A stretch of 64,000 nt of DNA, from positions 372,001-436,000 of the forward strand of contig NZ_CP062005.1 in assembly GCF_014840935.1 (NCBI RefSeq), in the 5' to 3' direction. The translations under genes and the position numbers were made by a program. Under the pieces are notes generated by a model, which had not been told where the DNA came from, did no database searches, and saw only the letters and a list, made by a program, of their open reading frames with translations. Source of the stretch: Halomonas sp. YLGW01 (GTDB lineage Bacteria > Pseudomonadota > Gammaproteobacteria > Pseudomonadales > Halomonadaceae). The first letter of the stretch is position 1. Each line of letters begins with the position of its first letter. Below are positions 1 to 64,000 of the stretch, piece after piece.

Positions 1-2366
1 ACGCCCACATCACCCTGGTCAACACCATGAAGGGCGAGACCCTCGATGTGGACGGCGTCAACGAGAAGTTCGGCCTGCCGCCGGAGCTGATCATCGACTT
101 CCTGGCGCTGATGGGCGACAAGGTCGACAACATCCCGGGGGTGCCAGGCGTCGGCGAGAAGACCGCGCTTGGCCTCTTGCAGGGCATGCAGGGTGGGCTC
201 GACACCATCTACGGCGACCTGGAGCGGATCAAGTCGCTGAGCTTCCGCGGCGCCAAGACGCTTGGCAAGAAGCTCGAGGCGCATCGCGACGAGGCCTTCC
301 TCTCGCATCAGCTCGCCACCATCAAGACCAACTGCGAGCTGCCGGTGGGGCTTGATGATCTCGACATCGCCCATCCGGACCGCGAGGCGCTGATCGAGCT
401 GTACCGGGAGATGGAGTTCAAGGCCTGGCTCTCCGACCTGCTCGAGGGCAAGGACGAGGCAGCCGGAAGCAAACCTGCCGGCGATACGGCGACCGCCGCC
501 CAGGCGGGAGCATCCGACGAAAGCCAGGATGAAGCCGAGGCCGATACCCCCTCGTCACAGCGCGTGGATCGGGTGATTCTCGACCAGGCCGACTTCGATG
601 CCTGGTGTGAGCGCCTGGCGGGGAGCGACGCCTTCTGCTTCGATCTGGAGACGACGAGCCTCAACTACATGGAGGCCGAGATCGTCGGCATCGGGCTGGC
701 CCTGGAGGCCGGCGAGGCTGCCTATATTCCGCTGGCTCACGACTACCTCGACGCCCCCGCCCAGCTCGATCGCAGGGCGGTGCTCGAGGCGCTGACGCCG
801 CTGCTCGAGGATGCCACCAAGGCCAAGATCGGCCAGAACCTCAAGTACGACATCTCGGTGCTGGCCAGCTACCACATCCGGGTGGCCGGGCCGCTTCACG
901 ACACCATGCTCGAGTCCTACGTGCTCAACTCCACCGCCACTCGCCATGACATGGACTCGCTGGCGCTCAAGTACCTGGGCGAGAAGACGGTGAGCTTCGA
1001 GGAGATCGCCGGCAAGGGGGCCAAGCAGCTGACCTTCAACCAGATCGCCCTCGAGCAGGCCGCCCCCTACGCCTGCGAGGACGTCGACATCACCCTGCGC
1101 CTGCACCATACGCTTCGCCCGCGTCTCGAGCAGGAGGGCCGTGTCGCCGAGGTGCTGGACGGCCTCGAGCGCCCGCTGATCCCGGTGCTCTCGCACATCG
1201 AGCGCACCGGCGTGGCACTGGACGCCGAGCGCCTGCATACCCAGAGCCGCGAGCTTGAGACGCGTATCCGCGAGCTCGAGGCTCGCGCTCACGAGCTCGC
1301 CGGACGCGAGTTCAACCTGGGCTCGCCCAAGCAGCTCGGCCAGATCCTCTTCGAGGAGCAGAAGCTGCCGGTCAAGAAGAAGACCCCCAAGGGCGCTCCC
1401 TCCACCGCCGAGGCGGTGCTCGAGGAGCTGGCGCTGGACTTCCCGCTGCCCAAGGTGATCATCGAGCATCGCGGGCTCTCCAAGCTCAAGTCGACCTACA
1501 CCGACAAGCTGCCGCTGCTGGTCAACAAGGCCACCGGCCGGGTGCACACCAGCTACCACCAGGCGGTGACCGCCACCGGGCGGCTGTCATCCAGCGATCC
1601 CAACCTGCAGAACATTCCGATTCGCACCGAGGAAGGGCGCAAGATCCGCCAGGCCTTCATCGCCCGGCCCGGCTACAAGATCGTCGCCGCCGACTACTCC
1701 CAGATCGAGCTGCGCATCATGGCGCATCTCTCCGAGGATGCCGGCCTGCTCGAGGCCTTCGCCGAGGATCGTGACATCCACGCCGCGACCGCCGCGGAGG
1801 TGTTCGGCGTCGAGCTTTCCAAGGTCACCACCGAGCAGCGGCGCAGCGCCAAGGCGATCAACTTCGGGCTGATCTACGGCATGAGCGCCTGGGGGCTGGG
1901 CAAGCAGCTCAACATCGAGCGCAACCAGGCCCAGACCTATATCGACCGCTACTTCGACCGCTACCCCGGGGTGGCCCGCTACATGGAGCGCATTCGCGCC
2001 CAGGCCGCGGAAGACGGCTTCGTCGAGACCGTCGCCGGCCGCCGGCTCTACCTGCCCGAGATCAAGGCGCAGAATCAGGGCCGCCGCCAGGCCGCCGAGC
2101 GCACCGCCATCAACGCCCCCATGCAGGGCACGGCCGCCGACATCATCAAGCGCGCCATGATCGACGTGCACGCCTGGCTAGCGGAGGGCGAGATGGATGC
2201 CTGGATGGTCATGCAGGTGCACGACGAACTGGTCTTCGAGGTGAAAAACGAGCAGGTCGACGACTTCATCGACGCCGTGAAGACCCGCATGCGCGATGCC
2301 GCCGATCTGAAGGTGCCGCTGATCGTCGAGGCCGAAAGCGGCATCAACTGGGACGAAGCGCACTGA
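1..2366 (+). CDS. polA: DNA polymerase I, 5'-truncated by the window edge
   Basis: Replication and repair polymerase that removes RNA primers and fills gaps. The reading frame is already open at base 3 and reads AHITLVNTMKGE, so the gene begins upstream and the first part of the 5'-nuclease domain is missing. What remains is the end of that domain (helix-hairpin-helix region GDKVDNIPGVPGVGEKTA), a variable Ala/Glu/Asp-rich linker (about 450-560), a 3'-5' exonuclease domain that keeps its Asp-x-Glu pair (FDLETTS, near 640), and the polymerase domain with motif A (DYSQIELRIMAH, near 1690), motif B (KAINFGLIYG, near 1850) and motif C (QVHDELVFEV, near 2215). All three activities therefore look intact. 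The stop is TGA at 2364-2366. Confidence 0.97.
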   Translation, partial: AHITLVNTMKGETLDVDGVNEKFGLPPELIIDFLALMGDKVDNIPGVPGVGEKTALGLLQGMQGGLDTIYGDLERIKSLSFRGAKTLGKKLEAHRDEAFLSHQLATIKTNCELPVGLDDLDIAHPDREALIELYREMEFKAWLSDLLEGKDEAAGSKPAGDTATAAQAGASDESQDEAEADTPSSQRVDRVILDQADFDAWCERLAGSDAFCFDLETTSLNYMEAEIVGIGLALEAGEAAYIPLAHDYLDAPAQLDRRAVLEALTPLLEDATKAKIGQNLKYDISVLASYHIRVAGPLHDTMLESYVLNSTATRHDMDSLALKYLGEKTVSFEEIAGKGAKQLTFNQIALEQAAPYACEDVDITLRLHHTLRPRLEQEGRVAEVLDGLERPLIPVLSHIERTGVALDAERLHTQSRELETRIRELEARAHELAGREFNLGSPKQLGQILFEEQKLPVKKKTPKGAPSTAEAVLEELALDFPLPKVIIEHRGLSKLKSTYTDKLPLLVNKATGRVHTSYHQAVTATGRLSSSDPNLQNIPIRTEEGRKIRQAFIARPGYKIVAADYSQIELRIMAHLSEDAGLLEAFAEDRDIHAATAAEVFGVELSKVTTEQRRSAKAINFGLIYGMSAWGLGKQLNIERNQAQTYIDRYFDRYPGVARYMERIRAQAAEDGFVETVAGRRLYLPEIKAQNQGRRQAAERTAINAPMQGTAADIIKRAMIDVHAWLAEGEMDAWMVMQVHDELVFEVKNEQVDDFIDAVKTRMRDAADLKVPLIVEAESGINWDEAH

Positions 2367-2403
2367 GCACAGCTGCTCGGCAACAGTCTTGAACGCACAA
2401 AAC

Positions 2404-2431
2404 CATCAGCCCGGCTTAGGCCGGGCTGATG
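2404..2431. terminator. Bidirectional-type hairpin between polA and the convergent ykgJ-like gene
   Basis: A perfect 12-bp stem (2404-2415 with 2420-2431) closes a TTAG loop. No T-run follows on the plus strand. Reading on the minus strand the stem is followed by GTTTTG, so it is a better terminator for the minus-strand gene that ends at 2524, and it may also end polA transcripts. Confidence 0.6.
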
Positions 2432-2523
2432 CGTATTGGGAAGAAAAGCGGGCAGGGCGGTCGCCATGAAGGAGAGGCGCTTCCGCTAGAAAAGCATCGG
2501 CGCAATATACAAGGTGCTTCACA

Positions 2524-2862
2524 CTACATGCTGGCCGCGCGCTCGGTGAGGCATTCATCCGAGGCCATCTCGAACTCCCGGCAGATCAGCGGCCTGTTTT
2601 CGTAGATGGTGCACATCAGGGTGTCGCGATCGAGCGCCGAGCACCAGCCATCCTCCAGGCGCCGCATCGTCTCTCCGCCCCATTCGTCCACCTCGATATG
2701 GCGCTCCGGCACGCCGGTATCCGTAAAGATGACCACCTCCAGGCGGCAGCAGCAGGCCTGGCAGTTCGAGCAGGAGACGTCGGATACCGGCAGGTTCTTC
2801 GCTTCGATGGGCGTCATGTAAGACCGCAGTAATGGAGATTTGCCGTCATCATACGCCAGCAT
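2524..2862 (-). CDS. YkgJ-family cysteine-cluster protein
   Basis: A 112-residue soluble protein with the cysteine pattern of the YkgJ / CxxCxxCC family (SCSNCQACCCR near residue 32, then single Cys in GWCSALD, MCTIYE, PLICREF and DECL). The family is thought to bind zinc or an iron-sulfur cluster; its biochemical role is not established. The first ATG (2862) has no visible ribosome binding site, and a second in-frame ATG at 2817 (MTPIEAKNLP) is possible. It is transcribed towards polA and stands alone. The family call rests on the Cys spacing and length and is fairly secure; the function is open. Confidence 0.8.
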   Translation of the reverse strand: MLAYDDGKSPLLRSYMTPIEAKNLPVSDVSCSNCQACCCRLEVVIFTDTGVPERHIEVDEWGGETMRRLEDGWCSALDRDTLMCTIYENRPLICREFEMASDECLTERAASM

Positions 2863-2957
2863 TGCGGCGTTTTCGCGACGCGTTTGGCGCAGCAGGCCCC
2901 TGAGCCATCAACGACACTGCCTGTGCCGGGCGCTTCTGCGAGCATCCCATCCCGTCA

Positions 2958-3842
2958 TCATGACAGCCAGTCCTTGAAGGTTTGCGCGGCCCGCTTCAGC
3001 GGCTCCTTGATCCCGTGCACCAGAAAATCATGCTTCCTGGAATCGTACACAAAGTCGCCCACCCGTCGCAGTCGGCCTTCCCTGACGGCTTGAGACACCA
3101 TGAAATCCCAACCGAGGCTCACGCCCAGGCCCTCCAGAGCGGCGTTGTAACTGAGAGAGACCTGATTGAATTTCAAGCCATGGGGTTTGGGGGCGTACGC
3201 TTCGTTGAAGTGGGCAAACCAGTCGACCCAGTCGATGCAGTCCCAGGCACTGGAATCCAGTTCAATCAGCGGAAGCGCCTTTAGCTCTTGAAGCGTTTGG
3301 TGCTCAGGTAGCGCAAGGTCCGGCCGGCAGACGGGATAGACGCGTTCAGCGAACAAGGGCTGCGCATCCAGCCCTGGCCAGCCTCCGCTGCCAAAGAGAA
3401 TACCGAAGTCATACTCCTCGATGACCGCCGGTGTCATCCCATTGTCGGACTGGATGCTCACCGTGATCTCCGGGTGCTCACGGTTAAACGCCATGACCCT
3501 GGGGAACAGCCAGTAATGGGAGACCGCGTGGGTAGCGATCACGGTGACCGTATTGGCATCCTGCCGCTGACGAATCCGCTCAATACCGCTGGATAACTGT
3601 GCCAGCGCGGGCTGGATTTCCTGCAGCAAGGCGGCGCCGGCGGAGGTCAGCTCGATACCCCGCGCATGCCTGAGAAACACCGGGGAGCGGGTGTGCTCCT
3701 CGAGCGTTCTGACTTGCTTGCTGACGGCGCTTTGGCTGAGGTGAAGCTCCTCGGCCGCCGAGGAAAAGCTACCGTGCCGGGCGACGGCCTCAAATGCCGA
3801 CAAGGCATGGATGGGCGGAAGACGTTTAAGCTTGGTGATCAA
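2958..3842 (-). CDS. LysR-family transcriptional regulator (GcvA-like)
   Basis: An N-terminal winged HTH is clear (SAFEAVARHGSFSSAAEEL, then LSQSAVSKQVRTLEEH), followed by a periplasmic-binding-protein-like effector domain; HALSAFEAVARHGSFS is typical of the GcvA/AmpR branch. The open frame extends upstream to an ATG at 3947, but those residues do not look like LysR sequence. I place the start at the TTG at 3842 (reads MITKLKRLPPIHALSAF), giving 294 residues, the usual family length; no strong ribosome binding site supports it. It diverges from the EamA transporter gene at 4031, and the 188-bp spacer holds a T-N11-A dyad, so control of that exporter plus autoregulation is the natural inference. 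Confidence 0.85.
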   Translation of the reverse strand: MITKLKRLPPIHALSAFEAVARHGSFSSAAEELHLSQSAVSKQVRTLEEHTRSPVFLRHARGIELTSAGAALLQEIQPALAQLSSGIERIRQRQDANTVTVIATHAVSHYWLFPRVMAFNREHPEITVSIQSDNGMTPAVIEEYDFGILFGSGGWPGLDAQPLFAERVYPVCRPDLALPEHQTLQELKALPLIELDSSAWDCIDWVDWFAHFNEAYAPKPHGLKFNQVSLSYNAALEGLGVSLGWDFMVSQAVREGRLRRVGDFVYDSRKHDFLVHGIKEPLKRAAQTFKDWLS

Positions 3843-3924
3843 CAGACTGATCCGAAAGCGGTGATGAGTGGATATCTGCTGATTATCTTGCGCCAGTGAT
3901 GCCGGGAAAGACAGCCTACCCGCC

Positions 3925-3939
3925 ATGCCGGTATGGCAT
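3925..3939. promoter_or_regulatory. Candidate LysR-type operator (T-N11-A dyad)
   Basis: ATGCC-GGTAT-GGCAT is a perfect 5-bp dyad with a 5-bp spacer and has the T-N11-A form of LysR-type binding sites. It lies in the spacer between the divergent regulator (start 3842) and the EamA transporter (start 4031). Its role is inferred from position and shape only. Confidence 0.5.
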
Positions 3940-4030
3940 ACCCTCATGCGGTATTGTCGCTACTGGCCGCACTGCCCGGGCCGGTAGAGTCACTCACTTC
4001 TTGAACATCAAACGCGATGGGGGAGTGAAC

Positions 4031-5005
4031 ATGATCCGGACCGGAGTGCTACTGGGGGCGGCCGCCGGCGCCTGCTGGGGGCTGGTTTTCTTAAGTCCCC
4101 TGGTACTGAGCGCGTTCAGCGCCCTTGAAATTGCCGCTGGTCGGTTCCTGGTTTACGGCGTGGTGTCGCTGGTCTGTCTGCTTCCGTTCGTCCGCACCTT
4201 GTCTAAGCGCCTCACTCCATCAGATGTCATGTTGCTGTTGTTGCTGGGTGCCTGTGGCAATGTCGCCTTTTTTGCCCTCCTGGCGGCGTCGATCCAGAAG
4301 GTCGGCGTTGCACCGGCTTCCCTGATTGTGGGCCTGGTACCGGTGGTGGTGACGGTCCTGGGAAGACATGACCAGGGGGCTGCTTCCCTCCGACAATTGG
4401 CCTGGCCCCTGGCGTTGGTTCTCGCCGGCGTGGCCTGCATCAATCTGGATACGCTGGGTAGCGTTTCGGCATCCTCCAACAGTCTGACCGACGTCATTCA
4501 GGGGCTGATCTTTGCCTGTGCCGCCCTGGCAAGCTGGAGCCTGTTTGCGGTGCTGAATGCTCGAGCCCTCAAGTCCCTTGCGAGCGTGTCCAGTCAACAG
4601 TGGTCCTACCTGACGGGCCTGGCGTCCGGCCTGTGGGCTCTGGTGCTGGCTTGCGTGGTTTGGGGCGGCGGTTTTTCGCCTTTAGAACCGCAGGCCAACG
4701 TACTGGAGCCGATCGTCGTGGACCGGGACTGGCAACTGTTCTGGCTTGTCAGCGTTGGCATCGGCATCGCCGGTTCGTTAATCGCGAACGCCTGTTGGAA
4801 TGGCGCGTCCCGGCGTCTTCCGCTGACCCTAACCGGGCAGGTATTTGTGTTTGAACCTCTCTTCGCGCTGCTCTATGGCTTCGTCTACGAGGCTCGTGCA
4901 CCAAGAGCGATGGAGATGGTGGCCATCGCCCTGATGATCACCGGCGTGCTCTGGACCATCCGGAAGCACGCCCCCCGCAACAGGGCATTCGTAGAGGCGT
5001 CCTGA
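4031..5005 (+). CDS. EamA/DMT-family inner-membrane transporter
   Basis: A 324-residue protein with about ten hydrophobic segments in two EamA repeats (first from MIRTGVLLGAAAGACWG, second from GLIFACAALASWSLFAVLN). The family exports small metabolites such as amino acids; the substrate here cannot be read from sequence. The frame is open further upstream (3896), but those 45 residues are not membrane-like. The ATG at 4031 follows a GGGAG ribosome binding site and starts exactly where the first repeat begins. It is divergent from a LysR regulator, a common exporter-regulator pairing. Confidence 0.85.
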   Translation: MIRTGVLLGAAAGACWGLVFLSPLVLSAFSALEIAAGRFLVYGVVSLVCLLPFVRTLSKRLTPSDVMLLLLLGACGNVAFFALLAASIQKVGVAPASLIVGLVPVVVTVLGRHDQGAASLRQLAWPLALVLAGVACINLDTLGSVSASSNSLTDVIQGLIFACAALASWSLFAVLNARALKSLASVSSQQWSYLTGLASGLWALVLACVVWGGGFSPLEPQANVLEPIVVDRDWQLFWLVSVGIGIAGSLIANACWNGASRRLPLTLTGQVFVFEPLFALLYGFVYEARAPRAMEMVAIALMITGVLWTIRKHAPRNRAFVEAS

Positions 5006-5145
5006 CAGGAGGCAGTGGTCGAGGCAGCGCGAACTCGCCGGGTGCTGGTCGCCTCATCGATCGGCTCGGCTGAGCGGCTTGACCACCGAGTAAGTCGTGC
5101 GCCGGCATGCGAGGGCCGGTACTGACGGCCATGGGGAAGATAAAC

Positions 5146-5174
5146 GAAGGCCCGCGGCAATGCCGCGGGCCTTC
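5146..5174. terminator. Intergenic hairpin between convergent EamA and iron-binding protein genes
   Basis: GAAGGCCCGCGGCA at 5146-5159 pairs perfectly with 5161-5174, so the real loop forms within the centre of the stem. Reading on the minus strand it is followed by GTTTATCTT. It can serve either converging gene. Confidence 0.6.
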
Positions 5175-5212
5175 ATGTCTTTCAGCTGGTCAGGCGCTCG
5201 GGCCCCGCGGGC

Positions 5213-6241
5213 TTAGCGCCAGCCGACGCGGTCGAAGATGCGCACCGCCTGGGGGTTGTTCTCGCCCAGCACGCTGACGTTCAGGTCGTCGCGCTTGAAG
5301 TCGCCCCAGGAATCCAGCACCTCGTCGATGGCAACGCCGTCGACCACCGGGAACTCGTGGTTGCCCTTGGAGAACAGCGCCTGGGCTTCATCGGAGGCCA
5401 GGAACTCAAGGAAACGCTGGGCATTTTCCGGGTGCGGGGCGCCCTTGATCATGCCTGCGCCACCGACGTTGATATGGGCGCCACGACCGTCCTGGTTGGG
5501 GAACAGGATATTGATCGACTCGGCGGCCTCGCGGGTGGCCTCATCATCGGACTCGAGCATGCGCACGTAGTAGTAGTGATTGGCCACGGCCACGTCGCAC
5601 TCGCCGCTGGCCACGCCGAGCAGCTGGTCGGTGTCGCCGCCCTCGGGGTCGCGAGCCAGGTTGTCGACCACGCCCTGCGCCCATTGCTCGGCGCCTTCCT
5701 CGCCGTGATGGGCGATCATCGAGGCCAGCAGGGACTGGTTGTAGATGTTGTTCGAGGAGCGGATGCACACCCGGCCCTCGAGGCTCGGGTCGGCGAGGGC
5801 TTCATAGGTGGAAATCTCGCTCGGGTCGATGGCTTCCGGGTTGTAGAAGATGGCCCGCACGCGCTGGCTGAAGCCGAACCACTTGCCCTCGGGGTGGTGC
5901 ATGGCTTCGGGCAGGCGCTCGTCGAGCAGCGCGGAATCGACCGGGGCGAAGATGTCCTCCTCCTCGGCGCGCCACAGGCGGCCGGCGTCCACGGTCATCA
6001 TGATGTCGGCGGGACCGGCCTCGCTCTCCAGCAGGATGCGCTGGATCAGTTGGTCGGAGTTGCCCTCGAGCACGTTGACGTCGATGCCGGTCTTCTCGGT
6101 GAAGGCGTCATAGAGCGCCTGATCCGAGTCGTAGTGTCGCGCCGAGTAGATGTTCACGGAGTCGGCCAGGGCCTGGCTCGAGACGACGGAGCCGGCCAGC
6201 AGGGCGGCGAGGGGCAGGACGTGACGGCGTTGCAGGGGCAT
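5213..6241 (-). CDS. Iron(III) ABC transporter, periplasmic binding protein (FbpA/FutA type)
   Basis: Captures ferric iron in the periplasm for an FbpABC-type importer. I chose the ATG at 6241 because it has a GAGG site six bases upstream and gives a normal signal peptide (MPLQRRHVLPLAALLAG...QALA, then DSVNIYSARHYDSD); ATGs at 6259 and 6343 are also in frame. The mature part shows family hallmarks: NIYSARHYDSD near the new N terminus, a Tyr-rich ANHYYYVRM segment matching the conserved Fe-ligating tyrosines, and IRSSNNIYNQSL. Length is 342 residues. A Fur-like box lies at 6280-6298, just upstream, and the ATPase gene is divergent on the other side of it. Iron specificity is inferred from family and the Fur-like box. 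Confidence 0.9.
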   Translation of the reverse strand: MPLQRRHVLPLAALLAGSVVSSQALADSVNIYSARHYDSDQALYDAFTEKTGIDVNVLEGNSDQLIQRILLESEAGPADIMMTVDAGRLWRAEEEDIFAPVDSALLDERLPEAMHHPEGKWFGFSQRVRAIFYNPEAIDPSEISTYEALADPSLEGRVCIRSSNNIYNQSLLASMIAHHGEEGAEQWAQGVVDNLARDPEGGDTDQLLGVASGECDVAVANHYYYVRMLESDDEATREAAESINILFPNQDGRGAHINVGGAGMIKGAPHPENAQRFLEFLASDEAQALFSKGNHEFPVVDGVAIDEVLDSWGDFKRDDLNVSVLGENNPQAVRIFDRVGWR

Positions 6242-6279
6242 CGGAAACCTCGTGAGCATGCGAGAACCTGAAATTGAAT

Positions 6280-6298
6280 GATAATGCGTTGCATTAAC
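6280..6298. promoter_or_regulatory. Fur box between divergent iron-transport genes
   Basis: GATAATGCGTTGCATTAAC matches 13 of 19 positions of the classical Fur consensus GATAATGATAATCATTATC and contains a perfect dyad TAATGC-GTT-GCATTA (6282-6296). It is about 40 bp upstream of the binding-protein start on the minus strand and upstream of the divergent ATPase gene, so it could repress both when iron is plentiful. Confidence 0.7.
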
Positions 6299-6548
6299 CA
6301 TGCTGCCATTGAAGCGCTTGCGGGGGGCAACGTCAACTGCCATTGCACCCGGTTGTCGCGGCAGCGGTCAGCGACTCGGCAGAAAGCGGGCATGACATGA
6401 CCCAGGTCATGACGCCGTCGGGGGCGTCATGTCGTCGCCGCGTGCGTCGGGGCCGGCAAAGCGAGTAAACTGCATGCACTTAGGACGCATTCCCGCTTTC
6501 ACGCTGCGGTGCACGCCGCAGACGGACGAGATGAGACGACGAGCTTCC

Positions 6549-7721
6549 ATGACCTCCCAAGCGATCCCGACCGACACCGACCGCCAGGTGTTCCACGAGG
6601 CCCCCGTCCTCGCCATGCATCACATCCGCCACGCCTATGGCCAGCATCAGGCGGTGGAGGATGTCAGCCTGTACGTGGAGCAGGGCGAGGTGGTCTGTCT
6701 GCTGGGCCCCTCCGGCTGTGGCAAGACCACGCTACTGCGTATCGTCGCCGGCCTGGAGACCGTGCAGGAAGGAGGCGTCGATCTGGGGGGGCGGCCGATC
6801 GGCCGCCCCGGCAAGCCGCATGTGCCGCCGGAGAAGCGCAACGTGGGGCTGGCCTTCCAGGATTCGGCGCTGTTCCCGCACCTCTCCGTGCTCGACAACG
6901 TGGCCTTCGGGCTCGAATCCCTGCCCGGCAAGCAGCGTCGGGCACGGGCCATGGAGCTCTTGGCGCAGCTGGGCATGGAGGGCTATGCCAAGAGCTTCCC
7001 GCATACCCTCTCCGGCGGGCAGCAGCAGCGGGTGGCGCTGGCCCGTGCGCTGGCGCCGGCGCCCTCGCTGATGCTGCTGGACGAGCCCTTCTCGAGCCTG
7101 GACGCGCGCCTGCGCGATCGCATCCGCGACGATACCCTGCATGTGTTGAAGCGGGTCGGCGCGGGCGCCCTGCTGGTCACCCACGACCCGGAAGAGGCGA
7201 TGTTCATGGCCGATCGCATCGCCCTGATGCGCGATGGCCAGATCGTGCAGATGGGCACGCCGCTGGAGCTCTATTGCGCGCCCAAGGATCCCTTCGTGGT
7301 GACCTTCTTCGGTGAGGTCAACGAGATGGCCGGCGAGGTATGCGGCGGGCGGGTGACGACGCCGGTCGGCGAGGTGCCGGCAGACGAGCTGCCGGACGGC
7401 TGCCCGGTGCGGGTACTGATCCGCCCCGAGGCGCTCAAGGTGGTGACGCTGGACGAGGCGCCGGTTGAGCCCCATAGCCATGAGCATCACCGTCATGAGC
7501 CTCACAGCCATAAACCTCACAGCCATGTGGTGATGGCCAAGTTGCTGGGCCGCTCGAGCCTGGTGCACATCTGCGCCCACGGCGCGGATGGCTGGGAAGC
7601 CCACCTCCACGCCCGGGTGCCGGGCGTGTTCCTGCCCGAGGAGGGCCAGCCGGTGATGATCCAGCTGGACCCGTCACAGGTCTTTGTCTTTCCCGCCGAC
7701 GGCGCCGCTGCCGGGGCGTGA
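6549..7721 (+). CDS. Iron(III) ABC transporter ATP-binding protein (FbpC type) with His-rich insert
   Basis: Energises ferric iron import. It has all nucleotide-binding motifs: Walker A GPSGCGKTT, signature LSGGQQQR, Walker B LMLLDEP and switch His in LLVTHDP, followed by a C-terminal TOBE-like domain. Within that domain is an unusual His-rich stretch (PHSHEHHRHEPHSHKPHSH, DNA about 7470-7527), which could bind metal; that is inference. Start choice is uncertain: ATG 6549 (MTSQAIPT) has GAG upstream, ATG 6531 is an alternative, and the frame runs back to 6429. It diverges from the binding-protein gene, and its last 48 bp overlap the 3' end of the permease gene on the opposite strand. Confidence 0.88.
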   Translation: MTSQAIPTDTDRQVFHEAPVLAMHHIRHAYGQHQAVEDVSLYVEQGEVVCLLGPSGCGKTTLLRIVAGLETVQEGGVDLGGRPIGRPGKPHVPPEKRNVGLAFQDSALFPHLSVLDNVAFGLESLPGKQRRARAMELLAQLGMEGYAKSFPHTLSGGQQQRVALARALAPAPSLMLLDEPFSSLDARLRDRIRDDTLHVLKRVGAGALLVTHDPEEAMFMADRIALMRDGQIVQMGTPLELYCAPKDPFVVTFFGEVNEMAGEVCGGRVTTPVGEVPADELPDGCPVRVLIRPEALKVVTLDEAPVEPHSHEHHRHEPHSHKPHSHVVMAKLLGRSSLVHICAHGADGWEAHLHARVPGVFLPEEGQPVMIQLDPSQVFVFPADGAAAGA

Positions 7722-9383
7722 GCCCCGGATCGCCAGGCTCAACAGAATCACCGGAATGATCCCCACCGCCACGATGGTCAGTGAGGCGGTGGAGGCCTCG
7801 GCGAGGCGCTCGTCCGCCGCCAGATTGTGGGCCCGTACCGCCAGGGTGTCGAAGTTGAAGGGCCTCAGGATGATGGTCGCCGGCAGCTCCTTCATCACGT
7901 CCACGAACACCAGAATCGCGGCGGCCAACAGGCTGCCGCGGATGATCGGCGTGTGGACCTTGCGCAGGGTGCCGCCGGCGGTCTGACCCAGGGTGCGGGC
8001 CGCGGCGTCCATGCTCGGTGTCACCTTGCCAAGGCTCGCCTCGATGGCGTTGAAGGACACTGCCAGAAAGCGCACCACATAGGCATAGATCAGGATGAAG
8101 GCGGAGCCGCTGAACAGGAGCCCGACCATCATGCCGAAGTGCTCGTTCATGACGGCGTTGAGGCGCTGATCCAGCCACGAGAAAGGAATCAGGATGCCCA
8201 CCGCCACCACCGAGCCCGGCACTGCATAGCCGATGGCGCCGATGCGGGTGGCCAGACGCGTCACCGGACGCGGGTTCAGGCGCGCGCCATAGCTCAGCAC
8301 CAGCGCCAGACCCACCGCCACCAGGGCGGCAATGGCCGCCAGTATCAGGCTGTTACCGGCGAATTCCAGGAACTGGGCGCCGAACAGGTCATCCCCGCCC
8401 TGCACCGAGAGATAGCCCAGCAGGCCGCTGGGAATCAGGAAGCCCACCAGGATCGGCGTCAGGCAGCAAAGGCACGCCGCCGCGCCCCGCCAGCCGCGCA
8501 GGTGAAACTCGGGCAGCTGCTGGTAGCGGCCCGAGGTGTGGAAGTAGCGCCGCTTGCCCCGTGACCAGCGCTCCAGCAGCACGAAGATGATCACGAAGGC
8601 CAGCAGGCAGGCCGCCAGCTGGGCGGCGGCGATCTGCTCACCCATGCCGAACCAGGTGCGGTAGATGCCGGTGGTGAAGGTATCGACGCCGAAGTACTGC
8701 ACCGCGCCGAACTCGTTGAGGGTCTCCATCAGCGCCAGCGACACGCCGCCGACGATGGCGGGCCGGGCCAGCGGAATCGCCACGCTGGAGAATAGCCGCC
8801 AGGGCCCGCGCCCCAGGGTCCGGCCCACGTCCAGCACGCACACCGACTGCTCGAGGAAGGCCGCCCGGGTCAGCATGTAGACGTAGGGGTAGAGCACCAG
8901 GGTGATCAGCGTGGCGGCGCCGCCCAGCGAGCGGATATCGGGGAAGAAGTAGTCGCCGCGGCCCCAGTCGAAGGCCTCGCGCAGCCAGGTCTGCACCGGG
9001 CCCGCGTACTGCAGGAAGTCCGTGTAGGCGTAGGCGATCACGTAGGTGGGCACCGCCAGCGGCAGCAGCAGCGCCCACTCGAAAAGCCGTCGCCCGGGGA
9101 AGCGACACATCACCACCAGCCAGGCCGTGCCGGTGCCGATCACGAAGGTGCCGAGGCCCACCGTCACCACCAGGAACAGGGTATTGCCGAGATAGCGCCC
9201 CAGCACGGTGCTGGCCAGGTGCTGCCAGATGCCGTCGGTGGGCACCAGGATATGGGCGAGCACCACGAGCACCGGCAGGGCCACGATCAGCGCGATGCCG
9301 ATGGTCAGCACGCTCCAGGCGTTGAAGTGCAGCGACAGGCGACGAGCCAGGCTGGCCGGCCGAGAACTGGCGGGACTGGTCAA
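7674..9383 (-). CDS. Iron(III) ABC transporter permease, fused two-half type (FbpB)
   Basis: A 569-residue inner-membrane permease with two homologous halves, each with several membrane spans and an EAA-type loop (first near LDVGRTLGRGPWRLFSSVAIPLARPA, second near MDAAARTLGQTAGG), as in FbpB/FutB permeases. The start is decided by the ribosome binding site: AAGGAG lies seven bases before a TTG at 9383 (MTSPASSRPAS), whereas the longer open frame to 9536 has no such site. It is the missing membrane partner of the binding protein and ATPase at 5.2-7.7 kb, but sits on the minus strand, convergent with the ATPase gene and overlapping it by 48 bp. Confidence 0.9.
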   Translation of the reverse strand: MTSPASSRPASLARRLSLHFNAWSVLTIGIALIVALPVLVVLAHILVPTDGIWQHLASTVLGRYLGNTLFLVVTVGLGTFVIGTGTAWLVVMCRFPGRRLFEWALLLPLAVPTYVIAYAYTDFLQYAGPVQTWLREAFDWGRGDYFFPDIRSLGGAATLITLVLYPYVYMLTRAAFLEQSVCVLDVGRTLGRGPWRLFSSVAIPLARPAIVGGVSLALMETLNEFGAVQYFGVDTFTTGIYRTWFGMGEQIAAAQLAACLLAFVIIFVLLERWSRGKRRYFHTSGRYQQLPEFHLRGWRGAAACLCCLTPILVGFLIPSGLLGYLSVQGGDDLFGAQFLEFAGNSLILAAIAALVAVGLALVLSYGARLNPRPVTRLATRIGAIGYAVPGSVVAVGILIPFSWLDQRLNAVMNEHFGMMVGLLFSGSAFILIYAYVVRFLAVSFNAIEASLGKVTPSMDAAARTLGQTAGGTLRKVHTPIIRGSLLAAAILVFVDVMKELPATIILRPFNFDTLAVRAHNLAADERLAEASTASLTIVAVGIIPVILLSLAIRGSRPGSGAVGGKDKDL

Positions 9384-9429
9384 GCGGAGACTCCTTCCGG
9401 TGATGGCCTGGAACCGGCGAAACGAGACG

Positions 9430-9499
9430 GTGTCACGGGTGAGAATACTAGCGGATGCAAACACTATCGGGCGAGAGAGAGTGTCGGGCGAGAATAGTA
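9430..9499. repeat. Degenerate direct repeats upstream of the permease gene
   Basis: GTGTCACGGGTGAGAATACTA (9430-9450) recurs as GTGTC-GGGCGAGAATAGTA (9481-9499), with a partial copy CTATCGGGCGAGAGA in between (about 9463-9477). They lie in the 198-bp spacer between the SulP gene's 3' end and the permease start. No function is evident. Confidence 0.65.
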
Positions 9500-9581
9500 T
9501 CAGTCTGGGCCTGGCGCTGCAGCCTGCCGCGGACATCGCGCGACCTCGAGCGATCGCCGGGCAGGTCGTGAAGCGGCTCGC

Positions 9582-11360
9582 TCAGCGGGGCGCGTCGTCT
9601 CCCTCCTGTTGTGACTGTTGTGAGGGCGCCGCGGGAGCCAGCCAGCGCTGGGCCACGCGCCTGGCGCGGGTCAGGCTCGCGCAGTGCGTCAGCTCGCCGG
9701 CGGCGGTACGAATGCCGGCGCGGCGCAGCTTGACGATCTGGCGAGGCGACAGGCCGATCAGGATCAGCGCGACCCGCTGGCGGCGCATCTCGTCGACCAG
9801 GCGGCGCAAGGCGACGAGCGCCGTGCCGTCGATGCTCGGGACGCCGTGCATGTCCACCATCACGAGGCGGATCTCGGGGTCGACCGTCTGCAGCGACGAC
9901 AGGGCCTTTTCGGCGACACCGAAGAACATGGGGCCGTTGATATCGTAGAGGGCCACGCGAGGCGGCAGATCCCGCACCTCGGGGTCGCCGTCGAGGGGGC
10001 GGGCGGTGGTGCGGGTCAACTGAGTCATGCGATGGATGAACAGGGCCGCGGCCAGGCCGATGCCCACCGATACCGCCAGCACCATGTCAAACAGCACCGT
10101 CAGCACGAAGCAGATCACCAGAATGGCCACATCCCCCGAGGGGGCCGAACGCAGGCTGTACACGAACATGCGAGCCTCGCTCATGTTCCAGGCGATGAGG
10201 AACAGCAGCGCGGCCAGCGACGTCATCGGCACCAGCCCCAGCAGCTCGGCCAGCGCGATCACCGCCAGCAGTACCACCAGGGCATGTACCACGGCCGCGA
10301 TCGGCGAGCGTGCGCCGCTGCGGATATTGGTGGCGGTGCGTGCCAGGGCGCCGGTGGCGGTGATGCCGCCGAAGAAGGGCACGACGATGTTGCCAAGCCC
10401 AAGGCCGATCAGTTCGGCATTGGGGTCATGCCGGGTGCGGGTCATGCCGTCGGCGACCACGGCACACAGCAGCGACTCGATGGCTGCCAGCATGGCAATG
10501 GCGAAGGCCGGGCCGAGCAGGGAGCGGATCAGGTCGAAGCTCATCGTCAGCGGTTCGCCCGCTGCGTCGGGCATCTGCCAGGGCAGGGCGAACGTCGGGG
10601 CGATCGGTGGAATGCCGATGCCGCTCTTGCCCTGGGCGCTCCACTCAAAGCGAGAGGCGATGGTGGCGATGTCGCCTCCCCACCAGTGATTGGCGATATA
10701 GGCGGCCAGTGCCCCCGCGACCAGTCCCGCCAGCGGCGCGGGCACCGGCGTCCGCAGCCGCGGCCACGCCAGCAGCACCGCCAGGGTGATCATGCCGATG
10801 GCAAGCTCGGCGGGGCGAGTCTCGGGCAGGGCGCGCAGGATATGCGTTAGGCTGTCGGTGAAGTGCTCGCCCCGCGCGACCTCCAGGCCGAGGAAGTCCG
10901 GTACCTGCAGGGTAGCGATCACCACCGCGATCCCGGCGGTAAAGCCGAGCACCACCGGGTATGGCACGAACTGGATCAGCGCCCCCAGACGTGCCAGCCC
11001 CAGGCCGACCAGGATCATGCCCGCCATCAGGGTGGCGATCAGCAGGCCGCCCAGGCCGTAGTGCTGCACGACCGGCAGCAGGATCACCACGAAGGCGGCG
11101 GTAGGCCCCGACACGCTGAAGCGCGAGCCACCGCTGAGGGCGATCACGATGCCGGCGACGATGGCCGTATAGAGCCCGTACTGGGGCGCCACCCCGGTGG
11201 CGATCGCCAGCGCCATCGACAATGGCACGGCCACGATGCCGATGGTCAGGCCGGCGAGGATGTCATGGCGCAGGTCCTCGAGCCGGTACCCCGCCTGCCA
11301 GGCGGCCAGCAGGCCGGTGCCGAGGCGAAGACGGTGCCTTCGCGAAGAGGAAGATGGCAT
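9582..11360 (-). CDS. SulP-family anion transporter with C-terminal STAS domain (DauA/YchM-like)
   Basis: A 592-residue inner-membrane protein with the SulP signature region (ILAGLTIGIVAVPLSMALAIATGVAPQYGLYTAIVAG), roughly 11-12 further hydrophobic segments, and a cytoplasmic STAS domain (VALYDINGPMFFGVAEKAL, then VPSIDGTALVALRRLVDEM). Family members move sulfate, bicarbonate or C4-dicarboxylates; substrate is not decidable here. I start at the ATG at 11360, preceded by AGGA at good spacing; the frame is open to 11531 but the extra residues are Arg-rich and unlike the family. It diverges from the sigma-54-type regulator at 11592, and neighbouring TRAP genes also move organic anions, though no operon links them. 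Confidence 0.88.
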   Translation of the reverse strand: MPSSSSRRHRLRLGTGLLAAWQAGYRLEDLRHDILAGLTIGIVAVPLSMALAIATGVAPQYGLYTAIVAGIVIALSGGSRFSVSGPTAAFVVILLPVVQHYGLGGLLIATLMAGMILVGLGLARLGALIQFVPYPVVLGFTAGIAVVIATLQVPDFLGLEVARGEHFTDSLTHILRALPETRPAELAIGMITLAVLLAWPRLRTPVPAPLAGLVAGALAAYIANHWWGGDIATIASRFEWSAQGKSGIGIPPIAPTFALPWQMPDAAGEPLTMSFDLIRSLLGPAFAIAMLAAIESLLCAVVADGMTRTRHDPNAELIGLGLGNIVVPFFGGITATGALARTATNIRSGARSPIAAVVHALVVLLAVIALAELLGLVPMTSLAALLFLIAWNMSEARMFVYSLRSAPSGDVAILVICFVLTVLFDMVLAVSVGIGLAAALFIHRMTQLTRTTARPLDGDPEVRDLPPRVALYDINGPMFFGVAEKALSSLQTVDPEIRLVMVDMHGVPSIDGTALVALRRLVDEMRRQRVALILIGLSPRQIVKLRRAGIRTAAGELTHCASLTRARRVAQRWLAPAAPSQQSQQEGDDAPR

Positions 11361-11591
11361 GGCAGATCCTTCTAGCCGGGTGAAGGCGGGGCGCCGGGGA
11401 CGCGTCTCCCGATATCCTGTCAGGGGGCGCGAACGGCTGTCGGCGATCTCGTGACGCCGGCAAGGCATGCAGGATCGCCTGATCAGCATCGCGGAGATTC
11501 TCGGCGAAGGAAAAGTGGTCTTTTGCCGCATGGCCCGACCAACTGATCGGCGAGCGTCGCGTCGGGCGCGCTATCTTCGCCCAAGGCCCCC

Positions 11592-13043
<1,452 letters not shown>

Positions 13044-13156
13044 TCTCGCCGCTCCCTTTCCTTCGAATGCCTTCGCTCGACGCTGCCGTTGCCCGGTCAT
13101 GCGTCGGGGAGGTGCGTCACGGCGGTGTGTCGATCCCGGGATAAAGGTGCTTTGGC

Positions 13157-13259
13157 GTCCGTTTTTTCGGACGGCGTCCGGATTCATGGAAAGTGAAGCA
13201 ATGCCCATGATAGGCCTGATGAAACCACTTTGCTGCTAGTGGAGTCCGATATTCCGGAC
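13157..13259. promoter_or_regulatory. Repeated GTCCG-N6-CGGAC dyads in the TRAP operon leader
   Basis: The 516-bp gene-free space 13044-13559 contains two copies of the same dyad: GTCCG-TTTTTT-CGGAC at 13157-13172 and GTCCG-ATATTC-CGGAC at 13244-13259, 87 bp apart. A partial third copy (GTCCGGTATTTTCC) is at 13466-13479. These look like enhancer sites for the PAS-AAA+ regulator just upstream. I could not find a convincing -24/-12 promoter between them and the dctP start. The rest of the space (13261-13440) is comparatively AT-rich and shows no ORF. Confidence 0.55.
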
Positions 13260-13559
13260 ATTTTCTTCGCTATCGAGGGCGAGTTTCGCCATTTTACCCA
13301 GGATTATTCTGTTCGCTTTTTTCCCGAAATGGGCATGAGAATCTGATGCTTTATGGGGATGATCTCGTGCCGCCAATGGCCTGAGCAGCGGGCTCGGGCC
13401 AGGCAGCATGGTTGACTTTGGTCAAATTGCATTAAGGATATCCAGCGGTCATGCTTGCCGCGATTGTCCGGTATTTTCCTCGGGAATTATCGAGGGCCGG
13501 GCACCTCCACGCTGACGTATTCGAGCTATTCGAGACAAGAACAACCGGAGATATCGCCC

Positions 13560-14636
<1,077 letters not shown>

Positions 14637-14674
14637 TCTCGCTGCGCCGGGCCCCTGGCCCGGCGATCATCAAG

Positions 14675-14736
14675 GCGGGTGGCCCGCGGGCCACCCGCAC
14701 GGAACATGCAGCGAGGCCCGTTCACCACGGGCCTCG
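14675..14736 (+). terminator. Two intercistronic hairpins after dctP
   Basis: A 24-nt perfect palindrome (14675-14698) is followed by a second hairpin (stem 14712-14720 with 14728-14736, loop TTCACCA). Neither has a T-run. Such structures between a binding-protein gene and its membrane partners typically stabilise the upstream message or attenuate read-through. Confidence 0.6.
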
Positions 14737-14756
14737 CTTGGTAGAGGGGCAAGTCC

Positions 14757-15386
14757 ATGACGTCGCCTGATCGAGAGCCGCCGGAGCAGCATCAAGTGCA
14801 TGCGGCGGACGCCGAGAAGATTCTTCATCACCATACCGAGTTGCCCCAGACCCGGCTCAGCCGGGGACTGGATGCGCTGCTGGTGGCGATCGGCAAGGCC
14901 GCCTCCTGGGCCTGGCTGGTGGTTGTCGCGGTCATCATCTGGTCCGTGGTCGGCCGTTACGCCTTCGGTCAGGGCTCGGTCACCCTCGAGGAATGGCAGT
15001 GGCACATCGCCGGGGCCGCCTGGCTGCTGGGGCTTGGCTATACCCTGACCACCGACGACCACGTGCGGGTCGATGTCATCCATGAGCGCCTGAGCCTCAA
15101 GGCCCAGGGCCGCATCGAGCTGGCCGGCCTCCTGTTGCTGCTGCTGCCGTTCCTGTGCATATCGCTGTACGAGATGGCGCCCTATGCGATCAGTTCCTTC
15201 ACCCAGGGCGAGACCAGCCAGGCCCCGGCCGGGCTGTCCCACCGCTGGGTGCTGAAGGCCATCGTGGCGCTGTCCTTCGCGCTGCTGATCGTCGCCGCGC
15301 TGTCCCGGCTTTCCCGGGTGACCGCGCTGCTGTTCGGCTTCCCCGGGCCGCTCGTCGATGACTCCACCAAAGAGGATGCGTCCTGA
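14757..15386 (+). CDS. TRAP transporter small permease (DctQ)
   Basis: A 209-residue four-helix membrane subunit that links the TRAP receptor to the large permease. After a roughly 40-residue hydrophilic, His-containing N terminus come the spans (ASWAWLVVVAVIIWSVVGRYAF, EEWQWHIAGAAWLLGLGYTL, LAGLLLLLLPFLCISLYEMA and a last span near LKAIVALSFALLIVAAL). The motif around EEWQWHIAGAAWLLG with DDHVRVDV is typical of the family. A GAGGGG site precedes the ATG. Its TGA overlaps the dctM ATG by one base (TGATG), implying translational coupling. Confidence 0.9.
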   Translation: MTSPDREPPEQHQVHAADAEKILHHHTELPQTRLSRGLDALLVAIGKAASWAWLVVVAVIIWSVVGRYAFGQGSVTLEEWQWHIAGAAWLLGLGYTLTTDDHVRVDVIHERLSLKAQGRIELAGLLLLLLPFLCISLYEMAPYAISSFTQGETSQAPAGLSHRWVLKAIVALSFALLIVAALSRLSRVTALLFGFPGPLVDDSTKEDAS

Positions 15387-16750
15387 TGTCTCTAGAAGCG
15401 ATGTTCGTCATCGGCATGTTCGTCACCTTCGGCATGCTGCTGATGACCGGTTTTCCCGTCGCCTGGGTGCTGGGTGGCACCGCCGTGATCTGGACCCTGG
15501 TCGGGGTGGTCGCGGTCGACAGCTTCGGCGCCAACCTGTGGTTCGACTATTCCTCTTCGATGGGCCTGATGCCCGAGCGGGTCTGGGGGCTCGTGGAAAG
15601 CGAGACCCTGGTCGCGCTGCCCATGTTCATCTTCATGGGCATCATGCTCGATCAGTCCGGCATCGCCGAGAAGCTGATGAACAACATGGTCAAGCTGTTC
15701 GGCGCGGTGCGCGGTGGCTATGCGGTGACCGTGATCGTGATCGGCGTGCTGTTGGCGGCCACCACCGGCATCATCGGGGCCTCGGTGGTGCTGCTGGGCA
15801 TGCTGTCGCTGCCGGTGATGATGGAGAACAAGTACGACAAGGGCTTCGCCGTCGGCACCGCCTGTGCCACCGGCACCCTGGGCATCCTGATTCCGCCGTC
15901 CATCATGCTGGTACTGATGGCCGATCGCCTGGCGGTGCCGGAGGCCTCGGTGGGCGACCTGTTCATGGGCGCCTTCTTCCCGGGCCTGATGCTCGGCGCC
16001 ATGTACGTGACCTACGCCATCCTGCGGCCGATGTTCCAGCCGCATATCGCCCCGGCGCCGGATGACCTGCCGAAGATCGGCCCCGGGGTGATCTGGGACG
16101 TGATCAAGGCGGTCATTCCCACCGCCGCGCTGATCCTCGGCGTGCTCGGTTCGATCTTCGCCGGGGTCGCCACGCCCACCGAGGCCTCGGGCGTCGGGGC
16201 ACTGGGCGCGACCCTGCTGGCGCTGCTGTCCGGCCGTCTGACCATGCCGGTGATGAGCGAGTCGCTCTACCAGACCACCCGCACCTCGGCCTTCATCTTC
16301 GCCATCTTCCTCGGTGCTACCGCCTTCTCCGTGGTGCTGCGCGGGCTGGGCGGCGACGAGGTGATCGAGAATGCCCTGCTGGGGCTGCCGCTGGAGCCGT
16401 ACGCCATCGTGCTGGTGATCCTGTTCGCGGTCTTCCTGCTCGGCTTCTTCCTCGACTGGGTCGAGATCACCCTGATCATCCTGCCGCTGGTGGCGCCGGT
16501 GGTGCAGTCGCTGGGCTTCGACCTGGTGTGGTTCACCATTCTCTTCGCCATGTGTCTGCAGACCTCCTTCCTGACGCCGCCGGTGGGCTTCGCGCTCTTC
16601 TACATCAAGGGCGTGGCCCCGCCGGAGATCAAGGTCACCGACATCTATCGTGGCGTGGTGCCTTTCATTCTGATCCAGCTGGTCGCCCTGGTGCTGGTCT
16701 TCCTGCTGCCGGCGATCGCCACCTGGCTGCCCAGCGTGGCCTACGGCTAG
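15386..16750 (+). CDS. TRAP transporter large permease (DctM)
   Basis: A 454-residue, roughly twelve-span transport subunit of the ion-driven TRAP importer. Family signatures include LVALPMFIFMGIMLDQSGIAEKL, GVLLAATTGIIGASVVLLGMLSLPVMM, TGTLGILIPPSIMLVLMAD and the second-half repeat LGFFLDWVEITLIILPLVAPVV. It starts inside the dctQ stop codon and is the last gene of the operon, followed by a strong palindrome at 16781-16806. The substrate follows the receptor and is unassigned. Confidence 0.92.
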   Translation: MSLEAMFVIGMFVTFGMLLMTGFPVAWVLGGTAVIWTLVGVVAVDSFGANLWFDYSSSMGLMPERVWGLVESETLVALPMFIFMGIMLDQSGIAEKLMNNMVKLFGAVRGGYAVTVIVIGVLLAATTGIIGASVVLLGMLSLPVMMENKYDKGFAVGTACATGTLGILIPPSIMLVLMADRLAVPEASVGDLFMGAFFPGLMLGAMYVTYAILRPMFQPHIAPAPDDLPKIGPGVIWDVIKAVIPTAALILGVLGSIFAGVATPTEASGVGALGATLLALLSGRLTMPVMSESLYQTTRTSAFIFAIFLGATAFSVVLRGLGGDEVIENALLGLPLEPYAIVLVILFAVFLLGFFLDWVEITLIILPLVAPVVQSLGFDLVWFTILFAMCLQTSFLTPPVGFALFYIKGVAPPEIKVTDIYRGVVPFILIQLVALVLVFLLPAIATWLPSVAYG

Positions 16751-16780
16751 GACGCAGGATATGTCTTCATGACCGATGCC

Positions 16781-16806
16781 ACAGGCCCCCGCATGCGGGG
16801 GCCTGT
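16781..16806. terminator. Terminator-like palindrome after dctM
   Basis: A 26-nt perfect palindrome centred on GCATGC (left arm ACAGGCCCCC) follows the dctM stop by 30 bp, with GCGTTTGTG after it. It ends the TRAP operon ahead of tmcA. Confidence 0.65.
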
Positions 16807-16865
16807 GCGTTTGTGGCCTCACCGGGGGGTGGCCCAGCGGCGCGCCTTGTCGCATGCTGTGCGCC

Positions 16866-19301
16866 ATGACCATCCCGCCCGATTGCCCTGACCCCATCTC
16901 GCTCCTCGACCCGCCCGGGCGCGAGGCCCTCGATACCTTGCTGGCGCGCCTCGCGGCCCGGCGCCATCGCGGCCTTGTGTGGATATCCGCGCCGCCGGAT
17001 ATCGCCATCGCCCGGGCGCTGTCGCTTTACCAGGCCACTGGCTGGGCCGCGCCGCTGTGGCTGGGGGCGCCGTCGCCCGAAGGCGAGGCGGCAGGCATCG
17101 CCGCGTTGCCTGCCGCCAAGGCGCGCAAGACTCTCGGTGGCGAGCACGATCTGGTGGTGATCGATGCCGTCTCCGCGATGGCCGGCTTCGATCCCGAGGC
17201 CTTCGGTGCGGTTTCAGGCACCCTGCGCGCGGGCGGTTTGCTGTTGCTGCTGACGCCACCGGACTTCGGCGCGCGGCCGGATGGTGACTATGCCCGCCTC
17301 GCCGAGCATCCTTATGTCGCCGAGGCGCTGAGCTCCCGCTATCTGGCGCGGCTCGCTCGGCTGCTTTCGGCCTCCGAGGAAGTGGCGACCTGGGGACCCG
17401 ACGGCGCCCTGCGCCTGCCCGAGACGGCAGGGTGTGGCGCGCAGGTGGCCGCCGACGCGTCCAGGGAGGCGGCGACGGCGGACGCCGACTGCGCCACCGC
17501 CGATCAGGCCCGGGCGGTGGCGAGGCTCATGCGCCTGAAGCGCCGGCGTCCGCTGGTGCTCACCGCCGATCGCGGCCGCGGCAAGAGCGCGGCGCTCGGC
17601 ATCGCCTGCGCCCGGCTGCTGGCCGGGGGAGAGACGGAGATTCTGGTCACCGCACCGCGCCCTGCGGCGGTGGAGGCGCTCTTCGAGCGCTTGACGCTGC
17701 TCTGCCCCGGGGGGCGGCGCCAGGGCAACGTCTTTGTACTGGAGGCGGCGCGCGAGGCACAGGATGATCAGGCGCATGAGAAAGCGCACGAGAGAGCACA
17801 TGACAGCCCGCCCTGCGTGAGCTTTGTCGCCCCGGATGCCCTGGTGGAGGCCGCCCTTGCAGGCGAGCAAGGCGGGGCCGGTGCCTTGCTGCTGGTTGAC
17901 GAGGCGGCGGCGATTCCCGCACCGCTGCTGTCGCGCATGCTCGGCGCCTTCCCGCGTATTGCCTTCGCCACCACCGTGCACGGCTACGAGGGCTCGGGGC
18001 GCGGCTTCGCCTTGCGCTTTCGCGAGCAGCTGGATCGCCAGACCCCGGGCTGGCAGGGCCTGCACCTGGCCACGCCGATTCGATGGGCCGCGGAGGATCC
18101 CCTGGAGCGACTGACCGACAGGCTGCTGCTGCTCGATGCCGAGCCTGACGAGGCTAGTAAGGAAGACGAACCCGACGAGACTGACGACAACGACCAGACC
18201 GATGAACCAGGCAAGGCTGACACAAGCATGGGGGAAGAGGGCGAGCCGACGATCGTCGAATGCTCCCGGGATGCCCTGGCCGCCGATGAGCCGCGACTGC
18301 GGGCGCTGTTCAGCTTGCTGGTGCAGGCTCATTACCGCACCCAGCCAAGCGACCTGCGCCGGCTGCTCGATGGTCCCGGTGGACGGGTAGTGTGTCTGGG
18401 GGAACGAGGAAAGCCGCGCCCTCGGGCCGTGGCCCTGACCGTGGACGAGGGCGGCTTCGCGCCTGAATTAGCCGAGCAGGTGGCCAGGGGCGAGCGGCGC
18501 CCCCGTGGCCACCTGCTGGCGCAATCGCTGGCCGCCCACGCCGGCAGCCGAGCGGCACTGACGTCACGGGTACGGCGGGTGATGCGCATCGCCGTGGATC
18601 CCCGTTTCCGCCGTCTCGGCCATGGCCGGGCGCTGCTTGGCGCCGAGCTTGCCAGGGCGAGCGACGACGGCATCGACCTGTTCGGCGCCAGCTTCGGCGC
18701 CGAGGCGGGGCTGATGGCCTTCTGGCAGCGCAGTGGCTTTCGCGCGGTGCGCCTGGGGCTGACCCGGGAGGCGGCCAGCGGCGAGCATGCGCTGATGGTG
18801 GCGCGGGCCACCAGCCCCCGGGGCGAGGCGCTGCTCGAGGAGCTCACCGAAGGCTTCCAGGCGTTGCTGCCGAGCCTGCTGGCCTTCGAGCTCAGGGCAT
18901 TCGACCCGGCGCTGGCCGCAGGGCTGCTGGCAGAAGGTCCGGTGCCCGCGCTGGATGCCGCCATGATGCGGGATATCGCCGATGTGGCCTTCGGTCACCG
19001 GTCACCGGCGCTGGCCCGCCCCGCGCTTCAGGATCTGGTGCGGCGAGGGCTCGTGCTGCGACGCCAGGGGGGCGAGGCGGCAGGTGCGACGCTTGATGAG
19101 GGAGGGTTGGAGAAAGTCTCCGAGAAAACCTTCGAGAATGTCTCCGACGAGGACGCCTGGTTGCTGGTCGCCGTGCTCTTCCAGGGCCAGGACGATGCCT
19201 GGCTGGCCCGTCGCCTCGGCCTGCCCGGACGGCGCCAGGTCGAGGCCCGCCTGCGGACGACGCTTGGCCGCTGGTACAGGCGGTTCGTGTCGCCCACCTG
19301 A
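16866..19301 (+). CDS. tmcA: tRNA(Met) cytidine acetyltransferase
   Basis: Installs N4-acetylcytidine at the wobble base of elongator tRNA-Met, using acetyl-CoA and ATP. Domain order fits TmcA: N-terminal DUF1726-like region, RecA/helicase-like module with Walker A in TADRGRGKSAALG and the Walker B-like LLLVDEAAAIPAPLL, then a GNAT acetyltransferase (VRRVMRIAVDPRFRRLGHGRALLG) and a C-terminal tRNA-binding tail. About 811 residues from ATG 16866; ATG 16854 is equally possible, and neither has a good ribosome binding site. An Asp/Glu-rich insert (DNA about 18140-18250) interrupts the conserved core and looks like a lineage-specific acidic loop. Confidence 0.92.
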   Translation: MTIPPDCPDPISLLDPPGREALDTLLARLAARRHRGLVWISAPPDIAIARALSLYQATGWAAPLWLGAPSPEGEAAGIAALPAAKARKTLGGEHDLVVIDAVSAMAGFDPEAFGAVSGTLRAGGLLLLLTPPDFGARPDGDYARLAEHPYVAEALSSRYLARLARLLSASEEVATWGPDGALRLPETAGCGAQVAADASREAATADADCATADQARAVARLMRLKRRRPLVLTADRGRGKSAALGIACARLLAGGETEILVTAPRPAAVEALFERLTLLCPGGRRQGNVFVLEAAREAQDDQAHEKAHERAHDSPPCVSFVAPDALVEAALAGEQGGAGALLLVDEAAAIPAPLLSRMLGAFPRIAFATTVHGYEGSGRGFALRFREQLDRQTPGWQGLHLATPIRWAAEDPLERLTDRLLLLDAEPDEASKEDEPDETDDNDQTDEPGKADTSMGEEGEPTIVECSRDALAADEPRLRALFSLLVQAHYRTQPSDLRRLLDGPGGRVVCLGERGKPRPRAVALTVDEGGFAPELAEQVARGERRPRGHLLAQSLAAHAGSRAALTSRVRRVMRIAVDPRFRRLGHGRALLGAELARASDDGIDLFGASFGAEAGLMAFWQRSGFRAVRLGLTREAASGEHALMVARATSPRGEALLEELTEGFQALLPSLLAFELRAFDPALAAGLLAEGPVPALDAAMMRDIADVAFGHRSPALARPALQDLVRRGLVLRRQGGEAAGATLDEGGLEKVSEKTFENVSDEDAWLLVAVLFQGQDDAWLARRLGLPGRRQVEARLRTTLGRWYRRFVSPT

Positions 19302-19331
19302 TGGCGGTGCGCTGCGTTCGACTTCGAAACG

Positions 19332-19363
19332 ACGACGGGGCCGGCGATGGCCGGCCCCGTCGT
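19332..19363. terminator. Hairpin between convergent tmcA and the His-rich protein gene
   Basis: ACGACGGGGCCGG (19332-19344) pairs with 19351-19363 around a CGATGG loop. There is no T-run on the plus strand. It sits 30 bp past the tmcA stop. Confidence 0.6.
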
Positions 19364-19425
19364 GGTGGGCGTCGTGCTAGCAGTGGAGGTGTCGTGTCGG
19401 GAGTTGAGGGCGTGCAGGCGAAGGC

Positions 19426-19794
19426 TCAGTGACCACCCAGGGTCACCAGCGGGTAGCCGTCGACGGTGACCAGCGGCACACCGCCTGAGTGGTGGTGCCG
19501 TCCCTCGCGGACGATCACCCGTCGTTCGATCACGCGGGTATGGTCGTGGTGACGACGCGCATAGTAGTTGCGATTGTCGTGGTTGCGATTGCCGTGGTGG
19601 CGCTGGCCATGGTGACGACGGGCGTAGTGCCGCTTGCCCTGACGGTGTTGATGACCATGTCCGCTGTGCCCACGGTGGTCATAGCCCTGGTGATTGCCGT
19701 CCTGATGACCGCGGTGCCCGCGCTCGGCCATGGCGGGGGCAGCAAGGCCCAGGGTAAGGATGAGGGTCAGTGTCAGTAAGAGAGGATGACGCAT
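19426..19794 (-). CDS. Small secreted His/Arg-rich protein
   Basis: A 122-residue protein with a clear Sec signal peptide (MRHPLLLTLTLILTLGLAAPAMA) after an AGGAG site spaced eight bases from the ATG. The mature part holds about 20 histidines plus many Arg and Asn in repeats such as RGHRGH, HSGHGHQH and RRHHGQRHHGN, then a short conserved-looking tail (RVIERRVIVREGRHHHSGG, with PLVTVDGYPLVTL). That composition suggests periplasmic metal or polyanion binding, but I do not recognise a named family. It is monocistronic, convergent with tmcA, and followed upstream by dps on the same strand. The ORF looks real because of the signal peptide and ribosome site. Confidence 0.75.
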   Translation of the reverse strand: MRHPLLLTLTLILTLGLAAPAMAERGHRGHQDGNHQGYDHRGHSGHGHQHRQGKRHYARRHHGQRHHGNRNHDNRNYYARRHHDHTRVIERRVIVREGRHHHSGGVPLVTVDGYPLVTLGGH

Positions 19795-19973
19795 GAGCTC
19801 GACTCCTGGGTGGGGGAAACTGTGCTCCCCTTAAGTTACCTGCAGGGTTCCCTGATCCTCAGTATATCGGCGCCCCTATAGTAGTCGAACAGTGTTTTCT
19901 AATGTGTATCGACTTCCTCGCTTGTTCCACATTATCTTCCCTCCCTGCTCCCCGGCGCGACGCCTCGCGCGGG

Positions 19974-20003
19974 AAACAAAAGCGCCGCCCGGAAGGGCGG
20001 CGC
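19974..20003 (-). terminator. Intrinsic terminator of dps
   Basis: On the minus strand a 9-bp GC-only stem (19995-20003 with 19982-19990, four-base loop) is followed by TTTTGTTT. It starts 35 bp past the dps stop and is a textbook intrinsic terminator. Confidence 0.85.
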
Positions 20004-20037
20004 GGTAACGAGCCAGGCTGGGAAGTACCGGCGAGCA

Positions 20038-20511
20038 TCAGCCCAGGTAGGCGTTGAGCATCCAAACGGTCTTTTCCTGCTCGCGGATGTAGTCACCCAC
20101 CTGGGCGGCGGTGCCTTCATCGTCGGCGTCGGAGGCCAGCGACAGGATCTCGCGCTGCAGGCCGATCATTGTCTGGTAGCCCTCAAGGATGCCGCGCACA
20201 CAGGCCTGGCCATCGTGGACGTTCTTGTCCTCGGTGATTTCCGAGAGTTTCACGTAGTCGCTGTAGGCATGCACCGGCGTGTGGCCCAGAGTCAGGATGC
20301 GCTCGGCGACCTCGTCGACCTTGAGCAGCAGGTCGGTGTAGTACTCCTCGAACTTGGTATGCAGCTCGAAGAATTGATTGCCCTTCACGTTCCAGTGATA
20401 GCCGCGCACGTTCATGTAGAAAATCTGATAGTTGGCCAGCAATGTGTTGAGGCGCTCGGCAAGCTGGCTGGCGCTGCTCTCGTGCAATCCGATGGCATTG
20501 GTATCGGTCAT
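20038..20511 (-). CDS. dps: Dps-family ferritin-like DNA-protection protein
   Basis: Forms a dodecameric shell that oxidises and stores Fe(II) with peroxide, protecting DNA under oxidative stress. The ATG at 20511 follows a near-perfect AAGGAGG site, giving 157 residues; the upstream open frame to 20604 is not Dps-like. Ferroxidase ligands are visible in FYMNVRGYHWNVKGNQFFELH and in the D/E pair of LLLKVDEVAERI. The C terminus (QEKTVWMLNAYLG) is the family norm and there is no Lys-rich N-terminal tail, so DNA binding may be weak. A repeated OxyR-like dyad array lies upstream (20603-20668), and a strong terminator follows. Confidence 0.94.
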   Translation of the reverse strand: MTDTNAIGLHESSASQLAERLNTLLANYQIFYMNVRGYHWNVKGNQFFELHTKFEEYYTDLLLKVDEVAERILTLGHTPVHAYSDYVKLSEITEDKNVHDGQACVRGILEGYQTMIGLQREILSLASDADDEGTAAQVGDYIREQEKTVWMLNAYLG

Positions 20512-20551
20512 GGGGATACCTCCTTGATCTTGGGTGAGTTCGATTGAAGCC

Positions 20552-20557
20552 ACTATA
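20552..20557 (-). promoter_or_regulatory. Candidate dps -10 element
   Basis: On the minus strand TATAGT is preceded by TTATCG with an 18-bp spacer, 41 bp upstream of the dps ATG. It is the best sigma-70-like match in this leader, moderate at the -35. Confidence 0.4.
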
Positions 20558-20602
20558 GGGTCTTGCGGTGCCCGGCGATAAGGAAATCTCGCCATCATCA
20601 CC

Positions 20603-20668
20603 ATAGAACTGATCTATGAATGGAACCGCGCTATGAACAGAACCGCTCTATAAATGGGACTGCTCTAT
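20603..20668. promoter_or_regulatory. Four tandem OxyR-like dyads upstream of dps
   Basis: The 310-bp gene-free space 20512-20821 contains ATAG-N7-CTAT (20603-20617), then ATGG-N7-CTAT (20620-20634), ACAG-N7-CTAT (20637-20651) and ATGG-N7-CTAT (20654-20668), at an exact 17-bp period. ATAG-N7-CTAT is one half of the known OxyR recognition pattern, and OxyR control of dps is established in enterobacteria. The period of 17 differs from the 22 bp of the classical tetrameric site, so the array may instead be repeat expansion. The remainder (20670-20821) holds the leader of the divergent lipoprotein gene and no ORF. Confidence 0.5.
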
Positions 20669-20821
20669 GACATGCCGCCGATCGCAGCGCTTTTCAAGGT
20701 CCTGCTCATATATCCTCGCGCACTCTCGTCCGTGGTCGCCTTCCGTCAGTGGCGAAGGCTATGCCCAGGCCCGCCATGTCGACATACACTGAAAGGCAGG
20801 GCGTGAGGGCGTGAGGATGCG

Positions 20822-21400
20822 ATGAAGTCACCATGCAGGGAACAACAGGGACCATTGGCCGGCGGGTGGAGGTGGGCATGCCTGGCGTGCATGCTGCTGG
20901 CCGGCTGCACGAGCGCCCCGGCGTACCTGCCCGAGCCGACGGTGGCGCCCGTGGAGGGCTGTCAGTGGACGGCGCCCGAGGCCGGCTCGCTTGGCTACCT
21001 GCGGCGGGTGATGGCCGCCCTGGAGGCGGATGACTTCGTGATCGTCGAGACCGAGGCCAGGCTCGGGCTGGTCACCGCCCAGCGCAGCCGCGTGCTGGCC
21101 GGCTACGGGGCGCCCTGGCACGAGCCCATGCCCTTCGGGCTGTCGGGGGCCTTCGGCCTGGGGGCAGGGCACCACCGCGCCGGCATGGCGATCAACCTGA
21201 ACCGCAGCTTCGGCGTTGATCCTACGCAGATCGAGCGGATCTCGGTGGTCGCCCGCGATAAGTGGGTTCGGGTCTCCCGGGACCTTCAAGTCGTCGAGGC
21301 CGACGGGCGCCTGCGCAGTGGCCGTGTGGTCCCCAGCGAGGCATTCTGTCGCGCGCTGCGGGAGGCCCTCGCGCGCCTTCCCGAGGCGCCTACCTCATGA
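20822..21400 (+). CDS. Putative outer-membrane lipoprotein, first of an overlapping pair
   Basis: A 192-residue protein with a lipobox (MLLAGC) after a rather long 28-residue leader, so it should be lipidated and anchored. The mature part reads as a compact alpha/beta domain (LGYLRRVMAALEADDFVIVETEARLGLVTAQRSR, then MAINLNRSFGVDPTQIERISVVARDKWVRVSRDLQ). I do not recognise the family. A GAGG site lies five bases before the ATG. Its TGA overlaps the next gene's ATG (ATGA), so both are translated together, and the two proteins share a similar pattern around FVI-x4-xLG. Confidence 0.75.
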   Translation: MKSPCREQQGPLAGGWRWACLACMLLAGCTSAPAYLPEPTVAPVEGCQWTAPEAGSLGYLRRVMAALEADDFVIVETEARLGLVTAQRSRVLAGYGAPWHEPMPFGLSGAFGLGAGHHRAGMAINLNRSFGVDPTQIERISVVARDKWVRVSRDLQVVEADGRLRSGRVVPSEAFCRALREALARLPEAPTS

Positions 21401-21804
21401 TGCGTCGTTGGCGGGGGCGGCTGGCCGCCTGGGGCTTCGTTGCCTTGGCGCTCGCCGGCTGTGCCGCCCATCCCGGCGGACCGGAACCGCGGGTGCTGGT
21501 GGTGGCCGCTGCCCCCGAACGGGTGATGGCGGAGGGGCTTCAGGTGCTGATCGGGCGCGGCTTCGTGATTCGCCATGCCGATCTGGACCTGGGGCGCCTG
21601 GAGGCGGTGCTGGCGACCTGGCCGGGCTATCGGCTGCGCCTGGAGGCGCTGGCCGTCGGAGACGGGACGACCCGGCTGTCCCTCAGCGGCTACCGCGACC
21701 ACCGGCCCCTGGTGCCCGAGAGTCTCTATGCGCTGCTGGTCGAGTTGCAGGCACGCCTGCCGGCCTCTCCTGAGCGCGCCCATCGCGCCGTCGATGCCCC
21801 CTGA
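21397..21804 (+). CDS. Putative lipoprotein, second of an overlapping pair
   Basis: A 135-residue protein with signal peptide and lipobox (ALAGC at residues 17-21). It starts inside the upstream stop codon (ATGA overlap of four bases), so the longer open frame from 21262 is not the real start; ATG 21400 is a close alternative. Its mature domain (VLVVAAAPERVMAEGLQVLIGRGFVIRHADLDLGRLEAVLA) resembles the core of the preceding lipoprotein, suggesting an old duplication. Function is unknown. Confidence 0.72.
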   Translation: MMRRWRGRLAAWGFVALALAGCAAHPGGPEPRVLVVAAAPERVMAEGLQVLIGRGFVIRHADLDLGRLEAVLATWPGYRLRLEALAVGDGTTRLSLSGYRDHRPLVPESLYALLVELQARLPASPERAHRAVDAP

Positions 21805-21901
21805 GTCACGTGGGCCGGGCACATTGGCCGATGGAGCTTGTGCCTTGCCTGATGCCTTGTGTTGCTTGATCCTTGCCTCACGATTTTGTGGAGACCCGAT
21901 C

Positions 21902-22567
21902 GTGATCAAGACACCCCTCCTTGCCCTGGCGCTGACGGTGCTGCTGCTCGGCACGGCCCCCGAGGCCAGGGCTCACCCTCATGGCTGGATCGACCTCGGC
22001 GTCGTGGTCCATTTCGATCAGCAAGGCCGCGTCACGGCGCTGGAGCAGCGTTGGCGCATGGATCCCTTCTATAGCCTGGTGGTGATGGAAGAACTCGCCG
22101 CCGACGCCTCTGAAACCAGCATGGAGCAGCGCCTCGACCGGCTGGGACTGGAGATACGCGACAACCTGGCCGCCCAGCAGTACTTCACCGAGCTCAGCCA
22201 CGGTGGGCAACCCCTCGCCTTGGGGGACGTCGAGAACTACAGCGTCAGGCGTCGGGACGACCGCCTGGTGTTCAGCTTCCTGCTGCCGCTGGCGACCCCG
22301 CTGGCCCCTGGCGACATGCCGCTGCGTTACCGCATCTTCGATCCGAGCTATTACATCGAAGTGGTTCACGAGGCCGACGACGAAGGGCCGCGGATGGATG
22401 CTCTGACCCTGCGTGGCGCCGCCGATGACTGCGCCGCCCGCATTATTTCGGCCGATCCGGATCCCGCCCGGGTCGCCGAGGCCGCCCAGCTGGATATCGA
22501 CGAGACCGCCGAGCCGGGCCTGGGACGCTTCTTCGCCGAGACCGGGGAGGTGACATGTCAGAGCTAA
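21902..22567 (+). CDS. DUF1007-family periplasmic protein, partner of a Ni/Co exporter
   Basis: About 221 residues starting at a GTG (21902), chosen because GGAG lies eight bases upstream and the GTG begins a signal peptide (MIKTPLLALALTVLLLG...ARA). Mature protein begins HPHGWIDL, the diagnostic DUF1007 N terminus, and includes the family-typical YRIFDPSYYIEVVH. DUF1007 genes commonly sit beside NicO/RcnA or zinc-transport genes; a metal-sensing or chaperone role has been suggested but not proven. It overlaps the downstream nickel/cobalt transporter gene by 13 bp, so the two are one unit. Confidence 0.85.
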   Translation: MIKTPLLALALTVLLLGTAPEARAHPHGWIDLGVVVHFDQQGRVTALEQRWRMDPFYSLVVMEELAADASETSMEQRLDRLGLEIRDNLAAQQYFTELSHGGQPLALGDVENYSVRRRDDRLVFSFLLPLATPLAPGDMPLRYRIFDPSYYIEVVHEADDEGPRMDALTLRGAADDCAARIISADPDPARVAEAAQLDIDETAEPGLGRFFAETGEVTCQS

Positions 22568-23598
22568 CGGCAGCGGGCACGAGGAAGCGGCTGGCGATGG
22601 GCGTAGCAGGACTGGCGCTGCTCGTGGCGGTGGTCCTCTGGGCCTGGCAGGGCGGCGTCCAGGCGCTGCTATACGAGATCGTGGCCTGGCAGCGGGACCT
22701 GCATCGGCAGCTGACGCTCGCCATCACGGCGCTCTCCGGCGCGCCGTCGCCGGCCACCTGGACCGCCCTGTTAGGCATCAGCTTCGGCTATGGTGTCTTT
22801 CATGCCGCCGGCCCCGGCCATGGCAAGGCGGTGCTCAGCACCTATCTGCTGTCCCAGGGCGGGGCCTGGCGACGGGCGCTTTCGCTGTCCGCGGCGGCCT
22901 CGCTGCTGCAGGGACTGGTGGCCATCCTGCTGGTGGCGGTGCTGGTGCACGGTCTTGGCTGGCTGACGCGTCAGGCGATGGGCTCGGTGGTCTGGGTCGA
23001 GCGGCTGAGCTTCCTGATGGTCACGGGGTTGGGCCTGTGGTTGTGCCTGAGCGCCCTGCGGCGGCTGCGCCGACGAGATGACAAGGCGCAGAGCACCTCG
23101 GGCCGTCAGGCACTGCATGCGTCGCACGCTGCTCACGACGATCCGCCCCATGGCGATGGCTGTGGCTGCGGGCACGAGCATCATCTGGCGCCGGAGCGGG
23201 TCGGCGATTGGCGCACGGCGCTGGGCACGGTGGTGGCGATCGGCATTCGTCCCTGCAGCGGTGGCGTGCTGCTGCTGGGAGCTGCCTCGCTGCTGGGGCA
23301 GTTCTGGGTCGGCGTGGTGGCGGTGATGGTGATGGCGGCGGGCACGGCCCTGGCGGTGTCGGCGCTGGCCCTTGCCAGCGTCATGGCCCGCGGCTGGGCC
23401 GAGCGTCGCCTGACGCGCCAGTCACGCCAGGCGGGGCGGCGGCCGAGGCAGGCGCTGGCCTGGGCCTCGCTTGCCGGAGGGCTGGCGATCACGGCGCTCG
23501 GCTTGTCCCTGACGCTCGGCGCGGGCGGCGATCCGGGCGGCGGGCCGCTGCTCGATCGGCCTGCACCGAAAAACGCCGCCTCGCCCTTCGGCGGCTGA
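22555..23598 (+). CDS. NicO/RcnA-type nickel/cobalt exporter
   Basis: A 347-residue inner-membrane protein of the NicO family that exports Ni(II)/Co(II). It has the signature HAAGPGHGKAVLSTYL in the first membrane half, a cytoplasmic His/Cys-rich loop (HASHAAHDDPPHGDGCGCG, then HEHH) expected to bind metal, and the second signature GIRPCSGGVLLLGAASLLG. It overlaps the DUF1007 gene upstream. Convergent with the HIT gene, whose stop is only 6 bp away. No metal-responsive operator was identified in the 97-bp leader of the pair. Confidence 0.9.
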   Translation: MSELTAAGTRKRLAMGVAGLALLVAVVLWAWQGGVQALLYEIVAWQRDLHRQLTLAITALSGAPSPATWTALLGISFGYGVFHAAGPGHGKAVLSTYLLSQGGAWRRALSLSAAASLLQGLVAILLVAVLVHGLGWLTRQAMGSVVWVERLSFLMVTGLGLWLCLSALRRLRRRDDKAQSTSGRQALHASHAAHDDPPHGDGCGCGHEHHLAPERVGDWRTALGTVVAIGIRPCSGGVLLLGAASLLGQFWVGVVAVMVMAAGTALAVSALALASVMARGWAERRLTRQSRQAGRRPRQALAWASLAGGLAITALGLSLTLGAGGDPGGGPLLDRPAPKNAASPFGG

Positions 23599-23604
23599 GG
23601 CGCC

Positions 23605-24027
23605 TCAGGCCAGGCCGCTTGCCTCGAGGCAATCACGCAGGCATGCCCGCATCGCCGCTTCCTGTTCGGCGTCATAGGGAACGGCGCTGCCGTGGCCCCA
23701 CACCGGTCCCGGCCAGGCATCATCGCCCTGGTGGCGCACGATCACGTGCAGGTGCAGCTGGGGCACCATGTTGCCAAGCGTCGCCAGGTTCAGCTTGTCG
23801 CCAGACTTGGCCGCCATCAGCGCCTTTCCAAGCGCCGTCGCTTCCTTCCATAGCCGGGCCTGATCCTCTTCCGGCAGCTCATAGACCTCGCGGATCTCGT
23901 CGCGCCGCGGCACCAGCACCAGCCAGGCATAGCGGGCGTCGTTCATCAGGCGTACCTGGCACAGGGGCAGGTCGGCGACATGGAAGGTATCCGCGGCAAG
24001 GCGGGGGTGCAGGGAAAAATCGCTCAT
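23605..24027 (-). CDS. HIT-family nucleotide hydrolase/transferase
   Basis: A 140-residue protein with the histidine-triad motif in the form QLHLHVIVRH, the Gln-for-His variant common in proteobacterial Ap4A-hydrolase-like HIT proteins. Other family segments are FHVADLPLCQVRLMNDARYAWLVLVPRR and the N-terminal region before it. I begin at ATG 24027 (MSDFSLHPRL), preceded by GAGAG; an ATG at 24060 adds eleven residues. Probable substrate class is dinucleoside polyphosphates or nucleotide phosphoramidates, by family only. Confidence 0.88.
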   Translation of the reverse strand: MSDFSLHPRLAADTFHVADLPLCQVRLMNDARYAWLVLVPRRDEIREVYELPEEDQARLWKEATALGKALMAAKSGDKLNLATLGNMVPQLHLHVIVRHQGDDAWPGPVWGHGSAVPYDAEQEAAMRACLRDCLEASGLA

Positions 24028-24217
24028 GGCTCTCTCGTCGTCGAAAGGGATGAGCGACATCCTAACAGCTGTCGACGCCGTGGGCGGGGGAAGCGCCGAG
24101 GGCGATACGCTCGGCGCGCAAAGCGTGGCATCATCGGCCTCTCACCTTTACGGCGCCTTCCCTTCGCCTTCTCTATGCCTTGCCTGTGCCAGCGCGAGGG
24201 TCACAACGGAGCGTGAC

Positions 24218-24976
24218 ATGACGGCATTGCCAAGCCTGTTGGATGCCCTGGTCCTGATCGCCATCGGCGGCCTGGCCGGCTTCATCAATGTGCTTTCCGC
24301 GGGCGGCTCGATGCTGACCCTGCCGCTGCTAATGTTTCTGGGCCTGCCCCCCCAGGTGGCCAACGGCACCAATCGGGTCTCGGTGGTCTTCCAGAGCGTA
24401 TCGGCGGTGGGCAATTTCTGGCGCGTCGGCGCCAGCCAGGTGGGGCTCAGCCTGCGTCTGGCGGTGCCGGCGGTGGTGGGCTCGCTGCTGGGAGTCTGGT
24501 TGGCGCTGCGGGTCAGCGATGCGATCTTCGAGGCGGTGCTGGTGACGGTGATGGCGGCCAGCGCCGTGATGATGCTGTTGCCCCAGCCGCGGCTCGAGAC
24601 GCGACCGCTGACCGCCGAGCGCCTGACGCCTCCGGTGTACCTGGCGATGTTCGCGATCGGTGTCTATGGCGGCTTCATCCAGGTCGGCGTGGGGGTGCTG
24701 TTCATCGTGGTGCTCTATCGGCTGTTGAGGATCGACCTGGCACAGGTCAATGTCATCAAGGTCTTCATCGTGCTGATTTACACTCTGCCGGCGCTGGGGC
24801 TCTTCCTGTGGCATGACCAGGTACGCTGGAGCTATGGTCTGCTACTGGCGGTGGGCAGCATGAGCGGTGCCTGGCTGGCGGTGCGGGTCAACATGGGGCC
24901 CCGGGGGGCGCTGTGGGTGCGCTGGCTGACCCTCGGGGTGATCGTGGCGATCATGCTGCGGCTGCTGATGGGGTGA
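24218..24976 (+). CDS. TauE/SafE (TSUP) family membrane transporter
   Basis: A 252-residue inner-membrane protein with about eight spans and the two TSUP repeats (GGLAGFINVLSAGGSMLTLPLLMFLG, then GVYGGFIQVGVGVLFIVVLY). The family moves sulfite, sulfonates or related anions, usually outward. The ATG at 24218 has GGAG at good spacing; the longer frame to 24026 overlaps the HIT gene's leader and is not membrane-like. It is divergent from the HIT gene and has no obvious functional partner. Confidence 0.88.
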   Translation: MTALPSLLDALVLIAIGGLAGFINVLSAGGSMLTLPLLMFLGLPPQVANGTNRVSVVFQSVSAVGNFWRVGASQVGLSLRLAVPAVVGSLLGVWLALRVSDAIFEAVLVTVMAASAVMMLLPQPRLETRPLTAERLTPPVYLAMFAIGVYGGFIQVGVGVLFIVVLYRLLRIDLAQVNVIKVFIVLIYTLPALGLFLWHDQVRWSYGLLLAVGSMSGAWLAVRVNMGPRGALWVRWLTLGVIVAIMLRLLMG

Positions 24977-25064
24977 GCGGTGTGCTTGCGCCGCTCAAGG
25001 CAAAGGGTGCTAATGTAGAAACGTAAGCTTCGATAGTCAGTCCCCCTTCGACAAGGAGCCGATG

Positions 25065-25199
25065 ATGATGCGCCTGATATCTCTGATGTTCGTGAGTCTG
25101 ATGACCCTTTCCCTGCTGACCGGGTGCAACACCATTCGCGGTGCCGGCGAGGATATCCAGCAGGGCGGCGAGGCGATCGAGGAGGCCGCCGGGGGCTAG
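25065..25199 (+). CDS. Entericidin-type small lipoprotein
   Basis: A 44-residue lipoprotein too short for ordinary ORF cut-offs. Leader MMRLISLMFVSLMTLSLLTG is followed by lipobox Cys (LLTGC) and a short amphipathic tail NTIRGAGEDIQQGGEAIEEA, the classic entericidin A/B form. AAGGAG at 25053-25058 precedes three tandem ATGs (25062, 25065, 25068); the middle or last has the best spacing. Entericidins are outer-membrane lipopeptides linked to stationary-phase lysis control. A strong hairpin follows at 25226-25260. Confidence 0.85.
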   Translation: MMRLISLMFVSLMTLSLLTGCNTIRGAGEDIQQGGEAIEEAAGG

Positions 25200-25225
25200 T
25201 CTTGCCGTGATCCAGGAGAGGAAAG

Positions 25226-25260
25226 CGACAGCGGGCAGGCCCATGGCCTGCCCGCTGTCG
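25226..25260. terminator. Terminator after entericidin gene
   Basis: A 15-bp perfect stem (25226-25240 with 25246-25260) closes a CCATG loop, followed by TTGGGG. It separates the entericidin gene from the convergent thioesterase gene. Confidence 0.75.
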
Positions 25261-25290
25261 TTGGGGGACGCTTTACCGTCAGCCCGCGGC

Positions 25291-25863
25291 TCAGCGTGAG
25301 CCGGTCTCGGCGGCGTGTCGCTCGGCCTCGTAGGCAACCTGGGTCTGGCGCTCTTCCGCCTCGGCCTGCTTGCGCAGCTTCTTGCGCAGCGCGGCCTTCT
25401 CGAAGCGCAGCTGCTGCAGCGGTGTCTCCAGTGCCAGCGGCGGTACCTCGGCGGGCTTGCCGTCGGCATCGATGGCGACCATGGTCAGGTAGCAGCTGTT
25501 GGTGTGGCGGATCACCTTGTTCTGGATGTCCTCGGCGACCACCTTGATGCCGACCTCCATCGAGGAGCGGCCGACGTGGTTCACCGAGGCCAGGAAGGTC
25601 ACCAGCTCGCCGACGTGAATCGGCTGCTTGAAGCGCACCTGGTCGACCGAGAGGGTCACCACATAGTGACCGGCATAGCGGCTGGCGCAGGCGTAGGCGA
25701 CCTCGTCGAGTTTCTTGAGGATGGCGCCGCCGTGCACCTTGCCGCTGAAGTTGGCCATGTCGGGAGTCATCAGCACGGTCATCGAGAGTTCGTGCTGGCG
25801 GGGCAGGTCGTCGTGGCTCACGGCGGGCTCCAGGGGATGGGAGGCAGAGGATGCGTTCATCAT
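25291..25863 (-). CDS. Hot-dog fold acyl-CoA thioesterase (YciA-like)
   Basis: Hydrolyses acyl-CoA thioesters. The 190-residue protein has the hot-dog core with ANFSGKVHGGAILKKLDEVAYACA (catalytic Asp/Glu on the central helix), YVVTLSVDQVRFKQPIHVGELV and GRSSMEVGIKVVAED, then a charged C-terminal coiled tail (RFEKAALRKKLRKQAEAEERQ). I start at ATG 25863; the frame continues to 26151 but that part overlaps atoE on the same strand and reads as low-complexity shadow. It is 53 bp downstream of atoE, so both may be used in short-chain acyl metabolism. Confidence 0.88.
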   Translation of the reverse strand: MMNASSASHPLEPAVSHDDLPRQHELSMTVLMTPDMANFSGKVHGGAILKKLDEVAYACASRYAGHYVVTLSVDQVRFKQPIHVGELVTFLASVNHVGRSSMEVGIKVVAEDIQNKVIRHTNSCYLTMVAIDADGKPAEVPPLALETPLQQLRFEKAALRKKLRKQAEAEERQTQVAYEAERHAAETGSR

Positions 25864-25916
25864 GCCCCCCATCATAGCCCGGGACGTCGCGTCGACGGTA
25901 GCGGGGCTCGCCCGGG

Positions 25917-27227
25917 CTAGAGGAAGGTGAGGCCCAGCGCGATGATGATGCCGGTGATGACCAGCTGGATCAGGCAGTAGCCCATGATGTCCTTGGCCTT
26001 GAGCCCGGCGATGGCCAGTACCGGCAGGGCCCAGAAGGGCTGCAGCAGGTTGGTCCAGGCATCCCCCCAGGCCACCGCCATGGCGATGCGCGGGATATCG
26101 GCACCCAGCGCCGCCGCCGCCGGCAGCATCACCGGTGCCTGCACCGCCCACTGGCCGCCGCCGGAGGGCACGAAGAGGTTGACCACGCCGGCGCTGATGA
26201 AGGACCAGAAGGGCAGCGTTTCGGCACTGGCGAAGGAGACGAAGAGCTCCGATAGGGTCTGAGCCAGGCCCGATTGCACCATGATCGCCATGATGCCCGC
26301 ATAAAAGGGGAACTGGATGACGATGCCGGCGCCGCCCTGGATGGCTTCCTGAAGGCTGGCCAGCAGCCGGCGTGGGGTGCGATGCAGCACGATGGCCAGG
26401 AACAGGAACAGGAAGTTGATCACGTTCAGGTTGAGCCCGCCGCCGCGCAGCACGAAGTGATCGAGCAGGAACAGGAGGCCGGGGATGCCCACCAGCCAGG
26501 CCAGGGCACGGCTGTTCTCGAGCCGTTCGGCCGGGCGGGTGATGCGCACGCGGGTCTCCTGCTCATCCTCCAGCAGCGCCGGGTCGACGTAAATACTCTC
26601 GTCTTCGCTTGGCAGCATCAGGCGATTGACCAGGGGTACGCTGACCAGCAGCATGGCGACGATCGCCAGGTTGAACCAGGAGAAGATGGTCTCCGAGGTC
26701 GAGACGATCCCGATCTGCTCGACGGTGAAGTGGCCCTCGGTGGCGATGGTCAGCGGGATCGAGCCGGCGAGCCCCGCGTGCCAGATCACGAAGCCCGAAT
26801 AGGCGCTGGCGACCAGCAGCCGGTAGTCGACGCGGATCTGGCGCGCCAGTTCCTTGGCGAACAGCGCCCCGATCACCAGGCCGAAGCCCCAGTTGATCCA
26901 GCTGGCCAGGAGCGATACCAGGGTGACCAGCACGATGGCGCTGCCGGCGTTCTTGGCCTTGCCGGCAAGCCCCGCCAGCAGCCGCTTGACCGGCGGCGTG
27001 TTGGCCAGCATGAAGCCGCTGATCAGTACCAGCAGCATCTGCATCGAGAAGGTCAGCAGGTTCCAGAAGCCATCGCCCCAGAAACGCAGCACGTCCAGCG
27101 GGGTCTGGCGCTCGACCGCGATGGCCGCCACGGCGGCGACCAGCGTCAGCAGCAGCACGAAAATGTAGGGGTCCGGCAGGTAGCGTTCTACCAGCTTGAC
27201 TGCCGGTCGGGAAAGCATCTTGAGCAT
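25917..27227 (-). CDS. atoE: Short-chain fatty acid transporter (AtoE family)
   Basis: A 436-residue inner-membrane protein with a dozen or so spans and the AtoE pattern (LVERYLPDPYIFVLLLTLVAA, SWINWGFGLVIGALFAKELARQ, NLFVPSGGGQWAVQAPVMLPAA, MAVAWGDAWTNLLQPFWALP). Takes up acetoacetate or short-chain fatty acids by family precedent. AAGG lies nine bases before the ATG. No ato catabolic genes are adjacent; the only neighbour in the same direction is a thioesterase. Tandem 15-bp repeats fill its leader. Confidence 0.88.
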   Translation of the reverse strand: MLKMLSRPAVKLVERYLPDPYIFVLLLTLVAAVAAIAVERQTPLDVLRFWGDGFWNLLTFSMQMLLVLISGFMLANTPPVKRLLAGLAGKAKNAGSAIVLVTLVSLLASWINWGFGLVIGALFAKELARQIRVDYRLLVASAYSGFVIWHAGLAGSIPLTIATEGHFTVEQIGIVSTSETIFSWFNLAIVAMLLVSVPLVNRLMLPSEDESIYVDPALLEDEQETRVRITRPAERLENSRALAWLVGIPGLLFLLDHFVLRGGGLNLNVINFLFLFLAIVLHRTPRRLLASLQEAIQGGAGIVIQFPFYAGIMAIMVQSGLAQTLSELFVSFASAETLPFWSFISAGVVNLFVPSGGGQWAVQAPVMLPAAAALGADIPRIAMAVAWGDAWTNLLQPFWALPVLAIAGLKAKDIMGYCLIQLVITGIIIALGLTFL

Positions 27228-27243
27228 GATCCGTTGCCTTTGT

Positions 27244-27323
27244 TGTCAGAAACGAAGTTGTCAGAAGCGAAGTTATTAGAAACGAAGCTGTCAGGAGCGA
27301 ACTGTGGTTGTCAGGAACACATT
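27244..27323. repeat. 15-bp degenerate tandem repeats upstream of atoE
   Basis: Four contiguous units of consensus TGTCAGAARCGAAGT run from 27244 to 27303, and a fifth degenerate unit (TGTCAGGAACACATT) lies at 27309-27323 after a 5-bp insert. They occupy most of the 136-bp space between the MATE gene's 3' end and atoE. No spacers or protein-coding role are seen. Confidence 0.85.
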
Positions 27324-27363
27324 GTCTCGACCCGACAAGGTAACGGATTCTCTGTATTAGGGC

Positions 27364-28698
27364 CTACCGACCTTGGTCGGGCGAGGCCACCCAGCGGTGC
27401 CGCCGGTAATATAGGTAGTAGCCGCCGAGTGTCGCCGAGCGCACCAGGGTGAAACCGCTGAAGGCGAGCCACAGTCCGTGGTTGCCCAGCGGCTGAGCGA
27501 GCCACCATAGCGGCAGGTAGACGGCGAGGCCCGCGAAGATGCTGTTGCGCATCTCGCGGGTGGCGGTGGCGCCGATGAAGACGCCGTCGAGCAGGTAGCT
27601 CCAAACCGCCAGCAGCGGCATCAGCACCATCCACGGCAGGTAGGTGGCCGCCGTGGTCCGTACCTCGGGCAGATCGGTGAGCAGGGCGATCAGCGCCTCG
27701 CCGCCCAGCGCGAAGGCCAGCATGGCGGCGGCGGCGATGGCCAGCGAGCAGCGCCCGGCACTCCGCACCGCCGCGGCGAACTCGTCCCAGCGAGCCCGGC
27801 CCACGGCGCGCCCGGTCAGCGCTTCGGCGGCATGGGCGAAGCCATCCAGGCCGTAGGAGACGAGCATGATGAACTGCAACAGCACCGCATTGGCCGCCAG
27901 TACCGTATCGCCCTGACTGGCGCCCTGGGCGGTGAAGAAGGCCATGGCGAACAATAGGCCCAGAGTGCGCAGGAACAGCTGAGCATTGACGGCGAACAGT
28001 GCGTGATAGGCGCTGAGGGCGATCAGCCGCGCACGATCGAGCTGCCCGCCCAGGGCGCCGAGCTGGCGGCGCACCAGCCACAGGCCGGCGGCCAGCGCCG
28101 TGTAGTCGGCGATCACCGTGGCCCAGGCCACGCCATCGCTGGTCATGCCGAGGCCCACCACGAACCATAGGTCGAGCACGATATTCACGCTGTTGGTCAG
28201 CACCATCAGGATCAGGGTGACCCGGGAATTCTGCTGGCCGAGGAACCAGCCGAGGATCGCATAGTTAGCCAATACCGCGGGCGCCGAGAGGATGCGGATG
28301 CCGGCGTACTCGCGGGCGAGCTCGGTGGCTTGGGCGCTGCCGTCGAGCAGTTTGAGGCCAAGCTCGATCAGCGGGCCAGAGGCCAGGATCAGCCCCGCGC
28401 CGATCGCCGCCGCCATCATCAGCGACTGGCCGAGCAGGGTGCGCACCTCGGTGTCGTCCTCTCGGCCCACCGCCTGGGAGGTCAGGCCGGTGGTGCCCAT
28501 GCGCAGGAAGCCGAAGCCCCAGTAGAGGAAGCCGAACAGGGTCGCCCCCAGGGTCACCGCCGCCAGGTAGCGGGAGTCCGGCAGGTGGCCGACCACCGCG
28601 GTATCCACCAGCCCCAGCAGCGGCACGGTGATGTTGGAGAGGATGATCGGCCAGGCCAGCGGCCAGATGCGCGGCGTGGTGGAGCGTGGGTGGGACAA
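27364..28698 (-). CDS. dinF: MATE-family efflux transporter (DinF branch)
   Basis: A 444-residue, twelve-span cation-coupled multidrug or metabolite exporter. The two MATE repeats begin IWPLAWPIILSNITVPLLGLVDTAVVGHL and AYHALFAVNAQLFLRTLGLLFAMAFFT; GFLRMGTTGLTSQAVG and YGLDGFAHAAEALTGRAVG mark the DinF branch. The start codon is TTG (28698), supported by GAGG seven bases upstream. Located between an outer-membrane protein gene and atoE on the same strand, each separated by terminator-like or repeat DNA, so likely transcribed alone. Confidence 0.9.
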   Translation of the reverse strand: MSHPRSTTPRIWPLAWPIILSNITVPLLGLVDTAVVGHLPDSRYLAAVTLGATLFGFLYWGFGFLRMGTTGLTSQAVGREDDTEVRTLLGQSLMMAAAIGAGLILASGPLIELGLKLLDGSAQATELAREYAGIRILSAPAVLANYAILGWFLGQQNSRVTLILMVLTNSVNIVLDLWFVVGLGMTSDGVAWATVIADYTALAAGLWLVRRQLGALGGQLDRARLIALSAYHALFAVNAQLFLRTLGLLFAMAFFTAQGASQGDTVLAANAVLLQFIMLVSYGLDGFAHAAEALTGRAVGRARWDEFAAAVRSAGRCSLAIAAAAMLAFALGGEALIALLTDLPEVRTTAATYLPWMVLMPLLAVWSYLLDGVFIGATATREMRNSIFAGLAVYLPLWWLAQPLGNHGLWLAFSGFTLVRSATLGGYYLYYRRHRWVASPDQGR

Positions 28699-28770
28699 GC
28701 CGTTTCCTCGATCGAACCAATGGCCCGGCAGGATACCTCAGGCTCTCCTGTGACACAGCCCGGAAACCAA

Positions 28771-28793
28771 ACAGCCCCGCGGCGCGGGGCTGT
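28771..28793. terminator. Hairpin after the outer-membrane barrel gene
   Basis: ACAGCCCCGC (28771-28780) pairs with 28784-28793 around a GGC loop; reading on the minus strand it is followed by TTGGTTT. It lies 22 bp past the stop of the barrel gene at 28815. Confidence 0.65.
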
Positions 28794-28814
28794 GTCGGCT
28801 AGTGGAAAACGCTA

Positions 28815-29429
28815 TCAGAAGTGATACCCCAAGCTGATCGAGGCCAGATCGATGGTGTAATCCTCGCCACCGTAGCTGAGGTCGTAGCGTTCAACTTCGC
28901 CTCGGATCATGACTCGATCGATGACGTATTCGGCACCGACGCCATAGAAGGGGTCGGTGCCATCTTCTTCAACATAAAACCGGTATTGCGCATTGTTAAT
29001 TTCGAAGTGATTGTTGTAACTAGCCTCCCAGGCAATCATGCCCAGCTTTCCGTGAAGGCTGAATCCCCCCTGGAGCGGCAGGCGTCCGACCAGCGCGACC
29101 GCTAAGCCATCGATGCCGAGTTCGATGTTGGGGCCGTTATTTTTAGCATTGGCAGTCGATTCACCGAAGTCCAGATGGCTGGCTTCCACGGCGAAGTTGG
29201 GGGTGAAGCGATAGCCAATAAACAGTTTGTAGGCGGTGTCGCTTTCATCGATGTCGAATGTACCGTCGTCTATTTCATCGAGAGTATCGCTATCGACGTC
29301 GGCTTGACCGATGCCGAACCCAAAGTATGGGCGAGCATGCGGATCGTTCTGATAGCCCTGGGCCAAAGCACTGTTGCTGGCAAACACGGTGAGGGTGAGC
29401 AGGGCGGTGATGACAACCGATCGTTTCAT
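28815..29429 (-). CDS. Outer-membrane beta-barrel protein
   Basis: A 204-residue exported protein: signal peptide (MKRSVVITALLTLTVFASNSALA), alternating-hydrophobicity strands such as YKLFIGYRFTPNFAVEASHLDFG and MIRGEVERYDLSYGG, and a C-terminal aromatic residue in SLGYHF, the sorting signal for barrel insertion. It resembles eight-stranded OmpA/OprF-like or Ail-like barrels; which, I cannot say. ATG 29429 is chosen for its AAGGAG site; an ATG seven codons earlier lacks one. Acidic loops (DVDSDTLDEIDDGTFDIDESD) fit a halophile. Codon use here looks slightly less GC-rich than the neighbours. Confidence 0.82.
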   Translation of the reverse strand: MKRSVVITALLTLTVFASNSALAQGYQNDPHARPYFGFGIGQADVDSDTLDEIDDGTFDIDESDTAYKLFIGYRFTPNFAVEASHLDFGESTANAKNNGPNIELGIDGLAVALVGRLPLQGGFSLHGKLGMIAWEASYNNHFEINNAQYRFYVEEDGTDPFYGVGAEYVIDRVMIRGEVERYDLSYGGEDYTIDLASISLGYHF

Positions 29430-29603
29430 GAAGCACTCCTTGGCAAACATGAGATGGGCAGGCGGTCCATCTGCGCTACCCTTTAATGTGTTATTTTGTA
29501 ATACCTAGTTACAAAACAAAACATAGGCGAGGAGTGGGCGTCGTACCACGGCAAAGTGTGGTCACTTCTTGGGTTGTGGGGTTACTGAGGCGGAGCAGGC
29601 GCA

Positions 29604-29936
29604 ATGATCAAGATGAGTTCGGGGGTAGCAGGCGTGATGATGGCATTGGCGATTTCGTTGAGTGCCGGGATGGCGAGCGAGATGGCCAAGGCGGCAGAGC
29701 CTGGCTTAAAGGAAGGGCCTAGCGGGGCGGCGATGGTAGTGGATGCGCTGGTGGCTCGGCCGCTGCTGGCCGCGGCCACGGTGGGCGGCACGGCGGTGTT
29801 TATTGTCTCACTGCCGTTTTCGGCGCTGGGTGGCAACGTCGGCGAATCGGCCGAGACGCTGATCCTGACGCCCGCCGAGGCGGCCTTCCGGCGGTGCCTG
29901 GGCTGCAGCGTCAGCCAGCGCCGCGACGAATTCTAG
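29604..29936 (+). CDS. Small conserved-looking membrane protein of unknown function
   Basis: A 110-residue protein with an N-terminal hydrophobic stretch (VAGVMMALAISLSAGMASEM, probably a signal or anchor) and a second one (RPLLAAATVGGTAVFIVSLPF), followed by a short soluble tail with RRCLGCSVSQRRDEF. GGAG precedes the ATG by eight bases. Proteins of this plan, with ARPLLAAATVGG-x-AVF-x-VSLPF, occur in pseudomonad relatives without assigned role. It is monocistronic and convergent with the YfhL ferredoxin gene. Confidence 0.7.
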   Translation: MIKMSSGVAGVMMALAISLSAGMASEMAKAAEPGLKEGPSGAAMVVDALVARPLLAAATVGGTAVFIVSLPFSALGGNVGESAETLILTPAEAAFRRCLGCSVSQRRDEF

Positions 29937-30023
29937 CGTCCCGAATACGCCAACGCCCCGCTGGGCGTCGGGAGGAGGGCGGGCGACCGGGGGCGGGCCC
30001 GGCGCCAGTGAAGGGCATGCCGC

Positions 30024-32763
<2,740 letters not shown>

Positions 32764-32978
32764 GCCGCTTACCTCATTGTGCTGGTGGCGCCTGGGCGCT
32801 CATGTTTCCTTCATTTCCCTCGGATAATATCACCGCGGCCGCTGCCCCGTCATGCGAGCTGGCGGGTGCCGGTGGCGCTATTCACGCTATTGTCATAAAG
32901 AGCTGTTGGAATCTGCGCCTGGCCGACCGGCCCTGCTAGAATGGCGCCTCTTCCTCTTCACCCGGCCGCCGGACGTCC

Positions 32979-33668
32979 ATGCAAGCCAATTCCCGAGCCA
33001 TCGTCACCAACCAGCCTGGTCCCCATCAGGATCTTGCCCGTCGCGTGGCGCGTGCCCTCGCGCATCCGCTCCAGAAACCCATCGCCGCGCACACCCGCGC
33101 CGCCTTCGCGAAGGCCGAGGCCTGGCGCGCGGCGCGGCCCGGGCCGCTGATCCTCGATGCCGGCTGTGGCGTCGGCATCTCTACCCGCCGGCTGGCCGAG
33201 CGGTTTCCCGATCATGTGGTGATCGGGGTCGATCGCAGCGCCGACCGCCTGTCCCGGGATCACGGCGAGCTGCCGGACAACGCCCTGCTGGTGCGCGCCG
33301 ACCTGGTGGACTTCTGGCGCCTGGCGCTGGCGGCGGGCTGGCAGCCGGTGCGCCACTATCTGCTCTACCCGAACCCTTATCCCAAGGCCGCCCATCTCAA
33401 GATGCGCTGGCATGGCCATCCGGTCTTTCCGGCCATCCTGGCGCTGGGCGGCCGCCTCGAGCTGCGCTCCAACTGGCGCCTCTACGTCGAGGAATTCGCC
33501 CTGGCCATCGAGCAGGCGACCGAGGTGCCCGCGGGCGTCGAGGCCTATCGGCCCGAGGGCGACTTCCTGACCCCCTTCGAGCGCAAGTACCACGACAGCG
33601 GTCAGTCGCTGTGGCGGCTGACGCTCGACCTGCCGCCGGCACCGGCGCTGATGCCGGGCCACGACTGA
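32979..33668 (+). CDS. TrmB-like SAM-dependent methyltransferase, diverged
   Basis: A 229-residue class I methyltransferase (motif I ILDAGCGVGISTRRLAERFP, acidic loop VIGVDRSADRL) related to the tRNA m7G46 enzyme TrmB. The family's PDPWxKKRHxKRR signature reads YPNPYPKAAHLKMRWHG here, and the C-terminal TPFERKYHDSGQSLWRLTL retains a tRNA-methyltransferase-like close. This is a recognised TrmB-like subgroup rather than canonical TrmB; its RNA substrate is uncertain. It is divergent from fabY with a 215-bp spacer. Confidence 0.78.
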   Translation: MQANSRAIVTNQPGPHQDLARRVARALAHPLQKPIAAHTRAAFAKAEAWRAARPGPLILDAGCGVGISTRRLAERFPDHVVIGVDRSADRLSRDHGELPDNALLVRADLVDFWRLALAAGWQPVRHYLLYPNPYPKAAHLKMRWHGHPVFPAILALGGRLELRSNWRLYVEEFALAIEQATEVPAGVEAYRPEGDFLTPFERKYHDSGQSLWRLTLDLPPAPALMPGHD

Positions 33669-33693
33669 GCAGGCCCCGCGGCGCCGCCGGCGC

Positions 33694-34587
33694 TCAGCGC
33701 TCCTCGCGGCCGCGAAAGCCCTTGCCCAGTGACTGGCGCAGCCAGCGCGCCACCGGCCCCTGAGCGCTGTCGCGGTGGGCGATCATCTCCACCTCGATGC
33801 GCGGGGCCACCCCCAGCGCCTCGCCGGTCAGGGGCGTCAGGTGATCGCGAAAGGGCGGGTAGCTGGCGATATGCTGTGGCACCAGGGCCCAACCGAGACC
33901 TCGGGTGGCGAGCTCCGCCATCGAGTAGAAGCTGTTCAGCCGCCAGAAGCGGGCGCTGGTGGCCTGCCCGCCGGCGCCGCCGCTGCGCGAGGCGATCACC
34001 AGCTGGCGATGGCCGGCCAGGTCGGTGAGGTCGGGCGCCGGCAGGCGCGCCAGGGGATGATCCCGGGCCACCACCAGCAGCTGCTCGAGGTGAGCGATGC
34101 GCTGGCCCTCCAGAAGCGGGCCTCGCGCCTGCTGGCTCAGCAGGATGCCGATATCGGCGGTGCGGTCCTCGACCCAGCCGGCGATATCGCCCTGGGCACC
34201 ATAGAGCAGCGTCAGCTGCAAGGCCGGGTAGCGATGCGCCAGGGCCTCCAGGGTGGCGTCCACCGGGGGCATCTCCACCAGCGCCTCGTCGATGGCCATG
34301 ACCAGGCGCGCCTCCTCGCCCTCGGCGATGGCGCGGGCGCGGGCGTCCAGCCGTTGGCACTGATGCAGCACCGCGCGCGCCTCGTGCAGCAGCGCCTCGC
34401 CGGCGGCCGTCAGCTGCGGCAGCCGCCCCTGGCGGTCGAAGAGCGTGCAGCCCAGATCGTCCTCCAGGTGGCCGATGGCGGTGCTGATCGCCGACTGGGC
34501 CCGCCCCAACCTGCGTGCTGCGGCGGAGAACGAGCCCTGCTCGGCGGCGGCGATCAGGCACTCCAGCTGATCCAGGGTCCAGCGCAT
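33694..34587 (-). CDS. LysR-family regulator of an adjacent efflux pair
   Basis: A 297-residue LysR protein with winged HTH (QLECLIAAAEQGSFSAAARRLGRAQSAISTAIGHLEDDLG) and a C-terminal ligand-binding domain. It is divergent from a PACE-family and an SMR-family exporter gene across a 187-bp spacer. LysR regulators divergent from PACE genes are a recurrent arrangement, so it probably senses the exported compound. Confidence 0.88.
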   Translation of the reverse strand: MRWTLDQLECLIAAAEQGSFSAAARRLGRAQSAISTAIGHLEDDLGCTLFDRQGRLPQLTAAGEALLHEARAVLHQCQRLDARARAIAEGEEARLVMAIDEALVEMPPVDATLEALAHRYPALQLTLLYGAQGDIAGWVEDRTADIGILLSQQARGPLLEGQRIAHLEQLLVVARDHPLARLPAPDLTDLAGHRQLVIASRSGGAGGQATSARFWRLNSFYSMAELATRGLGWALVPQHIASYPPFRDHLTPLTGEALGVAPRIEVEMIAHRDSAQGPVARWLRQSLGKGFRGREER

Positions 34588-34661
34588 GTGGGTCTCCCGT
34601 GATGCTCCGATGACGGCAGAGCCGTTGGCCGTCGTTTACTCCCTCGACCTATCAGAATATC

Positions 34662-34687
34662 AGATGGAATCTAACTGGATGCCATCT
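34662..34687. promoter_or_regulatory. Candidate operator in the LysR/PACE divergent spacer
   Basis: AGATGG (34662-34667) and CCATCT (34682-34687) form an inverted repeat with a 14-bp spacer in the AT-rich part of the divergent spacer. Repeated ATCAGA just upstream (34651-34665) adds to the structure. Role inferred from position. Confidence 0.35.
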
Positions 34688-34774
34688 CTCTCGCGGGTAG
34701 ACTGTCGCCAGTTGTCGGGGTGGGTCTCCTGCTCCTGACGTGTTGTCCCAGTAAGCAACGGCGAGGAGGCCTGC

Positions 34775-35194
34775 ATGCGCTCGGTAAGGGAACGGCTCGC
34801 CCAAAGCGCCCTGTTCGAGGCCGGTGGCCTCTTGCTGGTCACGCCGCTGGCCAACCTGATCAGCGGCCATGGCATGGGCAAGCTGGGTGCTCTGGGGGTT
34901 GCCCTGGCGACCGTCGCCATGGGCTGGAACCTGGTCTGGAACCGACTCTTCGATCACTGGGTGCCGAGCCGGCGGCGCAGTTTCCTTGAGCGTCTCGCTC
35001 AGGCACTTGGGTTCGAGGCCGGTCTGGTGGTGCTGACCCTGCCCGGGGTGGCCTGGTGGCTCGAGATCGGGCTCCTCGAGGCCCTTTGGCTGGATATCGG
35101 TTTCGTGCTCTTTTTCCTGGCCTATGGCCTGATCTTCAATACGCTCTTCGATCGTGTGATGCGCCGTCGACTGGCGCGGGGAGGTAGCTCATGA
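34775..35194 (+). CDS. PACE-family efflux transporter
   Basis: A 139-residue, four-span inner-membrane protein made of two bacterial transmembrane pair domains. Both repeats show the family pattern FEAGGLLLVTPLANLI and FEAGLVVLTLPGVAWWL, with WNLVWNRLFDHW and FNTLFDRVM closing each pair; the conserved membrane Glu of PACE proteins (as in AceI) is in FEAGG. Characterised members export chlorhexidine or short-chain diamines by proton exchange. It overlaps the SMR gene by 4 bp (ATGA), so the two are coupled and likely work on related cationic compounds. Confidence 0.88.
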   Translation: MRSVRERLAQSALFEAGGLLLVTPLANLISGHGMGKLGALGVALATVAMGWNLVWNRLFDHWVPSRRRSFLERLAQALGFEAGLVVLTLPGVAWWLEIGLLEALWLDIGFVLFFLAYGLIFNTLFDRVMRRRLARGGSS

Positions 35195-35520
35195 CCTATG
35201 TATTTCTGGCGCTCGCCATCCTGGCCGAGGTCGTCGCGACCAGCGCCCTCAAGGCCTCCGAGGAGTTCACCCGGCTCTGGCCCAGCGTGCTGGTGGTGGT
35301 CTGCTACGGGCTCGCGTTCTATCTGCTTTCCTTGGCGCTTCGTACCCTGCCGGTGGGGATCGCCTACGCCTTCTGGGCCGGACTCGGCATCACCCTGGTG
35401 ACCCTGATCGGCATGGTGGTCTATGGCGAGCGGCCCGACCTGCCGGCGGTGATCGGGCTTGGCATGATCGTTGGCGGCGTGGTGGTGATTCAGGTATTTT
35501 CCAGCGTGGCGTCTCACTGA
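35191..35520 (+). CDS. Small multidrug resistance (SMR) family transporter
   Basis: A 109-residue, four-span proton antiporter. The membrane Glu essential in EmrE is conserved in AILAEVVATSALKAS, and GIAYAFWAGLGITLVTLIG is the second family signature. It begins inside the stop of the PACE gene. EmrE-type or guanidinium (Gdx)-type activity cannot be separated with certainty, though the single-gene homodimer form and the A-x-W-A-G-L-G motif favour EmrE/QacE. Confidence 0.9.
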   Translation: MTYVFLALAILAEVVATSALKASEEFTRLWPSVLVVVCYGLAFYLLSLALRTLPVGIAYAFWAGLGITLVTLIGMVVYGERPDLPAVIGLGMIVGGVVVIQVFSSVASH

Positions 35521-35543
35521 TGAGCCGCCCCGAGTCTCCAGGC

Positions 35544-35597
35544 CGCCTCCTGCCTTCATGAGGCCCGCGGTCGCCTCCTTCCTCAACTCATGAGGCC
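35544..35597. repeat. Direct repeat before dacB
   Basis: CGCCTCCTGCCTTCATGAGGCC (35544-35565) recurs as CGCCTCCTTCCTCAACTCATGAGGCC (35572-35597), period about 28-32 bp. The second copy contains the first in-frame dacB ATG (35590), which casts doubt on that ATG as the true start. Confidence 0.6.
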
Positions 35598-37068
35598 GTC
35601 GATGCCTCCACCGGACCTGCCCATGCCCCGTCTGTTGCGTTCATTGCTGGTGATACTGGTGTGCTGTGTCGGCGGGGTGTCGCTGGCTCAGGCCTCGGGC
35701 TTCGAGCGGCTGGCTAGCCTCGAGGAGCAGGGCTTTCTGATCGGTGCCGAGGCCCGGCTGCTGGACAGCGGCGAGGTGCTTGGTGAGATCGCCCCCGACC
35801 GCGAGCTGTCGCCGGCCTCGGTCTCCAAGCTCTATCTGGCCGCCGCGGCGCTGGATCGCTGGGGGCCCCAGCACCGCTTCACCACCCGCCTGCTGACGGC
35901 GGGTGCGCTCTCCACCGAGGGCGTGGTGACGGGGGATCTGATCTTCGAGGGGGGCGGTGACCCGGCCCTGGTCGCGGAGGATCTGTGGCGGCTGGTGCAG
36001 CAGCTGCGCCAGCAGGGCGTGACCCGGGTGGAGGGCGCGCTCGAGATCAATCAATGGCGCTATGGCCCGGTGCAGTGCATCACCACCGATCGCTGCGAGG
36101 CCCGCCGGCGGGGCACCAATGCCTACAGCGCGCTGCTCTCCGCGGCGGGGGTCGATTACGGCAGCTGGTGCCTGGCAGTCCGTCCCGGGGCGGCGCTCGG
36201 CGACTCCGCACGCATTGCCAGCTGCGCGAGCGGCGCGCCGCTAACCCGTGTCGACAACCGGGTGGACACCGCCGGCGCCGATGGTCGCACCCGCCTGGAG
36301 GCCGAGCGCCTCACCGACGGAGAGGGCGATCGCCTGGTGCTCGAGGGCTCCATCGCCCTGGGCGACGGGCCGCGCTATGTCTATCGCGCCAGCTCCGACC
36401 CCGCCGAACAGACGGCCGACACGCTGGCATCACTGCTCGACCAGGCCGGCATCGCCGTGACCGGCGGCACGCGCGTGGTCAGCACGCGGCCGCCGGCGAC
36501 GACCACCGAGCTCGCCGCGGTGCAGGGCAAGCCGCTGCAGGAACTTCTGCAGCGCACCCTCAACTACTCGAACAACTTCATGGCCGATGTGCTGGCCCTC
36601 GATCTGGTCGGCAGTCCCCGGGCGACCCTGCCCCAGGCCGGCGATGCCGTGGAGGCCTTCGCCCTGGCGATTCCCGGCCACGGCCCCTTGACCCTCGAGA
36701 GCGGCAGCGGCCTGACCACCGGTAATCGCACCACCGCCCGCGGGGTCACGGTGCTACTCGAGCGCATGTATCGACGTCCGGCGCTGTTCCCGAGTTTCAT
36801 CGCCGGCCTGCAGTCTCCCACCAACGGCACCATGCGCTTCCTGCGTCGCGGCAGCGACACCTTCCAGGAAGGCGTGATGCTCAAGACCGGCACCCTCAAC
36901 CAGCCCTTCGCGGTGCGGGCCGCCGGTGGCTACTTCCGCACCCGCAGCGGGCGCTGGGGCGTGTTCGCGGCATTGGTCAACGGCACCGCCAGCACGCCCT
37001 ATCTGGCCTGGCGTCAGGTGCTCGAGCCGTTGGCCGATGATCTCGAGACGATGATCCTGAGTCACTGA
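35590..37068 (+). CDS. dacB: D-alanyl-D-alanine carboxypeptidase/endopeptidase (PBP4 type)
   Basis: Periplasmic penicillin-binding protein that trims or cleaves peptidoglycan cross-links. The active-site triads are visible: SxxK in PASVSKLYLA, SxN in NYSNNFMADVL and KTG in MLKTGTLNQPF. The insert between the first two (about 80-270) is normal for class C low-mass PBPs. A signal peptide (LLRSLLVILVCCVGGVSLAQA) follows. Length is 492 from ATG 35590, or 481 from ATG 35623 (MPRLLRSLL), which better fits the signal peptide; neither has a clear ribosome site. Confidence 0.92.
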   Translation: MRPSMPPPDLPMPRLLRSLLVILVCCVGGVSLAQASGFERLASLEEQGFLIGAEARLLDSGEVLGEIAPDRELSPASVSKLYLAAAALDRWGPQHRFTTRLLTAGALSTEGVVTGDLIFEGGGDPALVAEDLWRLVQQLRQQGVTRVEGALEINQWRYGPVQCITTDRCEARRRGTNAYSALLSAAGVDYGSWCLAVRPGAALGDSARIASCASGAPLTRVDNRVDTAGADGRTRLEAERLTDGEGDRLVLEGSIALGDGPRYVYRASSDPAEQTADTLASLLDQAGIAVTGGTRVVSTRPPATTTELAAVQGKPLQELLQRTLNYSNNFMADVLALDLVGSPRATLPQAGDAVEAFALAIPGHGPLTLESGSGLTTGNRTTARGVTVLLERMYRRPALFPSFIAGLQSPTNGTMRFLRRGSDTFQEGVMLKTGTLNQPFAVRAAGGYFRTRSGRWGVFAALVNGTASTPYLAWRQVLEPLADDLETMILSH

Positions 37069-37176
37069 GGCCGTTTCTCGCCCTTCGGGTCAGGGGCTGT
37101 CATCTCGGGGTGATAGAATCGGCGCGCACTGGCCGTCGATGGCCATCATTCATTCATGATCGGCAGGAACGATGCG

Positions 37177-37548
37177 ATGAAGCCAGGACACACCGGCTGG
37201 CGCCACCTGATTCACTCCACCCGCTATTCCATCAAGGGGCTGCGCGCGGCCTTTCACAACGAGGCCGCCTTTCGCCAGGAGCTGGGCCTGTGCCTGGTGC
37301 TGGTGCCGCTGGCGCTCTGGCTCGGCCAGACCCCCGTCGAATGGATCCTGCTGATCGGCAGCTGCCTGCTAGTGCTGATCGTCGAATTGATCAACTCGGC
37401 GATCGAGAGCGTGGTCGATCGTATCGGGGTCGAGCGCCATGAGCTATCTGGGCGGGCCAAGGACATCGGCTCGGCGGCGGTGATGCTGGCGCTGATGATC
37501 GCCGGGCTGACCTGGGGCCTGCTGACCTGGCAGCGCTTCGTAGGCTAG
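37177..37548 (+). CDS. dgkA: Diacylglycerol kinase
   Basis: Phosphorylates diacylglycerol released by osmoregulated glycan or lipid A modification to phosphatidic acid. The 123-residue three-span protein has the DgkA signature ELINSAIESVVDRIG and the paired acidic segment FHNEAAFRQELGL. The ATG at 37177 has AGGA eight bases upstream; an earlier ATG (37156) adds seven residues and lacks support. It is monocistronic between dacB and glnE. Confidence 0.93.
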   Translation: MKPGHTGWRHLIHSTRYSIKGLRAAFHNEAAFRQELGLCLVLVPLALWLGQTPVEWILLIGSCLLVLIVELINSAIESVVDRIGVERHELSGRAKDIGSAAVMLALMIAGLTWGLLTWQRFVG

Positions 37549-37662
37549 TCTCGCCTCCCCCTGTCTGCCGAGGCCGCGAGGCGGTCGGGGCGAAGGGCAA
37601 GCGGGGCGCAGACAGCGGGGTGGCGCCTTCGCTATGCTGGGGGAAACCACAAGGAGACGCCC

Positions 37663-40600
37663 ATGGCGCTGCCCGATGGCTTTCTGCCGCTAATCGAGAT
37701 TCCCCACCGCCTGCACGCCTCGCTTGGCGAGACCTCGCGGCGCCTTGACGAAGCGCTTGAGCGTGCCGATGCGCGGGCCCGCCAACAGGACAGCGACCCG
37801 CTCAGCGATACCTGGCGGGCGCTGAGTGAGTCCCGCCGCGAGCAGCTGGCCAAGGTGCTGGCGGTTTCCACCTTCGCCACCGATACCCTGGTGCACTATC
37901 CCGACTGGCTGGCGAGCCTGGATGCCAACGGCGAGCTCGAAAGCGCGCCGTCGCCCGGGTTGCTCGCCCAGTGGCTCAATGAGGCCCTCGGCGAGGTCGG
38001 CGATGAGGCCGCCATGCAGGCGGCCATTCGCCGCTTTCGCCGCGAGCGCATGCTGGGCATCGTCTGGCGCGACCTGACCCGCCCTCCCGGCACGACCATG
38101 TGGGACACCGCCGGCGCCGTCTCGCGCCTTGCCGAGGCTTGCCTCGACGGTGCGCTCGGCTGGTTGGAGGCGCACCTCGAGGCCCGCTGGGGCCGGCCCG
38201 AGCCCCGTGCCGATGGTAGTCCTCAGCGGCTGGTGGTGCTGGGCATGGGCAAGCTAGGTGCCGGCGAGCTCAACCTGTCCTCCGACATCGACCTGATCTT
38301 CGCCTTCCCCGAGAAGGGCGTGACCCAGGGCGGCAAGCGCGAATTCGAGCATCAGGAATACTTCACCAAGCTTGGCCAGAAGCTGATCGCGGCCCTGGAT
38401 GCGGTGACCGCCGATGGCTTCGCTTTCCGCGTCGACATGCGCCTGCGCCCGCTGGGCGACGGCGGCCCGCTGGTGGGCAGCTTCGCCATGCTGTCGAGCT
38501 ACTATCAGGATCAGGGCCGTGAGTGGGAGCGCTATGCCATGCTCAAGGCCCGGCCCGTCGCCGGCGACGTCGATGCCGGTGCCGAGCTGCTGGCGAGCCT
38601 CACCCCCTTCGTCTATCGCCGGTATCTGGATTTCGGCGCCATCGAATCGCTGCGCGAGATGAAGTCGATGATCAATCGCGAGGTCAAGCGCCGGGGCATG
38701 GATGACAACATCAAGCTCGGCCGCGGCGGGATCCGCGAGGTCGAGTTCGTCGTCCAGGCCTTCCAGCTGATTCGCGGCGGGCGCGATACCGAGCTGCAGG
38801 TCACCTCCCTGAAGACGGCCCTCGAACGCCTGCCGGCGCTGGGCCTGCTGCCCCAGGACGTCGTCGACGAGCTGACCCCGGATTATGTGTTCCTGCGCGA
38901 CCTGGAGCACGCCCTCCAGGCCCTCGAGGACCGCCAGACCCAGGCGTTGCCCCATGACGACGGCCAGCGCGAGCGCATCGCCCTGGCGCTGGACATGGCC
39001 GACTGGCCGGCCCTGGTGGCGCGCCTCTCGGAGGTGCGCGATCGGGTGCGGGGCCACTTCGATGCGGTGATCGCCGATCCCGAGGAGGAGGCCGAGGGCG
39101 CCGTGGAGGACGACGGCGCCGACTATGGCGAGCTGCGCGCCCTGTGGCGGGGCGAGCTGTCCGAGGAGGAGGCGGCGACGCTGCTGGAGGGCGCGGGCTT
39201 CGCGGAGCCCGCCCGGGCGGATCGGCGCCTCGCCGCCCTGCGTCAGTCCCGGGCGGTGCAGGGCATGCAGCGTATCGGCTTCGAGCGCCTGGATGCGTTG
39301 ATGCCCTTGCTGCTCGAGGCGGTGAGCGATAGCGAGGCGCCGGATACCGTGCTCGAGCGGGTGCTGCCGCTGATCGAGTCGGTGCTGCGACGCACCGCCT
39401 ATCTGGCGCTGCTGCGCGAGAATCGCGAGGCGCTCGGCCACCTGATGCGGCTGTGCGGGGCGAGCCCCTGGATCGCCGAGCAGATCGCCCGGCATCCCAT
39501 CCTGCTCGACGAGCTGCTCACTCCCTCGACGCTCTATACCCCCGCCGACAAGGCGCGGCTGGCCGACGAGCTGCGCCAGGCCCTGGGGCGGATTCCCGAG
39601 GACGACGAGGAGGCCCAGCTCGAGGCGCTGAGGGTGTTCAAGCATGCCCAGGTGCTGCACGTGGCGGCCTCCGACATCGTCGGCACCCGGGCGCTGATGA
39701 AGGTCAGCGACTACCTGACCTTCATCGCCGAGGTGGTGCTGGAACAGGTGCTGGCGATGGCCTGGAAGCACCTGACCCGCAAGCACGGCTACCCTAAGCG
39801 CCGGGACGGAAGCCACGGCGAGACCGACTTCATCATCGTCGGCTATGGCAAGCTCGGCGGCATCGAGCTTGGCTACAGCTCCGACCTGGATCTGGTGTTC
39901 ATCCACGACGCCGCCTCCCAGGGCAGCACCGACGGCGAGCGGCCGATCGACAACCCGGTGTTCTTCACCCGCCTGGGGCAGCGCATCATCCACCTGCTGA
40001 CTGCGGTGACGCCCGCCGGCGCCCTCTATGAGGTCGACATGCGCCTGCGTCCCTCGGGCAACGCCGGCCTGCTGGTGACCACCCTGGAGGCCTTCGCCGA
40101 CTATCAGCGCCGCGAGGCCTGGACCTGGGAGCACCAGGCGCTGGTGCGCGCCCGGGCGTTGGCCGGCGACGCCGAGCTGGTGCAGCGCTTCGATGTCGTG
40201 CGTCGCGAGGTGCTCGGCCAGACCCGCGAGCTGCCGGCGCTGCGTGAGGAGGTGATCCGGATGCGCCACAAGATGCGCGATCACCTGGGCAGCTCGGCGA
40301 CGGCTCGTGAGGCCGGCGCCTTCGACCTCAAGCAGGATGCCGGCGGCATGGTCGATATCGAGTTCCTTTGCCAGTACGCGGTGCTGGCCATGGGCCACGA
40401 CTGCGAGGCGCTGCTGGCTTACAGCGACAACATGCGCATCCTCGAGACCCTAGAGGAGCACGACCTGCTGCCCGCCGAGGAGGCCAAGGGCCTGCGAGAG
40501 GCCTATCTGGCCTACCGCAATGCCTTCCATCGCGCGGCCCTGACCAAGGAAGCGGTCAGCGACGATTTCACCGCCCAGCGCGCCCTGGTCGGCCGCCTCT

Positions 40601-40671
40601 GGCAGCGCCTGCTGGAGGAGGCCGACGCCACAACGCCCCCCGACACTTCACACCAGGAGACGCCCCCGTGA
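37663..40671 (+). CDS. glnE: Bifunctional glutamine synthetase adenylyltransferase/deadenylyltransferase
   Basis: Controls glutamine synthetase by adding or removing AMP in response to PII. The 1002-residue protein has two nucleotidyltransferase domains: the N-terminal with [12 protein letters not shown] (deadenylylation side) and the C-terminal with [13 protein letters not shown] (adenylylation side), joined by a regulatory helical region. AAGGAG precedes the ATG. Length exceeds E. coli GlnE (946) mainly through the acidic central linker around [16 protein letters not shown]. aroQ overlaps its stop by 4 bp. Confidence 0.96.
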
Positions 40672-41108
40672 GCCAAGGCAAGGTACTCGTGCTGCATGGA
40701 CCCAACCTCAACCTGCTCGGCACCCGCCAGCCGGAGATCTACGGCCATGAGACCCTCGAGGACATCAACCACGCCCTCTACGAGCAGGCCGCGCTGAATG
40801 ACTGGGACATCGCCTGTCGCCAGAGCAACCACGAGGGCGAACTGATCGATGCCATCCAGGGGGCGCGGCTCGATGGCACCTCGGCGATCATCATCAACCC
40901 GGCGGCCTATACCCACACCTCGGTGGCGATCCTCGATGCCCTCAACGCCTTCGACGGCCGGGTGATCGAGGTGCACCTGTCGAACGTGCACAAGCGTGAG
41001 GCCTTCCGCCATCATTCCTATGTCTCGCTGCGGGCCGACGGCGTGATCGCCGGGCTCGGCAGCCAGGGCTATCGGGCGGCGATGGAGGCGCTGATACGAC
41101 AGGCCTGA
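40668..41108 (+). CDS. aroQ: Type II 3-dehydroquinate dehydratase
   Basis: Third step of the shikimate pathway. The GTG at 40668 overlaps the glnE TGA (GTGA) and follows AGGAG at seven bases; it is the only sensible start, giving 146 residues. Family motifs are [18 protein letters not shown] (catalytic Tyr in EIYG), [25 protein letters not shown] and [18 protein letters not shown]. Coupling to glnE rather than accB/accC is unusual compared with many gammaproteobacteria. Confidence 0.95.
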
Positions 41109-41195
41109 GGGCGAGGGCGGCCAGCAGACCCTGGAGGCCGGGGCCGGGCGGGGACGATGAAGGCGCGGCCATGCGACCAAGGTCTAGTGATTGGA

Positions 41196-41207
41196 CTAAA
41201 GTCTAAG
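41196..41207 (+). promoter_or_regulatory. CTAAAGTCTAAG box upstream of a 47-residue ORF
   Basis: This exact 12-mer also occurs at 45687-45698 and, with one change, at 47741-47752, both upstream of polyol-locus promoters. Here it lies 46 bp before the small ORF at 41254. The core GACT-AA-AGTC (41194-41203) is a short dyad. The cognate regulator is unknown. Confidence 0.5.
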
Positions 41208-41253
41208 AGGTCGATACCATGGAGCCCTACATCCATTGCAGAGGTTCTGTCGC

Positions 41254-41397
41254 ATGACGCGTCCGACGTCCACCGCCTCGACTCCGTCGTTGACCAAGCG
41301 TGCCGGCCGACTGGCCTATCGCCTGCTCGAGAACATGACCGAAAGCGCCTACCAGGGCTTCCAGGCACGCGAGCGCTACCGCTTCGCCTACATCTGA
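41254..41397 (+). CDS. Hypothetical small protein (47 residues)
   Basis: A short basic ORF (starts MTRPTSTASTPSLTKRAG, ends RERYRFAYI) with a GAGG site eight bases before the ATG. The central helix RLAYRLLENMTESAYQGFQA is amphipathic. It is not homologous to anything I recognise. Being preceded by the CTAAAGTCTAAG box supports real expression. Downstream, 41398-41657 contains no ORF I would defend; it holds the leader of the channel gene. Confidence 0.5.
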   Translation: MTRPTSTASTPSLTKRAGRLAYRLLENMTESAYQGFQARERYRFAYI

Positions 41398-41657
41398 GCG
41401 CCCGTCCGAGACGCGCTCTGGCGTCCGCCGCGTCACTGGACGCGGTGGGGCCCCTTGCTCCTTTGCCTCACCCCATCCCCGGGGGCCATGTCCGTGAACT
41501 CCCCGGCCCTGTTGCATCTCCTTCCTCGATCACGGCGTGAGAGATTCGCACTCCCGTGCGGCCTGACGTAGCATGCGAAAAACTTCATCCCGTCCGAGTT
41601 CGAGCCTGCGAAGGTCGACTCAGGGCGCGCGTCCGTCCCACGACGGTCAGGATAACG

Positions 41658-42800
41658 ATGCGACTGATTCATAGGCTGCGCCGACGCTCGACGTGTCGGC
41701 AGTTGGTGCAACATCTCAACATCGACATGCGCGCGCGGCTCAGGCGCGCCTTCCTGTGGCTGGTGGTGCTCACCGGCTTGCACACCCTGGCCATGGTCGT
41801 CTTCGAAGGGCTTACCGGGGGTGATGCGCTGTGGCTGACCCTGACCACCTTGACCACGGTGGGCTATGGGGATGTGTCGGCGGCCACGCCGCTGGGGCGC
41901 GCGGCCACGGTGGGGCTTTTGTATGTCGCCGGCATCACCCTGCTGGCACAGCTGGCCAGCGATTACATCGATTACCGCCTCAAGCGGAAGGAATCCATGA
42001 TCAACGGCCGCTGGAGGTGGCAGATGAATGACCATGTGCTGATCATCAACAGTCCCGCCAGCAACGCCGGCGTCTATTTCGAGCGCCTGGTGAGTCAGCT
42101 GCGGGCCACCCGGGAGCTGCACGACACGCCGGTGCAGCTGCTGACCGAGGCCTTCCCGGAGGGGCTGCCCGACAGCCTGCGCGAGCAGGGGGTAGTGCAC
42201 CATCACGGCGAACCGTCTGATCCCCGGTCGTTGGCCGCCGTCACCCCGCAAGACGCCCGGGCGATCATCGTGCTGGCAAGCGACGAGTACAGCCGCGTCT
42301 CCGACAGCATCACCCTGGACGTCCTGACCCAGCTTAGGGACCTGTGCGGTGATGCGCTGCCCTACACGGTGGCCGAGTGCGTGCACGAGGACAGTCGCCG
42401 TCGTCTGGCGCTGGCCGGCGCCAGCACCACCCTGCGCCCGATTCGTGCCTACCCGGAGATGCTGGTGCGCTCCTTGGTGGCTCCGGGCGCCGAGAAGATT
42501 CTCGAGAACCTCTTCACCCACCACGACGATCATGCCATGCGCTACCCGGTCGCCGTGGAAGATGCTGTCTGGTCCGACGTGACCTGCCGCCTGATGGCTG
42601 CCGGCATGGGCACCCTGATGGCGTATGTGGGCGATGATGGCGAGATCGTCTGCCACCCGGCCCACGATCATCGCTTCTCCGCCACGGCCCTGATTCTGAT
42701 GGTGCGCGAGGAGTTCGTGCCGAGCAGGGCCGAGATCGAGACGTGTCTCATGGATGAGGTGGCCGGCGACGCCCGGACTGGCCCTAGCCCGACGAGATAG
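41658..42800 (+). CDS. Two-span potassium-channel-like protein with cytoplasmic RCK-type domain
   Basis: A 380-residue inner-membrane protein. Two hydrophobic segments (AFLWLVVLTGLHTLAMVVF and AATVGLLYVAGITLLAQLA) flank a pore loop with the K+ selectivity filter TVGYGD in LWLTLTTLTTVGYGDVSA. The rest is a soluble nucleotide-binding-like (TrkA-N/RCK) region starting NDHVLIINSPASNAGVYFE and a C-terminal domain. AGGA precedes the chosen ATG (41658); the frame runs up to 41556 with Arg-rich non-channel sequence. Potassium flux is plausible osmotic physiology, but channel activity is inferred from the filter motif. Confidence 0.87.
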   Translation: MRLIHRLRRRSTCRQLVQHLNIDMRARLRRAFLWLVVLTGLHTLAMVVFEGLTGGDALWLTLTTLTTVGYGDVSAATPLGRAATVGLLYVAGITLLAQLASDYIDYRLKRKESMINGRWRWQMNDHVLIINSPASNAGVYFERLVSQLRATRELHDTPVQLLTEAFPEGLPDSLREQGVVHHHGEPSDPRSLAAVTPQDARAIIVLASDEYSRVSDSITLDVLTQLRDLCGDALPYTVAECVHEDSRRRLALAGASTTLRPIRAYPEMLVRSLVAPGAEKILENLFTHHDDHAMRYPVAVEDAVWSDVTCRLMAAGMGTLMAYVGDDGEIVCHPAHDHRFSATALILMVREEFVPSRAEIETCLMDEVAGDARTGPSPTR

Positions 42801-42835
42801 CGTCGCCTTCTGTAAAGACGATACTTATATAGACG

Positions 42836-43219
42836 TCACTTCTTCTCACGATACTCGCCTTCCAGCACCTCGTGCTCCTCCAGACGACCGCCGTCGCCGC
42901 GGGAGGCCCGATAATGGGTCTCGCGATAGTGGGTCTCGTGGGTGTGATACCCGCCGCCGATGTCCTCGGCCTGCTGGGCGCGCATCGCCTCCATGCGCTT
43001 CTTCATGCGGTGGCGCAGGAAGGGCAGCATGGCCCAGCCAACCAGCAGGAAGAAGAGACCCAGGATAGTGCCGACGATCATCAACACGCCGAACATCAGC
43101 CAGGTCAGCACCAGGCGCGGCCCGCTCATGCCCTGGCGCGGCCGCGCCTGACGGGCCCGTTCCTTCCACTGGTTTGCCGCCCGCCAGGCGGCATTGCGTT
43201 GGCGATCTTGTTCGTTCAT
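42836..43219 (-). CDS. Hypothetical single-span or two-span membrane protein
   Basis: A 127-residue protein: hydrophilic basic N terminus (NEQDRQRNAAWRAANQWKER), one long hydrophobic region (LVLTWLMFGVLMIVGTILGLFFLLVGWAML) that could span once or twice, and a charged tail with the repeat HETHYRETHYRASR. GGAG lies seven bases before the ATG at 43219; the upstream extension to 43339 is unsupported. It is convergent with the channel gene. I do not recognise a family. Confidence 0.7.
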   Translation of the reverse strand: MNEQDRQRNAAWRAANQWKERARQARPRQGMSGPRLVLTWLMFGVLMIVGTILGLFFLLVGWAMLPFLRHRMKKRMEAMRAQQAEDIGGGYHTHETHYRETHYRASRGDGGRLEEHEVLEGEYREKK

Positions 43220-43494
43220 GAACGGCTCCGGTGGAGATAGGACGTGTGAACCTTCGATGCGATCCGCCAGACCGGGTTCCGTGATCGCGGGAGCAAGAAG
43301 CCGGTGGGTTGGGCACGAGGCTGCCTTCAAGCGTGGCATGCCGCGGGGGCTGCGTCACGCCATGCACCGGCAGGCCGGCAAATGCATGATGGCTAACATA
43401 TTGGTACGTTTCTTGCTGGATGCTTGGGTGGGGCGGCTCGACTTGCTTGCAGGTGAGTGGCCGCTGATCGTCCAAGGCTTCCGAGGAATCTTCC

Positions 43495-44571
43495 ATGCAA
43501 GACAATGGCATCCTGCGCCTCGCCTATGACATCGCCGATGTCACCCAAGATAAGGTGGGCTTGATCGAGGAGATCATGCAGCGCACCGAAATCCTGGCGC
43601 TGAACGCGCGCATCGAGGCGGCGCGTGCCGGTTCTGCGGGCGCCGCCTTCGGCGTGGTGGCGCAGGAGATGGGCAGCGTCTCGAGCGGCATCAACCGCAT
43701 CGCCAAGGAGTTTCGCGCCGAGGTGGAGGCGCATACCCAGAGCATAGAGGAGGCGGGGGCGGCGATGATCACCGAATTTCGCGGCCAACGCCTCACGGAT
43801 CTGGCCTTCAACGCGGTGGAGATCATCGATCGCAACCTGTTCGAGCGCTCCTGCGATGTACGTTGGTGGGCCACCGACAGTGCCGTCGTGGCCGCCGCGG
43901 CCAGTCCCGGTGACCCGCACCGTCTGGATTACGCCAGTTCGCGGCTGGCCACCATCCTGCGCTCCTACACCGTCTACCTTGACCTGTGGATCACCGATAC
44001 CCAAGGGAACGTGATCGCCAACGGCCGTCCCGATCAGTACCCGCAGGCGGTAGGCAGCAACGTGTCGCAGCAGGGCTGGTTTCGTGATGCCATGGCCACG
44101 GCTAATGGCGATGCCTTCACCGTGGCGGACATCGACCGCAATCCGCAGCTCGAGAATGCGGCAGTCGCCACTTACGCCACGGCGATTCGTCGCGACGGTG
44201 AGCAGAACGGAGCGGCGATCGGCGTCCTCGGCATCTTTTTCGACTGGTCGCCGCAGGCACAGACGGTGGTGGATGGCGTCGGGCTGACGGAGGAAGAACG
44301 TGCGCACAGCCGTGTCATGTTGCTCGATGCCCAGCATCGCATCATTGCCGATTCCCGCGGCCCGGCGAGCCTCGATGAGACGTTTTCCCTCGCGCCCGGT
44401 GAGCGAGAACGGGGCTATGACGGCGACACCGAGCGGCTCGTCGCGTTCGCCCGGACCCCGGGCTATGAGACCTACCGGGGGCTGGGTTGGTACGGCGTGG
44501 TGGAGACCAGCACGGCGGAGGAAAAGAATGGCACCCCCGGGGTGCATAAGCGATCACTTGTTGCATCATGA
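43495..44571 (+). CDS. Soluble chemoreceptor-like protein: MCP signalling tip followed by Cache domain
   Basis: A 358-residue protein with domains in the reverse order of a normal chemoreceptor. Residues about 1-90 hold a methyl-accepting-chemotaxis-type hairpin tip (EIMQRTEILALNARIEAARAG, AFGVVAQEMGSVSSG). The remainder is a Cache-like sensor (VYLDLWITDTQGNVIANGRPDQYPQAVGSNVSQQGWFRDAM, VATYATAIRRDGEQNGAAIGVLGIFFDW). There is no signal peptide or membrane span, so ligand sensing would be cytoplasmic. AGGAA precedes the ATG. It sits directly upstream of the polyol regulator and transporters, so coupling chemotaxis or another output to sugar alcohol use is plausible but unproven. Confidence 0.8.
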   Translation: MQDNGILRLAYDIADVTQDKVGLIEEIMQRTEILALNARIEAARAGSAGAAFGVVAQEMGSVSSGINRIAKEFRAEVEAHTQSIEEAGAAMITEFRGQRLTDLAFNAVEIIDRNLFERSCDVRWWATDSAVVAAAASPGDPHRLDYASSRLATILRSYTVYLDLWITDTQGNVIANGRPDQYPQAVGSNVSQQGWFRDAMATANGDAFTVADIDRNPQLENAAVATYATAIRRDGEQNGAAIGVLGIFFDWSPQAQTVVDGVGLTEEERAHSRVMLLDAQHRIIADSRGPASLDETFSLAPGERERGYDGDTERLVAFARTPGYETYRGLGWYGVVETSTAEEKNGTPGVHKRSLVAS

Positions 44572-44584
44572 TTGTGCAGCGGCC

Positions 44585-44626
44585 GGCCAAGAACGTCAGG
44601 CCAAGAATGCCTGGCTAAGAACGCCA
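44585..44626. repeat. 14-bp degenerate tandem repeats
   Basis: GGCCAAGAACGTCA (44585-44598), GGCCAAGAATGCCT (44599-44612) and GGCTAAGAACGCCA (44613-44626) are contiguous, followed by a partial GGCGTTGTGC. They lie between the chemoreceptor-like gene's 3' end and the SorC regulator. Confidence 0.8.
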
Positions 44627-44695
44627 GGCGTTGTGCATTGTCGGCAGGCTTGCGATGATTCCCGCATCGCGAATAACCCGGAATTGAGCTCGCAC

Positions 44696-45652
44696 GTGGA
44701 CAAGTTCGAACAACGCCTGGATCAGGCCGCCCGCGCGGCCTGGCTTTCCTATGTCGGGGGCCGCACCCAGGACGAGATAGCAAGCCAGCTCGGTGTGTCG
44801 CGTCCCGGCGTGCAGCGCCTGCTGGCCCTGGCGCGTCAGGAAGGGCTGATCAAGGTGCACATCGATCATCCCATCGCCGGCTGCATGGCGCTCTCCGAGG
44901 CTCTGTCCGCGCGCTATGGGCTGGAGTTCTGCGACGTGGTGCCCGCCGACCCGGATAATAGCCCCGATGCCAGCACGCCCTATCTGGCCGTGGCGGCGGC
45001 CGATCGCCTGTCGCACTACCTGGAGCGCAGCGCCCCCCTGACCTTGTCCCTCGGCACCGGCCGGGCGGTGCGCGCGATGGTCGAGGCGCTCAGCCGGATC
45101 GACCGGCCACAGCACCGCTTCGTGTCGCTGGTCGGTAATGTCGCCAGAGACGGTTCCTCCAACCGCTACGATGGCGTGATGGTGCTGGCCGACAAGACGG
45201 GCGGCGAGCGTTTCCTGCTGCCGGCGCCGGTGGTGGCCGGTACGGTGGAGGAGCGCGAGGCGCTCTGCGGCCAGCGGCTCTATCAGTCGGTGGAGAAGGT
45301 CGCCCGGGAGTCCGAGGCCGCCTTCGTCGGCGTCGGTCGCATCGACCGGCGTGCCAACCTGTTCCGAGATCACTTCATCAGCGAGGCCGAGCTCGACGAA
45401 CTGCTGGCCGGCGAGGCGGTAGGCGAGCTGCTGGGCTGGCCGCTGAGCCGCGACGGCCGGGTCATCGACTGCTCCATCACCCGCCGCATGACCAGCCTGC
45501 CCCTCGAGACCCTGCGCGACCGTCCTCTGGTGGCGGTAGCGGGAGGGCGCGACAAGGGCACGGCGATCCTCGCGGCCCTGCGTGGGGGCTGGCTCAAGGG
45601 GCTGGTCACCGACGAGGGCGCGGCGCGGGTCATCGCCGAAGCGGGGCCATGA
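44696..45652 (+). CDS. SorC/DeoR-type sugar-binding transcriptional regulator
   Basis: A 318-residue regulator with an N-terminal HTH (YVGGRTQDEIASQLGVSRPGVQRLLALARQEGLI) and the C-terminal sugar-phosphate-binding domain typical of SorC proteins (LTLSLGTGRAVRAMVEAL, VSLVGNVARDG, GVGRIDRRANLFRDHF, LVAVAGGRDKGTAILAALRGGWLKGLVTDEGAA). The open frame has no ATG near the domain start; the GTG at 44696 has GAG at good spacing and gives family length, with TTG 44684 as alternative. It heads the polyol locus. The matched GATCATTT dyads upstream of the permease and ABC operon are its likely operators. Confidence 0.9.
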   Translation: MDKFEQRLDQAARAAWLSYVGGRTQDEIASQLGVSRPGVQRLLALARQEGLIKVHIDHPIAGCMALSEALSARYGLEFCDVVPADPDNSPDASTPYLAVAAADRLSHYLERSAPLTLSLGTGRAVRAMVEALSRIDRPQHRFVSLVGNVARDGSSNRYDGVMVLADKTGGERFLLPAPVVAGTVEEREALCGQRLYQSVEKVARESEAAFVGVGRIDRRANLFRDHFISEAELDELLAGEAVGELLGWPLSRDGRVIDCSITRRMTSLPLETLRDRPLVAVAGGRDKGTAILAALRGGWLKGLVTDEGAARVIAEAGP

Positions 45653-45686
45653 GGCCAGCCCCCGGCGTGGACTCTGCGGCCTACAC

Positions 45687-45763
45687 CTAAAGTCTAAGGG
45701 CGCATTTTTGCTTTTTGCACTCCGACAAATGATCATTTGTTCGGTTTTTGAGTTGAATGATCG
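45687..45763 (+). promoter_or_regulatory. Three-part upstream region of the NCS1-like permease gene
   Basis: In order: CTAAAGTCTAAG (45687-45698); a 16-bp perfect palindrome ACAAATGATCATTTGT (45725-45740); TTGAATGATCG (45753-45763, ending 52 bp before the ATG). The same three elements at the same distances, within 2 bp, precede the ABC operon at 47871. The dyad is a candidate SorC-regulator operator; the first box is a candidate activator site. Confidence 0.65.
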
Positions 45764-45814
45764 AATAGATGAGGCTCGCATCACCGCCGCCTCGTTCATC
45801 ATGAGGAGCTTCCT

Positions 45815-47575
45815 ATGGCCACCACCGGGCCAGGCATGGATCGGCACATCGCCCAGATGGACGATGAACAGCTGCCGGTTCCGCCGCATAAACTGCACAG
45901 ATGGCCGCACTTCGCCGGCCTGTATGCCGCCGAGCATGTCGCCGCCACCGAGTTCGTGATCGGTGCCACCTTCGTCGCCCTCGGCGCGGGCATCTGGGAC
46001 ATCCTGATCGGCCTGCTGATCGGCAACGCCCTGGCCGTGCTCAGCTTCTGGCTGATCACCACTCCGATTGCCATCGAGACGCGGCTGAGCCTCTTCACCT
46101 ACCTTCACCGCATCGCCGGCGACTCGATGGCGTGGCTCTACAACTGGGCCAATGTCATCATCTTCAGCGTCATCTCCGCGGCGATGATCACGGTGTCGGC
46201 CACGGCGGTTCGGATCCTGTTCGACATCCCGGCTCAGGCACAGCCCTATCCGACCGATCCGGCGTTCGTGCTGCTGGCGCTGGCTGTCGCGGCCATCGTG
46301 GTGCTGATCGCCGTCTACGGCTTCAATGCCCTGACCGAATTCGCCAGTATCTGCGCGCCCTGGCTGATGGTGATGTTCACCGCCGGGGGCATGGTGCTGT
46401 TGCCGGAACTGGCCGAATCGGTCACCGGCACCACCACCCTTGGCGACTTCTCCACCTTCATCGAGGTCGCCGGCAGCACCGTCTTCACGGGTACCGATGT
46501 CAACGGTGAGCCGGGAATCGGCATCTGGGAGGTGATCGGCTTCGCCTGGGCGGCCAATACCTTCTCGCATTTCGGCCTGATCGACATGGCGCTGCTGCGC
46601 TACGCCAAGCGCAAGCGCTCCGGCCTCGCCACCAGCACCGGCATGATGTTCGGTCACTATGTCGCCTGGATCTCGGCCGGCCTGATGGGGGCGGCGACCG
46701 CGGCGGTGACCAAGACCAGCATCGCCGTACTGGAACCGGGCGAGGTCGCCTGGCATGCGCTGGGGGCCTCCGGTTTCGTGATCGTGGTCGTCGCCGGCTG
46801 GACCACGGCCAATTCCAATCTCTACCGGGCGGGCCTCGCGGCTCAGGCGGTGATGCCCCGGTTCTCCCGCAACAAGGCCACGCTGCTGGTGGGGCTCGGT
46901 GTCGCCGCGATCAGCTGCTTTCCGTTCATCTATCGCAGCATGCTGCCGCTGCTGACCTATGCCGGCCTGCTGCTGGTGCCGATCGGTGGCATCATCTTCG
47001 CCGAGCACCATCTCTTCCCCCGACTCGGCTTCAGCCGCTTCTGGGCGCGCTACAAGGGCCTCACCCACAACGTGCCGGCGCTCGCGACCTGGGCGCTCTC
47101 GCTCACGTTCGGCTTCGCCCTGGACGCCCTCGATCTGATCCCCTTCTATTATCTGTTCGTGCCCACCTGGTGTGTGTCGATCGCCGCCTACACCCTGCTG
47201 GCCAAGCGCTTCGGTGCCGCCGAGGCCTACCCCGAGGCGGAAGCGGCCGAGCGCGACTTTCAGTCACGGGTGCAGGCCTTCCACGCCAAGCAGACGGCGC
47301 AGGAGCCCGTGGGACCGACCCGGGATACCAGCCCCCTGAGCCGCGTCATCAAGGCCATCTGGATCGTGGGACTGCTGGTGCCCAGCCTCTTGGCCATCAA
47401 TGTGCTCTTCTTCAGCGCCGACCTGGCCAGCTACCACCAGAACCGCGAGCTGTTCTACGACATCACCATCTGGTGCACCCTGACCTACTTCGTGTTCGCC
47501 TACTGGGGCCTGAAGCGTGCCAAGGCCGTGCATGAGGGCCGGGCCCAACTCGCGATGCAGACGGCGGGGCGCTAA
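45815..47575 (+). CDS. NCS1-like (purine/cytosine permease family) secondary transporter
   Basis: A 586-residue inner-membrane protein with about twelve spans. HFAGLYAAEHVAATEFVIGATFVALGAG, GLLIGNALAVLSFWLI and FIYRSMLPLLTYAGLLLVPIGGI fit the NCS1 superfamily; the C-terminal 100 residues add charged sequence and two further spans. NCS1 members usually move nucleobases, hydantoins or vitamins, whereas this gene lies in a polyol locus and shares its upstream architecture with the polyol ABC operon. A sugar-alcohol or related substrate is therefore a reasonable hypothesis. GAGGAG precedes the ATG. Confidence 0.72.
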   Translation: MATTGPGMDRHIAQMDDEQLPVPPHKLHRWPHFAGLYAAEHVAATEFVIGATFVALGAGIWDILIGLLIGNALAVLSFWLITTPIAIETRLSLFTYLHRIAGDSMAWLYNWANVIIFSVISAAMITVSATAVRILFDIPAQAQPYPTDPAFVLLALAVAAIVVLIAVYGFNALTEFASICAPWLMVMFTAGGMVLLPELAESVTGTTTLGDFSTFIEVAGSTVFTGTDVNGEPGIGIWEVIGFAWAANTFSHFGLIDMALLRYAKRKRSGLATSTGMMFGHYVAWISAGLMGAATAAVTKTSIAVLEPGEVAWHALGASGFVIVVVAGWTTANSNLYRAGLAAQAVMPRFSRNKATLLVGLGVAAISCFPFIYRSMLPLLTYAGLLLVPIGGIIFAEHHLFPRLGFSRFWARYKGLTHNVPALATWALSLTFGFALDALDLIPFYYLFVPTWCVSIAAYTLLAKRFGAAEAYPEAEAAERDFQSRVQAFHAKQTAQEPVGPTRDTSPLSRVIKAIWIVGLLVPSLLAINVLFFSADLASYHQNRELFYDITIWCTLTYFVFAYWGLKRAKAVHEGRAQLAMQTAGR

Positions 47576-47588
47576 GCCCTCGTTGTTA

Positions 47589-47664
47589 CCATCGCTCGCG
47601 TAGGTGCCATCGCTCGCGGATAGCCCTGGTGGTGACGCGAATGCCCCTGGCGCAAATGACCCTG
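47589..47664. repeat. Two small degenerate repeat sets after the permease gene
   Basis: CCATCGCTCGCG occurs at 47589-47600 and 47607-47618 (18-bp period). Then GCGAATGCCCCTG (47637-47649) and GCGCAAATGACCCTG (47650-47664) form a second set, with a partial third. They start 14 bp past the stop codon. Confidence 0.65.
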
Positions 47665-47678
47665 GCGTGAAGGAATTA

Positions 47679-47708
47679 GGCGCGGATGCCGATCTCGGCA
47701 TCCGCGCC
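47679..47708 (+). terminator. Hairpin ending the permease transcript
   Basis: A perfect 14-bp stem (47679-47692 with 47695-47708) with a two-base loop, lying just upstream of the ABC operon's regulatory region. No T-run follows. Confidence 0.6.
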
Positions 47709-47740
47709 AGTGCGTCTGCCCGCAGGGCCCCGCCTTGCCC

Positions 47741-47818
47741 CTAAAGTATAAGCGTCCTGGCTTTGCCTTTTCTGGGTTGCTGTCCGATCATTTGATCGTC
47801 GATTGATTTGAATGATCG
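47741..47818 (+). promoter_or_regulatory. Three-part upstream region of the polyol ABC operon
   Basis: CTAAAGTATAAG (47741-47752), the perfect dyad CGATCATTTGATCG (47785-47798) and TTGAATGATCG (47808-47818, ending 53 bp before the ATG) repeat the order and spacing of the region at 45687-45763. This indicates co-regulation of permease and ABC operon by the SorC-type protein and a second factor. Confidence 0.65.
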
Positions 47819-47870
47819 TTTTTCTGGTGTGATCTCATAACAACACAAGAACTTCCCAAAGGAGCAAGCC

Positions 47871-49181
<1,311 letters not shown>

Positions 49182-49189
49182 TCCGTGTG

Positions 49190-49215
49190 CGCCGGCCGGG
49201 ACTTCCCGGCCGGCG
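49190..49215 (+). terminator. Intercistronic hairpin after smoE
   Basis: CGCCGGCCGGG (49190-49200) pairs with 49205-49215 around ACTT, just past the smoE stop. It likely protects the smoE message and lowers read-through to the permease genes. Confidence 0.65.
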
Positions 49216-49245
49216 TTCTACTCGCGAACCCTCACGGTTACCGAT

Positions 49246-50136
49246 ATGAACAAGACCAGAACTTCCGGGCGCACCATCGGCGGGTTTCGAACCCTCTCGC
49301 TGCAGGCGCCTGCCGTCTCCCTGCTTTTCCTGTGGATGATCGTGCCGTTGGCGATGACCGTCTGGTTCTCGCTGCAACGCTACAACCTGCTGATGCCGGG
49401 CATGACCGGCTTCGCCGGGCTCGAGAACTACGAATACCTGTTCACCGACCCTGCCCTGTGGTCGGCCATGGGCACCACCCTGCTGATGGTCGGCTGGGTA
49501 CTCGCGATCACCGTGGTCGGCGGCACCCTGCTGGCGGTGCTCTTCCAGCAGGAATTCATGGGCCAGGGCATCGCCCGGGTACTCGCCATCTCGCCCTTCT
49601 TCGTCATGCCCACCGTCAGCGCCCTGGTGTGGAAGAACATGATGATGCACCCAGCCAACGGGGTGCTGTCCTGGGTCGCCGAGCTGTTCGGGCTACCCGC
49701 GGTGGACTGGTTCTCGTCGCTGCCGCTGACCTCGATCATCATCATCGTGTCCTGGCAGTGGCTGCCGTTCGCCCTGCTGATCCTGCTGACCGCCATGCAG
49801 TCGCTGGACGAGGATCAGGTCGAGGCCGCCCGCATGGACGGTGCCGGGCCGATCGCCATCTTCTTCTTCATCACCCTGCCGCACCTCAAGCGGGCCATCA
49901 GCGTGGTGATCATGATCGAGATGATCTTCCTGCTGACCATCTTCGCCGAGATCTTCGTCACCACCTCCGGCGGCCCGGGCCTTGCCACCACCAACCTGGC
50001 CTACCTGATCTACATCCGCGCCCTGCTCGACTTCGACGTCGGCATGGCCTCCGCCGGTGGGGTGGTCGCGATCATCCTCGCCAACATCGTTGCCATCTTC
50101 CTGGTCCGCATGGTGGCCAAGAACCTGGAAAACTGA
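49246..50136 (+). CDS. smoF: Polyol ABC transporter permease 1
   Basis: A 296-residue, six-span permease of the MalF type. Features are MIVPLAMTVWFSLQRYNLLMPG near the N terminus and the EAA loop EAARMDGAGPIAIFFFITLPHLKRA that docks on the ATPase. The closing span ends VAIFLVRMVAKNLEN. It forms a heterodimer with smoG. Confidence 0.93.
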   Translation: MNKTRTSGRTIGGFRTLSLQAPAVSLLFLWMIVPLAMTVWFSLQRYNLLMPGMTGFAGLENYEYLFTDPALWSAMGTTLLMVGWVLAITVVGGTLLAVLFQQEFMGQGIARVLAISPFFVMPTVSALVWKNMMMHPANGVLSWVAELFGLPAVDWFSSLPLTSIIIIVSWQWLPFALLILLTAMQSLDEDQVEAARMDGAGPIAIFFFITLPHLKRAISVVIMIEMIFLLTIFAEIFVTTSGGPGLATTNLAYLIYIRALLDFDVGMASAGGVVAIILANIVAIFLVRMVAKNLEN

Positions 50137-50151
50137 CGCGGGAGCGCGCAC

Positions 50152-51033
50152 ATGACGACTGCAAAAACCAACTCCCTGACCGGGGCCGCCCCGAGGGTGC
50201 AGCGGTCTCCCCTGACCGAGGCCCTGCTCAATCGGCGCCTATGGCTCGGCATACTGGGCTGGACCGTGGCCCTGCTGATCTTCTTCCCGATCTTCTGGAT
50301 GGTGCTGACCGGCTTCAAGACCGAGGCCGAGGCCATCGCCGAGCCGAGCCTGATCTTCTCGCCGACGCTTGATAGCTACGCCGAGGTCCAGAGCCGCGCG
50401 GGCTATGCCAAGTTCGCCATCAACAGCGTGGTGGTGGCCTTCGGCTCGACCCTGCTGGCGCTACTGATCGCCATTCCGGCGGCCTACTCGATGGCTTTCC
50501 TGCCCACCAAGCGTACCAAGGGCACCCTCTTGTGGATGCTCTCGACCAAGATGCTGCCGCCGGTCGGCGTGCTGGTGCCGATCTATCTGCTGTTCCGCGA
50601 TGTCGGGCTCCTGGATACCCGTACCGGCCTGATCATCGTCTATACGCTGATGAATCTGCCGATCGTGGTGTGGATGCTCTACACCTTCTTCAAGGACATG
50701 CCCAAGGACATCCTCGAAGCGGGCCGCATGGATGGCGCCGGCACCCTGCAGGAAGTGCTCTACCTGCTGCTGCCACTGACCCTGCCGGGCATCGCCTCCA
50801 CGGGCCTCTTGTCGGTGATCCTGAGCTGGAACGAGGCCTTCTGGAGTCTCAACCTGACCTCGTCCCAGGCGGCGCCGCTGACGGCCTACATCGCCTCCTT
50901 CTCGAGCCCCGAGGGACTGTTCTGGGCCAAGCTCTCCGCGGCCTCGACCATGGCCATCGCACCCATCCTCGTCTTTGGGTGGCTCACCCAGAAGCAGATG
51001 GTGCGCGGTCTGACCTTCGGTGCGGTGAAATAA
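50152..51033 (+). CDS. smoG: Polyol ABC transporter permease 2
   Basis: A 293-residue MalG-type permease starting 15 bp after smoF. It has six spans, the EAA loop EAGRMDGAGTLQEVLYLLLPLTLPG and the canonical end QKQMVRGLTFGAVK. Two decaying in-frame copies of this 3' end follow in the 189-bp space before smoK (51056-51210). Confidence 0.93.
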   Translation: MTTAKTNSLTGAAPRVQRSPLTEALLNRRLWLGILGWTVALLIFFPIFWMVLTGFKTEAEAIAEPSLIFSPTLDSYAEVQSRAGYAKFAINSVVVAFGSTLLALLIAIPAAYSMAFLPTKRTKGTLLWMLSTKMLPPVGVLVPIYLLFRDVGLLDTRTGLIIVYTLMNLPIVVWMLYTFFKDMPKDILEAGRMDGAGTLQEVLYLLLPLTLPGIASTGLLSVILSWNEAFWSLNLTSSQAAPLTAYIASFSSPEGLFWAKLSAASTMAIAPILVFGWLTQKQMVRGLTFGAVK

Positions 51034-51055
51034 ATGATGACGGTGCAGACGACGG

Positions 51056-51210
51056 GTCTTCGGCTGGCGCTCTGGTGTCACCACAGGAAACAGATGGTGC
51101 GCGGCCTGACCTTCGGTGCGGTGAAATAATCAATGGCACGCCTTCGGCCGCTGCCCTGGCATAACGACAAGAAACAGAGGCTTCGCGGCGCCCTCGGCGC
51201 CGCCAGGTAA
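51056..51210 (+). pseudogene. Two degenerate tandem copies of the smoG 3' end
   Basis: Copy 2 (51056-51129) repeats the last 39 bases of smoG (50995-51033 versus 51091-51129) with a single, synonymous mismatch and again ends GLTFGAVK-stop. Copy 3 (51140-51210) is more degraded but aligns throughout and ends KQRLRGALGAAR-stop. Both stay in the smoG frame, and each has an ATG directly after or three bases after the preceding stop (51034, 51133), giving mini-ORFs of 31 and 25 residues. They may be decaying duplication debris or short translated leaders coupling smoG to smoK. Confidence 0.75.
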
Positions 51211-51222
51211 AGGAATCTCATT

Positions 51223-52368
<1,146 letters not shown>

Positions 52369-52378
52369 GGAGAGGGTC

Positions 52379-53065
52379 ATGGACAGCCTGATCTTCGACT
52401 GCGACGGCGTGCTGGTGGACAGCGAGGCGATCGCCGAGGCCACCCTGATCGACCTGCTGGGGGCCTGGCTGCCGGATCTGGCCACCGAGGAGGAACTGAA
52501 GGCGGCGCTGGGCATGACCACGGCCAATATCCTTGGCCACCTGGAGGCGCGTAGCGTCCATCGCCTGCCGGCCAACGCCACGGCGCGGGTCGATGAGACC
52601 ATCGAGGCGCGCCTGGCCCGCGAGCTGGGTGCCATCGACGGTGTCGCCGAGGCCATCGAGGCGTTGACTCTGCCGCTGGCGGTGGTCTCCAACAGCCGCC
52701 GCCAGCGGGTACTGGCCTCGCTGGCCACCACCGGGCTCGATGCCCGGCTGGGCGAGGTGCCGATCTTCACCGCCGATCAGGTGGCGGCCCCCAAGCCGGA
52801 CCCGTCGATCTATCGCCTGGCCGCCCGGGAGCTGGGCTGTGCGCCCGGCGACTGCCTGGTGGTGGAGGACAGCGTGGCCGGCGTCACCGCGGCTCACGGT
52901 GCCGGCATGACGGTGATCGGCTTCATCGGCGCCAGCCATGTGCCGGCAGGGCAGGCCGAACGGCTCCGCGAGGCCGGGGCCTGGCGGGTCCTGTCTCATA
53001 TGCAGGGGCTCGAGGCGCTGGTGCAGCAGTGGCGTGACACCCGTCGGTCAGTGGTCGATGCCTGA
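52379..53065 (+). CDS. HAD-family phosphatase in the polyol operon
   Basis: A 228-residue HAD hydrolase of the beta-phosphoglucomutase-like group. The nucleophile motif is FDCDGVLVDSE, motif II lies in LAVVSNSRRQR and the acidic motif IV in CLVVEDSVAGVTAAHGAGM with Lys in AAPKPDPSIYRLA. GGAGAG precedes the ATG at 52379, 11 bp after smoK. Related HAD genes occur in alphaproteobacterial smo operons; the substrate may be a sugar phosphate, possibly clearing dead-end phosphorylated polyols. That is inference. Confidence 0.85.
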   Translation: MDSLIFDCDGVLVDSEAIAEATLIDLLGAWLPDLATEEELKAALGMTTANILGHLEARSVHRLPANATARVDETIEARLARELGAIDGVAEAIEALTLPLAVVSNSRRQRVLASLATTGLDARLGEVPIFTADQVAAPKPDPSIYRLAARELGCAPGDCLVVEDSVAGVTAAHGAGMTVIGFIGASHVPAGQAERLREAGAWRVLSHMQGLEALVQQWRDTRRSVVDA

Positions 53066-53106
53066 TCGGTCGGGGGCTTCTTCAAGCGAACAGGAAGGGC
53101 GAGAGC

Positions 53107-53883
53107 ATGAAACTCCATGACAAGGTAGCCGTGGTAACCGGCGGCGCACGGGGCATCGGCCTGGCCATCGCCGAGCGCTATCTGGCCGAGGGTGCCCGGG
53201 TGGTGGTCGCCGACATCGACACGACGGCCATCGACCAGGCCGTGGCCCGGCTTGACGGTGGCGAGCGGGTACTGGGCCTGCGCCTGGATGTCTGCGATCG
53301 CGCCTCGATCGACGCTCTGGTCGATGAGGTCACCCTCCGGTTCGGCGGCATCGACATCCTGGTCAACAACGCGGCGGTATTCGACATGGCGCCGGTGCTC
53401 GAGGTGACCGAGGAGAGCATCGACAGGCAGTTTGCCGTCAACGTCAAGGGCGCCTTCTTCACCCTGCAGGCGGTTGCCCGGGCCATGGTCGCGCGGGGCC
53501 GCGGGGGCAAGATCATCAACATGGCCTCCCAGGCCGGCAGGCGCGGCGAGCCGCTGGTCAGTGTCTACTGCGCCAGCAAGGCGGCGATGATCAGCCTGAC
53601 CCAGTCCTGCGGGCTTTCGCTGATCGAGCATGGCATCCACGTCAACGGCATCGCCCCGGGCGTGGTCGACACCCCGATGTGGGATGAGGTCGATGCGCTC
53701 TTCGCCCGCTACGAGGGGCGCCCGCTCGGCGAGAAGAAGCGCCTGGTCGGCGAGGCAGTGCCCTACGGGCGCATGGGCCGCCCGGAGGACCATGCCGGTG
53801 CCGCGGTCTTCCTGGCCAGTGACGACAGCGACTATGTAGTGGCTCAGACCCTCAATGTCGATGGCGGCAACTGGATGAGCTGA
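53107..53883 (+). CDS. smoS: NAD-dependent sorbitol dehydrogenase (SmoS, SDR family)
   Basis: Oxidises D-sorbitol (and galactitol in the characterised enzyme) to the ketose. The 258-residue short-chain dehydrogenase has cofactor motif TGGARGIG, NNAAVF, catalytic Ser in NMASQAGRRGE, the YxxxK pair in VYCASKAA and the SmoS-typical end DYVVAQTLNVDGGNWMS, which closely resembles the Rhodobacter enzyme. The long loop PLGEKKRLVGEAVPYGRMGRPED is also conserved there. AGGGCGAGAG precedes the ATG. Confidence 0.93.
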   Translation: MKLHDKVAVVTGGARGIGLAIAERYLAEGARVVVADIDTTAIDQAVARLDGGERVLGLRLDVCDRASIDALVDEVTLRFGGIDILVNNAAVFDMAPVLEVTEESIDRQFAVNVKGAFFTLQAVARAMVARGRGGKIINMASQAGRRGEPLVSVYCASKAAMISLTQSCGLSLIEHGIHVNGIAPGVVDTPMWDEVDALFARYEGRPLGEKKRLVGEAVPYGRMGRPEDHAGAAVFLASDDSDYVVAQTLNVDGGNWMS

Positions 53884-53904
53884 TGTGACGAGTGATCGCC
53901 TGGA

Positions 53905-54546
53905 ATGATGACCATGATTCCCCATATCCATGACATGACCGTGCGGCTGCTCGAGGCGGCGAGCGGGCGAGAACGCTTCATCGTGGCCCTGGCCGGGCCG
54001 CCGGCAGCGGGCAAGTCCTTCCTCTCGGAATGGCTGTGTCGCGAACTCAACGAGCGCAGCCCCGGGATCGCCGCCGTGGTGCCCATGGACGGCTACCACT
54101 TCGACAATGCGGTGCTCGAGCCCGAGGGCCTGGTGCCGGTGAAGGGGGCTCCCGAGACCTTCGACATCGACGGGCTCCATGGGGATCTCGTGCGCATCCG
54201 CCGTGCCGATCGCACGGTGGCGGTACCGGTCTTCGACCGCCCGCTGGACCTGGCGCGGGCCGGCGGGCGCCTGATCACCCTTGAGCATCGGCTGATCATC
54301 GTCGAGGGCAACTACCTGCTGCTGGACCAGGGTGACTGGCCGAGCCTTCGGCCCCTTTACGACCTGACGCTGTTCCTCGAGGTACCCGATGAGCTCCTCG
54401 AGGCCCGGCTGATACAGCGCTGGCTGGGCATGGGCCAGGATCAGGCCGGGGCCCTCGAACGCACGCGCCACAAGGACATGCTCAATGCCCGGCTGATCAA
54501 GACCGCCTCGGTGTCCGCCGACGTGCACTGGGCCGCGACGGCCTGA
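53905..54546 (+). CDS. P-loop sugar kinase-like protein (FrcK/uridine kinase-related)
   Basis: A 213-residue P-loop kinase with Walker A AGPPAAGKSFLSEWL, PMDGYHFDNAVLE, the Asp/Pro-rich ETFDIDGLHGDLVRI and LIIVEGNYLLLD. It belongs with the nucleoside/pantothenate-kinase-like proteins of which FrcK in rhizobial fructose operons is an example. Between sorbitol and mannitol dehydrogenases, both of which yield fructose, a fructokinase role is the natural guess. Start could be ATG 53905, 53908 or 53914; none has a strong ribosome site. Confidence 0.75.
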   Translation: MMTMIPHIHDMTVRLLEAASGRERFIVALAGPPAAGKSFLSEWLCRELNERSPGIAAVVPMDGYHFDNAVLEPEGLVPVKGAPETFDIDGLHGDLVRIRRADRTVAVPVFDRPLDLARAGGRLITLEHRLIIVEGNYLLLDQGDWPSLRPLYDLTLFLEVPDELLEARLIQRWLGMGQDQAGALERTRHKDMLNARLIKTASVSADVHWAATA

Positions 54547-54575
54547 TCAGGGGTCGAGCCATCATTTTTCGTTGG

Positions 54576-54591
54576 CCGGGAGCGATCCCGG
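54576..54591 (+). terminator. Small intercistronic hairpin before mtlD
   Basis: CCGGGA-GCGA-TCCCGG, a six-base-pair stem, lies 30 bp after the kinase stop; a second partial dyad (GATCCCGGCGGGAT) follows at 54611-54624. Likely a processing or stability element. Confidence 0.4.
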
Positions 54592-54647
54592 CGCTTTACC
54601 CACCCCGCCCGATCCCGGCGGGATTGACGCTTCTCAGGAGCACCAGC

Positions 54648-56123
54648 ATGACCCAACTCGACAACGCCCACCTGATGGACCTGGGCCCCGACGTCGCCAC
54701 ACCGAGTTACGACCGGCAGGCGGTTACCGCGGGCATCGTCCACATCGGGGTCGGTGGCTTTCATCGCGCCCATCAGGCCATGTATCTGGACGAGCTGATG
54801 AACCGGGGCGAGGCGCTGGACTGGGGCATCGTCGGGGTCGGCGTGATGCCCGGCGATCGTCGCATGCAGGAGATCCTGGCCGCCCAGGATCATCTCTACA
54901 CCCTGGTGGTGAAGCACCCCGACGGTCGCCGCGAGGCGCGGGTGATCGGCGCCATGCTCGACTACCTGTTCGCCCCGGAGGACCCGGAGGCGGTGATCGA
55001 GAAGATGGCGGACCCGGCGATCCGCATCGTCTCCCTGACCGTCACCGAGGGTGGCTACAACTTCCACCCGGTCAGCGGCGAGTTCGACCTCGACAATCCC
55101 GACGTCCAGCATGACCTGGCGCCCGAGGCCGCCCCGAAGACCTCCTTCGGCCTGGTCATCGAGGCGCTGCGTCGCCGCCGCGAGCGGGGCATCACGCCCT
55201 TCACGGTGATGTCCTGCGACAACATCCAGGGCAACGGCGACGTCGCCCGCAAGATGTTCACCGCCTTCGCCCATGCCCGGGACGTCGAGCTCGGCGCCTG
55301 GGTCGAGGCCGAGGTGCCCTTCCCGAACTCGATGGTCGATCGCATCACGCCGGTTACCACCCCCGAGGACATCGCCGAGCTCGGCAGCCAGTTCGGCGTC
55401 GAGGATGCCTGGCCGGTGGTCTGCGAGCCCTTCACCCAATGGGTGCTGGAGGATCATTTCGTCGCCGGCCGCCCGGCCTTCGAGCAGGTCGGCGTGCAGG
55501 TGGTCGAGGACGTCGTGCCCTATGAGCTGATGAAGCTGCGGCTGCTCAACGCCAGCCACCAGGCGCTGGCCTACTTCGGCTACCTGGCCGGCTATCGCTA
55601 CGCCCACGAGGCCAGCGCCGACCCGCTATTCGAGGCCTTCCTGCTCGATTACATGACTCACGAGGCAACGCCGACCCTGTCGCCGCTGCCGGGGGTCGAC
55701 CTGGACGCCTATCGCCGCACCCTGATCTCGCGCTTCGCCAATCCCGAGGTGCGGGACACCCTGGCGCGGCTGTGTGCCGAGAGCTCGGATCGCATTCCGA
55801 AATGGATGGTGCCGCTGATTCGTCAGCAGCTCGAGACCGGCGGCGATATCCATCGCTGCGCGGCGGTGGTGGCGAGCTGGGCTCGCTACGACGAGGGCGT
55901 CGACGAGCAGGGTGAGCCGATCACCGTGGTCGACCGCCTGAAGGACGAGCTGATGGCGATCGCGGCGCGTAACCACGAGCATCCCACCGCCTTCATCGAG
56001 AACGAGGAGCTGTTCGGCGATCTGGCCGAGAACGAGCGCTTCCGCCAGGCCTATCTCCAGGCGCTTGAGAGCCTGCATCAGCGCGGCGCCCGTGCCACGC
56101 TGGAGGCGCTGGTCGCGGCCTAA
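54648..56123 (+). CDS. mtlD: Mannitol 2-dehydrogenase (polyol-specific long-chain dehydrogenase)
   Basis: Oxidises D-mannitol (and commonly D-arabitol and D-sorbitol) to the ketose with NAD. The 491-residue length equals the Pseudomonas enzyme. N-terminal nucleotide-binding region IVHIGVGGFHRAHQAMYLDEL and the catalytic KxxxxNxxH motif in YELMKLRLLNASHQALAY are present; TVTEGGYN is a further family marker. ATG 54648 follows AGGAG at seven bases, so the TTG at 54624 is not needed. Followed by xylB, which would phosphorylate xylulose formed from arabitol. Confidence 0.94.
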   Translation: MTQLDNAHLMDLGPDVATPSYDRQAVTAGIVHIGVGGFHRAHQAMYLDELMNRGEALDWGIVGVGVMPGDRRMQEILAAQDHLYTLVVKHPDGRREARVIGAMLDYLFAPEDPEAVIEKMADPAIRIVSLTVTEGGYNFHPVSGEFDLDNPDVQHDLAPEAAPKTSFGLVIEALRRRRERGITPFTVMSCDNIQGNGDVARKMFTAFAHARDVELGAWVEAEVPFPNSMVDRITPVTTPEDIAELGSQFGVEDAWPVVCEPFTQWVLEDHFVAGRPAFEQVGVQVVEDVVPYELMKLRLLNASHQALAYFGYLAGYRYAHEASADPLFEAFLLDYMTHEATPTLSPLPGVDLDAYRRTLISRFANPEVRDTLARLCAESSDRIPKWMVPLIRQQLETGGDIHRCAAVVASWARYDEGVDEQGEPITVVDRLKDELMAIAARNHEHPTAFIENEELFGDLAENERFRQAYLQALESLHQRGARATLEALVAA

Positions 56124-56137
56124 CACCGGCACAGGCA

Positions 56138-56165
56138 CCCCGAGCCCGCCGCCCGCGGGCTCGGG
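56138..56165 (+). terminator. Intercistronic hairpin between mtlD and xylB
   Basis: CCCGAGCCCGC (56138-56148) pairs with 56155-56165. It overlaps the upstream part of the xylB leader but leaves the AGGAG site free. Confidence 0.5.
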
Positions 56166-56185
56166 ATCACGGCGAGGAGGTGGGC

Positions 56186-57688
56186 ATGTATCTTGGGGTG
56201 GATTGCGGTACCCAGAGCACCAAGGTGGTGATCGTCGACATTGAGGCCGTCGCCATTGTCGGCGAGGCGAGCCGCCCGCATCGGCTGATCGAGGGCGAGC
56301 ACGGTCGCCGCGAGCAGCACCCTGGTGACTGGCTGGCGGCCTTCCGCGGCGCCTTCAGCGAGGCCGTGGCCCGCGCGGGCATCGACGCCCGCGAGATTCG
56401 CGCCATCGGGGTGTCGGGGCAGCAGCATGGCCTGGTGGCGCTGGATCGTGAGGGCGAGCCGGTCTATCCGGCCAAGCTGTGGTGCGACACCGAGACCGCC
56501 GCCCACAATGCCGACCTGGTCGAGCGCCTGGGCGGCGAGGCGGGCTGTCTCGACAAGCTCGGCCTGGTGCTGCAGACCGGCTATACCGCCTCCAAGCTCG
56601 CCTGGCTGCGCGATACCCACCCCAAGGCCTACCGGCGCATCGAAAGCCTCTTGTTGCCCCACGACTACCTCAACTTCTGGCTGACCGGGGAGCGGGTCAG
56701 CGAGGCCGGGGATGCCTCCGGGACCGGCTACTTCGATACCCGCACCCGGCGCTGGCGTGAGGATGTCTTCGCCGAGATCGCCCCGGAACTCGACCCGGCG
56801 CGGGTGCTGCCGCGGCTGATCGAGGCCCATGAGGCGGCCGGCATGGTGCGCCCGGCGCTGGCCCGGGAGCTGGGGCTCGCCGAGGGGGTGGTGGTCTCGA
56901 GCGGGGGCGGCGATAACATGCTCGGCGCCATCGGCACCGGCAACATCGCGCCGGGCGAGATCACCATGAGCCTCGGCACCTCCGGTACCCTCTGTGCCCA
57001 TGCCGATGGGCCGGTGCGGACCGGCAGCGCCATGGTCGCCAACTTCTGCTCGAGCGACGGCGGCTGGCTGCCGCTGATCTGCACCATGAATGCCACCTCG
57101 GCGACGACCCGGGTGCGGGAAATGCTGGGGCTGGCGCTTAGTGATTTCGGCGCGCATTTCGCCTCGGCGCCGATCGGTGCCGAGGGGATCCTGATGCTGC
57201 CGTTTCTCGATGGTGAGCGGGTGCCGGCGTTGCCTAACGCTTCGGCCAGCCTCCTGGGGCTGACCGGTACCAACCTGACCCGCGCCAACCTGTGTCGTGC
57301 GGTGGTGGAGGGGGTGACTCTCGGGCTGCGCTTCGGCCTCGAGCAGCTCGGCACGCTGGCCGGCGAGGCGCACCAGATCCGCCTGATCGGCGGCGGGGCG
57401 AAGAGTCCGGCTTGGCGTCAGATGGTGGCCGATATCACCGGTATCCCGGTGGTCAGCCCTCGAGTCACCGATGCCGCGGCGCTGGGGGCGGCCCTGCAGG
57501 CTGCCTGGTGCGAGAGGCAGGGCAGCACCACGCTTTCGCACCTGTGCGAGCGGCTGGTGGTGCTTGATGAAGCGACTCGGGCCGAGCCCGCGCCGGCAAG
57601 CGTCATGGCCTATGAGGCGGTCTATGCCCGCTATCGCCGGGCCCTGGCCGAGCAGCATGGCGTGTCGGCCGAGCGCCACTCGCCCTAG
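56186..57688 (+). CDS. xylB: Xylulokinase
   Basis: Phosphorylates D-xylulose, the product of arabitol oxidation. The 500-residue FGGY kinase has the N-terminal phosphate loop YLGVDCGTQSTKVVIVD, GVSGQQHGLVALD, the substrate/ATP segment SSGGGDNMLGAIGTGN, SLGTSGTLCAHAD and the C-terminal LIGGGAKSPAWRQMVADI. ATG 56186 is chosen because AGGAG lies six bases upstream; a GTG two codons earlier (56180) overlaps that site. Last gene of the polyol operon. Confidence 0.94.
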   Translation: MYLGVDCGTQSTKVVIVDIEAVAIVGEASRPHRLIEGEHGRREQHPGDWLAAFRGAFSEAVARAGIDAREIRAIGVSGQQHGLVALDREGEPVYPAKLWCDTETAAHNADLVERLGGEAGCLDKLGLVLQTGYTASKLAWLRDTHPKAYRRIESLLLPHDYLNFWLTGERVSEAGDASGTGYFDTRTRRWREDVFAEIAPELDPARVLPRLIEAHEAAGMVRPALARELGLAEGVVVSSGGGDNMLGAIGTGNIAPGEITMSLGTSGTLCAHADGPVRTGSAMVANFCSSDGGWLPLICTMNATSATTRVREMLGLALSDFGAHFASAPIGAEGILMLPFLDGERVPALPNASASLLGLTGTNLTRANLCRAVVEGVTLGLRFGLEQLGTLAGEAHQIRLIGGGAKSPAWRQMVADITGIPVVSPRVTDAAALGAALQAAWCERQGSTTLSHLCERLVVLDEATRAEPAPASVMAYEAVYARYRRALAEQHGVSAERHSP

Positions 57689-57712
57689 CCGGTGCTGCCA
57701 GCGTCAGAAGCC

Positions 57713-57745
57713 GGGTGGCCGGCCGCGTGGAGCGCCCGGCCACCC
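57713..57745. terminator. Hairpin ending the polyol operon
   Basis: GGGTGGCCGG (57713-57722) pairs with 57736-57745 around a 13-base loop, 25 bp after the xylB stop. The following TCCTCATCTTCC is pyrimidine-rich but not a T-run. Confidence 0.55.
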
Positions 57746-57839
57746 ACTCCTCATCTTCCTTCGCTCATCTCCTGGACCAAGCCCCTCGCTCGTGTGGACG
57801 GCACGGGGCGAGTCTCCGGCCTTGCCGGCTCGCCGGGAC

Positions 57840-58148
57840 TCACAGCAGGCGCCAAAGGGCGGCGGTGATCACGCCGGCGCCGATGGCCGGCAGTGGCTTG
57901 CGGGTCGCCAGCATCACCCCCAGGGTGGCGACCAGCGCCAGGCGGGCGGCGCTATCGCCCCTGACCGCCATGGGCGTGATCACCGCCACCAGTACCGAGC
58001 CGCTCATGGCATTGATGAATCGCTCCATCCTCGGCCCGATGGGCACCCAGGACATCATCAGCACGCCCCCGGCGCGGGTCAGGTAGGTCACCAGCGCCAT
58101 GATGACGATGGCGGTGAGCGCCCCGGCGGGGCTCACGGGCAGGGTCAT
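57840..58148 (-). CDS. azlD: AzlD-family small subunit of branched-chain amino acid exporter
   Basis: A 102-residue, three-to-four-span protein (ALTAIVIMALVTYLTRAGGVLMM, FINAMSGSVLVAVITPMAV) that partners AzlC. The ATG at 58148 overlaps the azlC TGA by four bases; the longer frame to 58436 lies inside azlC and is a shadow. Confidence 0.9.
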   Translation of the reverse strand: MTLPVSPAGALTAIVIMALVTYLTRAGGVLMMSWVPIGPRMERFINAMSGSVLVAVITPMAVRGDSAARLALVATLGVMLATRKPLPAIGAGVITAALWRLL

Positions 58149-58873
58149 GAAACGGCCTCCCGGGCAGTGGGGCGGGGCGGCATCAGCAGGCCGACGGCGC
58201 CGCCGGCCAGGGCGCCGACGATTACGTGGGCATTGGCGGGCAGCCACTTGAGTGCCGCCAGGGTGGTCAGGGCGGCCACGCTCCAGGGCAGCAGCACCCA
58301 GAGATCCCGCTTGCCGGTCATCAGCATGGCCATCAGGAAACAGCTCATGATCACGTCCAGCCCGAAGCGCTCGGGCTCGGTGATGCCGCTGCTGAACACC
58401 ACCCCGAGCAGGGTGCCGATCAGCCAGGCCAGCCACAGTGCCAGGCCGGCGCCGACCAGCATGCCGACGTTGTCGGTGTCACCGCGCTGATAGTCCGTGG
58501 CGGCCATCGCCCAGTTGGAGTCGCTGAGCAGTGTCAGGCTGAGATAACGCTGTCGCGGCGGCAGGTGGCGTAGCCAGGGATAGATGGCGGCGCCCATCAC
58601 GAGATGACGGGCGTTGATGGCGAAGGTGGTGGCGATCAGCGCCACCAGCGGGATCTCTGGGCCCCACATCTCCAGCACCGCGAACTGGGCGGGCCCGGCA
58701 AAGACCAGCCCGCTCATCATCACGGCCTCCAGGCCGGATAGCCCCCGGTGCAGCGCCGCGACCCCGAACGCCAGCCCGAAGGCCATGGTGAACAGCGAGA
58801 TCGGCGCCATGCGCTTGAGGCCGACGAGGGTGCCGGCGGGATCGAGCCGGGCACTGGAGAGTGGAGAGGACAT
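58145..58873 (-). CDS. azlC: AzlC-family large subunit of branched-chain amino acid exporter
   Basis: A 242-residue inner-membrane protein with the AzlC pattern APISLFTMAFGLAFGVAALHRGLSGLEAVMMSGLVFAGPAQFAVLEMW and INARHLVMGAAIYPWL. With AzlD it forms an exporter of branched-chain amino acids or analogues (YgaZH type). GGAG precedes the ATG. The azlC-azlD overlap shows one unit. Confidence 0.92.
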   Translation of the reverse strand: MSSPLSSARLDPAGTLVGLKRMAPISLFTMAFGLAFGVAALHRGLSGLEAVMMSGLVFAGPAQFAVLEMWGPEIPLVALIATTFAINARHLVMGAAIYPWLRHLPPRQRYLSLTLLSDSNWAMAATDYQRGDTDNVGMLVGAGLALWLAWLIGTLLGVVFSSGITEPERFGLDVIMSCFLMAMLMTGKRDLWVLLPWSVAALTTLAALKWLPANAHVIVGALAGGAVGLLMPPRPTAREAVS

Positions 58874-59014
58874 GGCGCTCCGTGGCGTGGCAGAGGATGC
58901 GCCATATCCTGCCGCCTTCGCCCTCGAGGGGCAAGACGAAGGTCGAGGGCGGGTGACACGATGCTTTTGGCGACGCCCCTGAGCCCCTCGCCGATGGAGC
59001 CGGGCTTATTCCCC

Positions 59015-60025
59015 TTACCCGCGCCATACCCCGGCGACGATCTCGTAGCTTTGCAGCCGGTCCTGCTGGGCGAAGACGTCGGTGTGCAGCATCAGCTCGT
59101 CGGCGCCGGTGAGCTCGAGCACTGTCTCCAGTCCCTGCTTGACCGTCTCGGGTCCGCCGATCACGGCGGCGCCCAGGAACTGCTCGACCTGCGCTTGCTC
59201 CCGGGCACTCCAGTCCAGCACCTCGACCGGGGGCAGCGAGCGGGTCGGCCGACCGCGGATCAGGTTGAGAAACTTCTGCTGGGCGGTGGTCGCCAGGTAC
59301 TGGGCGTGGAAATCGCTCTCGGCGGCGATCACCGGCAGGCCGACCATGGCATAGGGGGCGTCCAGCACCGCCGAGGGCTGGAAGTTGTCGCGATAGAGCC
59401 TGAGCGCCTCGAGCAGCTGGGCGGGGGCGAACTGGGCAGCGAAGGCGAAGGGCAGGCCGAGCCTCGCGGCCAGGCGAGCGCTGTAGTCGCTGGAGCCGAG
59501 CAGCCAGGTGGGCACATGGGTGCCCTGGCCGGGAATCGCCTTGACCCGCTGGCCGGGGCGGGCCTCATCGAGATAGCCCCGTAGCTCCTCGAGCCGGTCG
59601 GGGAAGTCGTTGACCCCGGCCTGGGGGTTGCGGCGCATGGCGGCCATGGTGGCGCCGTCAGAGCCCGGCGCGCGGCCGAGGCCCAGATCGATGCGCCCGG
59701 GATAGAGGGTCTCGAGGGTGCCGAACTGCTCGGCGATCACCAGCGGCGGGTGGTTGGGCAGCATGATGCCCCCGCTGCCCACGCGGATGCGCTCGGTGTG
59801 GCCGGCCACATGACCGATCAATACCGAGGTGGCCGCGCTGGCGATGCCATCGATATTGTGGTGCTCGGCCAGCCAGTAGCGGCTGAAGCCTAGCCGCTCG
59901 GTCTGCTGCGCGAGGGTGACGGTGTCCTTGAAGGTATCGGCGGCGCTGCCGCCCTGGCGAATCGGCGCCAGGTCGAGCACCGACAGGGCGGTGTGGGCGA
60001 GTCGAGAATGGGCAGGACGTGACAT
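59015..60025 (-). CDS. LLM-class flavin-dependent oxidoreductase
   Basis: A 336-residue luciferase-like monooxygenase-fold protein: [19 protein letters not shown] at the N terminus, [69 protein letters not shown]. This is the YhbW-like subgroup (MsnO8 type), a large family with few known substrates. GGGAG precedes the ATG. No partner flavin reductase is adjacent. Confidence 0.9.
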
Positions 60026-60110
60026 GGGGCTCCCGGCTGGAATCAGAGTAGGGGAGGATTGTTAGCATCCTCATGATTGCAGCATGGAGGCGTTGTCCGC
60101 TAATGACAAG

Positions 60111-60134
60111 GGGGAGGAAGGCTGGCTCCTCCCC
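60111..60134. terminator. Hairpin downstream of the YqaA-type gene
   Basis: GGGGAGGA (60111-60118) pairs with TCCTCCCC (60127-60134) around an eight-base loop, about 40 bp past the stop of the minus-strand gene. Confidence 0.5.
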
Positions 60135-60174
60135 AGTACCTTATTCCTGGTCTTACTTGGCCCTAGCCTTAACC

Positions 60175-60762
60175 TTAGCCGGCCAGCTCCCAGGCCAACC
60201 AACCACCGGCCAGCACGGTCAGGCTCGCTCCCAGCGGGCGGGCATGGCGCCTCCACAGACCCAGTGCGGCCTCGCCGGCCAGTGCCACCAGCAGCGCCAG
60301 GCCGAAGTAGCGTAGCCCGCGGCCGATCAGGGCCGCCAGCAGGAACAGCGGGATCGGGTAATCGCTGGCGCCCGCCACCAGCATGGCGGTCTGGAAGGGA
60401 ATGGGGATGACGCCCACGGCCAGGATGGCGATGAAGCCGTTGTCCAGGAAACGCGCCTGAAAGGTCTGGTAGGCCGCTTCGCCGCCGAAGAGCGGGATCA
60501 GCGTCTCGCCCCACTGGGCCATGGCCAGGCTCCCGAGGCCATAGCCGATCAGGGCGGCGAACAGGTTGCCGGCCAGGGCCACTCCGGCGATACGAAAGCG
60601 GCGATGGGGCTCGGCGATCATCCAGGGAATCAGGATCACCTCGATGGGGATCGGCACCAGCAGGGTTTCCAGTACCGAGGCGAGGCCCAGCAGCCACAGG
60701 GCGTGGCGCGAGGCACTCAGGCGGGAAAGCCAGCGACGGGCAGAGGTCAGGGAGCGCAGCAT
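60175..60762 (-). CDS. YqaA/VTT-domain (DedA-like) inner-membrane protein
   Basis: A 195-residue membrane protein. ALWLLGLASVLETLLVPIPIEVILIPWM matches the E-x9-P-I-P-x4 motif of the YqaA/SNARE-associated group, and a second half with FIAILAVGVIPIPFQTAMLVAGASDYPI repeats it. Such proteins relate to DedA lipid flippases; role here is unknown. It is divergent from the small protein at 60861. Confidence 0.85.
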   Translation of the reverse strand: MLRSLTSARRWLSRLSASRHALWLLGLASVLETLLVPIPIEVILIPWMIAEPHRRFRIAGVALAGNLFAALIGYGLGSLAMAQWGETLIPLFGGEAAYQTFQARFLDNGFIAILAVGVIPIPFQTAMLVAGASDYPIPLFLLAALIGRGLRYFGLALLVALAGEAALGLWRRHARPLGASLTVLAGGWLAWELAG

Positions 60763-60860
60763 GGCATCTCGAAAGCGCGGTAGCGGACGGCCAGTATACC
60801 AGTGTCGGTGGGCGGTCTATGATGAAAGAACGATATGGCGGGCCCCGACCGGAGGCGCCG

Positions 60861-61064
60861 ATGTCCCCCCGAAAGCATCGTCACAAGCCCCGTCATGGCG
60901 CCACCCGCCGTGTGCCCCGTACCGCCGCGCCGCGCCGCTGGCTCTCCCGCCTCGATGCCTGGCTGACCGAGCCGCGCCTCAACGCCCTGGTGGATATCGC
61001 CGTGCTGACCGCCCTGATCACGGCCGGCCTGTCGCTGGCAGTCACCCTATGGCTGGCGCCCTGA
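60861..61064 (+). CDS. Hypothetical small basic membrane-anchored protein
   Basis: A 67-residue ORF: strongly basic N terminus (SPRKHRHKPRHGATRRVPR), helix LSRLDAWLTEPRLNALV and a C-terminal membrane span (VLTALITAGLSLAVTLWL). The ATG at 60861 has GGAGG five bases upstream, which beats the earlier ATG at 60819. No family recognised. Confidence 0.6.
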   Translation: MSPRKHRHKPRHGATRRVPRTAAPRRWLSRLDAWLTEPRLNALVDIAVLTALITAGLSLAVTLWLAP

Positions 61065-61233
61065 GGTTGCCCCTTATCGCTCTAACCTGCTCCCCTTACC
61101 GCCAGCGAATCGATGCTGGGCAGCCGGAAGCAGCAAGCCATGCTCGCCACCACTGAGCATGATTTCATCTGACTGAATGTTTCCTGCCGCCTCATCCGTT
61201 GATAATGCAACTTCACTCAACCAAGAGGTGCTC

Positions 61234-62205
61234 ATGTCACAACTTCCTCTGGATCGTTTCCTGCCCGGCGTCAGTGGGCTGGCCTATGGCTGCATGGGCC
61301 TGGGCGGCGACTGGGACGCCAGTCCCGTCGAGGCCCGTCATGTCACCCAGGCGCACCGTGCGCTGGATGCCGCCCTGGAGGCGGGCATCAACTTCTTCGA
61401 CCATGCCGACATCTATGCACGGGGCAAGGCCGAGAGCGCCTTCGGCCGGGTGCTCAAGGAGCGCCCGGCACTGCGCGAGTCGATCTTCCTGCAGACCAAG
61501 TGCGGCATCCGTTTCGAGGATGCCAAGGGCCCCAAGCGCTTCGACTTCTCCGCCGACTGGATTCGCGCCTCGGTGGAAGGCAGCCTTAAGCGCCTCGGGG
61601 TCGAGACGCTGGACGTGCTGCAGCTGCACCGTCCCGACCCCTTGATGGTGCCCGACGAGATCGCCGAGGTGTTCACGGCGTTGAAGGCCGAGGGCAAGGT
61701 GCGCCACTTCGGGGTATCGAACATGCAGCGCCACCAGCTCGAGTTTCTGCAGGCGGCGCTTCAGGCACCGCTGGTCGCCAACCAGCTCGAGCTCGGCCTG
61801 CATCGGCTGGAGTTCCTGGAGGAGGGCGTGCTGGCCAATCAGCCCGAGGGTACGGCCAGCAACTTCACCCCTGGTACCCTGGAATACTGCCGACGCCACG
61901 GCGTGCAGCTGCAGGCCTGGGGCTGCCTGAGTCAGGGGCGCTTCACGGGGCGCGCCCTCGAGGAGCAGCCGGCATCAATCAAGGCAACCGCCGCCCTGGT
62001 GAGCGAGCTCGCCGAGCAGCATGGGGTGAGCCGCGAGGCCATCGTGCTGGCCTGGTTAAGGCGTCATCCGGCCAACATCCAGCCGGTGATCGGCAGCACC
62101 GACCCCACCCGCATCGCGGCCTGCGGCGAGGCGCTCGCCATTACTCTCTCGCGAGAGGACTGGTATCGGCTCTACGTCTGCGCTCGCGGCGGCGACCTGC
62201 CCTGA
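61234..62205 (+). CDS. Aldo/keto reductase (YdhF-like)
   Basis: A 323-residue TIM-barrel oxidoreductase. Catalytic tetrad residues sit in FFDHADIYARGKAE (Asp, Tyr), LQTKCGIRFED (Lys) and VLQLHRPDPLMVP (His); NADPH-site sequence VIGSTDPTRI lies near the C terminus. GAGG precedes the ATG at 61234, and the open frame to 61177 is unsupported. Similarity is closest to E. coli YdhF-type predicted aldehyde reductases. Confidence 0.9.
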   Translation: MSQLPLDRFLPGVSGLAYGCMGLGGDWDASPVEARHVTQAHRALDAALEAGINFFDHADIYARGKAESAFGRVLKERPALRESIFLQTKCGIRFEDAKGPKRFDFSADWIRASVEGSLKRLGVETLDVLQLHRPDPLMVPDEIAEVFTALKAEGKVRHFGVSNMQRHQLEFLQAALQAPLVANQLELGLHRLEFLEEGVLANQPEGTASNFTPGTLEYCRRHGVQLQAWGCLSQGRFTGRALEEQPASIKATAALVSELAEQHGVSREAIVLAWLRRHPANIQPVIGSTDPTRIAACGEALAITLSREDWYRLYVCARGGDLP

Positions 62206-62324
62206 GGCAGCGGGCAGGCGCCTGTCGCGCCTGCCTGGCGGGGCTTATGCTCGCCGGAACCTTCCTCTACACTCATCCCTCATATACGCATGCCGTTTTC
62301 CTGAATCGCGGGGTCGTGTGGCCA

Positions 62325-63257
62325 ATGCTGGGCTTCCTGCAGGGATTTTCCTATGGACTCTTTCTCACCAGCCTAGTGTGGCTGGTGCTGGGGGTGATCC
62401 GTCCTGCGCTGGGCGACCCCGGCACGCCGCCGCGTCGCTGGCCGGTAGTGGTGCGCTACGCCTTCGTGGCGCCGAGCCTTGCGGTGCTACTGTGGCTGAC
62501 CTCGCTATGGGGCGGCTTCTCGCCGAGCCTCGGGGGCTGGCTCGCTGGCCTCGCGGCGATTGCCGTCGAGGTGCCGCTGGAGCGGCGCTGGCGCGGCTGG
62601 CTTGCCCACCGCCGCCAGGCACGCGAGGGGCAGCAGCGCCGGGCCGAGACCGCCCGGCGCCAGGCTCGCGAGCGCCAGGAAGCGGGCGTTCAGATCCTCG
62701 ATCCCGAACGTCCGCCTGTGGATGCCGATGAGCTGGTGCTGGCGCTGTGCCGCGCCAAGCAGGCGCTGCTCGAGGTCGATCGTGCCGATCACGCGCCTCA
62801 GGCCGATCGCCTCTACAGCCGCTATCGCCACGTGCTCGGCGTGCTGGGGAGCCGCTTCGAGGCGGGCGAGCTGGCCTACGAGCGCGCCCGCGGCCTGGTC
62901 ACCCAGGTCTGTCTCGGTGCCATCGACAACCTGACCGCCATGGCCCATCAGGCCGGCGGCATTTCCGGGGTGGATGCCGCCTACGTCAAGCGCCGGCTGA
63001 CCCGCGACGCCGATACCCTGACCGTCGAGGAGCGTATCGCCCTCAAGCGCCGCCTGGCGCTGGTCGAGGACACCGAACGCCAGCTGCGCCAGCTGGCGGC
63101 CCGCAACGAAGCGGCACTGACGGCGCTGGATGACGCCGCCGTGGCGGTGGCGAGGCTGCGCACCGACAAGCCCCAGGCGAGTCTGGACGCCGACCAGGCC
63201 TGCGCCGATCTCAAGCGCTTCGTCGAGGGCGCCGAGCGCTATGACCGCAGCCTCTGA
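62325..63257 (+). CDS. XpaC-like membrane protein preceding telA
   Basis: About 310 residues: two hydrophobic spans near the N terminus (MLGFLQGFSYGLFLTSLVWLVLGVI and VRYAFVAPSLAVLLWLTSLWGGF), a basic Arg/Gln-rich stretch, and a long helical cytoplasmic domain with coiled-coil character (ADELVLALCRAKQALLEVDRAD, VEERIALKRRLALVEDTERQLRQLAAR). In many bacteria an XpaC-type gene precedes telA/yaaN, and this protein has that plan; assignment is by context and architecture, not by a firm motif. Start is uncertain (frame open to 62247). Confidence 0.65.
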   Translation: MLGFLQGFSYGLFLTSLVWLVLGVIRPALGDPGTPPRRWPVVVRYAFVAPSLAVLLWLTSLWGGFSPSLGGWLAGLAAIAVEVPLERRWRGWLAHRRQAREGQQRRAETARRQARERQEAGVQILDPERPPVDADELVLALCRAKQALLEVDRADHAPQADRLYSRYRHVLGVLGSRFEAGELAYERARGLVTQVCLGAIDNLTAMAHQAGGISGVDAAYVKRRLTRDADTLTVEERIALKRRLALVEDTERQLRQLAARNEAALTALDDAAVAVARLRTDKPQASLDADQACADLKRFVEGAERYDRSL

Positions 63258-63295
63258 TCCTAGGTCCTCTGATACCGGCGCCTCTGCTACCAGAA
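63251..63295. repeat. 15-bp degenerate tandem repeats overlapping the xpaC-like stop
   Basis: CCTCTGATCCTAGGT (63251-63265), CCTCTGATACCGGCG (63266-63280) and CCTCTGCTACCAGAA (63281-63295) are contiguous. The first unit contains the TGA stop of the upstream gene, so copying began at the coding 3' end. The rest of the spacer to 63413 shows no clear promoter. Confidence 0.7.
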
Positions 63296-63413
63296 CCTTG
63301 ATCATGCCCTTATCTCAGTCACCTTATTTCAGTGATCGGGTGCCAGTGACCGAATGGGCCGCCGCCCTGAACTGGGCTAGGGTGAAGAGCATCACCATCC
63401 GAGGAGCGCAACG

Positions 63414-64000
63414 ATGAGCGACGAACACGCGGGCGGCTTCTCGCGTCTTTCCCTGCCGCCGGTCGAGGTGATCGAGGCGGAGCTTCAAAAGCCCCGGGCC
63501 GACCAGCCTCGTGATGAGGCCGATGGCCAAGCCGGTGAAGGGGCTAATGGAGAATCTGAGGCGGCCCGGGCCGACCCTGAGCTCGCGGCCCTGGCCGATG
63601 ACTTCGTGGAGGAGATCCTCGCCGACGAGGGGGCGGCCACCCGCCAGCGCCGGGCCGTCGACGAGATGGGCCTGTCGCTGCAGCGACAGGCCGCCCACTA
63701 CAGCGCCATGCTCGATGCGCCGCTGCGCCAGCTCGCCGAGCAGGGCGAGGACGGTGGTCCGGTGGCTCGGGCGCTGACCGACCTTCGCGATCGCATGGGG
63801 CGCCTCGACCCGCACCGGCACAGGCTGAATCCCGGCCGCTTCGACCGCCTGCTGGGCGCCCTGCCCGGGGTCGGCAATCGCCTGCAGCGCTACTTCCACA
63901 AGTTCGAGACCGCCCAGCAGGCCATCGATGCCATCATCCATGAGCTGGAAGCGGGGCGCGATCGCCTGCAGCGGGACAACCTGACCCTTGGCGACGATCA
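63414..64000 (+). CDS. telA: TelA-family toxic-anion (tellurite) resistance protein, 3'-truncated by the window
   Basis: The first 195 residues are present. After an acidic variable N terminus comes the TelA/KlaA/YaaN pattern: PVARALTDLRDRMGRLDPHRH, RFDRLLGALPGVGNRLQRYFHKFETAQQAIDAIIHELEAGRDRLQRDN. AGGAG lies seven bases before the ATG. Members associate with tellurite or cell-envelope stress tolerance; mechanism is unknown. It follows the XpaC-like gene, its usual partner. Confidence 0.88.
   Translation, partial: MSDEHAGGFSRLSLPPVEVIEAELQKPRADQPRDEADGQAGEGANGESEAARADPELAALADDFVEEILADEGAATRQRRAVDEMGLSLQRQAAHYSAMLDAPLRQLAEQGEDGGPVARALTDLRDRMGRLDPHRHRLNPGRFDRLLGALPGVGNRLQRYFHKFETAQQAIDAIIHELEAGRDRLQRDNLTLGDD

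Follow-up and report, generated by a model that had tools for sequence, protein, structure and literature searches.

The peroxide regulator OxyR recognizes sites of the form ATAG-N7-CTAT-N7-ATAG-N7-CTAT in E. coli and P. aeruginosa. In the excerpts of the papers cited here, the elements of this pattern are given as 11 bp apart (PMC5720770, PMC8787470), and the two dyads of published sites are separated by an interval of 7-10 bp (PMC8787470). The OxyR site of P. aeruginosa ahpC matches the pattern at 12 of 16 bases (PMC5720770). At E. coli oxyS, IR1 and IR2 are predicted at -66 and -44, with a distance of 31 bp between IR1 and IR3 (PMC5002191). The dps gene is an OxyR target in both E. coli (PMC8115020) and S. 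oneidensis (PMC8787470). Among the matches listed in the literature, covered as titles and abstract openings and thinly for subscription papers, we found no description of an OxyR-controlled dps promoter in Halomonas or of tandem OxyR half-sites.

The dps promoter described here is like the OxyR-controlled dps promoters of E. coli and Shewanella in that the same gene carries the same kind of site. Its promoter-proximal repeat unit is an exact first half of the OxyR pattern and a second half follows 22 bp on. The modelled positions of the two dyads, about -65 and -43, resemble those predicted for E. coli oxyS (PMC5002191), and the 12 of 16 matching bases equal the count for P. aeruginosa ahpC (PMC5720770). 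Unlike a canonical OxyR site, it has a degenerate second half and three extra copies of the first half at a 17-bp period, which falls outside the published 7-10 bp interval (PMC8787470). It also differs from the E. coli and Shewanella dps promoters in that the distal dyad is multiplied and a putative heat-shock-like element lies upstream. We consider it likely that this is an ordinary OxyR-controlled dps promoter, in which this lineage has amplified a 17-bp segment containing the distal dyad from a single copy to four.

The dps locus and its four-unit array

The window, meaning the whole 64-kb stretch of DNA that was analysed, corresponds to bases 372001-436000 of a genome assembled as a single 3.45-Mb contig. 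Among the matches listed, the named dps genes closest to that of the window are those of Onishia taeanensis, O. niordana and Halomonas salinarum, and the window branches beside the same three in a tree of dps genes. On both grounds, the host appears to be a member of the Halomonadaceae close to Onishia. The dps gene (20038-20511, minus strand) encodes a 157 aa Dps/ferritin-like protein and is preceded by a ribosome-binding site at 20516-20525. Its product matches Pfam PF00210 and three NCBIfam models, all of them Dps models and every one below its cut-off. A divergent ORF of 192 aa (20822-21400, plus strand) has a lipoprotein-like start by eye and no match in Pfam or NCBIfam. This lipoprotein-like ORF adjoins dps here, and other Halomonadaceae loci also have homologues of it in the vicinity of dps. 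In the named relatives L002-L005, the homologue is some 1.6 kb upstream of dps, and the ORF that precedes dps seems by eye to be a different, co-directional one.

Four 17-bp units stand head to tail at 20603-20670, upstream of dps. The preliminary description of this DNA had reported four tandem A[TC][AG]G-N7-CTAT dyads at this period with an exact ATAG-N7-CTAT nearest dps; span, period and pattern are exactly as claimed, and the unit sequences confirm the exact copy. On the plus strand, the dyads read ATAG-AACTGAT-CTAT (20603-20617), ATGG-AACCGCG-CTAT (20620-20634), ACAG-AACCGCT-CTAT (20637-20651) and ATGG-GACTGCT-CTAT (20654-20668), in order of increasing distance from dps. The dps-strand sequences of the units are U1 TCATAGAGCAGTCCCAT, U2 TTATAGAGCGGTTCTGT, U3 TCATAGCGCGGTTCCAT and U4 TCATAGATCAGTTCTAT, with U4 nearest the gene. 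The ATAG arm is retained in all four and is followed after seven bases by CCAT in U1, CTGT in U2, CCAT in U3 and CTAT in U4. Ten of the 17 columns are invariant and any two units are identical at 12-14 of 17 positions. Invariant columns make up 6/8 of the arm positions vs 4/9 of the others, an excess that is not significant (p=0.33).

The array exceeds chance expectation. Among the 55 rows that Tandem Repeats Finder returned for the window it scores highest, with 90 for its 34-bp row and 74 for its 17-bp row, where the runner-up array scores 78. Compared with 60 dinucleotide shuffles of the 200-bp region, its self-match score is higher by 12.1 s.d. Within the window, the unit consensus is matched at 13 or more of 17 positions in only four places, which are the four units themselves. 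Across the whole genome, 14 places lie within three mismatches of the consensus, namely the four units and 10 scattered singles, and a reversed-pattern control gives 11. A dispersed-repeat reading was ruled out, the unit having no clustering elsewhere in the genome. The window contains another tandem array at 27242-27305, with about 4 copies of a 15 bp unit (GTTGTCAGAAACGAA), which lies 14 nt upstream of the start of a minus-strand ORF (25917-27227) that is membrane-protein-like by eye.

Anatomy of the dps promoter in the Halomonadaceae

A dps match is present in 259 of 275 family genomes. Drawn from the dps places listed, the promoter sample combines 94 distinct upstream regions from 110 loci with 60 further stretches, giving 154 regions, of which 152 are distinct in their last 200 bp. 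The further stretches come from 63 that were chosen among 120 places, the other 57 being dropped since they shared a contig position with an earlier locus. One upstream region (L169) was cut 3 bases off, its dps match having begun at residue 2, and was retained. L174 comes from the same genome as L053 and, being identical to it, was removed.

The best match to the four-element OxyR pattern upstream of dps in the window is formed by U4 together with a downstream half. U4 (20603-20619, minus strand) would be the distal dyad and recognition half of the site, centred at 20610, and the predicted activation half is a degenerate ATGG-N7-TCCT (20581-20595, minus strand) centred 22 bp from it. The first dyad is exact, 7 bp separate it from the second, and the second differs at one of four bases in one arm and three of four in the other, for a total of 4 mismatches in 16. 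Over the roughly 200 bp upstream of dps, the best match in the 152 family promoters has 4-8 mismatches (21 promoters at 4, 36 at 5, 59 at 6, 29 at 7 and 7 at 8). The same regions reversed give best matches with 6-10 mismatches, 8 of them at 6 and none lower.

We aligned the family promoters on CTAT-N7-AT, whose bases are therefore fixed by choice; 146 of the 152 could be aligned and six could not. The aligned promoters share conserved elements at -11 (AT), 0 (CTAT), +11 (ATG) and +22 to +26, so that the four elements of the family dps site are 11 bp apart, and a -10-like TAnnCT is conserved at +49. The predicted OxyR-type dps site is conserved in the Halomonadaceae. A weight matrix was built from 145 family dps sites, with the window's own site excluded and the congeners included. 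U4 scores 13.8 in this matrix, ranking third of 127,966 window positions, with a similar score in both directions. The OxyR reading for U4 is well supported by this family conservation together with the OxyR gene and the OxyR-pattern sites described below. The preliminary description had set the 17-bp period against the 22 bp of known OxyR sites. The 17-bp period is no OxyR geometry; the 22-bp geometry is present, in the family-conserved pair of U4 and 20581-20595.

Downstream of U4, the alignment points to a weak -35-like hexamer TTATCG (20576-20581, minus strand), modelled from family conservation, and to a modelled -10 hexamer TATAGT (20552-20557, minus strand) where TAnnCT is conserved. 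We infer a transcription start at about 20545 from the conserved -10, and it is this start that would place the dyad centres at about -65 and -43. A strict sigma-70 consensus scan found no promoter upstream of dps. OxyR would act on dps from U4 and the downstream half.

On its far side, the array is abutted by a distal promoter-like element, CTTGAA (20693-20698)-N17-GCATGT (20670-20675), which spans 20670-20698 on the minus strand next to U1 and is heat-shock (sigma-32)-like. Sigma-32 promoters have the consensus CTTGAA and CCCCATnT, about 13-17 bp apart. We take the distal dps element to be close to this consensus, but it has CGCCnGCATnT rather than CCCCATnT. CTTGAA occurs upstream of the core in 119 of the 152 family promoters, vs 5 of 152 reversed and 1 of 152 reverse-complement controls. 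The family consensus of the element is CTTGAAAA-N10-CGCCnGCATnT; a single fixed spacing (N17) separates CTTGAA from GCATnT in 61 of 152 promoters, and from CCATnT in none. At groES of the same genome, CTTGAAA is followed by CCCCCACT. A genome scan with the sigma-32 pattern returned 7 places (reversed control, 3), two of which adjoin rRNA-leader-like sequence by eye. The dps promoter is not among them because it has GGCATGT where the pattern asked for C, so the scan neither supports nor refutes the label. The family-wide alignment yields a testable model of the dps promoter in the Halomonadaceae, made up of an OxyR-type site and a heat-shock-like element.

Origin and possible roles of the extra units

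We compared the window with six congeners (L082-L087), which are the other genomes of the same genus among the dps matches listed, at one genome per species. Each of the six carries a single TCATAG-N7-CTATG unit, and the flanks match, with GGCAT(G/C) to one side of it and (G/A)(T/G)GATGATGGCGA to the other. Their single unit aligns at the position of U4, and U1 retains the upstream flank common to the congeners. CTTGAA is 41 bp from the core CTAT in every congener and 92 bp from it in the window genome, an excess of exactly 51 bp, or 3 x 17. The same 41 bp is the commonest distance in the family, accounting for 44 of the 114 promoters in which both elements are present.

Because all six congeners are single-unit and the difference is exactly 51 bp, the likely history is that the distal half-site of an ordinary OxyR-dps promoter expanded in tandem in this lineage; the direction of change is read from the single-unit state of congeners and outgroups. 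With 3-5 of 17 positions differing between any two units, the expansion is unlikely to be recent. One of the two readings in the preliminary description was that a half-site had been tandemly duplicated, and it gains support from the matching flanks and the additional 51 bp. The comparison of dps promoters across related genomes that the description had proposed bears it out, in that copy number differs between relatives, with four units here and one in each congener. The same description had held that absence of the repeats from close relatives with the same dps regulation would tell against its proposal. The relatives do keep a single OxyR-type site without the array, which argues against a needed role; that their dps regulation is the same is read from sequence.

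Arrays recur at this spacer. Twenty of the 152 family promoters contain a tandem array at z>4.5, and sorting by eye places 11 of these so that they end at the OxyR core (periods 13-20), 6 as repeats of CTTGAA and 3 elsewhere. The periods in other lineages include 13, 14, 18 and 20, and CTTGAA itself is in tandem repeats in L048, L199, L039, L033, L151 and L076. The three extra copies would have arisen by replication slippage or unequal recombination, as at the same spacer in other Halomonadaceae. The locus resembles intergenic short tandem repeats of the VNTR kind in its head-to-tail units and in a copy number that varies between species and a period that varies between lineages. It is unlike VNTR-like loci in the divergence of its units, and the comparison is between species, with one genome each.

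In a tree of 81 dps genes, six rows with core arrays need six changes, and labels shuffled 500 times give a mean of 5.8 with all 500 as low. The core arrays are scattered on the dps tree and not clustered. Five of the 11 core arrays are among these rows, together with L050, whose z is only about 4.5; the remaining six core arrays are outside the tree. One gain followed by several losses within Vreelandella would be an alternative history, and the window's case lies apart from Vreelandella. We also considered a rule that only the last unit keeps CTAT. It fits the window's three extra units when they are read on the dps strand, as well as the in-register non-terminal units of a 12-row table, and was dropped as an argument because L042 and L071 keep further CTAT arms, by eye, with a slip to 13 bp.

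The preliminary description had also proposed that OxyR might bind an extended 17-bp array. Successive dyads are separated by 2 bp and alternate dyads by 19 bp, and neither spacing provides the 7-10 bp interval by which array units could be paired as OxyR tetramer sites. With a gap of 2 bp, the extra units form no known tetramer site with their neighbours. Three observations led us to reject, as the main reading, an extended array on which OxyR would follow a geometry of its own: this 2-bp interval, the periods that vary between lineages, and the absence of the array from congeners. As a tetramer array the geometry would be unlikely. A reduced-OxyR site built from alternate units was also tried and fits poorly, the units being 34 bp apart vs the predicted 31 bp from IR1 to IR3 in E. 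coli oxyS; it survives only as an element of the multi-site operator considered below. The evidence points to 17 bp being the period of a duplication, with no new OxyR geometry behind it, and so the most surprising interpretation of the locus falls away.

Individually, the extra units vary in how closely they resemble an OxyR site. U3 (20620-20636, minus strand) reads ATAG-N7-CCAT, which is ATGG-N7-CTAT on the plus strand, and scores 13.6 (rank 4 of 127,966 window positions) on that strand vs 1.0 (rank 132) on the dps strand. U1 (20654-20670, minus strand), the promoter-distal copy, has the same arms and scores 12.7 (rank 9) vs 2.1 (rank 92). U2 (20637-20653, minus strand; ATAG-N7-CTGT) is the most decayed and scores poorly both ways, at -1.1 (rank 230) on the plus strand and -0.3 (rank 178) on the dps strand. 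A second, weaker four-element match (5 mismatches) runs from the upstream flank across U1 and U2, which means that OxyR-like sequence is present within the array as well. Given their plus-strand ranks, U1 and U3 are plausible weak OxyR dimer sites. The extra copies would at most be auxiliary, low-affinity dimer sites, and we rate the extra units as auxiliary or neutral.

A neutral array, made by slippage in a spacer that tolerates changes in length and with no effect on dps, overlaps the expansion reading and is a serious contender, to which we give a little less than even weight. Arrays of similar length occur in other intergenic DNA: at z>4.5 they are found in 5 of 91 control intergenic regions, and the window itself holds the 15 bp array of about 4 copies at 27242-27305. 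Copy number and period also vary between species. Against neutrality stands a modest excess at dps, where 12 of 78 upstream regions contain such arrays (p=0.04), or 9 of 78 vs 3 of 91 at a score of at least 14 (p=0.07). This enrichment is weak, since the z>4.5 cut was chosen after seeing the data and the control gene calls were crude (longest ORFs); its rows also share descent, and among the five control matches three look mutually homologous. The 78 regions are drawn from 80, with L023 and L070 left out by design. The repeated units also coincide with regulatory elements, 11 of the 20 high-scoring arrays ending at the OxyR core and 6 repeating CTTGAA (e.g. L048, L199) by eye, and the ATAG arm persists in 4/4 units that are otherwise only 12-14 of 17 identical.

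That persistence, with the plus-strand ranks of U3 and U1 (4th and 9th of 127,966), could instead reflect a functional multi-site OxyR operator, in which U1, U3 and U4 each bind a dimer and thereby raise occupancy and alter the peroxide threshold or the basal repression of dps. The 5-mismatch match over the flank, U1 and U2 beats all 152 reversed controls, arrays recur at this site in other lineages, and L042 and L071 keep extra CTAT arms by eye. In S. oneidensis, according to the excerpted report, octamers of OxyR form on DNA and OxyR regulates Dps in both directions (PMC8787470). We nevertheless regard such an operator as improbable. Its dyads would lie 2 bp apart, not 7-10, at a period of 17 bp or 1.6 helical turns; the dps-strand scores of U1, U2 and U3 are only 2.1, -0.3 and 1.0; and alternate units exceed the predicted IR1-IR3 distance of E. 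coli oxyS by 3 bp (PMC5002191). The periods of 13, 14, 18 and 20 in other lineages imply that no fixed geometry is maintained, and the congeners manage without an array.

A bolder proposal, on which we would place similarly little weight, treats the spacer as an evolvable dial in the Halomonadaceae. Independent expansions of the distal dyad (17 bp here, 13-20 elsewhere) or of CTTGAA would add OxyR or sigma sites, separate a heat-shock-type promoter from a peroxide-responsive one and retune dps species by species, with U1, U3 and U4 here holding several OxyR dimers. It is very unlikely that another regulator uses the dyads, or that they act on the divergent lipoprotein-like gene at 20822 instead of dps: the dyads are near-symmetric and U1 and U3 score better towards that gene, but the site keeps a fixed distance from the dps -10 where the next upstream ORF differs (ORFs by eye), and the second half and promoter elements are on the dps side.

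For the expansion of an ordinary OxyR-dps promoter, the plainest physical effect would be that the distal heat-shock-like promoter now lies 51 bp further from the OxyR core. In single-unit relatives, the predicted start of the distal element falls inside the OxyR dyad, so the expansion here would separate the two promoters. The preliminary description had expected either of its readings to change the peroxide sensitivity of dps, and the extra units may alter it. If the extra dyads bind OxyR, the one-unit congeners and the four units here would constitute a natural experiment on how half-site copy number tunes the peroxide response.

OxyR and OxyR-pattern sites elsewhere in the genome

The genome has 38 matches to the NCBIfam OxyR model, of which one stands out at 254.8 bits, the next being 124.3. 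This candidate (L137:3281-4201) is below the curated cut-off of 329, and OxyR is still its top NCBIfam match. Its best match among solved structures is P. aeruginosa OxyR (4x6g, 449.7 bits). By eye, the gene adjoins a RecG-like ORF and its product has a C-x8-C spacing of redox cysteines; the corresponding E. coli OxyR cysteines are C199 and C208 (PMC8115020). The genome is predicted to encode a P. aeruginosa-like OxyR.

The canonical 16-base OxyR pattern occurs with up to three mismatches at 3 places in the whole genome, each with exactly 3 mismatches, and at 1 in the reversed control. One match is 84 bp ahead of a GrxA-family glutaredoxin gene (grxA) and another 77 bp ahead of a gene for peroxiredoxin C. 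In E. coli, OxyR induces glutaredoxin 1 (PMC8115020). The third OxyR-like site (L112 1501-1537) lies between two minus-strand ORFs and has no obvious oxidative-stress gene beside it. We also looked for an OxyR site at katG in this genome and found no good one, the best match having 8 mismatches; the motif is therefore not shown by every expected OxyR target.

One dyad alone is weak evidence for OxyR: CATAG-N7-CTATG with at most one mismatch occurs at 62 places in the genome, and its reversed control at 31. The genome has just three sites that match CATAG-N7-CTATG exactly. One of these (L124 1501-1517; G000:C1:3300054-3300070) adjoins a Fur-box-like AATGAGAATCAATCTCAT and precedes a small ORF that is membrane-protein-like by eye. 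Another exact site (L122 1501-1517; G000:C1:170329-170345) is located just before an ORF that appears by eye to be FtsH-like.
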